DNA of 64,000 nt from the NCBI GenBank assembly GCA_902611415.1, contig CACLZM010000001.1, positions 62,001 through 126,000 on the forward strand, read 5' to 3'. The DNA comes from an uncultured Alphaproteobacteria bacterium (GTDB lineage: Bacteria > Pseudomonadota > Alphaproteobacteria > HIMB59). The translations under genes and the position numbers were made by a program. This document shows positions 1-64,000 of the stretch, one piece after another; the stretch's first letter is position 1, and the number at the start of each line of letters is the position of its first letter. The notes beneath the pieces were generated by a model. It was given only the letters and a program-made list of their open reading frames with translations, did not search any database and was not told the DNA's origin.

Positions 1-591
1 ATAGAAACAGTCGAAAAAACTGAAATTTTATCAATTGGTAAGGGTCTCGAGCTCATTAAAGACTTAGGCGATGCAAATACTGTATCCAATCAATATGGCC
101 TTGATAAATTTATGGGTACCCACGGTATTGGCCATACAAGGATGGCTACCGAGTCTGATGTAGATATTAAATCCGCACACCCTTATTGGGCTTTCCCTTT
201 TGAGGATGTGTCAGTTGTTCATAATGGTCAATTGACTAATTATTGGGGCAATCGAAGAGTACTTGAAAGAAAAGGTTACAGGTTTAATTCAAATTGTGAC
301 TCAGAAATAATTGCTGTTTATATAGCTGATAAGATGGCTAACGGCATTGAACTAGAAAAAGCTATGCATGATAGCTTGGATGAACTCGATGGAGTTTTTA
401 CATATGTTGTAGCAACAAAGGATCAGTTGGGAATGGCAAAAGACCATATGGCCGCTAAGCCAATGGTAATCTACGAAAGTAAAGACATCGTAGCATGTGC
501 ATCAGAGGAAGTTGCAATTAGGAATATATTTCCTCACGAAATTAAAACATATGACCCTTATGAAGCGGAGGTAAAAGTATGGCAGGCATAA
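1..591 (+). CDS. Class II glutamine amidotransferase domain protein (MgsA/GlxB-like), 5' partial
   Basis: Frame 1 is open from base 1 (IETVEKTEILSIGKGLELIKDL...) into the listed ORF; motifs GTHGIGHTRMATES, HNGQLTNY, CDSEIIAVYIA of class II GATases; followed by GXGXG and FMN-GltS-like genes. Confidence 0.88.
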   Translation: METVEKTEILSIGKGLELIKDLGDANTVSNQYGLDKFMGTHGIGHTRMATESDVDIKSAHPYWAFPFEDVSVVHNGQLTNYWGNRRVLERKGYRFNSNCDSEIIAVYIADKMANGIELEKAMHDSLDELDGVFTYVVATKDQLGMAKDHMAAKPMVIYESKDIVACASEEVAIRNIFPHEIKTYDPYEAEVKVWQA

Positions 592-1415
592 CAAAAAGAA
601 CTACTGCTTTTGATGATGAAAATTTATCAGGTAGATCGCAAAAATTATATTTTGAAGTAACAGAAGAAGAAAATTATACCTACTACGGTAATCATGAAGT
701 TGATTTTAATAAAAGAACCTCCATTGATTGTGAAGGCATTGATGCTCATGAATTGAATCAAAAAATTAGAGATGCAATTCGAAAGGGATATGGGTCTATA
801 GTTATTAAAAACCCTGGTGCAAAACATTCACTTGGTGTGGGAATTCTAAATAAGTTAAACTTAATCTTTGAGGGTAGCTTAGGTTATTTTGGTATCGGTT
901 GTATCGATGGACCAACAGTGAGAGTTAATGGAAGAGTTGGTTGGTCATGTGCTGAAAATATGATGTCAGGAAAAGTTGTTGTTGAAAACAATGCAGGATC
1001 TTGTTTTGGAGCTGCTCTTAGAGGCGGTGACCTAATTGTTAAAGGCGATGCAGGTGCAAGAACTGGAATTGATATGAAAGGTGGCACTATTCTTATTGGC
1101 GGAAATGCTGGAGCTTACACTGGATTTATGATGCAAAGAGGAAGAATTATAGTTTGTGGTGATGTAAACGCAAACATGGGTGACTCAATGTATGATGGAA
1201 TCATTTTTGTAGGAGGAGAGCCTCATTCGCTTGGAACAGACTGTGTACCTGGTGAAATGAATGAACACGAGGTTAGATGGCTAGAACAAAAAATTAAAAA
1301 TGCTGAGATTGATTGCAAGGTCCCAGCTTCAAAATTTAAGAAATACGTTGCAGGAAGAATGCTCTGGAATTATGACAATCTAGAGCCAGCAGAAAAGAAA
1401 GGAATATTAGGCTAA
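579..1415 (+). CDS. GXGXG-domain protein (MgsB/GlxC-like, glutamate synthase C-terminal-like)
   Basis: Repeated glycine beta-helix motifs (GGDLIVKGDAGARTGIDMKGGTILIGGNAGAYTGFMMQRG); overlaps upstream gene. Confidence 0.85.
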   Translation: MAGITKRTTAFDDENLSGRSQKLYFEVTEEENYTYYGNHEVDFNKRTSIDCEGIDAHELNQKIRDAIRKGYGSIVIKNPGAKHSLGVGILNKLNLIFEGSLGYFGIGCIDGPTVRVNGRVGWSCAENMMSGKVVVENNAGSCFGAALRGGDLIVKGDAGARTGIDMKGGTILIGGNAGAYTGFMMQRGRIIVCGDVNANMGDSMYDGIIFVGGEPHSLGTDCVPGEMNEHEVRWLEQKIKNAEIDCKVPASKFKKYVAGRMLWNYDNLEPAEKKGILG

Positions 1416-2749
1416 TGGCAAAACGTAATACACAATTATTAGGACAAAACTCAATTTTTACCCCCGAGGTAATGGACGACATTCATATCAAATCACAACT
1501 TGGTCGTTATCGTATGCGTGGTATGGCGTTAATGAAAAAAATTCCTCACTGGGATGATTTAGTTTTTTTACCTGGCACATTAACAAGATTTGTTATTGAA
1601 GGTTACAGAGAGAAGTGTCTAACAGAAACAATAATAGGTCCTAGAGCAAAAAATCCTATCAAACTTGACATTCCTGTTTACATAACAAGTATGAGTTTTG
1701 GTGCTCTTTCTTATGAAGCAAAAACTGCTTTAGCTAGAGGTTCATCAATGGCTGGAAGTGCAACTTGCTCTGGAGAAGGGGGTATGATACCTGATGAGAG
1801 AAGGTACTCTCACAAATGGTATTATCAATGTATTCAATCCAGGTATGGCTTCAACCCACACCATGCTCAATTAGCTGACGCTATTGAGGTTTTCATTGGC
1901 CAAGGTCAAAAAGTTGGGATGGGTGGTCACTTAATGGGCCAGAAAGTTACTGACCAAGTAGCTGAGATGAGATCGTTACCTGCTGGTATTGATCAAAGAT
2001 CTCCTGCTAGACACCCAGACTGGATGGGACCTGACGATTTAGCTCTTAAGGTTCAAGAATTAAGAGAATTAACTGACAATCAAGTGCCAATTCAATTGAA
2101 ATTAGGCGCATCAAGAGTTTATGACGATGTCAGAATGGCAGCAAAATGTGACCCTGACTCTATATTTTTAGACTCTATGGAAGGTTCAACAGCAGCTGGT
2201 CCACACATCGCAGCAGCTAATACTGGTATTCCTGGTATTGGGGCAATTAGAGAAGCAAGAAGAGCTTTGGACGATGTTGGCAAAACTGGTGAAATATCAT
2301 TGGTATTTGCTGGAGGTATTAGAGATGGAGCTGATATGGCTAAAGCCTTAGCTCTTGGGGCAGATGCTATTGCTATCGGTACAGCTGGATTAGTAGCACT
2401 GAACTGTAACAAAGATATTCCAGAAGCTGATTATGAAAAAGAAATGGGAGTGGAGGCAGGTTACTGCTATCACTGTCATACTGGTAGATGTCCAGTTGGT
2501 GTGGCCACACAGGATCCTGTTCTTAGAAGTAGATTAGACCCAACAGAGGCAGCAGAAAGAGTTTATAATTTGCTTAGCACTATGACTCTTGAGTGCCAAA
2601 TGTTAGCAAGAGCATGTGGTAAGACAAACATTCACTCACTTGAGCCAGAAGATCTAGCTGCATTGACAATGGAGTCATCAGCAATGGCTAAAGTTCCATT
2701 AGCTGGTACAGATTTAACAGTAGGTGTAGATAACTACCACTCAATTTAG
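1415..2749 (+). CDS. FMN-binding glutamate synthase family protein (MgsC/GlxD-like)
   Basis: PVYITSMSFGALSYEAK, GEGGMIPDE, QLKLGASRVYDDV, CYHCHTGRCPVGVATQDP; typical of GltB FMN/Fe-S region. Confidence 0.9.
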   Translation: MAKRNTQLLGQNSIFTPEVMDDIHIKSQLGRYRMRGMALMKKIPHWDDLVFLPGTLTRFVIEGYREKCLTETIIGPRAKNPIKLDIPVYITSMSFGALSYEAKTALARGSSMAGSATCSGEGGMIPDERRYSHKWYYQCIQSRYGFNPHHAQLADAIEVFIGQGQKVGMGGHLMGQKVTDQVAEMRSLPAGIDQRSPARHPDWMGPDDLALKVQELRELTDNQVPIQLKLGASRVYDDVRMAAKCDPDSIFLDSMEGSTAAGPHIAAANTGIPGIGAIREARRALDDVGKTGEISLVFAGGIRDGADMAKALALGADAIAIGTAGLVALNCNKDIPEADYEKEMGVEAGYCYHCHTGRCPVGVATQDPVLRSRLDPTEAAERVYNLLSTMTLECQMLARACGKTNIHSLEPEDLAALTMESSAMAKVPLAGTDLTVGVDNYHSI

Positions 2750-2758
2750 GAGAGTATT

Positions 2759-3235
2759 ATGGTTAAAAAGAAAGTTACAAAAAAGAAATCAACTTCTGCA
2801 AAATCAAAAAAACCTAATAAGTCAAAAGGTTATCAAGTTGTCGGCGGAGCTAAATTAAAAGATAAGGAAATTAAAACATCAAGAGAAAAAATGATTGGCC
2901 AGCATATTGGCTATCGTTATGATGTTAACTTAATTCCTGATTACAAGCACTTAACACCATTTCTTAAACAATATATCGAAATTATGGGTTGGGATGATTT
3001 AAATTGGTTAGAGGACATCCATATGGGTTTTGAAGGTGATACCCCTGCTGTGTTTGACAGAAATGCAAACGCTTGGATCACTTTGCCAAAGAAGATTAAA
3101 CTTCCAAAAAACCAACAAGATAGAGATATGTTAGCAAGAGAACTTTTAATTAAGTTTCAAATGTCACCTAATCATCCCTTGGTACAGTTAAAAAGAACAT
3201 ACGCTAAGGGTGAGAACTTTAAGTTAGTTGAGTAA
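2759..3235 (+). CDS. Conserved-looking hypothetical protein, Lys-rich N-terminus, fourth gene of the amidotransferase/synthase operon
   Basis: 158-aa ORF, 10 bp after the synthase gene, RBS aggaga; no recognised domain. Confidence 0.75.
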   Translation: MVKKKVTKKKSTSAKSKKPNKSKGYQVVGGAKLKDKEIKTSREKMIGQHIGYRYDVNLIPDYKHLTPFLKQYIEIMGWDDLNWLEDIHMGFEGDTPAVFDRNANAWITLPKKIKLPKNQQDRDMLARELLIKFQMSPNHPLVQLKRTYAKGENFKLVE

Positions 3236-3246
3236 AATTTTATAAA

Positions 3247-3268
3247 TAAGGGAGCCTTTGCTCCCTTA
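3247..3268. terminator. Bidirectional intrinsic terminator-like hairpin
   Basis: TAAGGGAGC-CTTT-GCTCCCTTA perfect 9-bp stem between convergent genes. Confidence 0.75.
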
Positions 3269-3282
3269 TCCTTTCAAATATT

Positions 3283-3837
3283 TTAATCTTTAATTCTTAT
3301 TAATTTAGATTTTTTCCAATTTGGAATAAACTTTATAACATCTATGTCATTCCCCAAACCAGGATTAAAATTTTTATTATGCCAAAAAATATTTTCCCAA
3401 TGTTCCTCATTTTTATCGAGAATAAAAGGAGAACATGACAATCTATAATTTGTAGAAAGGTGAATAAAATCTAAAATACATGAGCCATCTTTAACTACTT
3501 TTTTTGAGATGCTTGAATCTTTTGGAAAAGTAGCAAATAAAGAGTCTGAAAATTTATCTTTATCCATAAAATATTCAGAAGATAAAAATTTATTCATTTT
3601 ATCAAAACGATCAGCTGGATCGTAAGTTCGTTTAAATGTGTGTTCAAACAGTTTTGTCGTGTTTACAGGATCATTTTCTGAAATTACAACAATAATTCTT
3701 AGAAGTTCATTTCCTTTCTTATCAAGCAATATTGGTGCCATAGATGAGTTTGGTCTACCATTTTGTGTTCTAAATGCCTGAATTCTAGATTGACATTGCC
3801 AATCAAGAAACTTTTCTTGTAAAACTTCAGGTGTCAT
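3283..3837 (-). CDS. Hypothetical protein (downstream of GS homologue)
   Basis: 184-aa ORF 7 bp after the minus-strand GS-like gene; no recognised domain. Confidence 0.65.
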   Translation of the reverse strand: MTPEVLQEKFLDWQCQSRIQAFRTQNGRPNSSMAPILLDKKGNELLRIIVVISENDPVNTTKLFEHTFKRTYDPADRFDKMNKFLSSEYFMDKDKFSDSLFATFPKDSSISKKVVKDGSCILDFIHLSTNYRLSCSPFILDKNEEHWENIFWHNKNFNPGLGNDIDVIKFIPNWKKSKLIRIKD

Positions 3838-3844
3838 TAATAAT

Positions 3845-5152
3845 TTAACAATCTAGAGTTGTTTCTCTTTCCCAACTAGAAAGGTGTTTATTAAAAGTAC
3901 CCCAATCTTGATTTTTTAATTTTACATAGCTATTGACTAAATCATCACCAAAACCTGCTCTAATGATTTTTGATTTATCAAAATCACGTATTGCATCAAG
4001 AAGATTTAATGGCAATTTTTTTACTTTCCCAGCCTTGTGACCCTCTGTGTACATATTAATATCTAATCGTTTTCCAGGGTCTCTTTTATTATTTAAACCG
4101 TCCAAACCTAAAAGTAAAATACCTGCTTGAAGTAAATAAGGATTTGTAGCTCCATCCATTAATCTTAATTCAAATCTTCCTGCTCCAGGAACTCTTACCA
4201 TGTGTGTCCTGTTGTTACCTGCCCAAGTAATCGAGCTTGGCGACCATGTTGCACCTGATGTTGTTACACTACCGTTAATTCTTTTATAGGAGTTTACAGT
4301 TGGGTTAAAAACAGCAGCCATTTTGTCCGCACTTTCCATTATTCCACCTAAGAAATTGTAACCAGTTTTGGATAAACCTAATTCATCTTTTTTATCTAAA
4401 AACATATTTTTTTTGCCAGATTTATCCCAAATAGAAATATGACAATGACATCCATTACCTGTTAAATTTGTAAAAGGTTTGGGCATGAAAGTTGCCCTTA
4501 GTGAATGTTTTTCTGCAATAGATTTCACCATGAATTTAAAAAAAGCATGTCTATCTGCTGTTACTAAACAATCTGAAAAATCCCAGTTCATTTCAAATTG
4601 CCCATTCGCATCTTCATGATCGTTTTGGTAAGGTTTCCATCCTAGTGCAATCGTTGAGTCACATATCTCAGTGATAACATCATATCTTCTCATTAAAGCA
4701 GAGGAGTCATAGCATGGTTTTGCTTGCGTATCCCTTTGATCTGATAAAGATGTCCCGTCTTCATTGACCAAAAAAAATTCACATTCAACACCTGACTTCA
4801 TATAAAGATTTTTTTTAGCTGCTTCTTCTATTTGTCTTTTTAAGGCTATTCTGGGTGAAGCTTCTACTGGTTTACCATCCATATGCAAATCAGAGGCAAC
4901 CCAAGCTATTTCTTTATTCCAAGGAAGCTGGATAACACTATCACCATCAGGCATACCAAACATATCAGAGTCAGCTGGAGACATATCAAGCCATGTTGCA
5001 AAACCTGCAAACCCAGCTCCTTCAGATTGAATTTCATCTATAGCTGTTGCAGGTACAAGCTTTGATCTAAGCACCCCAAATAAATCTACAAAGCTTACAA
5101 AAAAATATTTGACACCATTTTTTTTAGCAAATTGGTGAAGGTTTGTTGCCAT
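3845..5152 (-). CDS. Glutamine synthetase family protein, GlnT / gamma-glutamylmethylamide synthetase (GmaS)-like
   Basis: GVECEFFLV, NGQFEMNWDF, GNGCHCHISIWD, NRTHMVRVPGAGRFELRLMDGATNPYL; 435 aa; beside Mgs/Glx-type genes. Confidence 0.85.
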   Translation of the reverse strand: MATNLHQFAKKNGVKYFFVSFVDLFGVLRSKLVPATAIDEIQSEGAGFAGFATWLDMSPADSDMFGMPDGDSVIQLPWNKEIAWVASDLHMDGKPVEASPRIALKRQIEEAAKKNLYMKSGVECEFFLVNEDGTSLSDQRDTQAKPCYDSSALMRRYDVITEICDSTIALGWKPYQNDHEDANGQFEMNWDFSDCLVTADRHAFFKFMVKSIAEKHSLRATFMPKPFTNLTGNGCHCHISIWDKSGKKNMFLDKKDELGLSKTGYNFLGGIMESADKMAAVFNPTVNSYKRINGSVTTSGATWSPSSITWAGNNRTHMVRVPGAGRFELRLMDGATNPYLLQAGILLLGLDGLNNKRDPGKRLDINMYTEGHKAGKVKKLPLNLLDAIRDFDKSKIIRAGFGDDLVNSYVKLKNQDWGTFNKHLSSWERETTLDC

Positions 5153-5385
5153 TATATATCTCCTCTATTTGAATATGCAAATAGTGCATACCATTAAAAA
5201 AACAATTGAACTCAATCTTTTTTTAACATTAATTAACTTCTTTTGATTTTATAATTAAGTCAATTAAAAGTAAAATACATAAAAGTACAGGAAAGAAGAT
5301 TCTAAAAAGTTGTAAAAAGATTTTTTCTCTGTTCTTTTTTATTTTTATAAAAATAAAAAGTAATAATTAATAAGGAGGTCATATA

Positions 5386-6663
5386 ATGACACTTGAAGAA
5401 CTTGAATCGTACGTGATGATGCAAGCGAACGTCAGTATGGAAGCTTACTATTGGTGGTGTACTGCGTTAATGATTGCAATTCACGTAGGTTTCTTGATGT
5501 ATGAAGTAGGATCGTCTCGTTTTAAAAACGCGGTCTCTTCAGCTACAAAAAACCTTTTAGCGTTCGCGTTTATGATACCAACCTTCTGGTTATTTGGTTG
5601 GTATATTTATCTTGCATTTCCAGAGGGATTTACTCCAATAGCACTTGACGGTTATGGTACTCCATGGAATGTATCTATGGGGCCAATGTTAAGTGACCAA
5701 GCCACAGGTGTTTTCTGGGCGGCATTTACATTATTTGCTTGTACTACAGCTTCTATTTTTTCAGGATCTGTTCTTGAGAGAATAAGAATTAGCTCATTTA
5801 CTTTCTTGGCTGTTGTATTAGGGTCTGTAGCATGGATCTTAGCCGCTTCATGGGGCTGGCATCCTGATGGTTGGTTAGTAACACAATTCGGATATCATGA
5901 TGTTGGAGCAGCTGGTGTTGTTCACATGGTAGCAGGTTGGTTTGCTTTCGGAGTTGTCTTAAACTTAGGACCTAGAGTTGGTAAATACAATGCTGACGGT
6001 TCTGCGAATGAGATTGAGGGTCATGATCTTCGTTTCTCATTTATTGGTCTTTTAATGATTATTGTTGGTTTCTTCGGATTCCTCGGTGGTTGTTTAATCT
6101 GGGCAGGTGCAGAGTTTGGTGGATGGATAAACATTTACGGTGCTCCAGCAACATTATCATCTTTCGCTTTCAATACCCTCATGGGTCTAGGTGGAGGAAT
6201 GATTGGTGCATTCTGGATGAGTAAAGGTAACCCATTCTGGATGATGTCAGGTGGTCTTGCAGGTATATTCTCCTGTGCGTCTGGGCTTGATGTTTGGTAT
6301 CCAGGATTAGCCTTTGTTCTCGGTTTTGTTGGCGGTGTTATAATTATTCCTGCGAATAATTGGTTACACAGTGTTTTCAAGATTGATGATCCAGTAGGAG
6401 CTATATCTGTTCATGGAGTTGCCGGTATATGGGGTGTGATTGCAATGGGATTATTTGCATCAGGCTATCCAGCATCTGGTGATATTCCTCCAACAAGTTT
6501 TGGTGGACAGTTAGTTGGATGTATAGTCATGTTCTTAGTAGGATTTGTACCTGGTTATGGTTTATCATTCATTATGAAAATGATGAATTGGTTACGTGTA
6601 CCAGATGCAGTTCAAAAAGCAGGTATTGATAGCGCTGAGTTAAATCTCAAGGCATATCAGTAA
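5386..6663 (+). CDS. amt: Ammonium/methylammonium transporter (Amt family, divergent)
   Basis: ~11 TM segments; twin-His regions VVHMVAGW and DDPVGAISVHGVAGIWG; strong RBS aaggagg. Confidence 0.9.
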   Translation: MTLEELESYVMMQANVSMEAYYWWCTALMIAIHVGFLMYEVGSSRFKNAVSSATKNLLAFAFMIPTFWLFGWYIYLAFPEGFTPIALDGYGTPWNVSMGPMLSDQATGVFWAAFTLFACTTASIFSGSVLERIRISSFTFLAVVLGSVAWILAASWGWHPDGWLVTQFGYHDVGAAGVVHMVAGWFAFGVVLNLGPRVGKYNADGSANEIEGHDLRFSFIGLLMIIVGFFGFLGGCLIWAGAEFGGWINIYGAPATLSSFAFNTLMGLGGGMIGAFWMSKGNPFWMMSGGLAGIFSCASGLDVWYPGLAFVLGFVGGVIIIPANNWLHSVFKIDDPVGAISVHGVAGIWGVIAMGLFASGYPASGDIPPTSFGGQLVGCIVMFLVGFVPGYGLSFIMKMMNWLRVPDAVQKAGIDSAELNLKAYQ

Positions 6664-6683
6664 CATATAAGGAAGGAGAAAAT

Positions 6684-6857
6684 ATGAATACATTTCCAGG
6701 ACCTGAAAATAGTTGGGAAGGTGTGGACGCTTATTTCACATATGCCAACAGTGAAGGTGCACTGATATTTTGGACCCTTTTTGTTATTGCTCTATGCGTG
6801 CTAGTCACTATGGCAACAGCAAGACACGAGTCTGATACTGCAAAAAAAACAAAATAA
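6684..6857 (+). CDS. Small single-TM protein downstream of amt (57 aa)
   Basis: ATG at 6684 after ggaaggagaa RBS; MNTFPGPENSWEGVDAYFTYANSEGALIFWTLFVIALCVLVTMATARHESDTAKKTK; absent from the ORF track (<60 aa). Confidence 0.75.
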   Translation: MNTFPGPENSWEGVDAYFTYANSEGALIFWTLFVIALCVLVTMATARHESDTAKKTK

Positions 6858-6869
6858 TGTATAATTTAG

Positions 6870-6891
6870 GGCGGGGAATTTTATCCCCGCC
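6870..6891 (+). terminator. Intrinsic terminator-like hairpin after amt operon
   Basis: GGCGGGGA-ATTTTA-TCCCCGCC perfect GC-rich stem; downstream tttataatat is only weakly T-rich. Confidence 0.65.
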
Positions 6892-6900
6892 TTATAATAT

Positions 6901-7071
6901 ATGGATTACAACACTTCAAATCTCTTTTTTCAAAATCTCATTCAATCAATAGCTGAAAATAAATTAATAGCAGCAGTTATTTGGATTGCATTTATGATTT
7001 TTATTTTAAGAAAAATAGCAAAAAAAGATAATGAATTGATTTTAAAAAAGAAATTCTCTAGACATAAATAA
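6901..7071 (+). CDS. Small membrane protein (56 aa)
   Basis: MDYNTSNLFFQNLIQSIAENKLIAAVIWIAFMIFILRKIAKKDNELILKKKFSRHK; no strong RBS; not in ORF track. Confidence 0.4.
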   Translation: MDYNTSNLFFQNLIQSIAENKLIAAVIWIAFMIFILRKIAKKDNELILKKKFSRHK

Positions 7072-7080
7072 ACAGAAAAC

Positions 7081-7821
7081 TTGAATTTACTAATTATCAG
7101 TGGCATGGATAAAAACCACGATAATGAACATGTTAAATCAAATTCTTCTTATCAATATAGTTTTTTTGAAGAAATTATTAAAAAGCAAAATCCCCTCTCA
7201 AATATCTCGGTTTATAAACCTTACATTGAGGATGTAAATAAATTTAGTTTTGAAGATTACGATGCCTTTTTATGGACCGGAGGTCTTGGTAATATTTATG
7301 ATGACAATGATCACAATAAAAATCAGTTGAAGATATTTGATAGAATAGCAACTCTAGAAAGACCAATTTGGGGAAGTTGTTGGGGTCTTCAAGTGGCTGT
7401 AACAGCATTTGGAGGAAAAATATCAAGTTCTATGAGTCCAGAGTTTGGATATTCTGAAAAAATAAAAATTATAAAAAATCATTTTGTTTATAAAAATAAA
7501 AAAAATTTATTTACTGCCCCTGGTCATCATTACGATAGTTTAGAAACTCTTCCCAAGGACTTTGACATAATTTCTGAGAATAATCATTCTATTCAATCTA
7601 TATGTCATAAAAAACAAAACATATTTTGTACTCAATATCATCCAGAACTACCATACAACTATATCGGTAAATTAATGAGTTATTGGAAAAGAAATTATTT
7701 AAAGATTATGAGTGAAAATGAATTTGAAGCATTATTAAATAAATTACAAAGTTTTGAAAATGAAGATCAATTTAACAGAGAACTTGAATTAATGAATTGG
7801 TTAGAAAATATTAAATTGTGA
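7081..7821 (+). CDS. Class I glutamine amidotransferase-like protein (GuaA-N/COG0518 type)
   Basis: GSCWGLQVA nucleophile motif and QYHPELPY; TTG start. Confidence 0.8.
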   Translation: MNLLIISGMDKNHDNEHVKSNSSYQYSFFEEIIKKQNPLSNISVYKPYIEDVNKFSFEDYDAFLWTGGLGNIYDDNDHNKNQLKIFDRIATLERPIWGSCWGLQVAVTAFGGKISSSMSPEFGYSEKIKIIKNHFVYKNKKNLFTAPGHHYDSLETLPKDFDIISENNHSIQSICHKKQNIFCTQYHPELPYNYIGKLMSYWKRNYLKIMSENEFEALLNKLQSFENEDQFNRELELMNWLENIKL

Positions 7822-8109
7822 TTATTTTTTAGTAGCGATCATAATAAGTGATAAAAAAATTACTGCTAAAAGACCACAAAAAACTGCTGCAAAAAAAATA
7901 GTGGATATAATGAACATAAATACTTTTATATCTGTAATCTTACTAAAAAAAAGTGGTGTCTGTAAAAACTGATCAACAGTGAGTATAAAAGTTAAAACAA
8001 AAAATCCCATCATAAAGCCTCTTTTGTAAAATTTAATCCATGATTTTTTAAAGTAATCAATATTCATAATTTGAAGTAGTAATTTTATATTATGGTCATA
8101 TAATTTCAA
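7822..8109 (-). CDS. Small membrane protein, unknown
   Basis: 95-aa ORF with two hydrophobic segments; stop abuts stop of convergent gene. Confidence 0.55.
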   Translation of the reverse strand: MKLYDHNIKLLLQIMNIDYFKKSWIKFYKRGFMMGFFVLTFILTVDQFLQTPLFFSKITDIKVFMFIISTIFFAAVFCGLLAVIFLSLIMIATKK

Positions 8110-8143
8110 TTCGATAAGATTTAAATTTTAGGAGGAGACTAAC

Positions 8144-9541
8144 TTGGGTCAATATTTTGAAAATTTTAAAGACGCCTTACCTGATGTAAAAAAAGTTAGA
8201 AAAATAAAAAAGGATTTAGAAAAAAAAGGCGTAAAATACATTTATTCTAATTGGATTGATTTTCTGGGTAGTCCAAAAACTAAGCCTATGCCAATATCTG
8301 ATTTTGAGGATCTTTGTATGGGTAAAGGCCCTCAATTTGCTGTTCATTCTGTTTCCTTTGTTCCAGAATTAACTCCAGCAGATAATGATCAAATCCCTGT
8401 GCCAGATTTGGATAGTCTTGTTATATGTCCATGGGATAAAACATGTGCATGGGTTTTTGCAGATTTATATTGGAATAACAAACCTTACGATGTTTGCCCA
8501 AGAATGACGTTAAAAAAACAAATAAAGGAAAGCGCTAAATCTGACTTGAAATTTTTTGTTGGTATCGAACCTGAATTTTTTTTAATGAAGTGGGAGGGCG
8601 ACAAACCAGTTAAAGCAATTGACAGAGATCCCATAAATTTAAGAAGACAAGCTTTTGGGTATGACTCAGAATACTCAATAGATGGAATGCATTTTTTAAA
8701 AGAAATAATAGATATTTTAAATAATGATTTGAAATGGGATCTCCATGACGTCGTTGCTGAGGGTGCATATGGCCAGTATGAATTAGATTTCGGTTACACA
8801 GATATTTTAGGGATGGCTGATAGATTTGTATTTTTAAGAGTATTACTCAAGGAAGTTGCAAAAAAATATGGATATTTTGTATCATTTATGCCAAAGACAA
8901 CTATTAGTGATTGGAGAGCTGGTGCTCACATCAATCATAGTGTGGCATCAATTAAAAAGAAAAATAATAATATTTATAAGAATGGGAATAATTTCTCTGA
9001 TAAAGCCTACAATGCTGTCGCTGGTATTTTAAAACATGGAGCAGCGATTACAGCTCTAGCCTGCCCAACTGTTAACTCATATAACGGATTTGTTCCTACA
9101 GTTGAGGGCCTTGATGGTGGCCGTCATACATGGGCTCCTACACACATGACATACGGCAGTAACAATAGATCAGCTATGATAAGACTACCACAAAATAGAT
9201 ATTGTATAGAAAATAGGGCATCTGATTTAACTCAAAATCCTTATTTAACTTTTTCTTTATTAGCCGCAGCTGTTACAGAGGGTATCGACAAAAAAATGAA
9301 GCCCCCAAAACCAACTAATAAAAGTCTTTATGATTTGACCGAGAAAGAAAAAAAAGAGGTTACTACTCTGCCAAGAAATTTATTAGAGGCAGTAGACGCT
9401 TTTGCTGCTGATAAATTAACTAGAAAAGTTTTTTCTGAGGCTATGATAAACAATTTTATTGGATATAAATATGATGAGTGGTCTAGATATCATACAACTA
9501 CAACTGATTGGGAAATCAAAGAATATCTAAAGTTATTTTAA
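8144..9541 (+). CDS. Glutamine synthetase family protein (second, divergent paralogue)
   Basis: GIEPEFFL, GQYELDF, GAHINHS, SNNRSAMIRLPQNRYCIENRASDLTQNPYL; RBS aggagga, TTG start. Confidence 0.85.
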   Translation: MGQYFENFKDALPDVKKVRKIKKDLEKKGVKYIYSNWIDFLGSPKTKPMPISDFEDLCMGKGPQFAVHSVSFVPELTPADNDQIPVPDLDSLVICPWDKTCAWVFADLYWNNKPYDVCPRMTLKKQIKESAKSDLKFFVGIEPEFFLMKWEGDKPVKAIDRDPINLRRQAFGYDSEYSIDGMHFLKEIIDILNNDLKWDLHDVVAEGAYGQYELDFGYTDILGMADRFVFLRVLLKEVAKKYGYFVSFMPKTTISDWRAGAHINHSVASIKKKNNNIYKNGNNFSDKAYNAVAGILKHGAAITALACPTVNSYNGFVPTVEGLDGGRHTWAPTHMTYGSNNRSAMIRLPQNRYCIENRASDLTQNPYLTFSLLAAAVTEGIDKKMKPPKPTNKSLYDLTEKEKKEVTTLPRNLLEAVDAFAADKLTRKVFSEAMINNFIGYKYDEWSRYHTTTTDWEIKEYLKLF

Positions 9542-10558
9542 TTGATTAGTAAAGAGGAACTACATAAATACCAATTAAATAATTTCAAATTAAAATCAGG
9601 CGACATAATAGATTTACAATTAAATTATTTAGCATTTGGGAAACTAAATTCTGACAAATCAAATGTAATTTTATTTCCTACTAGGTATGCTGGTACGCAT
9701 CTTGAGCAAGGATATCTGATTGGTAATAATTTTCCCATAGACCCAGATAAATATTTCATCATTATTCCAAACATGTTTTGTAATGGTGTTTCCTCCTCAC
9801 CAAGTAATACAGAAAAACCCTTTAATGGACCTAATTTTCCCTTAATTACAATATATGATAATGTGCAAGCACAATACACACTTCTAAAAGAAAAATTTAA
9901 CATAGAAAAAATTAAATTAGTTATAGGTTGGTCAATGGGAGGACAACAAGCATTTGAGTGGGCGTCATATTTTCCAGACATGGTAGAAAATATGATATCT
10001 ATGTGTGGTCATGCTAAAACCACAGAGCATACATATGTATTTTTAGAGGGCGTATATGCTGCTTTGACTTCAGATCCAAACTGGAATTCTGGAAATTATG
10101 AAAAACAACCTCAAAATGGAAAAACAACAATGGCAAGAGTATGGGCTGGATGGGCGCATGGGCAAGACTGGTTTAGGGAAAAAAAATATATCGATGATGG
10201 TTACAAAGATGCAAAAGAAGTTTTGGATAAACTTTGGAATAGAATTTATTATCGTAAGGATGCAAATGATTTATTAGCGATGATAAGAACTTGGCAAGAG
10301 CACGACATTAGCAACAATAATAAATTTAATAATCAATTTGATAAAGCTCTTAACTCTATTACTGCGCGATGTATTTTAATGCCAGGTAAAAATGATTTAT
10401 ACTTCCCCCCAGAGGATAATGAAATTGAAATAAAAAATATTAAAAATGGTGAATTACGTATCATTCCTTCAAGCTACGGTCACTATGCTGGAGCAGGTAA
10501 GTCCAAAGAAGATTTAAATTTTGTTAATGATGCTATAAAGGATATATTGATTACTTAA
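9542..10558 (+). CDS. Alpha/beta hydrolase, homoserine O-acetyltransferase (MetX)-like
   Basis: GWSMGGQQAFEWA nucleophile elbow, LMPGKNDLYFPPED, SSYGHYAG; starts immediately after the GS gene. Confidence 0.8.
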   Translation: MISKEELHKYQLNNFKLKSGDIIDLQLNYLAFGKLNSDKSNVILFPTRYAGTHLEQGYLIGNNFPIDPDKYFIIIPNMFCNGVSSSPSNTEKPFNGPNFPLITIYDNVQAQYTLLKEKFNIEKIKLVIGWSMGGQQAFEWASYFPDMVENMISMCGHAKTTEHTYVFLEGVYAALTSDPNWNSGNYEKQPQNGKTTMARVWAGWAHGQDWFREKKYIDDGYKDAKEVLDKLWNRIYYRKDANDLLAMIRTWQEHDISNNNKFNNQFDKALNSITARCILMPGKNDLYFPPEDNEIEIKNIKNGELRIIPSSYGHYAGAGKSKEDLNFVNDAIKDILIT

Positions 10559-11747
10559 CAATAATTTTAAAATATTTTTTTTTACCAATCTTAAGTATTT
10601 TTTTGTTATAAGACTTGTCAATCGTAAGATTAATATCGTTAATTTGGTCGTCGTCAATCTTTATACCACCACCATCAATTAGCCTTTTTGCTTCAGATTT
10701 TGATGAGACCGTACTATTGGATGTTAGTGTATCTATGAGTTTTGAGTCTATTTTAAAGTTAATTTCATCAATATTATCGTAAGAATTATTTTCAAAAATT
10801 GATCTTGCTTTTTCTTCAGCACCTTGTGCTGAGCTTTCTGAGTGACAATCTGTAGTCACTAAATATGCTAATTTTTTTTTCGCATTATTGATATCTTCTT
10901 TAATTAATATTTTTATTTCTTCTTTATTTAAATCACTAAAAATAAGTAATAGCTTTTCCACATCATTATCGTCCACATTTCTCCAATACTGATAGAAATC
11001 GTAAGAACTGTATTTATTTTGATCTATCCAGACAGCGCCTTGCTCGGTCTTACCCATCTTCTTACCCGTAGAGGTAGTTAAAAGAGGTGTAGTCAGACCA
11101 AAAGCATCCTTTTTGTTTATTTTTGATATAATTTCCATACCCAAAACGATATTACCCCATTGATCCGAGCCACCAATTTGCAACTCGCAATTTTCATGTT
11201 TATTTAAGTGAAGAAAATCATAACTTTGAAGTATCATATAATTAAATTCTAAAAATGATAATGATTGCTCTCTTTTAAGTCTCTCTTTAACACTCTCAAA
11301 TGTAAGCATTCGATTGATTGAGACTTGACTTCCCAAATCTCTCAATAACTCTATGTAGTTTAATTTATCAAGCCATTGATCATTATTTATAAATTTTATA
11401 TTTTCTTTGAAATCTCTAAAATAATGTTCAAATATTCTTTTAAAATTCTCAATATTTTTTTGAATTGTTTCGTAAGTTAAAATTTGTCTTGAGGCATCTT
11501 TGCCAGAGGGGTCACCAATTTTTGTTGTGCCTCCACCTAATAGTACTATTGCCTGATGACCATGTTTGATTAGTGTCTTAATAGCTCTTAATTGTACAAG
11601 ACTACCGGCATGTAATGCATCAGCAGTTGCATCAAATCCAATATAAAAAATAATTTTTTTCTTATTGAGTAAATTATTAAGTTCTATTTCATTAGTGCAT
11701 TGATTGAATAGATTTCTATCTTTAAATAACTGTATATAATCTATCAT
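10551..11747 (-). CDS. tyrS: Tyrosyl-tRNA synthetase
   Basis: FYIGFDATADALHAGSL, GGGTTKIGDPSGKD, GGSDQWGNI, GKKMGKTE; C-terminal S4 domain. Confidence 0.95.
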   Translation of the reverse strand: MIDYIQLFKDRNLFNQCTNEIELNNLLNKKKIIFYIGFDATADALHAGSLVQLRAIKTLIKHGHQAIVLLGGGTTKIGDPSGKDASRQILTYETIQKNIENFKRIFEHYFRDFKENIKFINNDQWLDKLNYIELLRDLGSQVSINRMLTFESVKERLKREQSLSFLEFNYMILQSYDFLHLNKHENCELQIGGSDQWGNIVLGMEIISKINKKDAFGLTTPLLTTSTGKKMGKTEQGAVWIDQNKYSSYDFYQYWRNVDDNDVEKLLLIFSDLNKEEIKILIKEDINNAKKKLAYLVTTDCHSESSAQGAEEKARSIFENNSYDNIDEINFKIDSKLIDTLTSNSTVSSKSEAKRLIDGGGIKIDDDQINDINLTIDKSYNKKILKIGKKKYFKIIVK

Positions 11748-11780
11748 ATATAATAATTAACATAATTTTATAGATATCAA

Positions 11781-12830
11781 ATGGAATATATCGCCCTCGG
11801 TTGCATGTCTGGTACTTCTTTAGATGGTATTGATTGTAGCTTGGTCAAATCTGATGGAGTTTCATATGTGACTGATATATCAAATGAATTCATTCCATAT
11901 AGTGATGATCTGCAATTAAAATTACGTAATGTAATTTTGAAAGGATACTTAGACGATACCAAAGTTATAAACCAGCTAAATCAAGAATATAAGGATTCTA
12001 TAAACAATTTTATAAAAAAAAATAATTTCGAAATAGACTTAATTGCAATGCATGGACAAACAATATATCACGATCAAAAAACAAAAATTTCAATACAACT
12101 ATTTGATAAGAGTATTAGATTTAACACTAACTCTCCTGTAATATGTAACTTCAGAAAAAACGATTTGTTAAATGGTGGTAATGGGGCACCAATAATGCCA
12201 GAATTCCACCGAGTCTTAGCTAATCAACTAGATTTAAAAAAGGTTATTTTTGTGAATATAGGAGGTGTTACTAATATAACTGTAATTGATAACCAAAAAA
12301 TTACTGCTGGTGATAGTTCTTTTGGTAATGCCATCGTTAATGATTTAATTTATGAAAAAACTAAAGAAAGATTTGATGTTGATGGTTCATTATCTAATAA
12401 TGGTCAAAAAATTGATGTTCTATTTAAGAGAATAATAAGTGACAAGTATTTTTTAGAAAAAATTCCTAAATCTTTAGACAGAAATTATTTTCATAAATAT
12501 ATAGATTATTCTATTAAAGATAAAAATTTAAATGATTTAATTTATACATTGCTTGAAGTTATTCCATTTGCTATTAATTCTTTGATTTCCTCGCAATCAG
12601 AATTCAAAATTATTTTAACGGGTGGTGGAAGAAAAAATCTAACTTTAAAAAAAATTTTCAGTAATTATTTTGATAATATTTTTTTAATTGATGATTTCCA
12701 AATAGATGGAGATTTTATAGAATCCCAAGGAATGGCATTACTTGGTATAAGATATATGCTAAAAAAACAATCTACATATTATGAAACTACAAAAGTTTTA
12801 AAAAATATTTACTTAGGTGAAAAGTGTTAG
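11781..12830 (+). CDS. anmK: Anhydro-N-acetylmuramic acid kinase
   Basis: ALGCMSGTSLDGID, AMHGQT, NIGGVTNIT, ILTGGGRKN. Confidence 0.92.
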   Translation: MEYIALGCMSGTSLDGIDCSLVKSDGVSYVTDISNEFIPYSDDLQLKLRNVILKGYLDDTKVINQLNQEYKDSINNFIKKNNFEIDLIAMHGQTIYHDQKTKISIQLFDKSIRFNTNSPVICNFRKNDLLNGGNGAPIMPEFHRVLANQLDLKKVIFVNIGGVTNITVIDNQKITAGDSSFGNAIVNDLIYEKTKERFDVDGSLSNNGQKIDVLFKRIISDKYFLEKIPKSLDRNYFHKYIDYSIKDKNLNDLIYTLLEVIPFAINSLISSQSEFKIILTGGGRKNLTLKKIFSNYFDNIFLIDDFQIDGDFIESQGMALLGIRYMLKKQSTYYETTKVLKNIYLGEKC

Positions 12831-13483
12831 CTTTTGTGTTTTTGAATATACTTATTTAAAGTATTCATAAGAGGATCTAGCTTTCCCTCAAATAAGTGAT
12901 TTGATTTTGAGATAGTTTCCATTGAAACTTCTGCATTTTTTTGTTTTTTAAATGTTTCAAAAAATTCTTTTAAATTATCTCTTTTTACTATTTCATCTTG
13001 TTCAGCTTTAACTATCAATGTTTTTATAGGACAGGGTGATAAAAAATTAAAATCGTACAAATTTACAGGTGGAGCTATTAAAATTAATCCATCTACTTCT
13101 GGTCTTCTCATTAGAGTTTGAAATCCAATCCATGCACCAAAGGAGAATCCTACAATCCAACACGACCTAAAATCCTCATTTTTTTTTTGGAGCCAATCTA
13201 AAGAGACACTCGCATCATTTAGCTCTCCCTCTCCCTCAGTGAAGGCACCATCACTCTTGCCAACACCACGAAAATTTATTCTTAAAGTTGAAAAACCAGC
13301 ATCTTTCATCACTTTAAATGCAGCATAATTAACTTTAGTGTCCATAGTTCCACCGTGTTTAGGATTAGGATGAAGAATTATAGCTATATTTGGTTTTTCT
13401 TGCTCACTAGGTGAGTATTTGGCTTGAAGTTTACCTTCGCCACCTTGTATAAATACTTCTGGCATAATTAAAGAAGAGATCAT
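12827..13483 (-). CDS. Alpha/beta hydrolase
   Basis: ILHPNPKHGGTMDTKV, RINFRGVGKSDG, GFSFGAWIG. Confidence 0.85.
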   Translation of the reverse strand: MISSLIMPEVFIQGGEGKLQAKYSPSEQEKPNIAIILHPNPKHGGTMDTKVNYAAFKVMKDAGFSTLRINFRGVGKSDGAFTEGEGELNDASVSLDWLQKKNEDFRSCWIVGFSFGAWIGFQTLMRRPEVDGLILIAPPVNLYDFNFLSPCPIKTLIVKAEQDEIVKRDNLKEFFETFKKQKNAEVSMETISKSNHLFEGKLDPLMNTLNKYIQKHKS

Positions 13484-13515
13484 AGATTACTTTTGATAAA
13501 AAAAGCAAGTTATAA

Positions 13516-14616
13516 ATGAATTCATTAGGTTTTAATAAAGATCCATCAAGCACAACAGTGGTGGTTGCTATGTCTGGTGGAGTGGACAGTTCTGTCACAG
13601 CTGGTCTATTAAAAAAAGAGGGATACAATGTTATAGGTATAACTCTTCAGCTTTATACTTCTAATAACTCTGCAAAAAAAGGTTCTTGTTGTTCAGGTCT
13701 TGATATTTATGACGCTAGAAGAGTTGCCCAAAAATTAGATATACCCCACTATGTATTTAATTATGAAAAAACATTTAAATCAGATGTAATCGATTACTTT
13801 ATCAACGCTTACGAAAATGGTGAGACACCCATACCTTGTGTTAAGTGTAATGAGACTGTTAAGTTTAGAGATTTAATGAACTTTGCAAAAAAATTAGAGG
13901 CAGATTGTATGGCAACAGGTCATTACATTAGAAGAAAAGGTAATATTAAAGATGCCCATATGTATAGGGCCGAGGATAAATCGAAGGATCAAAGTTATTT
14001 TTTATTTGCAACAACACAGGATCAGTTAGATTACCTAAGATTTCCACTTGGTGAGATATCTAAAGCAGAAACTAGAAAAATAGCAGAGGATCTTGGTCTT
14101 ATCGTTTATGACAAGAAGGATAGTCAAGATATATGTTTCATTCCAGATGGAGATTATAAAAAATTTATTAAATCAAATAAGAAGAAAGGTGAAATACTCG
14201 ACCTTTCAGGTAATGTTTTATCTTTTCATGACGGTATTCAAAATTTTACAGTTGGCCAAAGAAGAGGCTTAGGTATAGCAAATGAAGACCCACTTTATGT
14301 TGTTGATATCATTAAAGATAAAAACCAAATAATTGTTGGTGATAAGAAAGATTTGTTAGGTAAATCCCTTTTATTAGGTGATTTGAATTTTATTATGCCA
14401 GAGTACGACCTTTCCAAAAAAACTGTTGAAATCCCTTGTAGTGCAAAAATTAGATCTTTATCTGAACCAAAAAAGGGAAAACTTATTAAACAATCTAATT
14501 CCTACTCTTTTGAGTTTGATGAACCTGCAGAGGCAATTACCAAAGGTCAAGCTTGTGTTTTGTATAATAATGATAGGGTTTTAGGTGGTGGGATTATTAA
14601 ACAGAAACTGAACTAA
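13516..14616 (+). CDS. mnmA: tRNA 2-thiouridylase
   Basis: VVVAMSGGVDSSV, PCVKCNETVKF, ATGHY, SQDICFI, GQRRGLGI. Confidence 0.95.
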   Translation: MNSLGFNKDPSSTTVVVAMSGGVDSSVTAGLLKKEGYNVIGITLQLYTSNNSAKKGSCCSGLDIYDARRVAQKLDIPHYVFNYEKTFKSDVIDYFINAYENGETPIPCVKCNETVKFRDLMNFAKKLEADCMATGHYIRRKGNIKDAHMYRAEDKSKDQSYFLFATTQDQLDYLRFPLGEISKAETRKIAEDLGLIVYDKKDSQDICFIPDGDYKKFIKSNKKKGEILDLSGNVLSFHDGIQNFTVGQRRGLGIANEDPLYVVDIIKDKNQIIVGDKKDLLGKSLLLGDLNFIMPEYDLSKKTVEIPCSAKIRSLSEPKKGKLIKQSNSYSFEFDEPAEAITKGQACVLYNNDRVLGGGIIKQKLN

Positions 14617-14676
14617 TTAGGGTATTTACTCGTATTTTCTTGTAAAAATCCTTATTTATCATATATATCGAGACCT

Positions 14677-16134
14677 ATGGCAGCTACAGAACAAACAATT
14701 AAACAAGTAAACACACTGGGTAGTAGTGATTACAAATATGGTTTTTCTACTGAAGTAGACGAGATCCGACCTCCAAAAGGTTTAAATGAAGAAATAATAA
14801 AATTCATATCTGCCCAAAAAGATGAACCAGAGTGGATGCTTGAATGGAGACTAAATGCATTTAAAGTCTTCAACAAATTACCGAAGCCTCAATGGGCCAA
14901 ATTGAATATTCCAGAAATTGATTATCAAGATTGTTATTATTACTCAATACCTAAAAGTTTAAAAGATAAACCAAAGTCACTAGATGAAATAGACCCAGAA
15001 ATACTAAAAACTTACGAAAAACTTGGTATTCCATTAAAAGAACAAAAAATTTTATCTGGTATAGCTGTTGATGCTGTTTTCGACTCCGTATCAGTTGCCA
15101 CGACATATAAAAAACAACTGAGTGACTTAGGTATAGTATTTTGTTCAATTTCTGAGGCAGTAAAAACTCACCCAGAATTAGTAAAAAAATATCTAGGAAG
15201 TGTAATTCCAGTATCAGATCATTCTTTCGCAGCATTAAACTCAGCCGTTTTCACTGATGGATCGTTTATTTACATTCCTGAGGGAGTAAGGTGCCCAGTG
15301 GAATTATCAACATATTTTAGAATTAATGCAATGAATACTGGTCAATTCGAAAGAACGCTTATCATCGCTGATAAAGACAGTTATGTGAGTTACCTAGAAG
15401 GATGTACTGCACCAATGAGAGATGAAAACCAACTTCATGCCGCTAATGTAGAGTTAGTTGCCCTAGATAATGCTGAAATTAAGTATTCAACAGTTCAAAA
15501 CTGGTACCCAGGAGATAAAGAGGGCAAGGGAGGCATCTACAACTTTGTAACCAAAAGAGGTGCCTGCAGAGGAAAAAATTCTAAAATATCTTGGACTCAA
15601 GTCGAGACAGGCTCTGCAATTACATGGAAATATCCAAGCTGCATTTTACAAGGAGATAACTCTAAAGGAGAATTTTATTCAGTAGCCATAACTAACAATA
15701 TGCAACAAGCTGACACTGGCACAAAAATGATACACATTGGTAAAAACACGTCTTCTAAAATCATATCAAAAGGCATTTCAGCTGGAAAAGCTAATAATAC
15801 GTATAGAGGCCTAGTAAATATTTTGTCGAAAGCCAAAAATGCGAGAAATTTTACTCAATGTGACTCTCTATTAATTGGTAATCAATGTGGAGCCCATACA
15901 GTTCCATATATAGAGTCAAGTAATTCTGACTCAATGGTTGAGCACGAGGCCACAACCTCAAAAATTAATGAAGATCAATTATTTTACTGTCAGCAAAGAG
16001 GATTAAATAGTGAAGATGCAGTGGGGTTAATTGTGAATGGTTTTTGTAAAGAGGTACTTCAACATTTACCAATGGAGTTTGCTGTTGAAGCTCAAAAATT
16101 AGTCGCAATTAGCTTAGAGGGAAGCGTTGGATAA
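14677..16134 (+). CDS. sufB: Fe-S cluster assembly protein SufB
   Basis: [43 protein letters not shown]; followed by sufC-sufD-sufS. Confidence 0.97.
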
Positions 16135-16880
16135 TGTTAGAAATTAAAAACCTTCATGTCTCTATTGAAGAAAAAAAAATAATTAAAGGTTTGGATTTAT
16201 CTATTAATAAAGGTGAGGTTCACGCACTTATGGGCCCTAACGGTTCTGGTAAAAGCACACTCTCTTACGTGCTATCCGGTAAAGATAAATATGAAATAAA
16301 TGATGGAACAATAGATTACAATGGAAAAAATTTATTGGAATTAGATGTTGATGAAAGAGCAAACGAGGGATTATTTCTTGCATTTCAATATCCAATGGAA
16401 ATACCAGGTGTGCAAACTTCATTTTTTTTGAAAACAGCAATCAATTCAAAAAGAAAATATTTAGGTCAAAGTGAAATGGACGCATTGGAATTTGCTAAAT
16501 TAATGAAATCAAAAGCAGAAGAATTGAATATAAGCACTGAAATGCTTAAAAGAGATCTAAATGTTAACTATTCTGGTGGTGAAAAAAAGAAACAAGAAAT
16601 TTTACAGATGTCTATGTTAAGTCCCAAAATGGCTATTTTAGATGAAACAGACTCCGGTTTAGACATTGATGCCTTAAGAATTGTCTCTGAGGGAGTAAAT
16701 AAATTGAGAAATAATGAGAATTCTTTCTTAGTTATTACGCATTATCAAAGACTTTTAAATTATATAAAGCCTGATTTTGTTCATATTATTGCAGATGGTA
16801 AAATCGTAAAATCTGGTGATTACTCTTTAGCTTTAGAGCTAGAAGAAAAAGGTTACGAAGAGATATCTCAAACCGCTTAA
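16134..16880 (+). CDS. sufC: Fe-S cluster assembly ATPase SufC
   Basis: Walker A GPNGSGKSTLSYVLSG, LFLAFQYPMEIPGV, YSGGEKKKQEILQ. Confidence 0.97.
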   Translation: MLEIKNLHVSIEEKKIIKGLDLSINKGEVHALMGPNGSGKSTLSYVLSGKDKYEINDGTIDYNGKNLLELDVDERANEGLFLAFQYPMEIPGVQTSFFLKTAINSKRKYLGQSEMDALEFAKLMKSKAEELNISTEMLKRDLNVNYSGGEKKKQEILQMSMLSPKMAILDETDSGLDIDALRIVSEGVNKLRNNENSFLVITHYQRLLNYIKPDFVHIIADGKIVKSGDYSLALELEEKGYEEISQTA

Positions 16881-17980
16881 TGGAACTTGTATTAAATTTA
16901 GACAAGATACAATCTAAAAGTGTATCTCAATATGCCAAAGACATCTTAGATAATCAAAACCCATATAAAAATTTTAAAATTGAAAATTATAAATACGCCC
17001 AACTCCATAAAGATGTCAAATCAGAAATCTTACTTAGAGATATAGATTTTTCTAAACTATTAGATAATACTAAAAATATTACATCTTCTATTTCAAATCC
17101 ATTCGACTTAACAGCTAATTTAAATCTCTGGAATTACAATAATGAGGATAGTTTTTTTAGAGTCTCCTCTTTAGTAAAAAGAGAAACTAAATCAGTAAAT
17201 TTAGATACATTTGATGATAGAAACTTATTTTTAGATATTTCTGAAATAAATGAGAACATACATATATCTAAATCTTCTACAAATGAAATCAATCTTATTA
17301 TTTTAAATAGCAAATCAAACGATGAGTACCCAAAATCAATTTTCTTAGATTTATCTAATAATTCTAAGTTAAATGTAGTTCACTTTAATGTTTCAAATAA
17401 TAAATCTTTTTTATACTTTGAGACTAATTTACAAGACAGCTCATATTTAAATTTTGTTTCTTTTCAATCAGATAATATCCATACAAGAAACGAGTTTTAT
17501 GCTTCATTAAATCAAGAGTGTAACTTTGATTTATATGGTCTTAATATCAACAATTATGGTGTAAATGACAATTATTCTTTTATACAACATTTAAAGCCCT
17601 CTTCATCAAGTAGAGAAGTTTTTAAATCTATTGTTGAGAAGGGCGCTATTACAAACTTTCAAGGAAAGATATATGTTGACTCTATTGCTCAGAAAACTGA
17701 TGGATATCAAATGAGTAGATCATTGCTTTTAGATGACATATCGAAAGCCAACAATAAACCAGAACTTGAAATTTATGCAGATGATGTAAAATGTAGTCAC
17801 GGGTCTACTGTTTCCAAATTAGATGACGAGCAAATTTATTATTTTAAGTCCAGAGGAATTGATAGCGAAATAGCTAAAAAAATATTAAAAAAAGCATTTA
17901 TTGTTGAGATTATTGAGTCAATTAAAGACGATATGTTAAAGAATTATTCAAATGAGTTAATTGAAAGTTTATTATCATGA
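16880..17980 (+). CDS. sufD: Fe-S cluster assembly protein SufD
   Basis: GKIYVDSIAQKTDGYQMSRSLLLDD, PELEIYADDVKCSHGST; position after sufC. Confidence 0.93.
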   Translation: MELVLNLDKIQSKSVSQYAKDILDNQNPYKNFKIENYKYAQLHKDVKSEILLRDIDFSKLLDNTKNITSSISNPFDLTANLNLWNYNNEDSFFRVSSLVKRETKSVNLDTFDDRNLFLDISEINENIHISKSSTNEINLIILNSKSNDEYPKSIFLDLSNNSKLNVVHFNVSNNKSFLYFETNLQDSSYLNFVSFQSDNIHTRNEFYASLNQECNFDLYGLNINNYGVNDNYSFIQHLKPSSSSREVFKSIVEKGAITNFQGKIYVDSIAQKTDGYQMSRSLLLDDISKANNKPELEIYADDVKCSHGSTVSKLDDEQIYYFKSRGIDSEIAKKILKKAFIVEIIESIKDDMLKNYSNELIESLLS

Positions 17981-19185
17981 ATAATATTAAATTAGATTTT
18001 CCAATTTTAGATAAAAAGATCAGAGACAAAGCTATTACTTATCTTGACTCTGCAGCAAGCACTCAGAAACCCAAACAAGTAATTAACTCTATTTCTGAAT
18101 TTTTAGAAAATTCTTATGAAAATGTTCATAGAGGAATGAATTCACTTAGTATAGATGCTACAGATTTATATGAAAAATCTAGAGATGTAGCAAAAAATTT
18201 TATTAATTCTAAATCTACAAATGAGATAATTTTTACAAGAGGGGCTACTGACTCTATAAATATTATTGCTAATTCATTAGCTGAACATCTTAAAGAGGGC
18301 GATAAGATTGTTGTAACTGAATTAGAACATCACTCAAATTATTTGCCTTGGATGAACTTATGTAAAAAATTAGGTTTAGCATTAAAAATAATTCCTATTT
18401 CGAAAGATGGCATTTTATCTGAAGACGATATTATTAATAATTGTGATGACTCCACAAAGGTTCTCTCTTTAACACACATGTCAAATGTAACTGGCCAAAT
18501 ACTTGATATCAAAAAGATTAAAAAATCAATAAATAAAGATACTTATGTTGCCGTTGATGGTTGTCAATCAATAGCACACTTAAAAATTGACGTAAAAGAT
18601 TTGGATTGTGATTTTTACTCTTTTTCATCTCATAAACTTTATGGTCCATCTGGTATTGGAATTATGTATGGTAAAGAAGATATTTTAAATAAATTAAATC
18701 CTCCAACACTTGGAGGAGGGATGATCAATGAAGTTTCATCTAGTGATTTTTCTTATGCTATGTTACCTAATAAATTTGAACCGGGTACGCCTTCAATTGA
18801 GGCTGCAATTGGCTTTAAAACTGCTATGGAATATTTGAATAATAATAATTACCAAGACTATTTTCTGAATGAAAAAAAACTCAGATCTACATTAATTAAA
18901 GCTTTACGTGAATTCAAAGAAGTAGATATATACGGCTCTAATGAAGATGGAAATGCTACATCCATTGTTTCTTTTAATATTAAAAACCAAAATTTTAATG
19001 ATATTGCCACTTTTCTTGACCAATATGGAATAATGATCAGAGGAGGTCACCATTGTTGCCAACCATTTATGAAAAAGCTAGGCATCCCTGGTTCTTGCAG
19101 AGTCTCTTTTGGTATTTATAACGATCTTAATGATATTGATCATTTTATAGACTCTTTGAAAAAAACTCTAAAACTTCTTCAATAA
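17977..19185 (+). CDS. sufS: Cysteine desulfurase SufS
   Basis: YLDSAASTQKP, ELEHHSN, SFSSHKLYGPSGIGIMYG, RGGHHCCQP. Confidence 0.96.
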   Translation: MNNIKLDFPILDKKIRDKAITYLDSAASTQKPKQVINSISEFLENSYENVHRGMNSLSIDATDLYEKSRDVAKNFINSKSTNEIIFTRGATDSINIIANSLAEHLKEGDKIVVTELEHHSNYLPWMNLCKKLGLALKIIPISKDGILSEDDIINNCDDSTKVLSLTHMSNVTGQILDIKKIKKSINKDTYVAVDGCQSIAHLKIDVKDLDCDFYSFSSHKLYGPSGIGIMYGKEDILNKLNPPTLGGGMINEVSSSDFSYAMLPNKFEPGTPSIEAAIGFKTAMEYLNNNNYQDYFLNEKKLRSTLIKALREFKEVDIYGSNEDGNATSIVSFNIKNQNFNDIATFLDQYGIMIRGGHHCCQPFMKKLGIPGSCRVSFGIYNDLNDIDHFIDSLKKTLKLLQ

Positions 19186-19188
19186 GCT

Positions 19189-19578
19189 ATGGATAATAAA
19201 ACACTTTCTGACTTTATGCCAAAAGTAAGTTCTGAAGGTGAAATTACTTACGGAGAAATATCATCATCACAGTTAGTGACATTAACAAATGATCATATAA
19301 TTAAAGTTCTCACAGATATAAAAGATCCTGAAATGGATATGAATATTTATGATCTTGGTTTAATTTACGACATATCAATTGATAATTTTAACAATATTAA
19401 AATTATTATGACACTGACAACAGTTAACTGCCCAGTAGCCGATAGTTTTCCACTAGAAGTTGCTAAAAAAGTTCATGAATTAAAAAATGTAGGACAGGTT
19501 AGTATAAAACTAACCTTTGAACCACCATGGAATAAAGATATGATGAGCGAAGATGCAAAGTTAGCTTTAGGTTTTTAA
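19189..19578 (+). CDS. sufT: DUF59/MIP18-like SUF-associated protein (SufT-like)
   Basis: LTDIKDPEMDMNIYDLGLIYDI...TLTTVNCPVAD; inside suf operon. Confidence 0.85.
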   Translation: MDNKTLSDFMPKVSSEGEITYGEISSSQLVTLTNDHIIKVLTDIKDPEMDMNIYDLGLIYDISIDNFNNIKIIMTLTTVNCPVADSFPLEVAKKVHELKNVGQVSIKLTFEPPWNKDMMSEDAKLALGF

Positions 19579-19579
19579 T

Positions 19580-19915
19580 ATGACCAATCCTTTATTTTCA
19601 TTATCCAAAACTGCTGAAGAACAAATTTCTAAATTATTAGTTAATAATAGTAATGCTATTGGTTTGAAAATTGGCTTAAGCACTAAAGGGTGTGCAGGAT
19701 TAAGTTATACAATGGAGTATGTGAATAATGATAGCATACAAGGTTGTGAGCTTGTAAATGATTACAAGTTCCCTCTCTATATTGAAGATAAAGCAGTTAT
19801 GTATGTAATAGGTACAGAAATGGACTTTATTAAAGAAGAATTTGGAGAAAGGTTTATTTTTAAAAATCCTAATCAGACCAGTGAATGCGGCTGTGGTGAG
19901 AGTTTTCACGTTTAG
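19580..19915 (+). CDS. sufA: A-type Fe-S carrier (SufA/IscA/HesB family)
   Basis: GLSTKGCAGLSYTMEYV and CGCGESF cysteine motifs. Confidence 0.88.
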   Translation: MTNPLFSLSKTAEEQISKLLVNNSNAIGLKIGLSTKGCAGLSYTMEYVNNDSIQGCELVNDYKFPLYIEDKAVMYVIGTEMDFIKEEFGERFIFKNPNQTSECGCGESFHV

Positions 19916-19928
19916 ATTTTAATTATTT

Positions 19929-20783
19929 ATGGCAATTTTATTGGGTATTCTCTCAGCTTTTAGTTTTGGTGTTGGAGATTTTTTAGCCAGATTTTCATCA
20001 AAGGAAGTTGGATTTAAAAATTCACTTTTTTGGATGTTGGTTGTTGGCTCAATATTTTATTTAATTTTATTCTATTTTTTTGGAAGTGGTCTTTCTCCAA
20101 ACGCGATTGGTCTGAGTAATAGTTTCCTATCAGGAATTTTAATAATGTTTGGACTTCTTTGTTTGTACAGAGGTCTCCAAATGGGACCAGTGTCAATTGT
20201 AGCCTCGATAACAGCGACCAATCCTTTTTTTGTTTTTGTTATAAGATTTTTTTTAGGAAGTGAACCCACACTTACTCAATGGATTGCCACTCTTGTCGTT
20301 ATATCTGGCGCAATATTTGTATCCATAAGCGCTGATAGTTTTAAAGAAAGCCTAGGTTTGTCAAAAAAACAGATAAAAGAGTCTTTAATAGTGTCATTTA
20401 TGGCAAGTGGAATGCTGGCATTGGGCCTTATTTTTTCTCAAGAGGCCTCTAATTCTTTAGATCCAATTGAGGCTGTTATATATGTAAGATTTTTTAGCTT
20501 ATTGGGTATTGCTTCCTTATTATTTTTTATGAAGTCTAAAATAACACTGACAAAAAAAGCAGTTCCTATTTTATTTTTTCAAGGAATATTAGAAACTACA
20601 GGTTATTTTTGTTTGGTCTCTGCATATGCTTTTGACAAAGTGAGTATTGCAGTAGTCATTTCTTCAGGTTTTGGTCTTGTTACAGTTTTATTGGCTAGAC
20701 TAGTTTTAAAAGAAAAAATATCTAAAATTCAAACTTTAGGCATCTCTTTAACTTTCATTGGTGTTGTTGGTCTTACTATCTAA
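19929..20783 (+). CDS. EamA/DMT-family transporter
   Basis: ~10 TM segments, duplicated EamA-like organisation. Confidence 0.8.
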   Translation: MAILLGILSAFSFGVGDFLARFSSKEVGFKNSLFWMLVVGSIFYLILFYFFGSGLSPNAIGLSNSFLSGILIMFGLLCLYRGLQMGPVSIVASITATNPFFVFVIRFFLGSEPTLTQWIATLVVISGAIFVSISADSFKESLGLSKKQIKESLIVSFMASGMLALGLIFSQEASNSLDPIEAVIYVRFFSLLGIASLLFFMKSKITLTKKAVPILFFQGILETTGYFCLVSAYAFDKVSIAVVISSGFGLVTVLLARLVLKEKISKIQTLGISLTFIGVVGLTI

Positions 20784-21672
20784 TTAAATTTTGAAGCCTG
20801 TTTTTATCAAAACGATATGAATTCATCGCGATAGCTAAGCAAATAATAATTCCTCCTATAATTGTATTTATATCTGGTGTTTCATTGATACCCAGAATAG
20901 GTAGCCACGCCCAAAAAATTCCTCCAACTACTTCTAATAAAGATAGCATTGTTAGTTCTCCCGAAAGTAATTGTTTCGAACCAATGCTAAAAAGGATAAG
21001 CCCAGTTGCTACGATCAAACCATGAGTCATACTCAAAAGAATATTTCTGAAGGGTAAATAGATTTCTTGATCATTAAAAATCATTAAAAAGGCGGAAATA
21101 GCTGCGCAAAAAATTCCTGCATAAATTAAAATATAAAATTTTTTAAAGTTACTTTTGCTTCTCAAAGCAACAGTGAATGCTGCAAAGCCAAGACTTGATA
21201 TAAAGCCCATAATTAATCCATACAACGATCCACTAAAGGCACTGGCATATATCATTATTAAAGCACCAAAAAACGCAATAATCATGGTTATAAAATTTTG
21301 TTTTGAGATTTTCTCATTAATAAACACAAGGGCAATTAATGATGCTAAAAAAGGCATTAACGCCAACATAAATAGAGTAACTGCAGCAGTTGTATTGCTA
21401 ATTGAATAAATAAAACCAACCATGGCTGTTGTTAAACTAAGACCACCAATTACAGAAACTTTATCTATTTTAATTACATTCATAAAAAAGTTTTTTTGTT
21501 CATTAACAATAAGATATAAGGATATGATAGTTGCAACTGTAAGCCCTCTTATAACAAGGTAGGGGAGTTGATAGATTTGAGGGTCTATCATATTTTTAAC
21601 TACCAGCGGTCCAAAACTCCATATTAACCCACTTAAAACTACTATAATTACTGCCTTGATGTGGTCGCTCAT
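20776..21672 (-). CDS. EamA/DMT-family transporter
   Basis: ~10 TM segments; GLIWSFGPLVVKNM start, typical EamA. Confidence 0.82.
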   Translation of the reverse strand: MSDHIKAVIIVVLSGLIWSFGPLVVKNMIDPQIYQLPYLVIRGLTVATIISLYLIVNEQKNFFMNVIKIDKVSVIGGLSLTTAMVGFIYSISNTTAAVTLFMLALMPFLASLIALVFINEKISKQNFITMIIAFFGALIMIYASAFSGSLYGLIMGFISSLGFAAFTVALRSKSNFKKFYILIYAGIFCAAISAFLMIFNDQEIYLPFRNILLSMTHGLIVATGLILFSIGSKQLLSGELTMLSLLEVVGGIFWAWLPILGINETPDINTIIGGIIICLAIAMNSYRFDKNRLQNLIR

Positions 21673-21713
21673 TTTAAGAAATTAACTTATTTTATAAATT
21701 AACTTTTTAATAG

Positions 21714-23498
21714 TTAATTACTGATAAAGAAATCTGAGAGAGTTTTAATATCATCAAAAGAAGTATTCTTACCCTCATTACTTCTTAGAGTAAATGAGTC
21801 TGACTCAATCTCTTTCTCACCCATTACTAGAGAATAGGGTATCTTTTTAGAAACAGAATTTCTTATTTTATAACCCAATTTGTTATCAGATCCATCAACA
21901 ATTACTCTTACACCCAGTTTTTGAAGTTCACCTTTAATTCGGTTACTATGATCAACAAATTTTTCAGACACAGGTAGAATTGCAAGTTGTATGGGCGTAA
22001 CAAATAAAGGAAGCCAGCCATTAGTGTTTTCAAGAATAATTGCTATAAACCTTTCTAGAGATCCGACAACTGCTCGGTGTATCATTATTGGAACTTGATT
22101 TTTGTCATCTTTGTCTTTGTATTTTGCACCCAATCTATCAGGGAGATTGAAGTCAATTTGTATCGTTCCACATTGCCATTCTCGACCCAGTGAGTCCTCT
22201 AATGTAAATTCTATTTTTGGGCCATAGAATGCCCCTTCACCCTCTAAAATATTAAATTCTTTATTGTTGTCTTTTAAAACTTTTTTTAACTGATTTTCAG
22301 CATTGTCCCAGTTTTCTTGCGTACCAATACTTTTTTCTGGGCGAGTAGAAATATTATATTTTATTTTTTCAAATCCGAACTTTTTATACACTCTCTCAAT
22401 TAATAGGGTTGTCTCATTACAAACATCATAAATTTGTTCTGCAGAACAAAATATGTGGGCATCATCTTGAGTAAAACCTCTGACCCTAAATAATCCATTT
22501 AGAGCTCCAGAGGGTTCGTATCTATGACACTTACCAAACTCCGAGTATCTAAGTGGTAAATCTTTGTAAGTTATTAGTTGAGAGTTAAATAAAACAATAT
22601 GACATGGACAATTCATAGGTTTTAGTGCAAATGTCTTATTGTCAGTTTCTGATGTAAACATATTTTCTTTAAAATTGTCCCAATGACCAGACTTTATCCA
22701 AAGCTCATTTGAAACTAGCTCAGGTGTTTTTACTTCAAAATAGTTAAGTTTTTGTTGCTCAGAGCGAATATATTTTTCAATATTTTGATACAATGTTAAG
22801 CCTTTATCTTTCCAAAATACATTCCCTGCTGATAAATCAGTTAGAAGGAACAAACCCATATCAGTGCCTAATCTTCTATGATTTCTTTCTTTAGCCTCTT
22901 CTAAATTTTTTAAATAAACCCGAAGTTCTTTTTCAGAATACCAAGCGGTTGCATAAATTCTTTGAAGCATTTTGTTAGTGCTAATACCTCTCCAATAAGC
23001 CCCTGATACATTTGTTATTTTAAAGCTGGCATTATAATCTTTTGTGCTTTTATGATGAGGGCCTTTACAAAGGTCAGTAAAATTTTTTTGCTCGTAAAGT
23101 GTTATTTCATCGGAATTATCTAAATTATTAATAAGTTCCAATTTATATTTATTATCCTTAAATATTTCTGATGCTTCTTTTTTAGTTACTGCCCTCTTTA
23201 AAAAGTCTCTTCCCTCTAAGAGAATTTCTTTCATTTTTTTTTCTATATTAGCTAAGTCATCATCTGATAGAGTGCTTTCCATATCAAAGTCATAATAAAA
23301 ACCGTTCTTTATAAAAGGACCAATAGTTGGTTTAGCATTTGGAAAAAGAGTAATTACAGCTTCAGCCAAAATATGAGCCATATCGTGGCGCATTATATTT
23401 AATGCATCATCAGATTTAGGTTCAATGGGAGTGCTATTTTCAACTTCAGTATCCCAATAATTATTATTCGAGTCTTTATATGCTATTATATCGCTCAT
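21714..23498 (-). CDS. thrS: Threonyl-tRNA synthetase lacking the N-terminal TGS domain
   Basis: MRHDMAHILAEAV, GAYWRG, MNCPCHIVLFN, RVRGFTQDDAHIFC, IHRAVVGSLERFI; only ~35 aa precede the editing domain. Confidence 0.95.
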   Translation of the reverse strand: MSDIIAYKDSNNNYWDTEVENSTPIEPKSDDALNIMRHDMAHILAEAVITLFPNAKPTIGPFIKNGFYYDFDMESTLSDDDLANIEKKMKEILLEGRDFLKRAVTKKEASEIFKDNKYKLELINNLDNSDEITLYEQKNFTDLCKGPHHKSTKDYNASFKITNVSGAYWRGISTNKMLQRIYATAWYSEKELRVYLKNLEEAKERNHRRLGTDMGLFLLTDLSAGNVFWKDKGLTLYQNIEKYIRSEQQKLNYFEVKTPELVSNELWIKSGHWDNFKENMFTSETDNKTFALKPMNCPCHIVLFNSQLITYKDLPLRYSEFGKCHRYEPSGALNGLFRVRGFTQDDAHIFCSAEQIYDVCNETTLLIERVYKKFGFEKIKYNISTRPEKSIGTQENWDNAENQLKKVLKDNNKEFNILEGEGAFYGPKIEFTLEDSLGREWQCGTIQIDFNLPDRLGAKYKDKDDKNQVPIMIHRAVVGSLERFIAIILENTNGWLPLFVTPIQLAILPVSEKFVDHSNRIKGELQKLGVRVIVDGSDNKLGYKIRNSVSKKIPYSLVMGEKEIESDSFTLRSNEGKNTSFDDIKTLSDFFISN

Positions 23499-23827
23499 AA
23501 TTCTAATTTTTTATAAAAACAACTTTTTTTACCCGTATGACAAGCGCCAATTCCTTCAAGCTCTACTTCATAAATTAAAGCGTCACTGTCACAATCAGTA
23601 TAAATATTAGTAATATTAAGTTTATTGCCAGAAGTTTCGCCTTTTAACCATAATTTTTTTTTACTTCTACTCCAAAAGTGAGCTTTTTTTGTTTTTACTG
23701 TCATTTCAATAGAATTTTTATTTGAATAGGCCATCATAAGAATTTCATTAGTTGACTTCTCTTGAGCAATTGTAGGTATTAGCCCATCAGAATTAAAAAC
23801 TAGTTGATTTATGTTGAAATTTTCCAA
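23495..23827 (-). CDS. hisI: Phosphoribosyl-AMP cyclohydrolase
   Basis: LMMAYSNKNSIEMT, FWSRSKKKLWLKGETSGN, DCDSDALIYEVE, ACHTGKKSCFY. Confidence 0.93.
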   Translation of the reverse strand: MENFNINQLVFNSDGLIPTIAQEKSTNEILMMAYSNKNSIEMTVKTKKAHFWSRSKKKLWLKGETSGNKLNITNIYTDCDSDALIYEVELEGIGACHTGKKSCFYKKLEL

Positions 23828-23893
23828 TGTCTTGATTTTTAATGATTTTTACTTTTATTAAAGTATTTTTCAATTATTAAAAGAATTTTTTCG

Positions 23894-24820
23894 ATGAATT
23901 ATTATTTAGCACCAATGATGGGTTACACAGACTGCTATTTTAGAAGTTTAGTCGAAAACATTTATGGAAATAGTGTAACTACCTTTTCTGAAATGATAGT
24001 GGATAAAGCAATTATCCACAATGAGACTAAAACAATAACCAAGCATTTTTTAAAAAATAATAAAAGTGCCATTCAAATTGCAGGCTCAGATCCTGAAGAA
24101 ATTAAAAGAGCAATAAATATTTTAAATAAAGTAGATATTATTAAACATGTAAATTTTAATTTAGGTTGCCCAAGCTCTAGAGTCCAAGAAAATATGCTTG
24201 GTTTAGCTTTAACCCAAAAGTATGACTTAGTAAAAAAATGTTTATATGAATTGATCAAATATAATAAAGATGTATCGGTAAAATGTAGACTTGGTTTAGG
24301 TATGAATGAGGATAAGAGTTATATTTTTGATTATCTTAAATTGTTTAATGAAATAGGAATTAAAAAAGTATTTATACATTGTAGAAATGGTGTTTTGAAC
24401 TTAGATACCAAAAAAAATAGAACAATTCCAAAAATTAATTACAATTTATTTTTAGAGTGTTGTGATCAATTTCCTGAAATGGAACTTATTCCTAATGGTG
24501 AGGTTAATGATTTAGAAACCTTTAAATTTTTTCAGTCAAAAAATATTACTCAATTTATGATTGGTAGGCAATTTGCGAAAGACGCTTTTTTTTTAGAAAA
24601 ATTAGATCTTGAGAATGTCAAAAAGAAGACAGCTTCAATAATTAATACAATAAATGAATTAGAGCATTACAAATATTTAAATATTAATTTATTAAAAAAA
24701 AGTATATTCACTGCACTAAGTAACATATCAAATTCCAAAAAAGTAAAAAAAGAAATCTCAGTTATTAATAACTATAGTGGCTTACTAAATTATTTTGAGA
24801 GGAATGCCATTTGGAGTTAG
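23894..24820 (+). CDS. tRNA-dihydrouridine synthase (DusA-like), catalytic Cys apparently replaced
   Basis: YLAPMMGYTD, NFNLGCPSSRVQENMLGLALTQ, VKCRLG, FIHCRNG, IPNGEV. Confidence 0.88.
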   Translation: MNYYLAPMMGYTDCYFRSLVENIYGNSVTTFSEMIVDKAIIHNETKTITKHFLKNNKSAIQIAGSDPEEIKRAINILNKVDIIKHVNFNLGCPSSRVQENMLGLALTQKYDLVKKCLYELIKYNKDVSVKCRLGLGMNEDKSYIFDYLKLFNEIGIKKVFIHCRNGVLNLDTKKNRTIPKINYNLFLECCDQFPEMELIPNGEVNDLETFKFFQSKNITQFMIGRQFAKDAFFLEKLDLENVKKKTASIINTINELEHYKYLNINLLKKSIFTALSNISNSKKVKKEISVINNYSGLLNYFERNAIWS

Positions 24821-27135
24821 AGAGATTATATAAATCTTCCACTTTCTTATCAAAATATGAATATCTCAATAATTCTTATGATGTTTCAAAGGTTGATGTT
24901 CAATTAATACTTAACCACTACAAAAGTAATATAAAAAAATATTCTAATTCCTCTACAACTAACTTTCTCAATATAAATACACTTAAAAATGAGCTTATTT
25001 ATTTAATTTTTATATCAATTCATCAAAATTTAATTTCTCAGTCTAATGGATCAAGATTGTGGTCTGTTTTATGCAAAAATATTTTAAGTAAAATCATTAA
25101 TATCAATCTATACAGATCATTTAATAATAGTTTAAAAAAATATTATTTTATTTTAGGTATGGGTAAAATTGGAGTAAGAGATTTAAATTTTGCCTCTGAT
25201 ATCGATATAATCATATTCTATGACTCCAAAAATAGTCCTATTCCCCTCCAAGATTTTAATAAATCTATAAAGAAAACCATTAGTGACATATCGAATATTT
25301 CTGAGACTTTTTTTCATAAAATAGATTTAAGATTACGACCAGATTTTGGTGATTCATTAATTATATCTGATATGGATCAAGCAATTAATTACTATACTTC
25401 AGTTGGCAGAAATTGGGAGAGATTAGCATTTCATAGATCAAGTTTTTTGTATGGCGATATTCAAAAATATTTCTCATTTAAGGAAGCAATAAAAAGTTTT
25501 TTATTTAGAAGAACATTTGACTATTACGCTATAGATGAAATTAAAAAGCTTTTTGCCTCCAGTAATACTGAACAAAAGCTAGATATAAAAAATTCTTATG
25601 GCTTTATTCGATCTTGTGAAAATATAATACATTTTAACCAACTTCTTTGGTCTGGAAAAATAAATTCTCTTAAAGAGAGTAATATTCATAAATTACTTAT
25701 AAATTTAAAAAAACATGAAAATATAATTCCAAAAAATGACTTAAAAAATATAACAGAGGCATATTATTACTTCCGTAAAATTGAGAATTATTTACACATA
25801 AAAAAGAATACTTTTCAGAATATAATTGACTCTAATGAAACCTATTTAAATTTAGTATTAGATAACTTTTCAAAAAAATTAGAGAAGCATAAATTTGAAA
25901 TTCAAACAATATATCAGCGTTTATTTTTCCCTAAAATAAATAGAGAAAGTTTACGACGTGAAAAATTTAATGAGTCTAGCCAAAAAATTATTTATAGTCT
26001 TTTAAAACGAGCTGAGAACATCAATAGTTCAGAAACAGTAAAAAATGATTATTTAGAGTCTATTTCAAGTCTCATAAATATTTTATCAACACATAATAAA
26101 CGAGATGATCTAATTATAAAATTTGACTATTTAATTAACTATTATAAGTCTGGAGTCCATTTAACTGCTTTATACAAATACAATAATAAAATTTTTTTAG
26201 AGTTAGCTTTCATATTTGAGAATTCTTCAAAATTAACAAATCTTATTTACAATAATCATTTTTTAATAGAGTCACTAGTCTATTTTTTTAATTATGGCAT
26301 ACCTACTTTTAAGCTGAGAGAATTTTCTGATAATTTTGATTTAGATTTAAAAAAATCAATTCAGGATATTTATGAAATTTTATTCCTTTTAGATTATTTG
26401 TTACTTTCAAAAAAAATAACAAATACTGACTTCCTCAAAAAACGAAATACCGCTGTAAGAAAGTTTATTTTTTATATTTTTGAACTAGTTAAATATGAAT
26501 ACATTGTCAATAGAAGTAATATTTTCTCTGACTTAACACCGATTTTATTTGGAAGTTACGGTGTTAAAATGGCTACGAATTTTTCCGATTTAGATATTTT
26601 TTTTATATATCAATCAAACAAAAATGATCACATAGATAATATTAAAATTGTAAGGAGATTTTACTCGATAATGAAACAATATATTGATCCAAATATCCTA
26701 ATAATTGACGATAGAAATAAACCTTTTGATAGAGACTCTGATCAAGTCATTAATATTGAAAATTTCTTTTCATTTTATTCAAAGACTAGTGAACCATTTC
26801 ATAAATTGTCTTTTATGAAGGTATGTCTTTTAACAAATAATCTAAAATTAGTTAAGTATTTTACAAAAATGAAAAATCAAATTATTTCAAACTTTTCTAA
26901 AATTGATAATGAATACTTTTTAAAAATAGTAGATATAAAAAATCCTTTAAAAAATAATAAGGATCTTTTTCAACTCTTTAAAATTAAAGAAGACATCAAC
27001 TACATAAATAATAAAGAGTTTTCATATCGTGACGATATTAATTATTTAAGAGAGTTGCTTATGTTTGAAAATCTAACTAGCAACCCGTCCAAAGTAGATA
27101 ATAAAAAATATTTAGACAGGTTGCTTTTAATTTAG
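24811..27135 (+). CDS. glnE: GlnE-like glutamine synthetase adenylyltransferase/deadenylase, reduced
   Basis: GMGKIGVRDLNFASDIDIIIFY...DLRLRPDFGDSLIISDMDQAINYYTSVGRNWERLAFHR; second nucleotidyltransferase motif FGSYGVKMATNFSDLDIFFIY; next to glnA. Confidence 0.85.
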   Translation: MELERLYKSSTFLSKYEYLNNSYDVSKVDVQLILNHYKSNIKKYSNSSTTNFLNINTLKNELIYLIFISIHQNLISQSNGSRLWSVLCKNILSKIININLYRSFNNSLKKYYFILGMGKIGVRDLNFASDIDIIIFYDSKNSPIPLQDFNKSIKKTISDISNISETFFHKIDLRLRPDFGDSLIISDMDQAINYYTSVGRNWERLAFHRSSFLYGDIQKYFSFKEAIKSFLFRRTFDYYAIDEIKKLFASSNTEQKLDIKNSYGFIRSCENIIHFNQLLWSGKINSLKESNIHKLLINLKKHENIIPKNDLKNITEAYYYFRKIENYLHIKKNTFQNIIDSNETYLNLVLDNFSKKLEKHKFEIQTIYQRLFFPKINRESLRREKFNESSQKIIYSLLKRAENINSSETVKNDYLESISSLINILSTHNKRDDLIIKFDYLINYYKSGVHLTALYKYNNKIFLELAFIFENSSKLTNLIYNNHFLIESLVYFFNYGIPTFKLREFSDNFDLDLKKSIQDIYEILFLLDYLLLSKKITNTDFLKKRNTAVRKFIFYIFELVKYEYIVNRSNIFSDLTPILFGSYGVKMATNFSDLDIFFIYQSNKNDHIDNIKIVRRFYSIMKQYIDPNILIIDDRNKPFDRDSDQVINIENFFSFYSKTSEPFHKLSFMKVCLLTNNLKLVKYFTKMKNQIISNFSKIDNEYFLKIVDIKNPLKNNKDLFQLFKIKEDINYINNKEFSYRDDINYLRELLMFENLTSNPSKVDNKKYLDRLLLI

Positions 27136-27136
27136 T

Positions 27137-28552
27137 TTAGTAATCGTAATACATGTCGAACTCTGCAGGTGTAACTAGCAGTTTATTTGGTTCGATTTCT
27201 TCTTCTCTTTTGTATTCGATATATGACTCGATTAAATCTTTAGTAAACACATTACCCTCTAAAAGATAATCATGATTTGACTCAAGATTATTAATCGCTT
27301 CCTCAAGAGTACCAGGTACTTCCTTTACTTTAGATTGCTCTTCAGGAGGTAAATCATAAAGATTTTTATCCATTGGTTCACCAGGATCAATTCTATTCTT
27401 AATTCCATCTAAACCTGCCATAAGCATAGCTGAAAATGCTAAATAACCATTTGCAGTTGCATCTGGACATCTAAACTCAACTCTTTTTGCCTTAGGAGAT
27501 GGTGAGTATGCGGGTATTCTACATATAGCACTTCTATTTCTATTAGAGTATGCAAGCTTAACTGGAGCCTCATAACCTGGAACTAATCTCTTGTAAGAGT
27601 TAATAGTTGGATTTGTAAAAGCTAATAAAGATGGTGCGTGCTTAAGCAAACCACCAATATAAAATTTTGCTTCATCGCTAAGATTAGCATATCCGCCTTC
27701 ACCATAAAATACTGGTTTACCGTTTGACCAAATACTTTGATGACAATGCATTCCTGAACCATTGTCGTTTGAAAGAGGTTTTGGCATAAAAGTAGCACTT
27801 AAACCATTACTTTTTGCTGTATTTCTTACAACGTATTTATATTTTTGAAGATCATCGGCCATCTTAACCAATGTGTCGAATTTTAAATCAATTTCACATT
27901 GACCAGCAGTAGCAACTTCGTGGTGTTGCGCTTCAACACTCATACCAATCGCAACCATGTGATTTACCATTTCTGATCTAACATCCTGCATAGTGTCATG
28001 AGGTGGGCATGGGAAGTATCCACCTTTATTTCTAACTTTATAACCTAGATTTGGACCTTCGGCTGTGCCTGTATTCCAAACGGCTTCACCGGAGTCAACA
28101 GAAAAAGAGGAGTGATGAGGGTGCGTGTTAATTTGAACGTTGTTGAAAAGAAAAAATTCAGCTTCTGGTCCAAAGAAAATACTATCACCAACTCCTGAGG
28201 TTTTAACGTATTCTTCTGCTTTTTTTGCAACGTATCTTGGATCTTTATCGTACTTTTGCCCGGTAATTGGATCTTGAATATCACATATTAGAACTAGAGT
28301 AGGATCTGTAAAAAAAGGATCTACAAATGCAGTCTCAATATCTGGAATTAATATCATGTCACTAGCTTCAATTGACTGAAAACATCTAATTGAAGAGCCG
28401 TCGAAACCAATACCTTCCTCAAATACATCCATTTCAAATGTATTAATATGGTTTGAAAAGTGCTGCCATGTTCCTAAAGGATCAGTAAATCTAAAATCAA
28501 TATACTTAATACCATTTTCATCGATCATTTTTTGTAATGATTTTTTGTCCAT
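27137..28552 (-). CDS. glnA: Glutamine synthetase type I
   Basis: GFDGSSIRCFQSIEASDM, GPEAEFFLFN, GSGMHCHQS, RCPDATANGYLAF, adenylylation site KNLYDLPPEE. Confidence 0.97.
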   Translation of the reverse strand: MDKKSLQKMIDENGIKYIDFRFTDPLGTWQHFSNHINTFEMDVFEEGIGFDGSSIRCFQSIEASDMILIPDIETAFVDPFFTDPTLVLICDIQDPITGQKYDKDPRYVAKKAEEYVKTSGVGDSIFFGPEAEFFLFNNVQINTHPHHSSFSVDSGEAVWNTGTAEGPNLGYKVRNKGGYFPCPPHDTMQDVRSEMVNHMVAIGMSVEAQHHEVATAGQCEIDLKFDTLVKMADDLQKYKYVVRNTAKSNGLSATFMPKPLSNDNGSGMHCHQSIWSNGKPVFYGEGGYANLSDEAKFYIGGLLKHAPSLLAFTNPTINSYKRLVPGYEAPVKLAYSNRNRSAICRIPAYSPSPKAKRVEFRCPDATANGYLAFSAMLMAGLDGIKNRIDPGEPMDKNLYDLPPEEQSKVKEVPGTLEEAINNLESNHDYLLEGNVFTKDLIESYIEYKREEEIEPNKLLVTPAEFDMYYDY

Positions 28553-28592
28553 CTAATAACCTCCTGAGTTGTTAACTTGGTTTGTGTAAAAA

Positions 28593-28970
<378 letters not shown>

Positions 28971-28996
28971 CTATACTATAAATTAATTCAATTTTT

Positions 28997-29074
28997 GGCG
29001 GGTGTAGCTCAGTTGGTTAGAGCGCCGGTTTGTGGTACCGGAGGTCGGGGGTTCAAGTCCCCTTACTCGCCCCA
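28997..29074 (+). tRNA. tRNA-His (GTG)
   Basis: Cloverleaf: extended G-1 acceptor GGCGGGTG/TACTCGCC, anticodon loop TTGTGGT, encoded CCA. Confidence 0.95.
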
Positions 29075-29080
29075 ATTTGT

Positions 29081-29162
29081 GCGCCAGTGGCGGAATGGTA
29101 GACGCGCTGGTCTTAGGAACCAGTGGGCAACCGTGGGGGTTCGAGTCCCTCCTGGCGCACCA
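29081..29162 (+). tRNA. tRNA-Leu (TAG)
   Basis: GCGCCAG...CTGGCGC acceptor, anticodon stem CTGGT/ACCAG with CTTAGGA loop, variable arm, CCA encoded. Confidence 0.94.
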
Positions 29163-29175
29163 GAATACAAGTAAT

Positions 29176-30402
29176 ATGGATTATAAAAACATAGAAAAAA
29201 AAAGTTACAAATCATCTTTTGAGGTATCTTTAGATCAAAGCGCTATTGCTAAAATTATCGATGAAAAAATATCAGAAAAGCAACCCACTTTTGAAATTGC
29301 AGGTTTTAGAAAGGGCAAAGTACCGGTAAGCATCATAAAGTCTAAAATTGGTCCTCAAATTGAAAACGAGGTATTAAATGAAGAGGTATCAAAAAATATA
29401 AATAAAATCAGTGAGGATGAAAAAATACAATCCCTTATACAACCTGATGTTAATTTTAAAGATAATTATAATTTTACCTTGGCTTTTTATTTAAAACCCG
29501 AAATTAAAATGGATGAGTTAAAAACAAGTGAAATAGAGAAAGTCACATCAGAGGTAACAAAAAAAGATATTGATGATTTTAGAGAAAAAGTAAGAAAAGA
29601 GTACTATTCATTAGAGAGTATAGATATATCAGATGAAAATTCCGTTATAGATTTTGAAATATTAAATTATGAAGATGAACAAAAAAAATTATTTTCTCAA
29701 AAAGAGGTAAGAGTAGACTTAAACACCCAAACTAAAGAAGAAGTATTTTTAGACTTAAAAAGAGCTCTTTTAAAAATTAAAAATAAATCTGACATAAATT
29801 TTTCTACAAAAGGAATAAAGATAAATGCTCAAATCAAAGATATAAATAAAAAGATCTATCCCAAGAATGATGACGAGTTGATTAAGATTTTAAAATTAAA
29901 ATCTACTAAAGAATTAAATGACAAAATTGATAATAAACTCAATGAGGATATGAACTATCTTCAAAAAGAGTTTTTTATTGAAGATCTACTTAAAGTTCTA
30001 TCACAAAAGAAAAAGATTGACATCAACGAGGAGGTTGTAAATCTTGAACTTAAAAGAAAATATCAAATTGATCTATCTAAAATGAAAGATGAGCACAAAG
30101 AAAGAATTGATAGTTTAAAAAAACTCACAAGTGAGAATATTCAAAAAGACGTTCTTTTTTCTGAATTAGTAAAATTTTTAAATGTAAAAGTTGAGCAGAA
30201 AGAACTCCAAGAGTATATTCAAAAATATTATGGTGAAAAAATTGATCAAAGAACGGCAGAAGCTGCTTATGGTACTCTTCTTAGAAATAAAATAGCAGAT
30301 GAGTCTATGAAAACTTTTAAAATTAAAGAAACTAAGTTAAGCTTAGAAGAGCTTATGAAAAAAGGATCTCAAAATCATGAATCTAGTACCCATAGTCATT
30401 GA
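29176..30402 (+). CDS. tig: Trigger factor
   Basis: [33 protein letters not shown] ribosome-binding signature; true start at ATG 29176 (ORF track start at 29032 runs through tRNAs). Confidence 0.9.
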
Positions 30403-30967
30403 ACAATCAGGAAAAGGGGAGAGATCTTTTGATATTTTCTCCAGACTGCTTAGAGAAAGAATTATATTTTTAACAGGTGCTATCAATGATGAAACTGCCT
30501 CTTTGATATGCGCTCAACTTTTATTTTTAGAGTCTGAAAATCCTGAAGAACCAATTAATCTTTATATTAACTCACCTGGTGGTCTGGTCACAGCTGGATT
30601 GGCGATGTATGACACTATACAGTATATTAAATGCCCTGTTCATACTGTTTGTATTGGTCAAGCTGCCTCTGCAGGTTCATTAATACTCGCTGCAGGAAAA
30701 GAGGGCAACAGGTATGCCTTACCACACTCTAAAATAATGATTCATCAACCATCTGGTGGTTTTTCAGGACAAGCAAGTGATATTAAAATTCATGCCGAAG
30801 AGATATTAAAGACAAAAAAAAGACTCAATGAAATATATCAAAAGCATACCAAAATAAGCATTGGTGAAATAGAAAAGGCAATGGAAAGAGATAGATTCTT
30901 TGACCCTGAAGAGGCGCAAAAATTTGGTTTGATAGATAAAGTAATTACTACTAGAATTGAAAAATAA
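30377..30967 (+). CDS. clpP: ATP-dependent Clp protease proteolytic subunit
   Basis: [42 protein letters not shown]. Confidence 0.97.
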
Positions 30968-30969
30968 AA

Positions 30970-32223
30970 ATGTCTGATGAAAAAATAATCTCTGCTAATA
31001 GCTCTGATAAAAAAATATCATGCTCCTTTTGTGGTAAAAGCCAAGAAGAGGTTAAAAAATTAATTGCTGGACCAAATGTCTATATTTGTAATGAGTGTGT
31101 GGTTTTATGTAAGGATATACTTGTTGAAGATGATAAAATTGACACAAAGAAAAAATTTGAGATACCAAAGCCAAGTGAGATTTATAATTATCTTGATGAT
31201 CATATAATTGGTCAAGATCATGCAAAAAAAATATTATCTGTATCTGTTTACAATCATTATAAGAGAGTTCAAAACCCCTCAAAAGATATAGAAATTTCTA
31301 AATCAAACATATTACTTATTGGACCAACAGGTTGTGGTAAAACACTTTTAGCACAAACCCTAGCAAAATTTTTAAATGTACCTTTTACAATTGCTGATGC
31401 GACTACGTTGACGGAGGCGGGATATGTTGGTGAAGATGTTGAAAATATTATTTTAAGATTACTGCAGCAATGTGATTATGATGTAGCTTTGGCTCAAAAG
31501 GGTATCGTATATATTGATGAAATAGATAAAGTGGGCAGAAAAAGTGAAAATCCATCAATTACAAGAGATGTATCTGGTGAGGGAGTTCAACAAGCTTTGC
31601 TAAAAATAATTGAGGGAACAACTGCCAGTGTGCCTCCTCAGGGTGGAAGAAAACATCCCCAACAAGAGTTCCTTCAAGTTGATACAAAAAATATATTGTT
31701 TGTTTGCGGGGGCGCGTTTGAAGGCATTGATAAAATCATAAAAAATAGAGTTAATAAAAAGTCTATAGGTTTTAATAAATCAATTAATCAGGATCAACCA
31801 ATGACATCACAACTTGAGAATGACGATTTGATTAAATTCGGATTAATACCTGAACTAGTAGGAAGGCTCCCTGTGAGCGCTAGTCTAAATGAATTATCCC
31901 TAGAAGATTTAAAAGAGATTATTACAAGACCAAAAAATGCAATATCAAAACAATACAAGGCTCTTTTTTCTTTTGAAGGGGTTGAATTCGAGATAACTGA
32001 AGATGGTAGAGAGCAAATTGCTCAATTAGCTGTTGAAAAAAAAATTGGTGCACGAGGCCTAAGGTCAATTATGGAAAAGCTACTCCTAGATTGTATGTAT
32101 GATATTCCTGATAAGGATTCTGTGGATAAGGTAGTTTTAAGTAAAGAGTCAGTAATCTCAAATAGACCAATAATCGTATATAAAGAAAAAGCTAAAATTA
32201 AAAAAAAAGTGGGTGAAAATTAA
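30970..32223 (+). CDS. clpX: Clp protease ATP-binding subunit ClpX
   Basis: Zinc finger [11 protein letters not shown]...CNEC, Walker [16 protein letters not shown]. Confidence 0.97.
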
Positions 32224-32246
32224 AAATTCCTCACTATCTTAATAGT

Positions 32247-34664
32247 ATGGAAAATCAAATCATTGGACCTATTTTACCTCTAAGGGACTTAGTTGTTTAT
32301 CCCTCTATAACCTCACCTTTGTTTGTTGGCCGAGCTAAATCTATTGATGCAATCAATTTTGCTATGAATAACAACAATAAGATTATTTATTTATTTACGC
32401 AAAAAGAACCAACAACTGATGATCCCCAAGTTAATGATGTTTATTCTTATGGTGTAAAATCAAAAATTATCCAGTTTCTTAAGTTGCCTGATAATACATA
32501 TAAAGTTCTTACTGAAGGTTTAGAAATCGTAAAAATAAAGTCTGCTGTTAAGGCAAGTAATAACTTCCTTACAGCTAAAATTGAACCAGTAGTAATTAAC
32601 AAAAAAAATTCAGTTGAATTAAAAGCTTCTTTAAGAGTTTTAAAAAATGAATTTCAAAATTATATACAAAATATAGGAAATAATAATGACATCCTTGAAG
32701 GACTTTTAAATATTGAAGATCCATATCAGTTCATTGATAATATTTATTACAACTTAAACATCGGAATTGAAGATAAACAAAAAAATTTAGAAATTATTGA
32801 TATTAATAAAAAAATTCAAAACTTACTTAATTTCTTTTCAAAAGAACTTAACTTTTCCGCACTTGAGAAAAAAATTAAAAATAGGGTAAAAAGACAAATG
32901 GAAAAAACCCAAAGAGAGTACTACTTAAATGAACAAATGAAAGCCATACAGAAAGAACTTGGTGATGGTGAAGATGGCTCTAACGAATATTCTGAAATAG
33001 AGAAAAAAATAAATGAGGTAAAACTATCAAAAGAGGCAAAAGAAAAAGCTTTAAATGAATTTAAAAAATTAAAATCTATGAGTCCAATGTCTGCAGAAGC
33101 ATCAGTAATTCGGAATTACCTAGAATGGATATTAGATATACCATGGGAAAAATTCTCAAAAGAAGTCATCGATATAAAAGGTTCTGAAAAAATATTAAAT
33201 GACGACCACTATGGTCTCGAAAAAGTAAAAGAGAGAATACTTGAATTTTTAGCAGTCAAAAAAAGATCAAAGAAAGCATCTGGTACAATACTATGTTTTG
33301 TAGGACCTCCTGGTGTTGGTAAGACTTCATTAGGTAAATCTATAGCTAGAGCTACTGGCAGAGAATTTGCAAAGATTTCTCTTGGTGGAATTAGGGATGA
33401 GGCTGAAATTAGAGGCCACAGAAGAACTTATATTGGCTCAATGCCTGGTCGATTTATTCAGGCTATGAAGAAAACCAAAACATCTAATCCCATTATTTTA
33501 TTAGATGAAATTGACAAAGTGGGTAGTGACTGGAGAGGAGATCCATCCTCTGCATTATTAGAAGTTTTAGATCCTGAGCAAAATAATCAATTTAATGATC
33601 ATTATCTTGAGGTTGATTATGACTTATCAAATGTAATGTTTATATGCACAGGTAATACTTACAACATACCTGGTCCTCTTCTTGATAGATTAGAGGTCAT
33701 TGAAGTATCTGGTTATACAGAAAAAGAAAAAGTTGAAATTGCAAAAAAATATTTAATACCAAGAAAAATGAATAAAAATATTTTAAAAAATAATGAATTT
33801 AAGCTTGATAAGGCATCTATTACAAAAATAGTAAGACACTATACTAGGGAGTCAGGTGTCAGAGGGCTTGAAAAAGTTTTTGATAAGTTATTTAGAAAAC
33901 TTGTTTTCCGATTAGAAAAAAATAAATCAAGGTCAAAAAAACCATTTGTTTTTGATGATAAAGCTATAAAAAATTTTTTAGGACCGGAAAAATTCAAGGA
34001 TAGTGTTTTAGAAAAGAAAAATTTAGTGGGCATTACCAATGGGCTTGCATGGACTCAGGTTGGCGGAGATATCTTAAATATTGAAGTTAATTTATCTTCA
34101 GGTAAGGGAATGATTAATGCAACAGGTAAACTTGGTGACGTGATGAAAGAGTCTATTACTGCTGCTTTAGGTTACATTAAATCTAATTCCGTTGAGTTCG
34201 GAGTAAATCCAAAGGTTTTCGATAAAATAGACATTCATTTACATGTACCTGAAGGAGCTATACCTAAAGATGGTCCAAGTGCTGGAATTACAATATTTAC
34301 CTCATTAATTTCATCTCTAACTGATATTAAAATTAAAAGAGACATTGCAATGACTGGGGAAATTACATTAAAAGGAAGAGTTCTTCCAATTGGGGGATTA
34401 AAAGAGAAATTATTGGCTGCGATAAGGTACGGTATTAAAACTGTTATAATCCCAAAAGAAAATGAAAAGGACTTAGTTGAAATACAAAAAGACATTCAAA
34501 ACAAGTTGATAATTAAGAAAGTCGAGTTTGCAAAAGAGGTATTGGACTTAGCTCTCGATGGAAAAATTAGTAAAATCAACAAAAAATTGGACTGGAGACA
34601 CCTAGTTACAGAGTCTATGAAGCCAAAAAACCAGCAAAATCAGGAAAAAACATTCGTCAACTAG
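32247..34664 (+). CDS. lon: Lon protease
   Basis: GPPGVGKTSLGKSIA, DGPSAGITIFTSLIS, ~805 aa. Confidence 0.97.
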   Translation: MENQIIGPILPLRDLVVYPSITSPLFVGRAKSIDAINFAMNNNNKIIYLFTQKEPTTDDPQVNDVYSYGVKSKIIQFLKLPDNTYKVLTEGLEIVKIKSAVKASNNFLTAKIEPVVINKKNSVELKASLRVLKNEFQNYIQNIGNNNDILEGLLNIEDPYQFIDNIYYNLNIGIEDKQKNLEIIDINKKIQNLLNFFSKELNFSALEKKIKNRVKRQMEKTQREYYLNEQMKAIQKELGDGEDGSNEYSEIEKKINEVKLSKEAKEKALNEFKKLKSMSPMSAEASVIRNYLEWILDIPWEKFSKEVIDIKGSEKILNDDHYGLEKVKERILEFLAVKKRSKKASGTILCFVGPPGVGKTSLGKSIARATGREFAKISLGGIRDEAEIRGHRRTYIGSMPGRFIQAMKKTKTSNPIILLDEIDKVGSDWRGDPSSALLEVLDPEQNNQFNDHYLEVDYDLSNVMFICTGNTYNIPGPLLDRLEVIEVSGYTEKEKVEIAKKYLIPRKMNKNILKNNEFKLDKASITKIVRHYTRESGVRGLEKVFDKLFRKLVFRLEKNKSRSKKPFVFDDKAIKNFLGPEKFKDSVLEKKNLVGITNGLAWTQVGGDILNIEVNLSSGKGMINATGKLGDVMKESITAALGYIKSNSVEFGVNPKVFDKIDIHLHVPEGAIPKDGPSAGITIFTSLISSLTDIKIKRDIAMTGEITLKGRVLPIGGLKEKLLAAIRYGIKTVIIPKENEKDLVEIQKDIQNKLIIKKVEFAKEVLDLALDGKISKINKKLDWRHLVTESMKPKNQQNQEKTFVN

Positions 34665-34734
34665 TATATTGTTGTTGATTTTCTTACCTTTTTCTTACTA
34701 CAATTAACTAATAGAATCACTAAGGAGGTTCGGT

Positions 34735-35016
34735 ATGAACAAAAATGAACTCATTGCTGAATATAGTACGAAAAATGGTGTTGGAAAATCAGATGCAACT
34801 AAGGCTGTAGAAAGTTTATTTGATATTATCACATCTACTTTGAAAGCAGGAGGGGATGTTAAGATTGCCGGTTTTGGTACTTTTAAGGTAGCTAACACAA
34901 AAGCTAAGACTGGAAGAAACCCAAGAACGGGAGAGTCAATCCAAATTCCTGCATCAAAAAAGCCAAAATTTCTTGCTGGAAAACAGCTAAAAGAACTAAT
35001 AAAGTCCACAGTCTAA
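34735..35016 (+). CDS. hup: HU family DNA-binding protein
   Basis: MNKNELIAEYSTKNGVGKSDATKAVESLFDII, GFGTFKV, GRNPRTGE. Confidence 0.95.
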   Translation: MNKNELIAEYSTKNGVGKSDATKAVESLFDIITSTLKAGGDVKIAGFGTFKVANTKAKTGRNPRTGESIQIPASKKPKFLAGKQLKELIKSTV

Positions 35017-35034
35017 TTTTTTGCAAATTAGATA

Positions 35035-35110
35035 GGGCGATTAGCTCAGTTGGTAGAGCATCTCGTTTACACCGAGAGGGTCGGCGGTTCGAGTCCGTCA
35101 TCGCCCACCA
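35035..35110 (+). tRNA. tRNA-Val (TAC)
   Basis: GGGCGAT...ATCGCCC acceptor, anticodon loop TTTACAC, CCA encoded. Confidence 0.95.
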
Positions 35111-35123
35111 TTCGACAATTGTC

Positions 35124-35201
35124 GGGGGTGTAGTTCAGTTTGGTTAGAACGCCTGCCTGTCACGCAGGAGGTCGCGGGTTCGAGTCCCGTCGCTCCCGCC
35201 A
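35124..35201 (+). tRNA. tRNA-Asp (GTC)
   Basis: GGGGGTG...CGCTCCC acceptor, anticodon loop CTGTCAC, discriminator G, CCA encoded; 3' end duplicated at 37830. Confidence 0.95.
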
Positions 35202-35202
35202 C
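35157..35202 (+). repeat. 46-bp direct repeat, copy 1 (attL-like; 3' half of tRNA-Asp)
   Basis: CTGTCACGCAGGAGGTCGCGGGTTCGAGTCCCGTCGCTCCCGCCAC identical to 37830..37875. Confidence 0.97.
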
Positions 35203-35316
35203 ATTAAGATAATCTTGGGTTATATATTTCCTAACTTTTTCAATACTTATCTGTTCAACAAAAATTAATTGAATCAATAAACCATGTCGTCTAATTCCAT
35301 AAAATTTCTTTCTAGT

Positions 35317-35336
35317 GGTGAACATATGGTGAGCAA
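35317..35336 (+). repeat. Putative integrase arm-type site pair, left
   Basis: GGTGAACATATGGTGAGCAA; two GGTGARCA units at 11-bp spacing; matches 37750..37769 except 2 positions. Confidence 0.55.
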
Positions 35337-35365
35337 AACCCCCCATGTACTTTTAGACAATAATA

Positions 35366-35530
35366 ATGGAAGTGATTTCAATGCAGAACAGATTTCCCAA
35401 TCCCATACCCTATAGCTTTGGGAAATGGGAAAGGCCAAAGAAGGTTATCTGTATTGCTTCAGAAATTAGAAAGTCACTTGAAGAGAGTGATCAAAAAGAA
35501 CTACATAAACTATTTTGGAAGAGAGCATAA
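35366..35530 (+). CDS. Small protein of the tRNA-Asp element (54 aa)
   Basis: MEVISMQNRFPNPIPYSFGKWERPKKVICIASEIRKSLEESDQKELHKLFWKRA; stop TAA directly abuts the next ATG (gcataaATGg). Not in ORF track. Confidence 0.55.
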   Translation: MEVISMQNRFPNPIPYSFGKWERPKKVICIASEIRKSLEESDQKELHKLFWKRA

Positions 35531-35716
35531 ATGGATCGTTACTTATCGGACTATGAAAAACTTCTTCATGAATACGAAAGGATTGAGTCAAAACTTAATA
35601 GCCTTTTTATTCAGACTGATCTATCAGAGTCAGCTAGAAAGAAGTTAGAAATAAGTTTGAAGAGAAGATTAAAAACACTACTACCTGAACTAAGAAAAAA
35701 AGAATTAGAAGTTTAA
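35531..35716 (+). CDS. Small charged, probably helical protein of the tRNA-Asp element (61 aa)
   Basis: MDRYLSDYEKLLHEYERIESKLNSLFIQTDLSESARKKLEISLKRRLKTLLPELRKKELEV; translationally abutting the 54-aa ORF. Confidence 0.55.
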   Translation: MDRYLSDYEKLLHEYERIESKLNSLFIQTDLSESARKKLEISLKRRLKTLLPELRKKELEV

Positions 35717-35754
35717 TATCGTTTCTAGTTCATTCGTGTCGTTACTTAAATTCT

Positions 35755-35792
35755 TCCAAATTTGATGAATTTAATGCGAAATTAATTGAAAT
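35755..35792 (+). repeat. 38-bp near-identical direct repeat, copy 1 (flanks hydrolase gene)
   Basis: TCCAAATTTGATGAATTTAATGCGAAATTAATTGAAAT; one mismatch to 37279..37316. Confidence 0.95.
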
Positions 35793-35803
35793 TGATTCAA
35801 TTT

Positions 35804-37231
35804 TTACATTAAGTATTCTTCAAGCAAAGATATTGTTTTTTTTGCAGAATTAATAGCCGCTTCATTGTTTCTTCCCTCTACGACCCCCCAATGCTCACAT
35901 TCTTTTTTATAATCTTTGTAATGCTTATCAGCAGAAACATCCCAAGTATCGTAATTATCTAAATGAATTACTTTATCTTCCATTCGCCACGTTCTTTTTC
36001 CATCCGCAGCAAGCCAGTATTTGCAATTTTTAGTTACTCTAAACCATTGATTTGAAAATTCTGCCTCATCCCAATTGCTCCATCCATCAAAGTTATGATG
36101 GGCGTTAGGAAAAATATCTATAGTTGCATTACCACCAAAATCGTTAAAGTTTTTTGCCATATCTTTACAAAATAAGGCAGGAGTAGTCTCATCCTTTTCA
36201 CCTGTTAAAAAATGAATTTTATTTTTAGTTACACCCTGTTTATCTAAATATCTACAATATGGATAAACTCCTATTCTTAATGCAAAATCATTTAAATTTT
36301 CATCATCAATTATTGGCTTTCTAATCATATCAAGACCAGTGTAAACTGCAGATGAACCACCCCAACTAAAACCCATTACCGCAATTTTTTCAGGATCTAT
36401 TTTGGGATGAGATTGCATGTGCTTTAAACCATAGAGAGCGTCAGCTGCTCCCATCCATGGTGTTAGTTTACTGCTGTTGCCTTGGATAATCATATTGTAA
36501 ATACTGAGGCCTCGTGGAAGACAGCTATCAATCTCTAATGTAGCAACACCTGCTTTTTTTATATCCTGACCTAAAGTAAAATTTCTTTGCCCAAAGTCAC
36601 AGGCAGAATTCATAATTAAAATCATTAAAGGATATTTTTCTTTTTGCTCTTGAGGGTAAGTTAAAAAACCCTCAATCGTATATTTTTGATCATTTTCAAC
36701 ACCATCTATAAAATCAATAGGAATTCTGGGAGTAAATGCTTCAAATTTAACATTCTCTGCTCGATAGAGCAGAGCATCGCAATTATTCCATTCATCAGTG
36801 ACCTCAATATGATTATTGCTTGACATTTTCCCAAACCACTTCCTGGTATTATCCTTATCATCAACAGGCTCTTTGCTTACAATTTCGAAAGAATTCTCAT
36901 TAACCTTAAATGATTTTATTTTGACTCTTCCTCCAAAAGATGGCCAAAGCCATTTTTCTTTTTTTATAATAACTTTTTTGGGATCTTTCTTATCTTTTTT
37001 GATAACTAGATCAATTACACCTTCAATAATTCCATTGCCTAACTCATAGCGTCCATTCCATTCGCAATTAGCTAAACCTCTCCATCTCCCAATGATATCT
37101 GAAGATATTTCCTCAGATTTTAATACTTTATCTTCCGTTTTTTCATTGCCATCAACTTGTTGCCCATCCTTAAAAGTAAGTCCCCAACTCAAACTAGGGA
37201 TTAATAGTAATAGGGTGATAATTATTCTCAT
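35804..37231 (-). CDS. Secreted dienelactone hydrolase-like alpha/beta hydrolase
   Basis: Signal peptide MRIIITLLLLIPSLSWG; GFSWGGSSA nucleophile, GEKDETTPA acid, NAHHNFDG histidine. Confidence 0.82.
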   Translation of the reverse strand: MRIIITLLLLIPSLSWGLTFKDGQQVDGNEKTEDKVLKSEEISSDIIGRWRGLANCEWNGRYELGNGIIEGVIDLVIKKDKKDPKKVIIKKEKWLWPSFGGRVKIKSFKVNENSFEIVSKEPVDDKDNTRKWFGKMSSNNHIEVTDEWNNCDALLYRAENVKFEAFTPRIPIDFIDGVENDQKYTIEGFLTYPQEQKEKYPLMILIMNSACDFGQRNFTLGQDIKKAGVATLEIDSCLPRGLSIYNMIIQGNSSKLTPWMGAADALYGLKHMQSHPKIDPEKIAVMGFSWGGSSAVYTGLDMIRKPIIDDENLNDFALRIGVYPYCRYLDKQGVTKNKIHFLTGEKDETTPALFCKDMAKNFNDFGGNATIDIFPNAHHNFDGWSNWDEAEFSNQWFRVTKNCKYWLAADGKRTWRMEDKVIHLDNYDTWDVSADKHYKDYKKECEHWGVVEGRNNEAAINSAKKTISLLEEYLM

Positions 37232-37278
37232 AAGATATATTATTGTTCATAGTGGATTTAAAATCAAAACGAAATTTG

Positions 37279-37316
37279 TCCAAATTTGATGAATTTAATG
37301 CGAAATTAATCGAAAT
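37279..37316 (+). repeat. 38-bp near-identical direct repeat, copy 2
   Basis: TCCAAATTTGATGAATTTAATGCGAAATTAATCGAAAT; one mismatch to 35755..35792. Confidence 0.95.
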
Positions 37317-37749
37317 ACTTCTCTATACAAATAAAATGCTCTCTCTAAGAGGGGGTTATTAGGGTTATTTTGTTAATGTTTTCAATAGTTGATACGGAGT
37401 TATTAGTAGTTTTTCCGTATTTCTCGCACAGAACTCTCGTAGGTAATGTAACCTTTTGTTACCCTGAAATGTTTACTTTTGTTAACTTTGAAAGCTACGC
37501 ATAGGGGGGGTTCAAAATTAGTAAAGGTACACTTTAATACATGTTTAACACGCATTTTTGAATCGTAGGGTACGAAGTAAATGCTACCCCCGTAACAAGT
37601 TAACATGAGGCTAACACCATGCTCTATGATTCCTAAAACAGCGTTTCGCGGTGCATGATCCATGGTCAAATATCAATGGATATTCTGTTCACCAATATTG
37701 GAATATTTGAATCATTATTTCGTAAAATGTGGTAGTGTTTCACTAGAAA

Positions 37750-37769
37750 GGTGAACACTTGGTGAGCAA
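37750..37769 (+). repeat. Putative integrase arm-type site pair, right
   Basis: GGTGAACACTTGGTGAGCAA; an inverted TGTTCACC copy also lies at 37686..37693. Confidence 0.55.
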
Positions 37770-38904
37770 CTCTTATGGGTGTTTAAAAAGTCTTGGTAAT
37801 ATAGGCTTAAAACGACCTAGGATTCCTTACTGTCACGCAGGAGGTCGCGGGTTCGAGTCCCGTCGCTCCCGCCACTTCAAAACATTCATTTCGTTTTTTT
37901 TAATTTTTTCTTTATTTTCATGTTCTTCTTATAAATCAAAAGATGTTCATGGATTAAAGACACTTGGTATGAGCTTTGGCGATACAACAATTAAAGGTTT
38001 TAAAATTGACCCAGGTTGGAATGCTAGTTCAAAAGAAGAAATAAAAAAATATCAAAGAAAAAAGAACTTGGTACTTTTTCAACTTCAGAAAGAGAAAACA
38101 AGATACGGAGATACTGCTTTTTTTATCCAAGCACCAGGAGATGAGTGTTATAACAAATTAAAAGATTGCTCACGACCAAATGGTGAAAAACAAAAAAGAG
38201 TAGAGGTAGGAACCAATTATGGTTTTCAAGGAGAAATATGGTTATCTTATTCTTTTTTAATCACAGAAAATTACGAACTAAATAATGATAGTGCTATGAA
38301 TAAATCAATATTGCAATTTCATAGCACAGAGAGTTTTTTTGGTCCTATGTTTATGCTTCAAATAGACAAGAAGAAAGGTTTGCTTTGGAGACACGAATCT
38401 AGTGAGGGAGTTATTATTATTGAAGGAGGGAATGATGATTGCTCACCTGGTGCTGGAGGTCCAGAGGATACTGATAAAAGAATTTTTTGTGAAGCTAGGC
38501 ATGATTGGTACCAAATAATATCTGCAAAAAATTTACAAAGAAATAAATGGTATGATTTAGTCTTCAATATTAATTTTAATAAAAAGGATATTTCCAAAGC
38601 TTTTCATAAAATTTGGTTAAATGGAAAGTTATTGCATTACAGAAAAAACCAAACACTCTGGAAAGATCAAAAAAGTGTAAAAAACTCAGATAATTTGGCA
38701 AATTTTAAATTTGGTATTTATGGTTCAAGATTAGATGGCTCTTATCAATCTATTTATGCTGATGAAATCCACTTTGGAACTGAATGTAAGGACCTTTTAA
38801 TAGAAAATATTGGCTATTATTGTAGTAATTTAAAAAAACAAACAATAAATGAATCATTTCCTATCTTTACAGAAGATAGAGTTGCTTATTATACTAGAGG
38901 ATAA
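37759..38904 (+). CDS. Secreted lipoprotein, polysaccharide-lyase-like (heparin lyase I/PF14099-type fold suspected); annotated 5' end chimeric with att repeat
   Basis: SFFLIFSLFSC lipobox; RNKWYDLVFNINFN..KIWLNGKLLHYRK..FKFGIYGSRLDGSYQSIYADEIHFG. First ~38 codons lie in element end/tRNA fragment, so true start is uncertain. Confidence 0.55.
   Translation: MVSNSYGCLKSLGNIGLKRPRIPYCHAGGRGFESRRSRHFKTFISFFLIFSLFSCSSYKSKDVHGLKTLGMSFGDTTIKGFKIDPGWNASSKEEIKKYQRKKNLVLFQLQKEKTRYGDTAFFIQAPGDECYNKLKDCSRPNGEKQKRVEVGTNYGFQGEIWLSYSFLITENYELNNDSAMNKSILQFHSTESFFGPMFMLQIDKKKGLLWRHESSEGVIIIEGGNDDCSPGAGGPEDTDKRIFCEARHDWYQIISAKNLQRNKWYDLVFNINFNKKDISKAFHKIWLNGKLLHYRKNQTLWKDQKSVKNSDNLANFKFGIYGSRLDGSYQSIYADEIHFGTECKDLLIENIGYYCSNLKKQTINESFPIFTEDRVAYYTRG
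37830..37875 (+). repeat. 46-bp direct repeat, copy 2 (attR-like partial tRNA-Asp)
   Basis: Exact copy of the 3' part of tRNA-Asp without D-arm or 5' acceptor strand. Confidence 0.97.
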
Positions 38905-39033
38905 AATATTTTTTTAACTTTTTTACACTCAAATATTAAAAAATCAAGTGTAAGACTAATGCGTCATTTTTATCGTCACTAAATACATATTGTTTCTTAT
39001 AATGTATTGCGTTACGGAAAATCAAAACTTTTA

Positions 39034-39393
39034 ATGTATAACCTAGATTATATTTTCATATTGATATTCATTGTTATTGGGGCAGGAATGGCAATCGCTA
39101 TGTATTTGCTTTCAAAAATATTATCACCTAGCTCACCTGATACTGAAAAACTATCTGCATATGAATGTGGTTTTGAGGCATTTGACGACGCTCGGTCAAA
39201 ATTTGATGTTAAGTTTTATTTAGTATCAATACTATTTATTATATTTGATTTAGAAATTGCGTTTTTATTTCCCTGGGCCGTGAGTCTTAGCAATATTGGA
39301 GCTCTTGGTTTTTATTCAATGATGTTTTTTTTATTTATTCTCACAGTAGGATTTATATATGAATGGAAAAATGGAGCACTAGATTGGGAGTAG
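39034..39393 (+). CDS. nuoA: NADH-quinone oxidoreductase subunit A
   Basis: [44 protein letters not shown] 39034 preferred over TTG 39007. Confidence 0.93.
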
Positions 39394-39893
39394 TATTAGA
39401 AAAAGACAAATCATTAAATATTGATGAGCTATTTGAAAAAAAAGGTTTTGTAACAGCATCATTTGAAAATTTAATAAATTGGGCGAGGTCAGGATCTTTA
39501 TGGCCTATGACTTTCGGTTTAGCATGTTGTGGTGTTGAGATGATGCACTCCTATATGAGTAGATACGATCTAGATCGTTTAGGTGTAATTCCAAGAGGTT
39601 CTCCAAGACAATCTGATGTAATGATTGTTGCGGGAACTCTTACAAACAAAATGGCTTCTGCTTTGAGAAAAGTTTATGATCAAATGCCTGAACCAAGATG
39701 GGTAATCTCTATGGGTTCTTGTGCTAATGGAGGAGGATATTATCACTACTCTTACTCTGTTGTTCGAGGATGCGATAGGATAGTGCCTGTTGATATTTAT
39801 GTTCCTGGATGTCCACCTACAGCAGAAGCTCTTTTGTACGGCATTATGCAACTTCAAGATAAAATCAAAAAGAAAAAGAAGATTTATAGGTAA
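39363..39893 (+). CDS. nuoB: NADH-quinone oxidoreductase subunit B (start ATG 39363 or TTG 39384)
   Basis: [56 protein letters not shown]. Confidence 0.96.
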
Positions 39894-39898
39894 ATTTC

Positions 39899-40495
39899 TT
39901 GTCTCCAAATATTTTACAAAAATATTCAACTGGTAACTTCCATTTTCCAATAAAGTCTGGAATAGACAATATATTAGTTAACAAAGACTCCATTCTAGAA
40001 GTAACACAAAAAATTAAAGAAGACGAAGATCTACTCTATGATCAGTTAATTGATATTACTGTAACTGATAATATGCTATCCAAATCAAGTTATTCAAATG
40101 AACGATTTACTCTTATCTACTCTTTTCTAAGTTTAAAATTTAATAAAAGATTATTTATTTTTACTAACATTTCCGAAGATAATTTAGATATCAATTCAAT
40201 AACACAAATTTTTGAGTCTGCCGATTGGTTTGAAAGAGAATGTTACGATCTTTTTGGCATAAACTTTGTTAATCACCCAAATCTTCAAAGAATAATGAAT
40301 GATTATAATTTTCAAGGTCATCCGCTCAGAAAAGACTTTCCTCTGACGGGTTATGAAGAGGTTCGTTATGATGAAAACTTAAAAAAAGTTGTTTATGAAC
40401 CTGTAACATTAAAACAGGAATTTAGGGATTTTGACAATGAAAGTCCCTGGGAGGGAATGAAAGAAACAATTAAAGAGGAGCTTGAAAAGAAGTAA
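39899..40495 (+). CDS. nuoC: NADH-quinone oxidoreductase subunit C
   Basis: [43 protein letters not shown]. Confidence 0.95.
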
Positions 40496-41670
40496 TGTCA
40501 GAGAATTTTAAACCTGTAACTCTAAACTTTGGACCCCAACATCCTGCCGCTCATGGTGTTTTAAGACTTCTTGTACAATTAGAAGGGGAGGTAGTTAATA
40601 AAGCTGAACCTCACATTGGACTTTTGCATAGAGGAACTGAAAAATTAATTGAACAGAAAACTTATACTCAAGCTATTCCATATTTTGATCGTCTAGATTA
40701 TGTCTCACCAATGTGTCAAGAACATGCTTTCGCTTTAGCTGTTGAGAATTTATTAAATATTGAAGCTCCTAAACGAGCTCAATACATCAGAGTTATGTTT
40801 GCAGAAGTTACAAGGATACTAAATCATTTATTAAATATACCAGCATTTGCTATGGATATAGGCGCCGCTACTCCAATGCTGTGGGCTTTCGAAGAAAGAG
40901 AAAAAATGTTGGAGTTCCATGAAGCTGTATCTGGAGCAAGATTTCATGCAGCTTATTTTCGTCCTGGTGGAGTTCACCAAGACTTGCCTGAAAATTTATT
41001 AGAAAAAATGAAAAAGTACTTTACTAATTTTCCTAAATTCATAGATACGCTTGAAGAACTACTTACTGAAAATAGAATATTCAAACAACGATCTGTTGAT
41101 ATAGGTATTTTAAATAAAGATGATGCAATAAGACTAAGTTGCAGTGGCCCTGTTCTTCGTGCTAGTGGTGTAGCTTGGGATTTAAGAAAATCTCAACCTT
41201 ATGATGTTTATGAGGATTTAGATTTCGACATACCAGTTGGAAAAACTGGTGACACCTATGATAGATATTTGGTGAGAATGGAAGAGATGAGAGAGTCAGT
41301 TAAGATAATCTTACAATGTATTGAAAATATTCCAGAAGGACCCGTAATGGTTGAGAATAATAAAATTACTCCACCTAAGAGATCAGAAATGAAAAATTCA
41401 ATGGAAGCTATAATCCATCATTTTAAATTATTTACCGAGGGTTATAGAGTTCCTGAAGGTATTACATACAAAAGTGTAGAGGCACCAAAAGGAGAATTTG
41501 GTGTTGTATTAGTTTCAGATGGAAGCTCCAAACCATATCGATGCAAGTTGAGAGCACCAGGCTTTGTCCATTTACAGGCACTACATTTTTTATCAAAGGG
41601 CCACCAACTAGCTGATGTGCCATCGATTTTAGGAAGCTTAGATATAGTATTTGGAGAGGTAGACAGATGA
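40495..41670 (+). CDS. nuoD: NADH-quinone oxidoreductase subunit D
   Basis: [36 protein letters not shown]. Confidence 0.97.
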
Positions 41671-42254
41671 GCGGTAATCATCCAGGTTTATCAAATAATT
41701 TTTCTAGATCAGGCGAAAAATTTTCCTGGTCTAAAGATAATCTAAGATCAATCAAAAATATAATTTCAAAATACCCTAAAGGTAGAGAACAAAGCGCAGT
41801 TATGCCTCTTCTCTATTTGGCGCAAGAGCAAAACAATAATTGGATAAGTATCGAATGTATAGAAACAATCGCTGAAACTTTAAATATGCCTAAAATAAGG
41901 GTCACAGAAGTGGCCTCGTTTTATTCAATGTATAATACAAGACCTGTTGGAGAAAATCTTGTTCAGATTTGTAGAACCTCTCCTTGTTGGCTGAGAGGTT
42001 CCAATAAGATTACGAAAACTATTTGTAAAGAAACAAAATGTGAAATTAATGATACCAGTGACGATAATAAATTTACAGTTGTTGAAGTAGAGTGTCTTGG
42101 GGCTTGCTCAAATGGACCTATGATACAAATCAATAATGACTTCTTTGAGGATTTAGATGAAGAGTCTACAAAAAAAATTATAGACAATATTAAAGAGGGA
42201 AAACCAAATGTCATTGGTTCTCAAAAAGGTAGGAGAAGTTCAGAAAATGCTTAA
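41667..42254 (+). CDS. nuoE: NADH-quinone oxidoreductase subunit E
   Basis: [45 protein letters not shown]. Confidence 0.95.
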
Positions 42255-43518
42255 TGAAAAAGATAAAGTTTTTAAAAACCTTCATGGTTTTCAAGAACCC
42301 TTCTTAGAGGGAGCTTTAAAAAGAGGTTCATGGTCAAACACAAAAGAAATTTTGTCTAAAGATCAAAATGATATTATCGAATTAGTTAAATCCAGTCAGT
42401 TAAGAGGAAGAGGTGGAGCTGGATTTTCTACTGGTCTTAAATGGTCATTCATGCCAAAGAATACTGGTAAACAGCATTATTTGGTTGTAAATGCTGATGA
42501 GTCTGAACCCGGTACTTGTAAAGATAGAGAAATTATTAGAAATGACCCTCATACTCTTGTAGAAGGTTGCTTGATTGCTTCATACGCAATTCAAGCCACT
42601 AAATGTTACATATACATAAGGGGCGAATACCATTACGAATATGTCCAATTAGAAAAGGCAATTGAAGAGGCATATGAACGAGGCTTTATCGGAAAAAATG
42701 CTTGTGGTAGCGGATTTGATTTTGATCTTTATGTTCACAGAGGTGCCGGAGCTTACATATGTGGAGAAGAGACAGCTCTTTTAGAGAGTTTAGAAGGAAA
42801 AAAAGGACAACCAAGATTAAAACCTCCTTTTCCTGCCGGTGTAGGTTTGTATGGTATGCCAACAACTATTAACAATGTGGAGTCAATCGCAGTAGTTCCA
42901 ACTATTTTAAAAAGAGGCCCAGATTGGTTTAAGTCAATTGGCGCTGAAAATAATACAGGTACAAAAATTTTTTGCATATCTGGTAACGTTAATAAACCAT
43001 GCACAATAGAAGAGGAAATGGGAATACCACTTAAAGAATTAGTAGAAAAGCATTGTGATGGAGTTGAAGGAGGTTGGGATAATTTAAAGGCAATAGTACC
43101 AGGAGGTTCTAGTACCCCAATGCTTCCAAAAAATATTTGTGAGTCAGTTCTAATGAATTTTGATGATCTAAAAGCTAATGGCTCAGGATTAGGTACAGCA
43201 GGAGTGATTGTTGTTAACAAGAATAATGATATTGCTGAGGTGATTGAGAGATTTGCTCACTTTTACAAACATGAAAGTTGTGGTCAATGTACACCTTGTA
43301 GAGAGGGAACAGGCTGGATGCATAGAATGATGCAGAGATTAGTTAGAGGAGAGATATCTCCAGAACAAATAGAGCTTTTAGAAAATGTTACAAAGCAAGT
43401 AGAGGGTCATACTATCTGCGCTTTAGGAGATGCAGCAGCTTGGCCTATACAAGGACTCATTAAAAATTTTAAATCAGAGTTAATAAGTAAATATAATAAA
43501 AAGTTAAAAGCTTCATGA
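42247..43518 (+). CDS. nuoF: NADH-quinone oxidoreductase subunit F
   Basis: [32 protein letters not shown] 42247 preferred over 42208. Confidence 0.96.
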
Positions 43519-45548
43519 GTGACGATCTAATAAATATTAAAGTTAATCAAAAAGAAATTCAGGTAGATAAAAATCTGACTGTGATGCAAGCCTGCGAAAT
43601 CGCTGGTGAAGAAATTCCAAGATTTTGCTATCACGACAAACTCTCTATAGCTGGTAACTGTAGAATGTGTTTAGTAGAAATTGAAAAAGCTCCAAAATTA
43701 GTATCTTCTTGCACTATGCCTCTAATGGAGGGCATGTCGATAATCACCAATTCTGAAAAAGTAAACGCAGGTAGAAAAGGTGTAATGGAGTTTTTACTAA
43801 TTAATCACCCATTAGATTGCCCAATATGCGATCAAGGTGGAGAATGCGATTTACAGGATCAGGCCATGTACTACGGTTTCGACAAATCTAGATATAAAGA
43901 GAATAAAAGGGCTGTAGATAATAAAAATATGGGACCTTTGGTAAACACTATAATGACTAGATGCATTCATTGCACTAGGTGTGTAAGATTTGCCACTGAA
44001 GTAGCCGGAGTTCCAGAATTAGGTATGTTAGGTAGAGGAGAGAATGCAGAAATTACCACTTACCTTGAACAATCAATCACTTCAGAGCTTTCAGGTAACG
44101 TCATTGATTTATGCCCTGTAGGAGCACTTACGAGTAAGCCATATCAATTTAAAGCACGTCCTTGGGAGCTAAAACGTACTGACTCAATCGATATCTTCGA
44201 TAGTGTTGGTTCTAATATCAGAGTCGATAGTAGAGCGGAGGAGATTTTAAGAGTTACACCAAGAACAAATGAATACATAAATGAAGAGTGGATTTCAGAT
44301 AAAGTTCGATTTAACTATGATGGTTACTACCAACAAAGAATAGACACACCCTACATTAAAGAAAACCAAAAATTATCAATATCAAATTGGGAAGAGTCAT
44401 TAAAAGTTTTAAAAGATAAATTAAAAACTCTAAAACCATTAGCTTTGATTGGTGAGCACGTAGATTTAGAAACCGGATATGCAATCAAAAAATTTATGTC
44501 AAATTATGGTAAAGACAATGTGGAGTGCCGAACTGATAATCATGCTATTCTAGAAAGCTTAGATAGTTATCGTTTTAACACACCTTTGAACGATATAGAA
44601 AATTCAGATTTAATTATACTTTTAGGAACAAACCCAAAAATAGAAACACCAATTATAAATCATAAGATATTTAAAGCTTACAATAATGATGCAAAAGTAT
44701 TTAACATTGGTGAAAATATATCTTTGAACTATAAAACAGAGTATCTAGGAGAAAGTTTATCAAGTTTAAATAATGAAAATCTAATCAAAGCATTAAAAAA
44801 ATCTACAAACCCTCTAATAATTATTGGCTCTGCGTTTTTAAATAAAATTAAAAATATTAAAACTTTAAAATCTATTTTTTCATATGCTGATAAATACAAA
44901 GTTATTACAAAAGAAAAAAATAATCTAAATTTTTTAAATCCATATGCCTCACGTGTGGGCCAATTGATTATAGGTAATACTACTAATAACCTCTGTGAAC
45001 CGTTTTCTAATTTAAAAAAAGATAATTTTGAATTGGTTCTTTCTTTTGGTTCAGAACATATTGCCAACGAGCAGTTTAATAACTGTTTTAAAGTTTATTT
45101 TGGCCATCATGGTGATGATGGAGCAATGGGGTCTGATATTGTTTTACCAACACCTCTTTATACAGAGAAAAATGGTACTTTTGTAAATATTGAAGGTAGA
45201 CCTCAAGAGGCAAAAAAATGCCATAATCCAATTGGGTCCGCCAAAGAAGAGTGGTCAATACTAAAAAAACTGTCTGATGAATTATCTTTTGATTTTACAC
45301 CAAATACTTTTGATCAATTAAGATCTGAGTTATTTGACAAATACCCAATTCTTTCTGATTATCATGAAATTATTGCTGTTGAAAATTCAACTTCAATTAC
45401 ACCAGATATTGAATTTGAAGATTGTAAGGCAGAATATCCTGTAAGTAATTTTTATATGTCAGATGTGATTTCAAAAAATTCTGTCACTATGGCCAAATGT
45501 GTTGAGGAAATAATCTCAACTCCATCTCTTTTGGAGAAATCAGCATAA
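43515..45548 (+). CDS. nuoG: NADH-quinone oxidoreductase subunit G
   Basis: Fe-S motifs [38 protein letters not shown]. Confidence 0.96.
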
Positions 45549-46546
45549 TGACAAGTTTATCCTTTGAGTTAACAATTGGTATTTTAAAAATATTTAGTTT
45601 TGTTGTCCCTGTTCTAGTTTCTGTTGCATTATTAGTGTACCTAGAAAGAAAAGTGCTTGGTGCTGTTCAATTAAGAAAAGGCCCTAACGTTGTTGGACCA
45701 TTCGGAATACTACAGAGTTTTGCTGATGTCTTAAAATTACTCACTAAGGAGAATTTACTTCCCTCTAGCTCAAACAAGTTCCTTTTTATCTTTGCGCCTA
45801 TGCTTACTTTAATATTAAGTTTAATAGCTTGGGCTGTTATCCCAATTAGCTCAACTTATGTTATAGCAAATATAAATATAGGTATTCTATATTTGTTCGC
45901 TGTGTCATCGTTTGGTGTTTATGGAGTTATTATCGCTGGTTGGGCTAGTAATTCTAAGTATCCATTTTTAGGGGCATTAAGATCAGCAGCTCAGATGATT
46001 TCTTATGAAGTATCAATAGGTTTTGTAATCATAACAGTTTTAATTTGTGTCGGCTCATTAAATTTAATTGATATTGTAGAGAGTCAAAAGAATATGTGGT
46101 TTGCAATACCACTGTTACCTATGTTTGTTATATTTATAATTTCAGCATTAGCTGAAACAAATAGACTCCCATTTGATTTACCTGAAGATGAAGCCACATT
46201 AGTTGCAGGTTTTTTCACCGAATACTCATCAATATCATTTGGATTATTTTTTTTAGCAGAATACGCCAATATGATTTTAATGAGTTCCCTAACTGTAATT
46301 TTATTTTTAGGAGGTTGGTACCCTCCAATAGATATATTCCCTTTAAATGCAATACCTGGAATATTTTGGTTTGTAATTAAAGTATTTTTAATTCTTTTTG
46401 TGTTTTTATGGGTCAGAGCAACTTTCCCTAGATATAGGTATGACCAACTTATGCGACTTGGCTGGAAAATCTTTCTACCTTTTACTTTGATTTGGGTAGT
46501 TATTACATCGGCATTTTTATTTTACTTTGGATTATTACCTAATTAA
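45548..46546 (+). CDS. nuoH: NADH-quinone oxidoreductase subunit H
   Basis: [34 protein letters not shown]. Confidence 0.97.
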
Positions 46547-46548
46547 CA

Positions 46549-47037
46549 ATGACAACACTAATTAAATACATTAAATCCTTTACTCTTTTCGAACTAATGA
46601 AAGGTTTGAAATTAACGATTACCTATTTTTTTAAGCCAAAAGTAACTCTTAATTACCCTAATCAAAAAGGCCCTATCAGTCCTCGCTTTAGGGGAGAACA
46701 TGCTTTGAGAAGATACCCAAATGGTGAGGAAAGATGTATAGCATGTAAGTTATGTGAAGCAGTTTGCCCTGCGCAAGCTATAACTATCGAAGCAGAAGCA
46801 AAACCCGACGGAAGTAGAAGAACTACCCGATATGACATTGACATGACAAAGTGTATTTATTGTGGTTTATGCGAAGAGGCATGCCCAGTAGATGCAATTG
46901 TTGAAGGACCCAATTTTGAGTATGCTACTGAAACAAGAGAAGAATTACTTTATGATAAGGAAAAGCTTTTACGAAACGGAGATATATGGGAAAAACAAAT
47001 TAGTGAAAATCTTAAAAGGGACAGCAAATATAGATAA
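46549..47037 (+). CDS. nuoI: NADH-quinone oxidoreductase subunit I
   Basis: [32 protein letters not shown]. Confidence 0.97.
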
Positions 47038-47636
47038 TGTTTCTTGTTGGTTCTTTTTTTTTGTTCGCAGCATTTTTGATCACCACATGTATTTTTGTCA
47101 TATTTTCAAAAAACCCAGTCAACTCTGTACTCTTTCTTGTATTAGCTTTTCTTAATTCCACATTTCTTTTTATTCTTATCGGCGCAGAGTTCGTTGGTAT
47201 TATCCTTGCGATCGTTTATATAGGAGCAGTAGCCATACTATTTCTTTTTGTTGTGATGATGCTTGATATTCAAATCACAACTTTAATGTTTAATATTAAA
47301 AGATATATACCCCTTGCATTACTTTTTGCTGGTATAATTTTAGCTGAAATAATCTATTTAACTGTATTTAAAACTTCAAAAGATAATTTAGACACTTTTA
47401 TTAGGTCTAAAAATAATACTGAACAAATTGGAGATGTGCTTTACACAGAGTATTTTATTGATTTTCAGTTAAGCGGTATCGTTTTGTTACTTGCTATGAT
47501 TGGTGCAATTGTTTTAACACATGTGTATAGACCAACAATCAAAAGACAAAATATAGAAAGTCAAAACTCTACTACAGCCGAAGATAGAGTAAAACTAGTA
47601 AAAATTAAGTCTGGTGAGGGTATTAAAGATGACTAG
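47037..47636 (+). CDS. nuoJ: NADH-quinone oxidoreductase subunit J
   Basis: NPVNSVLFLVLAFLNSTFLFILIGAEFVGIILAIVYIGAVAILFLFVVMML. Confidence 0.95.
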   Translation: MFLVGSFFLFAAFLITTCIFVIFSKNPVNSVLFLVLAFLNSTFLFILIGAEFVGIILAIVYIGAVAILFLFVVMMLDIQITTLMFNIKRYIPLALLFAGIILAEIIYLTVFKTSKDNLDTFIRSKNNTEQIGDVLYTEYFIDFQLSGIVLLLAMIGAIVLTHVYRPTIKRQNIESQNSTTAEDRVKLVKIKSGEGIKDD

Positions 47637-47940
47637 CCTCACGTATAATCATTTCTTCATACTTTCTTTAATTGTTTTTATCATAGGATGCTTTGGATTA
47701 TTTTTAAATAGAAGAAATATGATCCTAATTTTAATGTGTATTGAAATTATATTATTGGCTGCAAATATTAATTTTGTATCAGCTTCGGTTTTCCTAAATG
47801 ATATTAATGGTCAGGTATTTTCCATTTTTATTTTAACTATTGCCGCTGCAGAAGCAGCCATTGGCTTAGCCATATTGGTTATTTATTTCAGAAATAAGGG
47901 AGAGATTGATATTACTCAAATCAATCAATTAAAAGATTAA
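47629..47940 (+). CDS. nuoK: NADH-quinone oxidoreductase subunit K
   Basis: GLFLNRRNMILILMCIEIILLAANINF, AAAEAAIGLAILV; ATG 47629 preferred. Confidence 0.95.
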   Translation: MTSLTYNHFFILSLIVFIIGCFGLFLNRRNMILILMCIEIILLAANINFVSASVFLNDINGQVFSIFILTIAAAEAAIGLAILVIYFRNKGEIDITQINQLKD

Positions 47941-49856
47941 TGTTAAGTTATAAATTACTTTTTTTTCTTCCTCTAATTTCAACCATTTTTACATATCCTT
48001 TTGGAGTGTTATTAGGCGAAAAAACTGCCCAATATTTCTCCTCTACTTTAATATCTATAGCAGCTATTTTAAGTTGGTTCTTATTTATCAGTTTTTCTAA
48101 TTCTTCATCGTCTGAAATTATAATTCCTGTCCTAGAGTGGTTTTTTGTTTCTGGTCAGTTCTTTAATTGGGGAATTTCTGTAAATTCTCTTACTCTTTTG
48201 ATGTTAACACTTGTTCTCACAGTTTCCGCATTGGTTCATATTTATTCAATTGAGTACATGTCTCATGATAACTCAAAAGTAAGGTTCATGACTTATTTGA
48301 GTCTGTTTACTTTTTGTATGGTTGCCTTAGTAGTAAGTGATAATTTAATTCAGTTATTTTTTGGTTGGGAGGGTGTTGGTCTAGCCTCTTATTTATTAAT
48401 AGGTTTCTGGCATCATAAGAAGTCTGCAAATTTAGCTGCAATGAAAGCTTTTTTAGTAAACAGAGTTGCAGATTTTGGATTTCTCATCGGTATTGCAACT
48501 CTCTATATATTTTTAGACACATTATCTATTAATGAAATAATTGCAGGGAAAGAGAAATTATTTAGCTATCAAATTAATTTTTTAGGATTTGAAATTAATG
48601 CTTTAATTTTTTCTTGTTTTTTCCTTTTCATAGGTGCTATGGGAAAATCTGCCCAGTTTGGCTTTCATACATGGTTACCTGATGCTATGGAGGGACCTAC
48701 ACCTGTCTCAGCATTAATTCATGCAGCAACAATGGTAACAGCTGGTGTATTCTTGACTGTAAGATTTTCAGAATTAATGGTCATGTCTGACTTCATAATG
48801 ACTTTTGTTTTAATAATAGGTCTATTAACAGCATTCTTCGCTGCATCAGTGGGCTTTTTTCAAAAAGATATAAAAAAGGTAATAGCTTACTCAACTTGTA
48901 GTCAGTTGGGTTTCATGTTTGTGGCTTGTGGTTTAGGCGCATTTAATATCGCAATTTTTCATTTAATAACACATGGTTATTTTAAGGCATTACTCTTTTT
49001 ATCTTCAGGATCTGTTATTCATGGTGTTCACGATGAACAAGATATGGATAAAATGGGAAATCTTTTTTCAAAGATGAAAATCACCGCAGTAATGATGTGG
49101 ATAGGTACATTAGCTATTATAGGTTTTCCATATTCATCAGGTTACTTTTCAAAAGATCTAATTTTAAGTTCATCATTTAACTTAATTAGTTTAGGCCCAT
49201 TGGTTTATGTAATTTTAGCTATTGTCTCTGCCATGACGGCATTTTACTCTTTCAGGCTCATATTTAAGGTGTTTCATGGAAATTATAATGGATCTTATGA
49301 TTATGAAAAAATTCATGAATCCGGTCCTTTTATGTTAGTTCCATTATTATTACTTTCTGTAGGAGCAATTCTAGCAGGCTTCTTCCTAAACGATTTGTTA
49401 GCGGGATATAATTCAATAAATTTCTGGAACGGAATAATATTTTTGAGTCAAAATAAGCAATATTACTCGTCTTTTTATCCAATTTTATCAAAATCTTTTG
49501 TAGCTTTCGGTGTAGGGTTGGCAGTTTATTATTATGGTTATAATTTAAATAAACTTGCTGACTTAAAAAAACGTTTTGACACAATCTATAATTTTATTTT
49601 GAACAAATGGTATTTTGATGAACTTTATAACAAAATTTTTGTTTTACCACTTTACAATTTAGGTAAGTTTTTATGGACTAAAATAGACCAAGGTATAATT
49701 GATAAGTATTTACCAAACGGAAGTGCCTCAATAGTTTCTTCTATTTCAAAAGCATTTAAAAGGATACAAACAGGGTATATTTTCGATTACACTTTTATAA
49801 TAATTTCTGGTTTCACACTCTTTATAACTATCATTTTTTATATATCCATAACCTAA
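47940..49856 (+). CDS. nuoL: NADH-quinone oxidoreductase subunit L
   Basis: FFGWEGVGLASYLLIGFW, HTWLPDAMEGPTPVSALIHAATMVTAGV. Confidence 0.97.
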   Translation: MLSYKLLFFLPLISTIFTYPFGVLLGEKTAQYFSSTLISIAAILSWFLFISFSNSSSSEIIIPVLEWFFVSGQFFNWGISVNSLTLLMLTLVLTVSALVHIYSIEYMSHDNSKVRFMTYLSLFTFCMVALVVSDNLIQLFFGWEGVGLASYLLIGFWHHKKSANLAAMKAFLVNRVADFGFLIGIATLYIFLDTLSINEIIAGKEKLFSYQINFLGFEINALIFSCFFLFIGAMGKSAQFGFHTWLPDAMEGPTPVSALIHAATMVTAGVFLTVRFSELMVMSDFIMTFVLIIGLLTAFFAASVGFFQKDIKKVIAYSTCSQLGFMFVACGLGAFNIAIFHLITHGYFKALLFLSSGSVIHGVHDEQDMDKMGNLFSKMKITAVMMWIGTLAIIGFPYSSGYFSKDLILSSSFNLISLGPLVYVILAIVSAMTAFYSFRLIFKVFHGNYNGSYDYEKIHESGPFMLVPLLLLSVGAILAGFFLNDLLAGYNSINFWNGIIFLSQNKQYYSSFYPILSKSFVAFGVGLAVYYYGYNLNKLADLKKRFDTIYNFILNKWYFDELYNKIFVLPLYNLGKFLWTKIDQGIIDKYLPNGSASIVSSISKAFKRIQTGYIFDYTFIIISGFTLFITIIFYISIT

Positions 49857-49857
49857 G

Positions 49858-51312
49858 ATGAGTTTCCCAATATTATCACTGTTAATTCTAACACCTATTA
49901 TAGGAGCATTAACACTCTCACTTTCAAGTAGTACGCAACTTAAAAATAAAACTATTTTTCTATCAGGTTTATGGATAACAACAGGTGAATTTCTTCTTAG
50001 TTTGTTATTACCAATTTTTTATGATAAATCAAAAAATGGTTATCAATTTATAGAGTTTCATACTTGGTTTGATAAGTTTGATATAAATTACTATGTCGGA
50101 GTTGACGGTGTTTCAATACCACTTATATTACTGACTACATTCTTAGTCCCTATTTGTTTGTTGTGTTCTATTAGCTCTATTCAAAATAGAGCCAAAGAAT
50201 TTGTTATTTATTTTTTATTGCTTGAGAGTTTTATTATAGGAGTATTTGTTAGTATCGATCTTGTAATTTTTTACGTTTTCTTTGAAGCTGTTTTAATCCC
50301 GATGTTTTTGATAATTGGAATTTGGGGAGGAGAGAACAGACTTTATGCTACCTTCAAATTCTTTCTCTACACACTAGCAGGATCTGTTTTAATGTTACTT
50401 GCGATTATTTATATTATTTCTAAAGTGAAATCAGGCAATATTGAGTTAATTTCGGACTTTACATTTGATCAGCAAATTGAGTTGGTTCTCTTTTTATGTT
50501 TTTTTGCATCTTTTGCAGTAAAAGTACCTATGTTTCCTTTTCATACATGGTTACCTGATGCACACGTTCAAGCGCCCACGAGTGGATCAGTAATTTTGGC
50601 TGGTGTGCTTCTTAAATTAGGTGCATACGGCTTTATAAGACTATCTTTACCTTTTTTTGAGTATGCCTCAATTTATTTTCAACCAATGATTTTTGCACTA
50701 AGTTGTGTAGCTATTGTTTACACTTCAATCGTAGCTCTAAGACAACTAGATATGAAAAAAATGATTGCCTATTCCTCTGTTGCTCATATGGGATTTGTTA
50801 CCATTGGCATTTTCACTTTAACTCAAGATGGAATTAATGGTGCATATTTTCAGATGATAAGTCATGGAATTGTTTCTGCAGCATTATTTTTAATAGTCGG
50901 CGTGGTATACGAAAGACATCACACTAGAATGATATCTGATTATAGCGGTGTAACAAATGTAATGCCTAAATATTCATTCTTTTTTATGGTTTTTATGCTC
51001 TCATCTGTGGGCCTACCTGGAACTAGTGGTTTTGTTGGTGAGTTCTTAGTTATAATGTCAACCATAAGTGTTAGTGTTTATCTCACTTTTTTTACCGCTA
51101 TTGGAGTAATCTTAGGAGCTTCATACATGCTCTTATTGTATAAAAATATTAATTTCGGAGATTTAAAATCAGATATTAAGCAATTAGCTGACTTAACAAA
51201 TATTGAAATTTTCTACTTCTCCTGTTTAGCATTTCTCACAATGCTTTTAGGAGTTTATCCAAAACTTTTATTTGAAATGATAAATAAGAGTATTTCCTTA
51301 AGCATTATATAA
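49858..51312 (+). CDS. nuoM: NADH-quinone oxidoreductase subunit M
   Basis: FHTWLPDAHVQAPTSGSVILAGVLLKLGAYG. Confidence 0.97.
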   Translation: MSFPILSLLILTPIIGALTLSLSSSTQLKNKTIFLSGLWITTGEFLLSLLLPIFYDKSKNGYQFIEFHTWFDKFDINYYVGVDGVSIPLILLTTFLVPICLLCSISSIQNRAKEFVIYFLLLESFIIGVFVSIDLVIFYVFFEAVLIPMFLIIGIWGGENRLYATFKFFLYTLAGSVLMLLAIIYIISKVKSGNIELISDFTFDQQIELVLFLCFFASFAVKVPMFPFHTWLPDAHVQAPTSGSVILAGVLLKLGAYGFIRLSLPFFEYASIYFQPMIFALSCVAIVYTSIVALRQLDMKKMIAYSSVAHMGFVTIGIFTLTQDGINGAYFQMISHGIVSAALFLIVGVVYERHHTRMISDYSGVTNVMPKYSFFFMVFMLSSVGLPGTSGFVGEFLVIMSTISVSVYLTFFTAIGVILGASYMLLLYKNINFGDLKSDIKQLADLTNIEIFYFSCLAFLTMLLGVYPKLLFEMINKSISLSII

Positions 51313-52700
51313 TGATTAATTTATATCAATTCATACCAGAAATTTTTATATTATCTTTGATTTTGATAACTTTATGTTTTGGATTATTTAATAAGGATAG
51401 GGCTATATCTTTAAATACTTTCGGTTTCATTTTGTTGAGTATTTTGCTTTTAAATTATGGAAAAGAATTTTATAGCACCACAAAATTGTCACTTAATACA
51501 ATTAATTTATTTGTTTTATCTAAAATTATTTTATCTATTGGCTCAATCGTGTTTATTCTACTGTTAAAAAGACCCTTGAAGAATGAAAATTTATATAGAT
51601 ACGAATATGTGTTATTTATACTTTTCGCTATTCTTGGCTCATTTGTTCTTATTTCAAGTAATAATTTTTTAACAGCTTTTATTGGTTTAGAACTACAATC
51701 TTTATCCTTGTACTTGATGGCTGCTTTCAATACTAAAAATTTATCTTCAAATGAAGCAGGTATAAAATATTTTTCTCTTGGTGCTTTATCATCAGGATTT
51801 CTTCTATTTGGTATTTCAATGATTTATTACGATACTGGGTCTTTTAATATACAAAACTTAGACAATTTCACTGCAATAAGCGAAATAGGATTATCATTAG
51901 TACTTATTTCTTTATTTTTTAAAGTTTCCGCTGCTCCATTTCATATTTGGACACCTGATGTGTACGAAGGATCTCCAACTATATCTACACTCTTTTTTGC
52001 AACTTTACCTAAATTTGCATCATTAATATTTTTATTCAGGGTTTATCAAGAACTTAACATTTCTGAAATTAAATCTCTTAATTACATTTTTCAAATGGTA
52101 TGTGCTTTTTCATTATTAGTAGGTGTATATGGGGCCATTTCACAAAAAGTTATAAAAAGACTTCTAGCCTTCAGCTCCATCAACCACATTGGTTTTATGC
52201 TTCTCGGAATAATGAGTTATCAATTTATGTCTGAGGGCACATTATTTTTTTACTTGATTATTTATCTGATTACTACGTTTGGTATTTTTGCTGTTTTACT
52301 GAACTTGAGAACTGTAGATGGGGAATTTACAAAAATATCCCAACTCAATGGTTTAAGATTTAACTCAAATTCGAAATCCATAAGCATGTTGGTGTTTTTC
52401 TTTTCTCTCGCAGGAATACCACCTTTTGCAGGATTCTTCGCAAAGTTCTTCATTCTTTCAGCTTCTATAAACGATGGATTTATTTTTTTATCAATTATTG
52501 CTGTTTTAAGTTCAGTAATTGCTGCATTTTATTACTTAACAATTATTAAGAATATGTTTTTCAATAAATTAGAAATAGAGTTACTAGATGATAATAACAA
52601 AACAGGCAAAGTTATATTTATAACATCTGGATTAATTATAACTTTATTTTTCATCTATCCGGACCCTTTAATTAATTTAGTAGATAATCTTTTCAAATAA
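51312..52700 (+). CDS. nuoN: NADH-quinone oxidoreductase subunit N
   Basis: FHIWTPDVYEGSPTISTLFFATLPKFAS; end of nuoA-N. Confidence 0.96.
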   Translation: MINLYQFIPEIFILSLILITLCFGLFNKDRAISLNTFGFILLSILLLNYGKEFYSTTKLSLNTINLFVLSKIILSIGSIVFILLLKRPLKNENLYRYEYVLFILFAILGSFVLISSNNFLTAFIGLELQSLSLYLMAAFNTKNLSSNEAGIKYFSLGALSSGFLLFGISMIYYDTGSFNIQNLDNFTAISEIGLSLVLISLFFKVSAAPFHIWTPDVYEGSPTISTLFFATLPKFASLIFLFRVYQELNISEIKSLNYIFQMVCAFSLLVGVYGAISQKVIKRLLAFSSINHIGFMLLGIMSYQFMSEGTLFFYLIIYLITTFGIFAVLLNLRTVDGEFTKISQLNGLRFNSNSKSISMLVFFFSLAGIPPFAGFFAKFFILSASINDGFIFLSIIAVLSSVIAAFYYLTIIKNMFFNKLEIELLDDNNKTGKVIFITSGLIITLFFIYPDPLINLVDNLFK

Positions 52701-52703
52701 AAA

Positions 52704-53390
52704 TTGTATAAAGTTATCTTTGAATCGATTAATTCTACACAAGATGAAATTATCAGCTTTAATAATTATAAAAAAATTTTAAAAAAAAATAATTTATATA
52801 TCCAATCTTTTAGACAGATTAAAGGCACTGGAAGGGGCAAAAAAAAATGGTTAAGCCCTATAGGTAATATTTATTTAACAATTAATCAAAAATTAAAAGC
52901 CTCATTTGCTTTAAGAAATAACTTTTATATTTGTTATATAATCCATAAATTTTTTAAAATTAATTTTAATATTAACCTAGACTACAAATGGCCAAATGAT
53001 TTGTTATTTAAAAATAAAAAAATAGTTGGTGTTGTTGTCAAATCAACTATCTTAGGTAAAAAATCATATCTAAAAACGGGTATAGGAATAAATATAAACA
53101 ATTCTCCAATAGTCGATTCATTTTCTCTATTTAGCATTATCAATGAAAAATCAAATATTCTCGATTTATCAAACATAATTATTGATTTTATTGAACATAA
53201 TTTAACAAAAAAAATATCTAATAAGAATTTAGTGAGATATCTTAATAAATATATGTTTAGGGACTTTAAATTAAATCATCCAATTTTAGGAAAAAATATT
53301 ATTGAAATATTATCAGTAAATGAAGATTTATCTTTAAAGATTAAAATAGATAATGGAACTAAAAATATTTTCTTTGGAGAGCTAATTTGA
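52704..53390 (+). CDS. birA: Biotin--[acetyl-CoA-carboxylase] ligase
   Basis: INSTQDEI, KGTGRGKKKWLSPIGNIYLTI, DYKWPNDLLFKNKKIVGVVV, GIGININNSP; TTG start. Confidence 0.88.
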   Translation: MYKVIFESINSTQDEIISFNNYKKILKKNNLYIQSFRQIKGTGRGKKKWLSPIGNIYLTINQKLKASFALRNNFYICYIIHKFFKINFNINLDYKWPNDLLFKNKKIVGVVVKSTILGKKSYLKTGIGININNSPIVDSFSLFSIINEKSNILDLSNIIIDFIEHNLTKKISNKNLVRYLNKYMFRDFKLNHPILGKNIIEILSVNEDLSLKIKIDNGTKNIFFGELI

Positions 53391-54145
53391 ATTTATTAGT
53401 TGATATTGGAAATACATCTATAAAATTTTCATCATTTGTTGATAAGAATTTAAAAAATATCTCTCAAATTAGATACTCAAAGAAAGATTTGAAATTAGTA
53501 ACTCTTTTTTTTAAGAATAAACTTAAAACTCATAATAAAATTTATATTTGCTCTGTTGTCTCAGAAGTAGACAAAGTTATAATTAAAAATTTAAAGTCAT
53601 ATCGAAATCGTTTATTTTTCATTAATAAGAAAAAATTATCTACTTTAGTTCATAAAACTGTAAATTTACACCAACTAGGTAATGATAGGATTATTAATGT
53701 TTTATCCGCAATTAATATTTATCCAAAATCTAAATTTTTTATCATAGTTGATTTAGGCACTGCCACTACATTAGATATCATTATAAATAAAAAATATTAC
53801 GGAGGTGTAATATTACCCGGTCTCACCACCTCTTATGAAAATCTAATTTCTTTAGCTTCTGGTATAAAGATCATGAAATTTTCTAATAAACCTACAATCA
53901 TAGGTAAAAATACTAATCAAGCTCTAATGTCTGGTTTTAATGTGGGTTATAAAATAATGATAGAGTCTTACATAAAATTAATTAAAACTACCTATAAAAG
54001 AAATTTTAAAGTGATTTTTACTGGTGGATATGCTACCTCTATCGACTATAAAAAAGCTAATTTTATTTATAGAGAAGATTTAACTCTTTTAGGTATTTTT
54101 TTTTATCATATTTTTTTAAATGAAAAACTTAGAATTATTAAATAA
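53387..54145 (+). CDS. coaX: Type III pantothenate kinase
   Basis: LLVDIGNTSIKFSSF, LGNDRIINVLSA, IVDLGTATTLDII, GGVILPGLTTSYENL. Confidence 0.92.
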   Translation: MNLLVDIGNTSIKFSSFVDKNLKNISQIRYSKKDLKLVTLFFKNKLKTHNKIYICSVVSEVDKVIIKNLKSYRNRLFFINKKKLSTLVHKTVNLHQLGNDRIINVLSAINIYPKSKFFIIVDLGTATTLDIIINKKYYGGVILPGLTTSYENLISLASGIKIMKFSNKPTIIGKNTNQALMSGFNVGYKIMIESYIKLIKTTYKRNFKVIFTGGYATSIDYKKANFIYREDLTLLGIFFYHIFLNEKLRIIK

Positions 54146-55778
54146 TAAAAATAACAATTATTTTTTGCCTATTGGAGGAATAGGTGAAATAGGGGGCAAT
54201 AACTATTTATACTCCTTTAAAGGAGAACAAATAATAGTTGATGGTGGTATTTCATTTGCTGATGATAGTCTCCCCGGTGTAGATATAACTATTCCTGATC
54301 CATATATTTTTTTGAATACATCCATTAAACCTAAAGCAATGATACTAACTCACGCGCATGAAGACCATGTTGGAGGACTAGAGTATTACTTTGATAAGAT
54401 TTATTTTCCAATCTATTGCAATCAATTTACTTTTTCTTATATAAAACATAAGTTCAATAAAAAAAAAGATTTTGAGAAAAAATTTGTAATAGTTGAAGAC
54501 TTTCAAAAAGTAGAGTTTGAGAACTTTTCATTTCAATTAATTCCAACAACTCACTCTATACCTGATCCTACAGGTATATTTTTTAAAACATTGGAAGGAA
54601 ATATTTATCATACAGGTGATTGGAAAATAGATAAAAATCCTGTTACTGGCTCACCTTTTGATTACAAAAATTATCAGTTATTAAAAGATGAAAATATCGA
54701 TTTACTTATTGGTGACTCAACAAACGCAGGTGTAAACGAAATATCACGCTCAGAATCTGAGTTAGGTCCATCGTTTGATAATTTATTTAATAAACTTGAA
54801 GGTAGAATTATAGTTACTTGTTTTTCCTCAAATATTGCTAGACTTAAAACCATTATTTCAAATGCGATTAAGCATGATAAAAAAATATTTGTTGTAGGAA
54901 GAAGTATAAAAAGAGCTATTAATACTGCTATAGAAGAAAAGTTAATTGAAAATTTTGAAATTCTTAATGAAAAAAAATTTCAGGATTATAATAAAGATAA
55001 AGTACTTTTAATCTGCACAGGTAGCCAAGGTGAAAAAAACTCTGCTCTTTGGAAGATTGCTCATAATACACATAATCAAATTAAATTAAGCACAAAAGAT
55101 AATATAATTTTTTCATCAAAAGAAATTCCTGGTAACGAAAAATCAATTTCATATTTAAAAAATTCTTTTAGTTACTTAGGCTTAAATATTATCTCTGATG
55201 AAGAGGAATTTGTTCATGTTTCAGGACATCCAGGAAAAAATGAAATAAAAGAATTTTACTCTTTCATTCAACCTAAGTCTTTAATCCCCATGCATGGAGA
55301 ATATCTTCATTTAAAAAAACATTTAGAAATAGCTAAAAGCTTAAAAATTGAAAAAACTAATCTTCTTTTAAGTGGAGATTTATGCCAATTAGATTTAGTA
55401 AATAAAAATCATAAGTTAATTGAACAGTTTGTTATAAAAAAACTACCTGTTGTTCAAAATCTAATTATTGAAGAAGATAATTTTATAAATGAAAGGGGAA
55501 AGATACTTCATAATGGTGTAGTTAGTATTAATTTAATTCTAAACAAACAATTTGATATTATTAAATTTCAAATATCTGATAAAGGTTTCCCTTTTTCCTA
55601 TGATAAAGAAGCAATCCAAGATGAAATTAAAGATATCTTACTAAATAAAATATTGTTTATTAAGGAGGAGATAGATGAAAATTCGCTAAGCGGGTTAGTA
55701 GAGGATGTTTCAAGAAAAACTTATAATAGAAATTTTTCATTAAAGCCTGAATTATTAATACACATATCTTTGATATGA
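54120..55778 (+). CDS. rnj: Ribonuclease J
   Basis: GGIGEIGGNNYLY, LTHAHEDHVGGLEY, HTGDWKID, GEYLHLKKH. Confidence 0.94.
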   Translation: MKNLELLNNKNNNYFLPIGGIGEIGGNNYLYSFKGEQIIVDGGISFADDSLPGVDITIPDPYIFLNTSIKPKAMILTHAHEDHVGGLEYYFDKIYFPIYCNQFTFSYIKHKFNKKKDFEKKFVIVEDFQKVEFENFSFQLIPTTHSIPDPTGIFFKTLEGNIYHTGDWKIDKNPVTGSPFDYKNYQLLKDENIDLLIGDSTNAGVNEISRSESELGPSFDNLFNKLEGRIIVTCFSSNIARLKTIISNAIKHDKKIFVVGRSIKRAINTAIEEKLIENFEILNEKKFQDYNKDKVLLICTGSQGEKNSALWKIAHNTHNQIKLSTKDNIIFSSKEIPGNEKSISYLKNSFSYLGLNIISDEEEFVHVSGHPGKNEIKEFYSFIQPKSLIPMHGEYLHLKKHLEIAKSLKIEKTNLLLSGDLCQLDLVNKNHKLIEQFVIKKLPVVQNLIIEEDNFINERGKILHNGVVSINLILNKQFDIIKFQISDKGFPFSYDKEAIQDEIKDILLNKILFIKEEIDENSLSGLVEDVSRKTYNRNFSLKPELLIHISLI

Positions 55779-55975
55779 AGTTTTTATTTTTACTTTTTAT
55801 TATCTGGTGGGTTATTTTTATGACAATATTACCTATTAAAAGATCTGATTTTGAAGAGGGTATGCCAAAAAAGTCTTATTTAGGAATTAAATTTTTAGTT
55901 TCATTTACTCTATCAATGATCGTATCTTTTTTTATAATAAAATATGAAAATAATATATTCGAATACTTTAAATGA
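55775..55975 (+). CDS. DUF1467-like small membrane protein
   Basis: MKFLFLLFIIWWVIFMTILPIKRSDFEEGMPKKSYLGIKF; located between rnj and proS. Confidence 0.75.
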   Translation: MKFLFLLFIIWWVIFMTILPIKRSDFEEGMPKKSYLGIKFLVSFTLSMIVSFFIIKYENNIFEYFK

Positions 55976-57246
55976 AACTTTCAAATCTTTTATTTAACTC
56001 ATTAAAAGAGTCACCAAAAGAAGCTAAAATTATTTCCCATCAATTAATGTTGCGTTCATCGATGATTAGGCAACACACCTCTGGTATATACACATGGTTA
56101 CCATTAGGTTTTAAAGTCCTAAAAAATATTGAGAATATAATTCGAAATAATCAAGACGAAATAGGTTGTAATGAAATGTTAATGTCTACTATACAATCTT
56201 CAGAATTATGGAAAAAAAGTGGTAGATATGCAGACTATGGAAAAGAGATGTTAAGAATTACTGACAGACATGATAATGATTTATTATATGGACCAACTAA
56301 TGAAGAAGTAATTACAGATTTATTTTCTGATTATGTAAATTCCTATAAAGGTCTTCCAAAATATCTCTACCATATTCAATGGAAATTTAGAGATGAAATT
56401 AGACCTCGTTTTGGCGTAATGCGAGGTAGAGAATTCTTAATGAAAGATGCCTATAGTTTTGACTTAACCGAAGAAGCTGCTCTTGAAACTTATAAAAAAT
56501 TTTTTAGAAGTTATTTAAAAACCTTTCTAGATCTTGGATTACAACCGATTCCTGTAAAAGCTGCGACGGGTGCCATTGGTGGAGATTTATCTCATGAGTT
56601 TCAAATATTAGCTAATACCGGTGAAAGCGAACTTGCTTATGACTCTAAATTAGTTGACTCTAACTTATACGAAAAAAGTTATGAAGAAATTACAACAATG
56701 TATTCTGCATCTGACGAAATGATTGATAAATCAAAATCTGATATGATAATTGGAAGAGGTATTGAAGTAGGGCATATATTTAATTTTGGTACAAAATATA
56801 CTAAGCCATTAGAATGTTTCGTGCTAAATCAAGATGGAAAAAGAATAACACCATATATGGGATCGTATGGAATAGGTGTTTCCAGATTAACAGCAGCAAT
56901 AATAGAGGCATTCCACGATGATAAAGGTATCAAATGGCCAATTAATATTTCACCATTTAAGATAAATATCATAATGCAATCAAACTCTGACTATTTAGCT
57001 GATGTAGAAAGTATTTATAATCTGCTTATTACTAAATATGATAATGTTTGTTTAGATGATAGAGATTTAAGTATAGGAAGAAAAATTAAAGACTCTGAAT
57101 TGATTGGAATACCTTGGACATTGATTATCGGGAAAAATTTTAAAGAAAAAGGTCAAATTGAACTGATTAGTAGATCTAACAGTGATAAGATATTCTTAAC
57201 TAAACAAGAAATTGAGAATTTTGAATTTGAACAATACACTCCATAA
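55972..57246 (+). CDS. proS: Prolyl-tRNA synthetase (short form lacking editing insertion)
   Basis: HQLMLRSSMIRQHTSGIYTWLPLGFKVL, GPTNEEVITDLF, QWKFRDEIRPRFGVMRGREFLMKDAYSFD; 424 aa. Confidence 0.96.
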   Translation: MKLSNLLFNSLKESPKEAKIISHQLMLRSSMIRQHTSGIYTWLPLGFKVLKNIENIIRNNQDEIGCNEMLMSTIQSSELWKKSGRYADYGKEMLRITDRHDNDLLYGPTNEEVITDLFSDYVNSYKGLPKYLYHIQWKFRDEIRPRFGVMRGREFLMKDAYSFDLTEEAALETYKKFFRSYLKTFLDLGLQPIPVKAATGAIGGDLSHEFQILANTGESELAYDSKLVDSNLYEKSYEEITTMYSASDEMIDKSKSDMIIGRGIEVGHIFNFGTKYTKPLECFVLNQDGKRITPYMGSYGIGVSRLTAAIIEAFHDDKGIKWPINISPFKINIIMQSNSDYLADVESIYNLLITKYDNVCLDDRDLSIGRKIKDSELIGIPWTLIIGKNFKEKGQIELISRSNSDKIFLTKQEIENFEFEQYTP

Positions 57247-58399
57247 ATTATCTTTCTCCTATATATTTAATTTTAAAAAAGATAAAGCGTTCTCAGTATC
57301 AACAATCTTATCTTCTTTAGCATTAATTTTAGGTATTTCAATTTTAATTACTGTAATGTCTGTGATGAATGGTTTTAGAGAACAATTAGTTGATTCATTA
57401 AGTGGTGTCAATGGAGATATTACTATTTATAATGCAAAAAAAGACGAAATAAAAAAAATTCAAGATAAAAATCCTTCAATATCTTTTGTTGAAAATATTC
57501 AAAATAGAGTAATCACAAGTAATGAAAATGGTATAGAAGGTCTTTTAATGAAATCTCTTAATAAAGAAGACATTTATAAGATACCTAAAATAAATCAAAA
57601 TATATTTGAAATTGAAAAAAATATCGAAAATTGGGTTTTCATTGGAGTTGAACTAGCTAGGTCTTTAAATTTAAAAGTAGGAATGCCTCTTCAAATCAAT
57701 ATTCCTGGAAATTCTATGACAATTTTAGGCCCTGTTTTAAATTCAAGACAATTAATCATTAAAGGAGTATTTAATACAGGAGTATATGACTTTGATAAAT
57801 ATTTTATTTTTAGCAATATTGATCAGTTTAAAAATAACATAAGCAATAAAGTTATAGATGTTTATTTGAATGATAAAGACTTTGATTATAGGGATTTAGA
57901 TGGCCTAAACTACTCAACATGGGAGGATCAAAATCAAACTTTAGCTCAAGCATTATCTACTGAAAAAAATGTTATGTTTGTTATTCTCTTTTTTATTATT
58001 GTGATTTCTTCCTTTACAATAATTTCAAATCAAATTTTTTTTATAAAAGAAAAGTATAAAGATATTATTTTATTAAAAGCATTGGGAATAAAGCAATCAA
58101 AAATTTGTTTTATATTTTTTTTAAATTCTTTTTTCATATCATTTTTCTCAATTGTTATTGGTACTTGTTTAGGATTGTTGCTATCTACAAATATAGACTC
58201 AGTTGAAAATTTTTTATCATATTTGTTAAATTTTGAGCTTTGGAATAATGAAATAAGATATCTAACATCTATGCCTTATAGTATTAAATTAAACGACATA
58301 GTGTTTATTGTAAGTATTTCTCTTTTTTCAAGTTTAGTTGCCTCTTACATTCCAATATTGAGAATATTTAGAATTAAACCAAATTTAATATTAAGATGA
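57212..58399 (+). CDS. Lipoprotein-releasing ABC transporter permease LolC/LolE family (start uncertain)
   Basis: FSVSTILSSLALILGISILITVMSVMNGFREQL, FxxF MacB/LolE topology, followed by lolD. Confidence 0.9.
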   Translation: MRILNLNNTLHKLSFSYIFNFKKDKAFSVSTILSSLALILGISILITVMSVMNGFREQLVDSLSGVNGDITIYNAKKDEIKKIQDKNPSISFVENIQNRVITSNENGIEGLLMKSLNKEDIYKIPKINQNIFEIEKNIENWVFIGVELARSLNLKVGMPLQINIPGNSMTILGPVLNSRQLIIKGVFNTGVYDFDKYFIFSNIDQFKNNISNKVIDVYLNDKDFDYRDLDGLNYSTWEDQNQTLAQALSTEKNVMFVILFFIIVISSFTIISNQIFFIKEKYKDIILLKALGIKQSKICFIFFLNSFFISFFSIVIGTCLGLLLSTNIDSVENFLSYLLNFELWNNEIRYLTSMPYSIKLNDIVFIVSISLFSSLVASYIPILRIFRIKPNLILR

Positions 58400-59031
58400 G
58401 TTTATTAGAATTAAAAAATATTAATAAATCATATCTATCTAAGGTAGGAAATTTTCAAGTAATCAATAAATTAAATTTATCAGTAGAGCATAACCAAAAT
58501 ATTTTTTTATTTGGTCCATCAGGATGTGGTAAGTCAACTTTATTAAACTTAATATCAGGATTAGATAGTTCAGACTCTGGAGAAATTTACTTTGATGGCA
58601 AACTAGTAAAAAACCATTTTGATCTTTTGAAAGACGATATTGGTATTATATTTCAAGATCACTATCTGATATCTGAATTAAACATTTTCGATAACATTAA
58701 ATTAAAAATTAATGATACGAGAAAAATTGAAAAAATCTTGTCATATTTTAATTTGAGTCAATTTAAATTTAAATACCCTAATCAGTTATCAAATGGACAA
58801 AAACAAAGAGTTTGTGTTGCAAGATCGCTAGTGAATAGCCCTAAACTTTTAATAGCTGATGAACCTACAAGTTATTTAGATAAAGAAAATGCAAATTTGG
58901 TTATTGATCTTATATTAAATAGTTCAAAAAAATTCAATTTATCAACAATAATAGCCAGTCATGATATTTCATTTCGTCCACTTTTTGATAAGTCTTATAC
59001 AATTGAGAATAAATCAATAAAAGAATGCTAA
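58396..59031 (+). CDS. lolD: Lipoprotein-releasing ABC transporter ATPase
   Basis: Walker A GPSGCGKSTLLNLISGLD, signature LSNGQKQRV, ADEPTSYLD. Confidence 0.93.
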   Translation: MSLLELKNINKSYLSKVGNFQVINKLNLSVEHNQNIFLFGPSGCGKSTLLNLISGLDSSDSGEIYFDGKLVKNHFDLLKDDIGIIFQDHYLISELNIFDNIKLKINDTRKIEKILSYFNLSQFKFKYPNQLSNGQKQRVCVARSLVNSPKLLIADEPTSYLDKENANLVIDLILNSSKKFNLSTIIASHDISFRPLFDKSYTIENKSIKEC

Positions 59032-62000
59032 TACCTCTAAGAAATTATTCAAATTATTCTATTTGCGAGTCCAATATTAAAATTGAGGATCTTGTAAATT
59101 TTGCTGAAAAGGAAAAATTACCTGCAATCGCATTAACAGATTACAAATTATTATCAGGTGCTCTTGAATTTTCAACAAAATGTAAAAACAAAGGTGTTCA
59201 ACCGATTATAGGATTAGATGTTGATTATATTTCAAAATTAAACCACAAATCGCGACTTACTTTTCTAAGCAAAAATGAATTTGGCTTTAAAAATCTCAAT
59301 ATATTATCTACAAAAATAAATACCGAAAATGATTTTAATTTATCTTTAAATAATATTAATAATTTTTCCGAAGGTAACATTTTGATTTTAGGTGGGTTAT
59401 TTAGTTATTTCCAAGATTTGAATATAAATACAAATAATTTAAAAATTATTATTGAAGAAATCACTGCTTTAAAAAATTTCTTTAAAAATGATATCTTTTT
59501 TGAATTTGATGAAAATTTAGACAATAAACCGTTAAATGAAATATCTAAAAAAACTAAGATTTATTCATTTTTATCTTCATTTAGTTTTTACAAACAAGAT
59601 AAAGATTATGATGCAATAAAAATACTTCATTGTTTAAAAAATGGTGAATATTTACAAAATACTTCGTTTAATCTAAAAAATAATTATTCTTTAGCTAATA
59701 TTAACCAAGATAATAATAGCTTAATCCCTTTAATACAAAATTCAAATTTGATAGCAAATAAAATTAATTTTCTAATTGAAGAAAAACCTATTACATTGCC
59801 AAATTTTAAATCAGATTTTGACTCCGATGAAGATAAAGAAATTATTAAACAATCTAGAAGTGGCTTAGATTTAAGATTAAAAAAAATACTTGCAAACATA
59901 AGCATCGAAGAATTCAATAGTCAATCAAAAATATACAGGGATCGTTTAGAATATGAATTAAATGTTATTATAAAAATGAAATTCTCTGGATACTTTCTTA
60001 TAGTAAGTGATTTTATTAGATGGGCTAAATCAAATTCAATTCCTGTTGGTCCCGGAAGAGGATCAGGTGCTGGTTCTATTGTTGCGTGGTCTTTATTAAT
60101 CACAGATGTAGATCCAATTCAATATGGTTTGCTTTTTGAAAGATTTTTAAACCCAGATAGAGTGTCAATGCCTGACTTTGATATTGATTTTTGTAAATCA
60201 AGAAGAGATGAAGTTATCGAGTATGTTCAAAAAAAGTATGGGTATCAAAATGTTGCACAAATAATTACCTTTGGATCGATGATCTCCAGAGGAATATTGA
60301 AGGATATAGGTAGAGTAGAGGGTGTTCCATACTCTGAAGTAGAGAGAATGGTAAATAAAATACCTTATAATCCAGTTCATCCATTAAGTATTAGTGAGTT
60401 GAAAGCTAATCATTCTGATCAATTAGGTGATTTAGCTGACTCTCCAATGATGGAAAAAGCCGAGTCAATGGAGGGCGCACTAAGAAATGTATCTACACAT
60501 GCTGCAGGAATAATAATTTCTTCGGATAAGCTTTATGGAAATATTCCTTTATTCAAGGATGATGACTCAGAGATAATGGCTACACAATACAATATGAAGG
60601 ATTGTGAGAAAGCAGGGTTATTAAAATTTGATTTTCTTGGACTAGCTAATCTCACAATAATTGATGAGACTCTTAAATTAATAAAAGCTAAAAATCAAAT
60701 TTCTATTGATTTAAATGAAATTCCTTTCAGTGATGAAAAAACCTTCAAATTATTAAGTGATGGCTATACGTGTGGAGTGTTTCAAGTTGAAAGTGCTGCG
60801 ATGGTTGACACTTTGATTAAACTCAAACCAACAAGCTTGGAAGAAGTTATAGCAGTCTTAGCTTTGAATAGGCCTGGTCCAATGCAATTTATTGATAGCT
60901 TTATTAAAAGAAAAAAAGGTGAGGAAAAAATAATATATGATCATCCTTTACTTGAACCAATTTTGAGAGAAACTTATGGAATAATTGTTTATCAAGAACA
61001 AATTATGAAAATAGCTCAAGTAATATCAGGATATACTTTAGGTCAAGCAGATTTATTGAGAAGAGCTATTGGTAAAAAAATTAAAGCTGAATTAATGAGT
61101 CAAAAGGATAATTTTATTAAAGGTGCTTTAAATAAAAAGGTTAGATCTAAAGATGCTGAGAAACTATTTTCTTTAATCGAAAAATTTGCAGAATATGGAT
61201 TTAATAAAAGTCATGCAGCCGCTTACGCTTTTATTACTTATTATACAGCATATTTAAAAGCACATTTTCCACTAGAATTTTATTGTGAATTACTTAACAA
61301 CTCGTTAAATAATACTGACAAAATTTTTGTAATACTAAATGAAATGTATGAACAAGATTTAAAAATTTTACCACCTGATATAAATTATTCAGAATATAAA
61401 TTTACAGTATATGAAGATAAGATTATCTATGGTTTAGCTGCTCTAAAGGGAGTAGGTGAGGAGTCAATGAAAGAATTAGTAAAAGAAAGAAAAAAAAATG
61501 GTAAATTTAAATCTCTGTCAGATTTTAATGATAGATTATCGAGATCTGTATTAAATAAAAGACAAATAGAAAAACTTATATTATCAAATTCTTTAAATTC
61601 ACTTCATACGAGCATCTCAAAACTATTTGCTAATGTTGAAAATATTATACAAAAAAAATCTGGAGCAACATTATTTAATGACTTATCTGATGATCAGTTT
61701 TTTCTTAACAAAAGTTATACTAAAGTTGATCCAATCAAAGCTGAATTTGAAAGCTATGGATTTCTTTACTCTCAAAAAAAACAAACAAAAATACTATCAA
61801 AACTAAATCAATCATCTTTTAAAGAAAAAATTAATTTTAAACTTGAGTTTTTAGAGGATTTTTATTTTTATGTTGTTAAGTCACAATATAAAACTACTAG
61901 AAATGGTAAAAGATATATTCTCTTAAATGTAATAAATGAAAGTGGTTTTTTTGACTTAAGACTTTTTGATGATAAATTTGACTTAGGTTCACTTCACGCG

Positions 62001-62210
62001 CAATACATAAAAACCAAAATTAAAACAGTTATTAAAAATGACTTTTATAATGTAAATATTGATAATTTACTCATTATCAATGATGATGATTTAATTAATC
62101 AGATAAACCATATTTCCTATGAGGAATTACTAGAATTAGATAAAGTTAATGCTTCCAACAATATAAGAGTTCATAATGATAACAAAATAGTCAATATTTC
62201 ATTGAATTAA
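59025..62210 (+). CDS. dnaE: DNA polymerase III alpha subunit
   Basis: GPGRGSGAGSIVAWSLLITDVDPI, LLFERFLNPDRVSMPDFDIDFC, GFNKSHAAAYAFITYYTAYLKAHFP. Confidence 0.97.
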   Translation: MLIPLRNYSNYSICESNIKIEDLVNFAEKEKLPAIALTDYKLLSGALEFSTKCKNKGVQPIIGLDVDYISKLNHKSRLTFLSKNEFGFKNLNILSTKINTENDFNLSLNNINNFSEGNILILGGLFSYFQDLNINTNNLKIIIEEITALKNFFKNDIFFEFDENLDNKPLNEISKKTKIYSFLSSFSFYKQDKDYDAIKILHCLKNGEYLQNTSFNLKNNYSLANINQDNNSLIPLIQNSNLIANKINFLIEEKPITLPNFKSDFDSDEDKEIIKQSRSGLDLRLKKILANISIEEFNSQSKIYRDRLEYELNVIIKMKFSGYFLIVSDFIRWAKSNSIPVGPGRGSGAGSIVAWSLLITDVDPIQYGLLFERFLNPDRVSMPDFDIDFCKSRRDEVIEYVQKKYGYQNVAQIITFGSMISRGILKDIGRVEGVPYSEVERMVNKIPYNPVHPLSISELKANHSDQLGDLADSPMMEKAESMEGALRNVSTHAAGIIISSDKLYGNIPLFKDDDSEIMATQYNMKDCEKAGLLKFDFLGLANLTIIDETLKLIKAKNQISIDLNEIPFSDEKTFKLLSDGYTCGVFQVESAAMVDTLIKLKPTSLEEVIAVLALNRPGPMQFIDSFIKRKKGEEKIIYDHPLLEPILRETYGIIVYQEQIMKIAQVISGYTLGQADLLRRAIGKKIKAELMSQKDNFIKGALNKKVRSKDAEKLFSLIEKFAEYGFNKSHAAAYAFITYYTAYLKAHFPLEFYCELLNNSLNNTDKIFVILNEMYEQDLKILPPDINYSEYKFTVYEDKIIYGLAALKGVGEESMKELVKERKKNGKFKSLSDFNDRLSRSVLNKRQIEKLILSNSLNSLHTSISKLFANVENIIQKKSGATLFNDLSDDQFFLNKSYTKVDPIKAEFESYGFLYSQKKQTKILSKLNQSSFKEKINFKLEFLEDFYFYVVKSQYKTTRNGKRYILLNVINESGFFDLRLFDDKFDLGSLHAQYIKTKIKTVIKNDFYNVNIDNLLIINDDDLINQINHISYEELLELDKVNASNNIRVHNDNKIVNISLN

Positions 62211-62256
62211 CTCTTGATTATTACAATTTATTCTTTAAAACTTCAAAAAAAACAGG

Positions 62257-62314
62257 TTAATAGACATCCGGTGCCTAAAGGTTTCCCTTCTATTAACTAA
62301 AGCTAAACCGGAGG
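62257..62314 (+). promoter_or_regulatory. Structured rpsB 5' leader, possible pseudoknot with Shine-Dalgarno
   Basis: Stem TTAATAGA (62257-62264)/TCTATTAA (62289-62296); its loop TCCGGT (62267-62272) complements ACCGGA (62307-62312), overlapping the GGAGG SD before ATG 62319. Confidence 0.65.
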
Positions 62315-62318
62315 CAAA

Positions 62319-63032
62319 ATGGAAATTGAAATATCACTTGAAGATCTTTTAAAGAATGGCTCTCACTTTGGTCATAACAAAAAAAGATGGAACCCAAAAA
62401 TGGAAAAGTACATTTATGGTGAAAAAAACGGCACACATATTCTGGACTTGAGAAAGTCACTACCTTTAATTGAAAATGCACTAAAATTTGCACATGAGTC
62501 TGCAAAAAATAAAAAAAAATTTTTATTTGTTTCAACTAAAAAACAACACAGTGAAATTGTTGAAACTATAGCAAAAGAAACTAATAATTATTACGTAAAT
62601 TTTAGATGGCTTGGAGGTATGATTACTAATTGGAATACTGTAAAAAATTCAATTAATACTCTTAATAATTATGATGGTATATTAAAGTCTGATGATACAG
62701 TTTTTACTAAAAAAGAATTATCAGATATAGAAAAAAAGAAAATCAGATTAGATAAAACTCTAGGGGGTATTATTGAAATGAAATCAACACCTGACGTAAT
62801 TTTTATTATAGATACTAATAGAGAACACATTGCAGTGTTAGAGGCAAAGAAATTAGGGATACCAATAATAGGCATTGTAGATACAAATTGTGATCCTGAA
62901 TTAATTGATTATCCAATTCCTGCAAATGATGATGGTGTCAAATCTGTGCAATTTATTCTTGATAACTTTAAAAAGGTTTTAATTTCGAAAAATGATGATA
63001 CATCATCTGAAGATAGTAATAAAAATGAGTAG
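62319..63032 (+). CDS. rpsB: 30S ribosomal protein S2
   Basis: LLKNGSHFGHNKKRWNPKMEKYIYGEKNGTHILDL, RWLGGMITNWNTV, IPIIGIVDTNCDPELIDYPIPANDD. Confidence 0.97.
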   Translation: MEIEISLEDLLKNGSHFGHNKKRWNPKMEKYIYGEKNGTHILDLRKSLPLIENALKFAHESAKNKKKFLFVSTKKQHSEIVETIAKETNNYYVNFRWLGGMITNWNTVKNSINTLNNYDGILKSDDTVFTKKELSDIEKKKIRLDKTLGGIIEMKSTPDVIFIIDTNREHIAVLEAKKLGIPIIGIVDTNCDPELIDYPIPANDDGVKSVQFILDNFKKVLISKNDDTSSEDSNKNE

Positions 63033-63897
63033 TATGGAATTAATCAAAAAGCTAAGAGATACCACTGGTAGTGGCATTGTTGATTGCAAAAAAGCTCTCT
63101 CTGAAAATAACAATGATATAGACGCATCAGTTAAATGGTTAAGAGAAAAAGGTATTCTTAAGGCACAAAAAAAGCAAGATAGAGAAACAAATGAAGGTGT
63201 TGTCTCGTTTTATAATAATTCTTCAAATACAGAGTTTACAGTTTGCAAAATAAAATGTGAAACTGATTTTGTAGCTAAAAATAATGATTTTTTAGATTTT
63301 GCTGAGTCTCTTTGTAAAGCTATTCATGAAAATAAAAATATAAATGATAATGGAACTGATAAAGATTTAACTACTTTAACTATTAATGAACGAATTTTGA
63401 GTGATTGTCTAACAGATCTTATTTCTAAAATTGGTGAAAATATTCAAATTGTATCATATAAGAAATATTTTTCTGACAACTCAATTTTTATAAGTTACCT
63501 TCATAATAAATATAATTCAAATTGTTCAAAAATTGGTTCAGTTGTTGAAATTTCCACAGATAATCAAAATTCTGCCCTTAAGTTAGTTGATGAGTTAAAG
63601 ATTATAGCCATGCAAGTCTCTGCGATGAAACCTATGGGTATTGATGAAAATTCAATTAATTCAAAAATTCTTGATGATGAAAAAGATATTATTTTGAAAC
63701 AAATGACAAATGTGCCTGAAGATAAAAAAGATCAGATACTCAAAGGAAAATTAAATAAATTTTTAAAAGAAAATACTCTTTTAGGGCAAGCTTTAATAAC
63801 TGATCCGAAAAAAAGTGTAAGTTCTTTTTTGAGTGAAATTTCAAAAAATAATAACATAAGCCTTAACATTACATCTATGGATTTATATACTATCTAA
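63025..63897 (+). CDS. tsf: Elongation factor Ts
   Basis: MELIKKLRDTTGSGIVDCKKALSE, CETDFVAKNNDF; ATG 63025 preferred over 62992. Confidence 0.95.
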   Translation: MSSMELIKKLRDTTGSGIVDCKKALSENNNDIDASVKWLREKGILKAQKKQDRETNEGVVSFYNNSSNTEFTVCKIKCETDFVAKNNDFLDFAESLCKAIHENKNINDNGTDKDLTTLTINERILSDCLTDLISKIGENIQIVSYKKYFSDNSIFISYLHNKYNSNCSKIGSVVEISTDNQNSALKLVDELKIIAMQVSAMKPMGIDENSINSKILDDEKDIILKQMTNVPEDKKDQILKGKLNKFLKENTLLGQALITDPKKSVSSFLSEISKNNNISLNITSMDLYTI

Positions 63898-63901
63898 TAA
63901 T

Positions 63902-64000
63902 ATGTATAAAAATATCATGCTAAAGATATCTGGTGAGTCTTTAGCAGGATCTAATGAGCAGGGTTTTGACTTTGCTTTTCTAAATGAACTTTCAAATAGT
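63902..64000 (+). CDS. pyrH: UMP kinase, 3' partial
   Basis: MYKNIMLKISGESLAGSNEQGFDF; conserved rpsB-tsf-pyrH order; runs off window. Confidence 0.9.
   Translation, partial: MYKNIMLKISGESLAGSNEQGFDFAFLNELSNS

Follow-up and report, generated by a model that had tools for sequence, protein, structure and literature searches.

The 64,000-nt stretch of genome G000 that we analysed, referred to here as the window, carries a 2.7-kb island at a tRNA-Asp gene, in a neighbourhood whose gene order (lon, HU, tRNA-Val, tRNA-Asp, nuoA) points to an alphaproteobacterium. The island is bounded by att cores and contains a hydrolase gene and a short ORF (Table 1). The gene that follows attR (37890-38904) is polysaccharide-lyase-like (PF14099, E 4.1e-17) and has the look of a lipoprotein. 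Where the site is empty, the longest ORF called for this gene and the 3' end of tRNA-Asp overlap.

Table 1. Features of the tRNA-Asp island in the window, with candidate arm words of other islands in the genus.
Feature	Position	Strand	Basis or remark
tRNA-Asp(gtc), target gene, intact after insertion	35124..35201	+	ARAGORN and Rfam
attL core, 46 bp identical to the attR copy	35157..35202	+	precise empty sites in 14 relatives
Left inverted unit, candidate arm site, TGTTCAAC	35252..35259	-	TGTTCACC in G020, TGCTCACC in G038; conserved block in left-end alignment
Left candidate arm pair, 20-mer GGTGAACATATGGTGAGCAA = GGTGAACA TAT GGTGAGCA A	35317..35336	+	identical in G004, G013, G016, G023, G025 and G047
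Scar of integrase-module deletion, 8-bp overlap of two alignment blocks	35390..35397	.	blastn vs G004; ~4.66 kb of G004/G023 missing
61-aa ORF kept from 3' part of integrase-bearing element	35531..35716	+	matching ORF in G023 at +4991..5176
45-bp direct repeat, copy 1, at cargo gene border	35748..35792	+	single copy in G004/G023
Cargo gene, dienelactone-hydrolase-type enzyme, 475 aa, signal-peptide-like start	35804..37231	-	Pfam DLH PF01738, E 4.5e-08, above cut-off
45-bp direct repeat, copy 2, 42/45 identical to copy 1	37272..37316	+	repeat comparison
Right inverted unit, candidate arm site, TGTTCACC	37686..37693	-	64 bp upstream of right pair
Right candidate arm pair, 20-mer GGTGAACACTTGGTGAGCAA = GGTGAACA CTT GGTGAGCA A	37750..37769	+	identical in G004, G016 and G023
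attR core, partial tRNA-Asp copy, 46 bp	37830..37875	+	match to attL core
tRNA-Arg islands, four genomes, AGGGTACACAT			left pair; right end with single clear unit and inverted unit
Arm word of Arg-type integrase, AGGGTACACA			
tRNA-Met island, arm word CGTTGCCAA			
tRNA-Gly island, arm word TTGTGACA			
tRNA-Thr island, arm word GGGTACAC			pitch 12 left, 11 right
Integrase-less tRNA-Gly islet of G003, 1.18 kb, CTCCGAC arm pairs at both ends	tRNA-Gly end +1 to +1178 (L232, G003:C4)		

Near each end of the island lies a pair of GGTGARCA units, which an earlier note on this DNA had proposed as arm sites of an integrase. The two 20-mers were found as described there: they are 18/20 identical, their units are 11 bp apart, and they lie inward of the att sites, by ~115 bp at the left end and by ~60 bp at the right. 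The inverted unit that had been reported at the right end is present as well. The left end also bears an inverted unit, 65 bp before the left pair, which the earlier note did not list and which is imperfect in the window element. Single GGTGARCA units occur seven times in the window (1.8 expected), five of them inside the element, and the pair pattern with up to two mismatches occurs twice (0.07 expected), both times without a mismatch. Across the whole 1.24-Mb assembly, the only exact pairs are the two copies at the element ends, accompanied by one site with two mismatches. Commonness of the motif across the genome had been named as a reason to abandon the proposal, and the motif is not common.

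In the sister genomes G004 and G023, the same tRNA-Asp is occupied by an island of ~5.8 kb, with 5.57 kb between the pairs. The distance from the left att inward to the left pair is again 115 bp, the right pair precedes the right att, and both pairs are letter-for-letter identical to those of the window, a comparison that the earlier note had suggested as a check. The 419-aa tyrosine integrase of this island combines an arm-binding domain at its N-terminus (PF13356, Arm-DNA-bind_3, E 1.3e-11) with a PF00589 domain (E 7.7e-11). The other products of the island are a 365-aa protein without a family call, a 77-aa AlpA/HTH_17-like protein of the HTH_17/phrog_66-like excisionase type, a Toprim primase-like protein and an AAA_25 ATPase. 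Among the family calls above cut-off there was none for a relaxase or for conjugation, and one gene of the element has no assignment.

When aligned by blastn, G000 and G004 match in two blocks, from -200..196 to -200..196 (99%) and from 189..591 to 4846..5248 (98%). The blocks share 8 bp at the joint, and the alignment implies that a single deletion of ~4.66 kb took the entire integrase and replication module. The same scar is found in G000, G016, G025, G042 and G047. The hydrolase gene of the window island lies between two copies of the 45-bp repeat, where G004 and G023 have one. Judging from these alignments, the window island is a G004/G023-type element minus ~4.66 kb that held the whole integrase and the replication genes, plus a hydrolase gene. 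Only two PF00589 proteins were found in its own assembly, both Xer-like (best NCBIfam matches XerC/XerD, below the curated cut-offs). This bears out the suggestion that recombination sites were retained without the enzyme, within an assembly that is 81% complete and in which a helper integrase of the same cell may have been missed.

Two properties of arm-type sites are present here, namely element-specific repeats on both sides of the core and a related integrase with an arm-binding N-terminal domain. Conservation and concerted change of the pairs point in the same direction. In the diverged left ends of G020 and G038 (~86-87% identical overall), the GGTGAAC/GGTGA of the pair (GGTGAACA) is invariant, while much of its surroundings drifts. 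The inverted unit 64-65 bp upstream of the pair is shared by the two ends of the window element, G020 and G038. Where the word differs, both units of the pair have changed together, to GGTGAACC..GGTGAACC in G042 and to GGTGAACG..GGTGAACG in a second, tandem island of G004. An origin of the right end as a duplicate of the left one was considered and rejected, as the two ends are alike mainly in the motifs: aligned in fixed register outside these, they are identical at 26/56 positions between inverted unit and pair and at 10/38 positions past the pair, i.e., nearly unrelated.

Elsewhere in the genus, the ends of integrase islands (at tRNA-Arg, -Met, -Gly and -Thr) have direct repeats as well, with a pitch of 11-12 bp and a word of their own in each (Table 1). 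A 160-bp segment has a probability of 0.029 of containing an 8-nt repeat with a pitch of 10-12 bp by chance. In the Gly, Met and Thr islands, whose integrases differ, the repeats are paired at both ends; no end pairs were seen in the tRNA-Arg island of G045, which has a different integrase. The reading of the GGTGARCA pairs as arm sites is thus supported by their rarity, the identical arms of relatives, conservation, concerted change and the repeats of other islands. Very probably, the pairs and the adjoining inverted units are arm-type sites of a PF13356 integrase, and the window island is a non-autonomous deletion derivative (hereafter islet) that a helper would mobilize.

Three other readings have to be weighed against this one. 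That the pairs are chance repeats or belong to a genome-wide repeat family could be argued from the fact that 8-mers arise by chance and that exact pairs occur in unrelated genomes of many phyla. Our scan of genome contigs for the exact pair gave more than 118 scattered matches, which we estimate to be about the chance level for a pattern of such size. In viral contigs the exact pair had one match, inside a coding sequence; the contig is GC-rich, the part of it that was inspected contains no tRNA, and the match was taken as chance. However, when 52 genomes of the genus were scanned with up to one mismatch, all 14 pairs were in islands directly downstream of tRNA-Asp, and a reversed control pattern gave 0 matches in the same scan. 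This refutes the reading within the genus, and we give it virtually no credence. The pairs might instead be sites of a recombination directionality factor, such as the AlpA-like HTH protein, or an operator of the integrase promoter. The left pair lies ~170 bp upstream of the likely integrase start in G004 and G023, the helper element does code for an excisionase-type protein, and direct repeats spaced by roughly one helical turn can serve as binding sites for winged-helix directionality factors and BldC-type proteins (PMC11963761). Yet the identical pair is present at both ends, with no integrase start beside the right one, and the islands at tRNA-Gly, -Met and -Thr are likewise paired at both ends with other integrases. 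Moreover, RdfS of ICEMlSym binds the attL region, upstream of one arm site (PMC11963761). Such a role for the pairs is distinctly improbable.

The third reading accepts the arms and holds that the islet is dead: the arms would be left from a recent integrase-bearing ancestor, and the islet would have been distributed by vertical descent or by homologous recombination of the region. The deletion scar common to all integrase-less hydrolase copies fits this, as does the loss of the right end in G042 and G047, whose copies are presumably fixed. Against it stands the comparison of G000 with G025: identity is 97.9% across the island, but 86.0% in the upstream and 80.0% in the downstream flank, and it falls at the right att boundary. 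Over its first 183 bp, the island shows 100% identity in G016, G025 and G047. In addition, the site is cleanly empty in 14 relatives, whose alignments cross the junction without a break. One of them, G044, shares 98.8% identity with G000 over 10.1 kb and 99.7-99.8% near the site. The islet of G000 also combines a left end of the G004 type with a body of the G016 type, which shows that it has been recombining. A dead islet is thus rather unlikely in our judgement. The identity contrast in G025 and the clean empty sites suggest that the integrase-less form was most likely gained or lost site-specifically, and transferred, after the enzyme was lost. The simplest cause of this movement would be a helper integrase with the same arms, acting in trans or from an island in tandem. 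Transfer of the islet by homologous recombination in the DNA that flanks the tRNA is an alternative, but the fall in identity at the right att boundary in G025 counts against that route. Tandem islands are found in G004 at tRNA-Asp and in G003 at tRNA-Gly, and none in the window genome.

For a mobilized islet, the following mechanism can be proposed. Islands of this family would insert in the 3' end of tRNA-Asp by means of a tyrosine integrase of the Arm-DNA-bind_3 (PF13356) type that binds the pairs and the inverted units. The window islet would be non-autonomous, with both att cores and both arm sets kept after a single deletion had taken the integrase, the AlpA-like protein, the primase and the helicase-like ATPase, and its hydrolase gene would be exchangeable cargo. 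On the excised circle, the predicted att site spans ~300 bp and has the order [inverted unit - 64 bp - pair] - ~61 bp - core - ~50 bp - [inverted unit - 65 bp - pair]. The integrase of a helper island with matching arms would bind and bridge core and arms, either in trans or from a tandem position, and so bring about excision or insertion of the islet. Such a helper island is present in the sister species and was not found in the islet's own assembly.

Paired arm-type sites of a tyrosine integrase are known from phage lambda. In Cluster J mycobacteriophages, putative arm-type sites P1/P2 and P3/P4 are paired direct repeats that flank a tRNA-overlapping 44-bp core, with inverted copies also at the integrase start (PMC3706429), and IntS of ICEMlSym requires five P/arm motifs in a 283-bp attP for efficient integration (PMC11963761). 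The sites described here resemble these in that direct repeats of ~10 bp lie on both sides of a core, here of 46 bp. They differ in the word GGTGARCA, the 11-bp pitch, the same orientation at both ends and the inverted unit 64-65 bp before each pair.

Among integrase-less elements, the islet is most readily compared with CIMEs, which have lost integration and transfer genes and kept attL and attR (PMC5704250), as exemplified by ICESt1-derived elements (Pavlovic 2004 and Bellanger 2011, as cited in PMC5704250). Like a CIME, the islet retains attL and attR (46-bp cores, empty sites) and lacks the integration genes that the related G004/G023 element has at this tRNA; in G004, islands occur there in tandem. 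Unlike a CIME, it has a parent or helper in which no conjugation or mobilization genes were detected (integrase, HTH, Toprim primase and AAA_25 ATPase), it stands alone in the window without an adjoining helper, and its arm sites are resolved. We therefore call it CIME-like rather than a certain member of that class, as its parent shows no conjugation genes. Integrase-less islands beside integrase-bearing ones at one RNA gene have already been described in Dehalococcoides (PMC3146451). The islet also shares with tycheposons of marine bacteria (4-200 kb; PMC10872708) and with VEIMEs and phage satellites (PMC11389934) that it is a tRNA-bounded cargo island of a streamlined bacterium associated with tyrosine recombinases, and the gene set of the G004 helper (integrase, AlpA-like, primase, helicase-like) is similar to theirs. 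Unlike tycheposons, it is 2.7 kb long and without the recombinase that its G004/G023 relatives have. No sign of packaging in virus-like particles was found: neither the hydrolase cargo nor the helper integrase had close relatives in viral contigs, in a search sensitive to close relatives only. MITEs and CALINs, hitchers without an enzyme (PMC11389934), are likewise deletion derivatives that keep recombination sites and need the recombinase of a helper; in contrast to these, the islet would depend on a site-specific tyrosine integrase at a tRNA and not on a transposase or an integron integrase.

Further islands of the genus combine arm words with an apparent absence of integrase. In the tandem second tRNA-Asp island of G004 (L175, G004:C3), which follows the core at +5772, the changed arm lies at +115 from the island's own core. 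It codes for a 1107-aa ResIII/Helicase_C/Mrr_cat_2 protein with a possible role in defence; an integrase was not found. The tRNA-Asp island of G038 (L181, +238 to +3915) has a left pair of the GGTGAACA type, no integrase was found in it, and its three-gene set looks by eye like what we take to be a MoxR ATPase/DUF58/transglutaminase operon. The 1.18-kb islet at tRNA-Gly of G003 contains a single cargo ORF of 313 aa and lies in tandem with a 6.1-kb integrase island; when a second source of CTCCGAC arms was looked for, the G003 locus was the only one found.

The same hydrolase gene, with the same boundary, is present in the integrase-bearing tRNA-Arg island of G035 (L226), where it is 97.5% identical to the window copy and 99.3% to that of the G042 islet. 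This indicates that cargo moves between islands at different tRNAs. We had considered the 45-bp repeats as a 'Xer-dif module', which was dropped because the same boundary lies beside the same gene in the tRNA-Arg island. The cargo proteins of Arg, Asp, Met and Gly islands (G035 L226, G042 L185, G050 L230 and G003 L232, respectively) have near-identical signal-peptide-like starts, e.g., MKTLLALLLLIPSLSWG, and unrelated mature parts. Cargo may be exchanged by homologous recombination at this common leader.

Four cases, i.e., the tRNA-Asp hydrolase islet, the G038 tRNA-Asp island, the second G004 island and the G003 tRNA-Gly islet, raise the tentative possibility that integrase-less islets with full arm sets are a recurrent and actively moving class in this genus. 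They would be tyrosine-integrase counterparts of MITEs that parasitize helpers in trans, with an arm word of its own for each integrase, and would serve as shuttles for exchangeable secreted-enzyme cargo. Integrase islands and their integrase-less derivatives could be recognised in streamlined bacteria from their DNA alone, by paired 8-11-bp direct repeats with a one-turn pitch at both ends, no more than ~160 bp inside the att. As the arm word would identify the helper integrase, orphan cargo islets could be linked to the enzyme able to move them. The islet also indicates that an island can go on spreading between species once its integrase is lost, which bears on how bacteria with small genomes may exchange niche genes cheaply.

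Follow-up and report, generated by a model that had tools for sequence, protein, structure and literature searches.

A secreted-hydrolase gene of HIMB59 bacteria as a probable cassette, bracketed by a 38-bp repeat and nested in a tRNA-Asp element

Comparative analysis of a 64,000-nucleotide stretch of DNA from an uncultured alphaproteobacterium of the HIMB59 lineage (hereafter the window) suggests that a secreted hydrolase gene and its 5' leader probably form a cassette nested in a satellite-like element at tRNA-Asp, exchanged by RecA-type recombination through a 38-bp direct repeat (X). The same element was found without the hydrolase, and the hydrolase was found in a different element, which points to movement of the gene as a separate cassette within a larger mobile carrier. 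The window's genome (1.24 Mb in 30 contigs, 81% complete) was compared with 51 other genomes of its genus (52 in all) and with an order-wide set of 162 genomes from two families, one consisting of this single genus of 52 genomes and the other of genomes that are generally larger; the compared single-cell genomes are incomplete. This composition fits what PMC10734472 describes for HIMB59, the most likely order, although one figure legend places AG-892-D10 (G047) alongside a Pelagibacter genome (PMC12416821). The features of the locus are collected in Table 1.

Table 1. Features of the tRNA-Asp locus in the window (positions are those of the window).
Feature	Position	Strand	Basis or remark
tRNA-Asp (gtc), integration site	35124..35201	+	ARAGORN
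attL = tRNA-Asp 3' end	about 35157-35202	+	duplicate at 37830-37875
Carrier as in window, 2.7 kb, integrase-less deletion derivative of tRNA-Asp element	35202..37875	.	larger intact form in G023/G004
Integrase gene 5' remnant	35300..35397	+	alignment to L037 and L038
Left arm of slot (3' of helicase in intact elements)	35398..35747	+	matches L037 5942-6343, L038 5869-6271
61-aa ORF in left arm	35531-35716	.	function unassigned; no PHROG match
Repeat X, left copy	35755..35792 (45 bp: 35748-35792)	+	38 bp
Secreted alpha/beta hydrolase (dienelactone-hydrolase family), gene of the putative cassette	35804..37231	-	ORF; 475 aa; PF01738 (DLH) E 4.5e-8
Signal-peptide coding segment, chimeric	37181..37231	-	first ~27-36 nt MRLII type, remainder MKTLL hydrolase type
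5' leader	37232..37278	-	same as 5' of G042 lyase gene and of G035 signal-peptide fragment
Repeat X, right copy	37279..37316 (45 bp: 37272-37316)	+	38 bp
Right arm, slot to attR	37317..37829	.	93-99% match in G023, G004, G016, G025
attR, copy of tRNA-Asp 3' end	37830..37875	+	46-bp repeat with 35157-35202

An earlier note on this DNA had described a 38-bp repeat pair that flanks the hydrolase ORF alone and is unrelated to the tRNA attachment site. This description holds: both copies have the same orientation with a T/C as their sole difference, the hydrolase ORF is the sole gene between them, and the repeat of the tRNA-Asp 3' end, itself real, is unrelated to X in sequence. The pair can be lengthened to 45 bp with 42/45 identical positions (93%), and zero such pairs are expected by chance, as judged from dinucleotide shuffles of the window. 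The window itself has no further copy at up to 3 mismatches. The left X lies 11 bp from the stop codon of the hydrolase, and the right X 47 bp from its ATG. At up to 3 mismatches, the 38-mer was present in 8 of the 52 genomes of the genus, and a search of the order with its 31-bp core returned the same 8 out of 162, reversed-sequence controls giving zero matches and an exact scan of viral contigs none. Thus, X does occur independently of the window, and its absence from the other 154 genomes of the order speaks against a general promoter or terminator family.

Relatives of the hydrolase at 97-100% identity were found in six other genomes of the genus, and none in viral contigs. The gene lies between two X copies in the window's genome (G000), G016, G047 and G025, and the recovery of this structure in four separate genomes indicates that it is not a chimera of assembly or amplification. 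In G023 and G004, the same tRNA-Asp carrier contains a single X and no hydrolase, the left arm (window 35392-35792) overlapping the right arm (from 37272 on) in that one copy; these carriers with an empty slot are the cargo-less version that the earlier note had predicted. In G042, the left X and the hydrolase are followed by a second secreted gene, encoding a polysaccharide lyase (PF14099); the right end is deleted from within X, and the left junction is common with that of the window-type copies. Those elements that are intact and bear an integrase all have the empty slot, and each element with a filled slot is a deletion derivative; all filled copies, which share one deletion junction, may go back to a single insertion. 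The repeat was also found in another cargo setting, as had been anticipated. G035 has an empty tRNA-Asp site, and its hydrolase gene sits in another element, whose borders are exact copies of the 3' end of tRNA-Arg. There, the stop codon of the hydrolase is followed by X, then by a leader and the beginning of an MRLII-type signal peptide, so that X links the hydrolase with the 5' leader of a different secreted gene. Together with the empty slot, this arrangement supports the proposal of a second, cassette-like event inside the tRNA carrier. As for the suggested swapping of single cargo genes, one alternative content was found, the lyase and hydrolase pair of G042; repeated swapping of many different genes at X would go beyond this evidence.

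The junctions of X were compared in the direction of the gene. The empty junction of G023 and G004 reads gaagt-X-agaattt and that of G035 gaatta-X-caaattt, the right copy of the window reads gaagt-X-caaattt and the left copy gaatca-X-agaattt. Judged by these flanks, the two window copies are reciprocal hybrids of the empty and G035 junctions, as would be expected from one crossover within X. Moreover, the order X-leader-gene-X of the window and the order gene-X-leader of G035 are circular permutations of each other, opened at X in the window and at signal-peptide DNA in G035, implying a circular or tandem intermediate. A circular cassette would be the simplest link between both orders; alternatively, tandem duplication and then a double crossover would yield the same junctions without a circle.

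A second exchange is recorded in the signal-peptide sequence. The leader of the window gene and its first ~27-36 coding nucleotides are of the MRLII type seen in the G042 lyase and the G035 fragment, and the remainder of the gene corresponds to the MKTLL hydrolase of G035, G019 and G042, the switch from MRLII to MKTLL falling within the conserved stretch TATTAATCCCTAGTTTGAGTTGGGGA. The signal peptide of the window gene is therefore chimeric, pointing to an exchange inside this sequence, as could follow if the lyase body were lost from a lyase and hydrolase pair like that of G042. RecA-type recombination is favored because X lacks a significant recombinase-site architecture and is confined to this slot and cassette, and because the signal-peptide DNA provides a second homology. 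The cassette would then enter or leave the slot by one reciprocal crossover between X copies, passing through a circular or tandemly duplicated form, with ordinary RecA-type recombination joining it through short stretches of homology, namely X and the conserved signal-peptide DNA; the carrier would move by integration at tRNA-Asp, and the window derivative would rely in trans on the integrase of a sibling element. Either a gain in the window lineage or a loss in G023 and G004 is compatible with this crossover mechanism, the weak point of a gain being that it gives no account of why X was common to the empty slot and to the G035 context beforehand.

That point is answered if the filled element is ancestral, recombination between X copies having removed the cassette from G023 and G004, and the excised circle having given rise to the copy in G035. 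The empty slot and G035 would share X as both are products, and G035 does look like a circle opened at signal-peptide DNA. In addition, the left X of G000 and G016 has the right-X base at one site where G047, G025 and G042 differ, a pattern as after exchange between the copies. However, the intact integrase-bearing elements are empty while all filled ones are deletion derivatives, and an ancestral filled state gives no origin for the two X copies, so that we regard this history as possible but rather less than probable. It is unlikely that X is a true site for a tyrosine recombinase (the element integrase or XerC/D), the cassette being a unit of the dif-module or secondary-att kind. The exact reciprocal junctions and the related integrases encoded in both carrier types would suit such a site, as would a 9-bp inverted repeat inside X that matches at 8/9 positions around a 6-bp spacer, but an equal inverted repeat was reached by 100 of 2000 shuffles and is not significant, X brackets this cassette only and in one genus, and X does not resemble the tRNA att sites of the two elements. 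A regulatory role, with X a promoter or terminator standing by chance on both sides of the gene, is very improbable: one copy of X does precede the leader and the other closely follows a stop codon, but the region has promoter-like and terminator-like matches at about the level of shuffled sequence, none lying wholly within X, and the 154 of 162 genomes that lack it include some that abound in genes with this signal peptide. Insertion by a transposon, with X as target-site duplication, would leave the gene between direct repeats of which the empty allele has one copy, but deserves almost no credence, given that neither a transposase nor terminal inverted repeats were seen at the window locus, that X lies between hydrolase and leader in G035, which is not expected of a target duplication, and that 38 bp is far above the usual length of such duplications. 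Exchange by RecA-type recombination through X is the likeliest reading.

The carrier shows the marks of an integrative element at a tRNA site: border repeats of the tRNA 3' end, an unoccupied site in G044, G026 and G035, where tRNA-Asp is joined straight to the sequence that follows attR, and, in G023 and G004, a tyrosine integrase (PF13356 and PF00589). In these two genomes, the intact element encodes, in this order, the integrase, an uncharacterized 315-aa protein, a Toprim primase and an AAA_25 helicase, followed by the slot and the right arm to attR. Of the integrase gene, the window retains roughly 100 bp at the 5' end; at ~35392-35397 the sequence passes from this remnant directly to the DNA just after the helicase stop codon, indicating a deletion derivative; G016, G047, G025 and G042 align without a break across the same junction. 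The right arm was not found elsewhere in the genus beyond the four genomes listed in Table 1. The element helicase was found in G023 and G004, plus one weak match, and nowhere else in the order, with no homologue in the window's own genome and no relatives in viral contigs; phage records gave only distant matches to helicase and integrase.

Further variation was observed around this site. The left ends (35203-35330 compared with L033, L034, L035, L037 and L038) fall into two alleles, one in G000, G023 and G004 and another in G016, G047 and G025, the latter being also carried by a tandem copy in G004, which suggests recombination between element ends. This second, partial element at tRNA-Asp in G004 (L038 6786-10466) encodes a 1107-aa protein with Mrr_cat_2, ResIII and helicase domains that resembles part of type IIG/I restriction enzymes (PADLOC). 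In G020, the interval between tRNA-Asp and nuoA is filled by a single 5973-aa ORF (L046 1356-19277). A polysaccharide lyase gene (PF14099; window 37969-38904) is chromosomal, lying directly beyond attR between tRNA-Asp and nuoA; several relatives are without it, their tRNA lying about 60-80 bp from the match to the nuoA region.

The G025 copy bears on how far the derivative has travelled. Over the stretch 34301-34700, just upstream of the HU gene, G025 is 76-88% identical to the window, whereas its element is mostly 92-100% identical, and past attR it continues with the DNA of its own clade (G007, G018). Diverged flanks around a more similar element suggest that the integrase-less form crossed between species. 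On the simplest reading of these alignments, it would have reached the right tRNA site with the help of a sibling integrase; homologous replacement of an older resident element is possible as well.

The hydrolase was found in elements at two different tRNA sites, tRNA-Asp and tRNA-Arg. The integrase of the G035 element is 46% identical to that of the tRNA-Asp element, and in G019 the hydrolase adjoins the same tRNA-Arg without an integrase and with most of X missing, its gene body matching the G035 one at 99.85% and the G042 one at 100%. The family of tRNA-Arg(tct) elements, of 8-10 kb with exact 45-bp borders, is represented by L167 (G039), L168 (G013), L169 (G023) and L170 (G035) and encodes a 424-aa integrase and 81-aa HTH_17-like, 281-aa DUF1376-like and 102-aa proteins; no relatives of the integrase were found in viral contigs. 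Each of these four elements carries different cargo genes headed by a signal-peptide module. Since G023 has both an empty-slot tRNA-Asp element and a module-carrying tRNA-Arg element, donor and target types can meet in one cell.

This module, in the form ATGAAAACCCTCTTAGCCCTATTGTTATTAATCCCTAGTTTGAGTTGGGG or close variants, heads 15 groups of secreted ORFs among the loci read, whose bodies have no detectable similarity, and matches to the module region were found in 36 of the 52 genomes. A 51-nt version, MKTLLALLLLIPSLSWG, was observed at window 37181-37231 and in L002, L036, L040, L119-L134 and L167-L170. Mean identity was 80% within the module, part of which is built in, as the gene set was chosen by the signal-peptide protein pattern; the 50 nt upstream averaged 29% and the 39 nt downstream 33%. 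Identical residues in the module used the same codon in 76% of cases, whereas 38% was predicted from codon usage, an excess that favors shared DNA ancestry over convergence. No exact matches to the module were found in viral contigs, and none in phage records. The signal-peptide DNA is thus a possible second, perhaps general, crossover point for assembling secreted proteins. More tentatively, tRNA-borne elements might trade secreted-protein genes as circular cassettes through the 38-bp slot and the 51-nt module; if so, a new protein body would be placed under an existing export signal and leader. Nothing comparable was found in the literature on bacterial signal-peptide shuffling or on cassette exchange at short homologies.

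Several known systems resemble parts of this arrangement. PICI/PICMI, P4-like satellites and tycheposons/VEIMEs are likewise small, with a tyrosine integrase, a fixed tRNA or other site and att repeats, and they also have replication genes and a slot of accessory-gene turnover, which in PICMI sits between prim and fis (PMC10803314, PMC11389934, PMC10872708). The tRNA-Asp element differs in that no packaging or capsid function and no match in viral collections was identified, and in its secreted-enzyme cargo and a slot marked by its own 38-bp repeat. Compared with the PICMI set (integrase, AlpA, DUF3987/DUF5906 primase and Fis), the integrase is present, the primase is of the Toprim type, and neither AlpA nor Fis was found among the four main ORFs of the intact element. 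No description of this element was found in the literature, the papers on marine satellites covering other families. In Acinetobacter plasmids, dif modules (pdif) are likewise single genes with short bracketing repeats that are shuffled between carriers, but those repeats are XerC/D sites standing beside many genes (PMC13141974, PMC12907356), whereas X brackets one cassette only, being found at this slot and at the G035 cassette. Set against the two 11-bp arms and 6-bp spacer of the XerC/D site in a dif module, X has its 8/9 inverted repeat with a spacer of the same 6 bp, an arrangement that 100 of 2000 shuffles also reach. Integron gene cassettes are single-gene units whose arrangement implies a circular form. 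The hydrolase cassette is similar in both respects, but no integron integrase was seen at the slot, no integrase gene adjoins the cassette in the window, and each unit has one X, which is of an unrelated kind. Within HIMB59 itself, flexible genomic islands show differing gene content at one position in the same (inferred) order, and homologous recombination has been proposed for their exchange (PMC10734472). The phosphate islands described there are reported without tRNA or IS hallmarks, in a paper that makes no mention of integrases (PMC10734472); the locus studied here, in contrast, belongs to a tRNA element that has att sites and, in relatives, encodes an integrase.

How streamlined ocean bacteria gain and lose single genes in their small genomes has so far been poorly resolved. 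Here, empty, filled and permuted states of one gene in uncultured relatives, with junctions precise to the base, make such a route directly testable. A diverged species also has, at the proper tRNA site, the integrase-less derivative with its enzyme gene, and the shared signal-peptide DNA may be a general crossover point for building secreted proteins.
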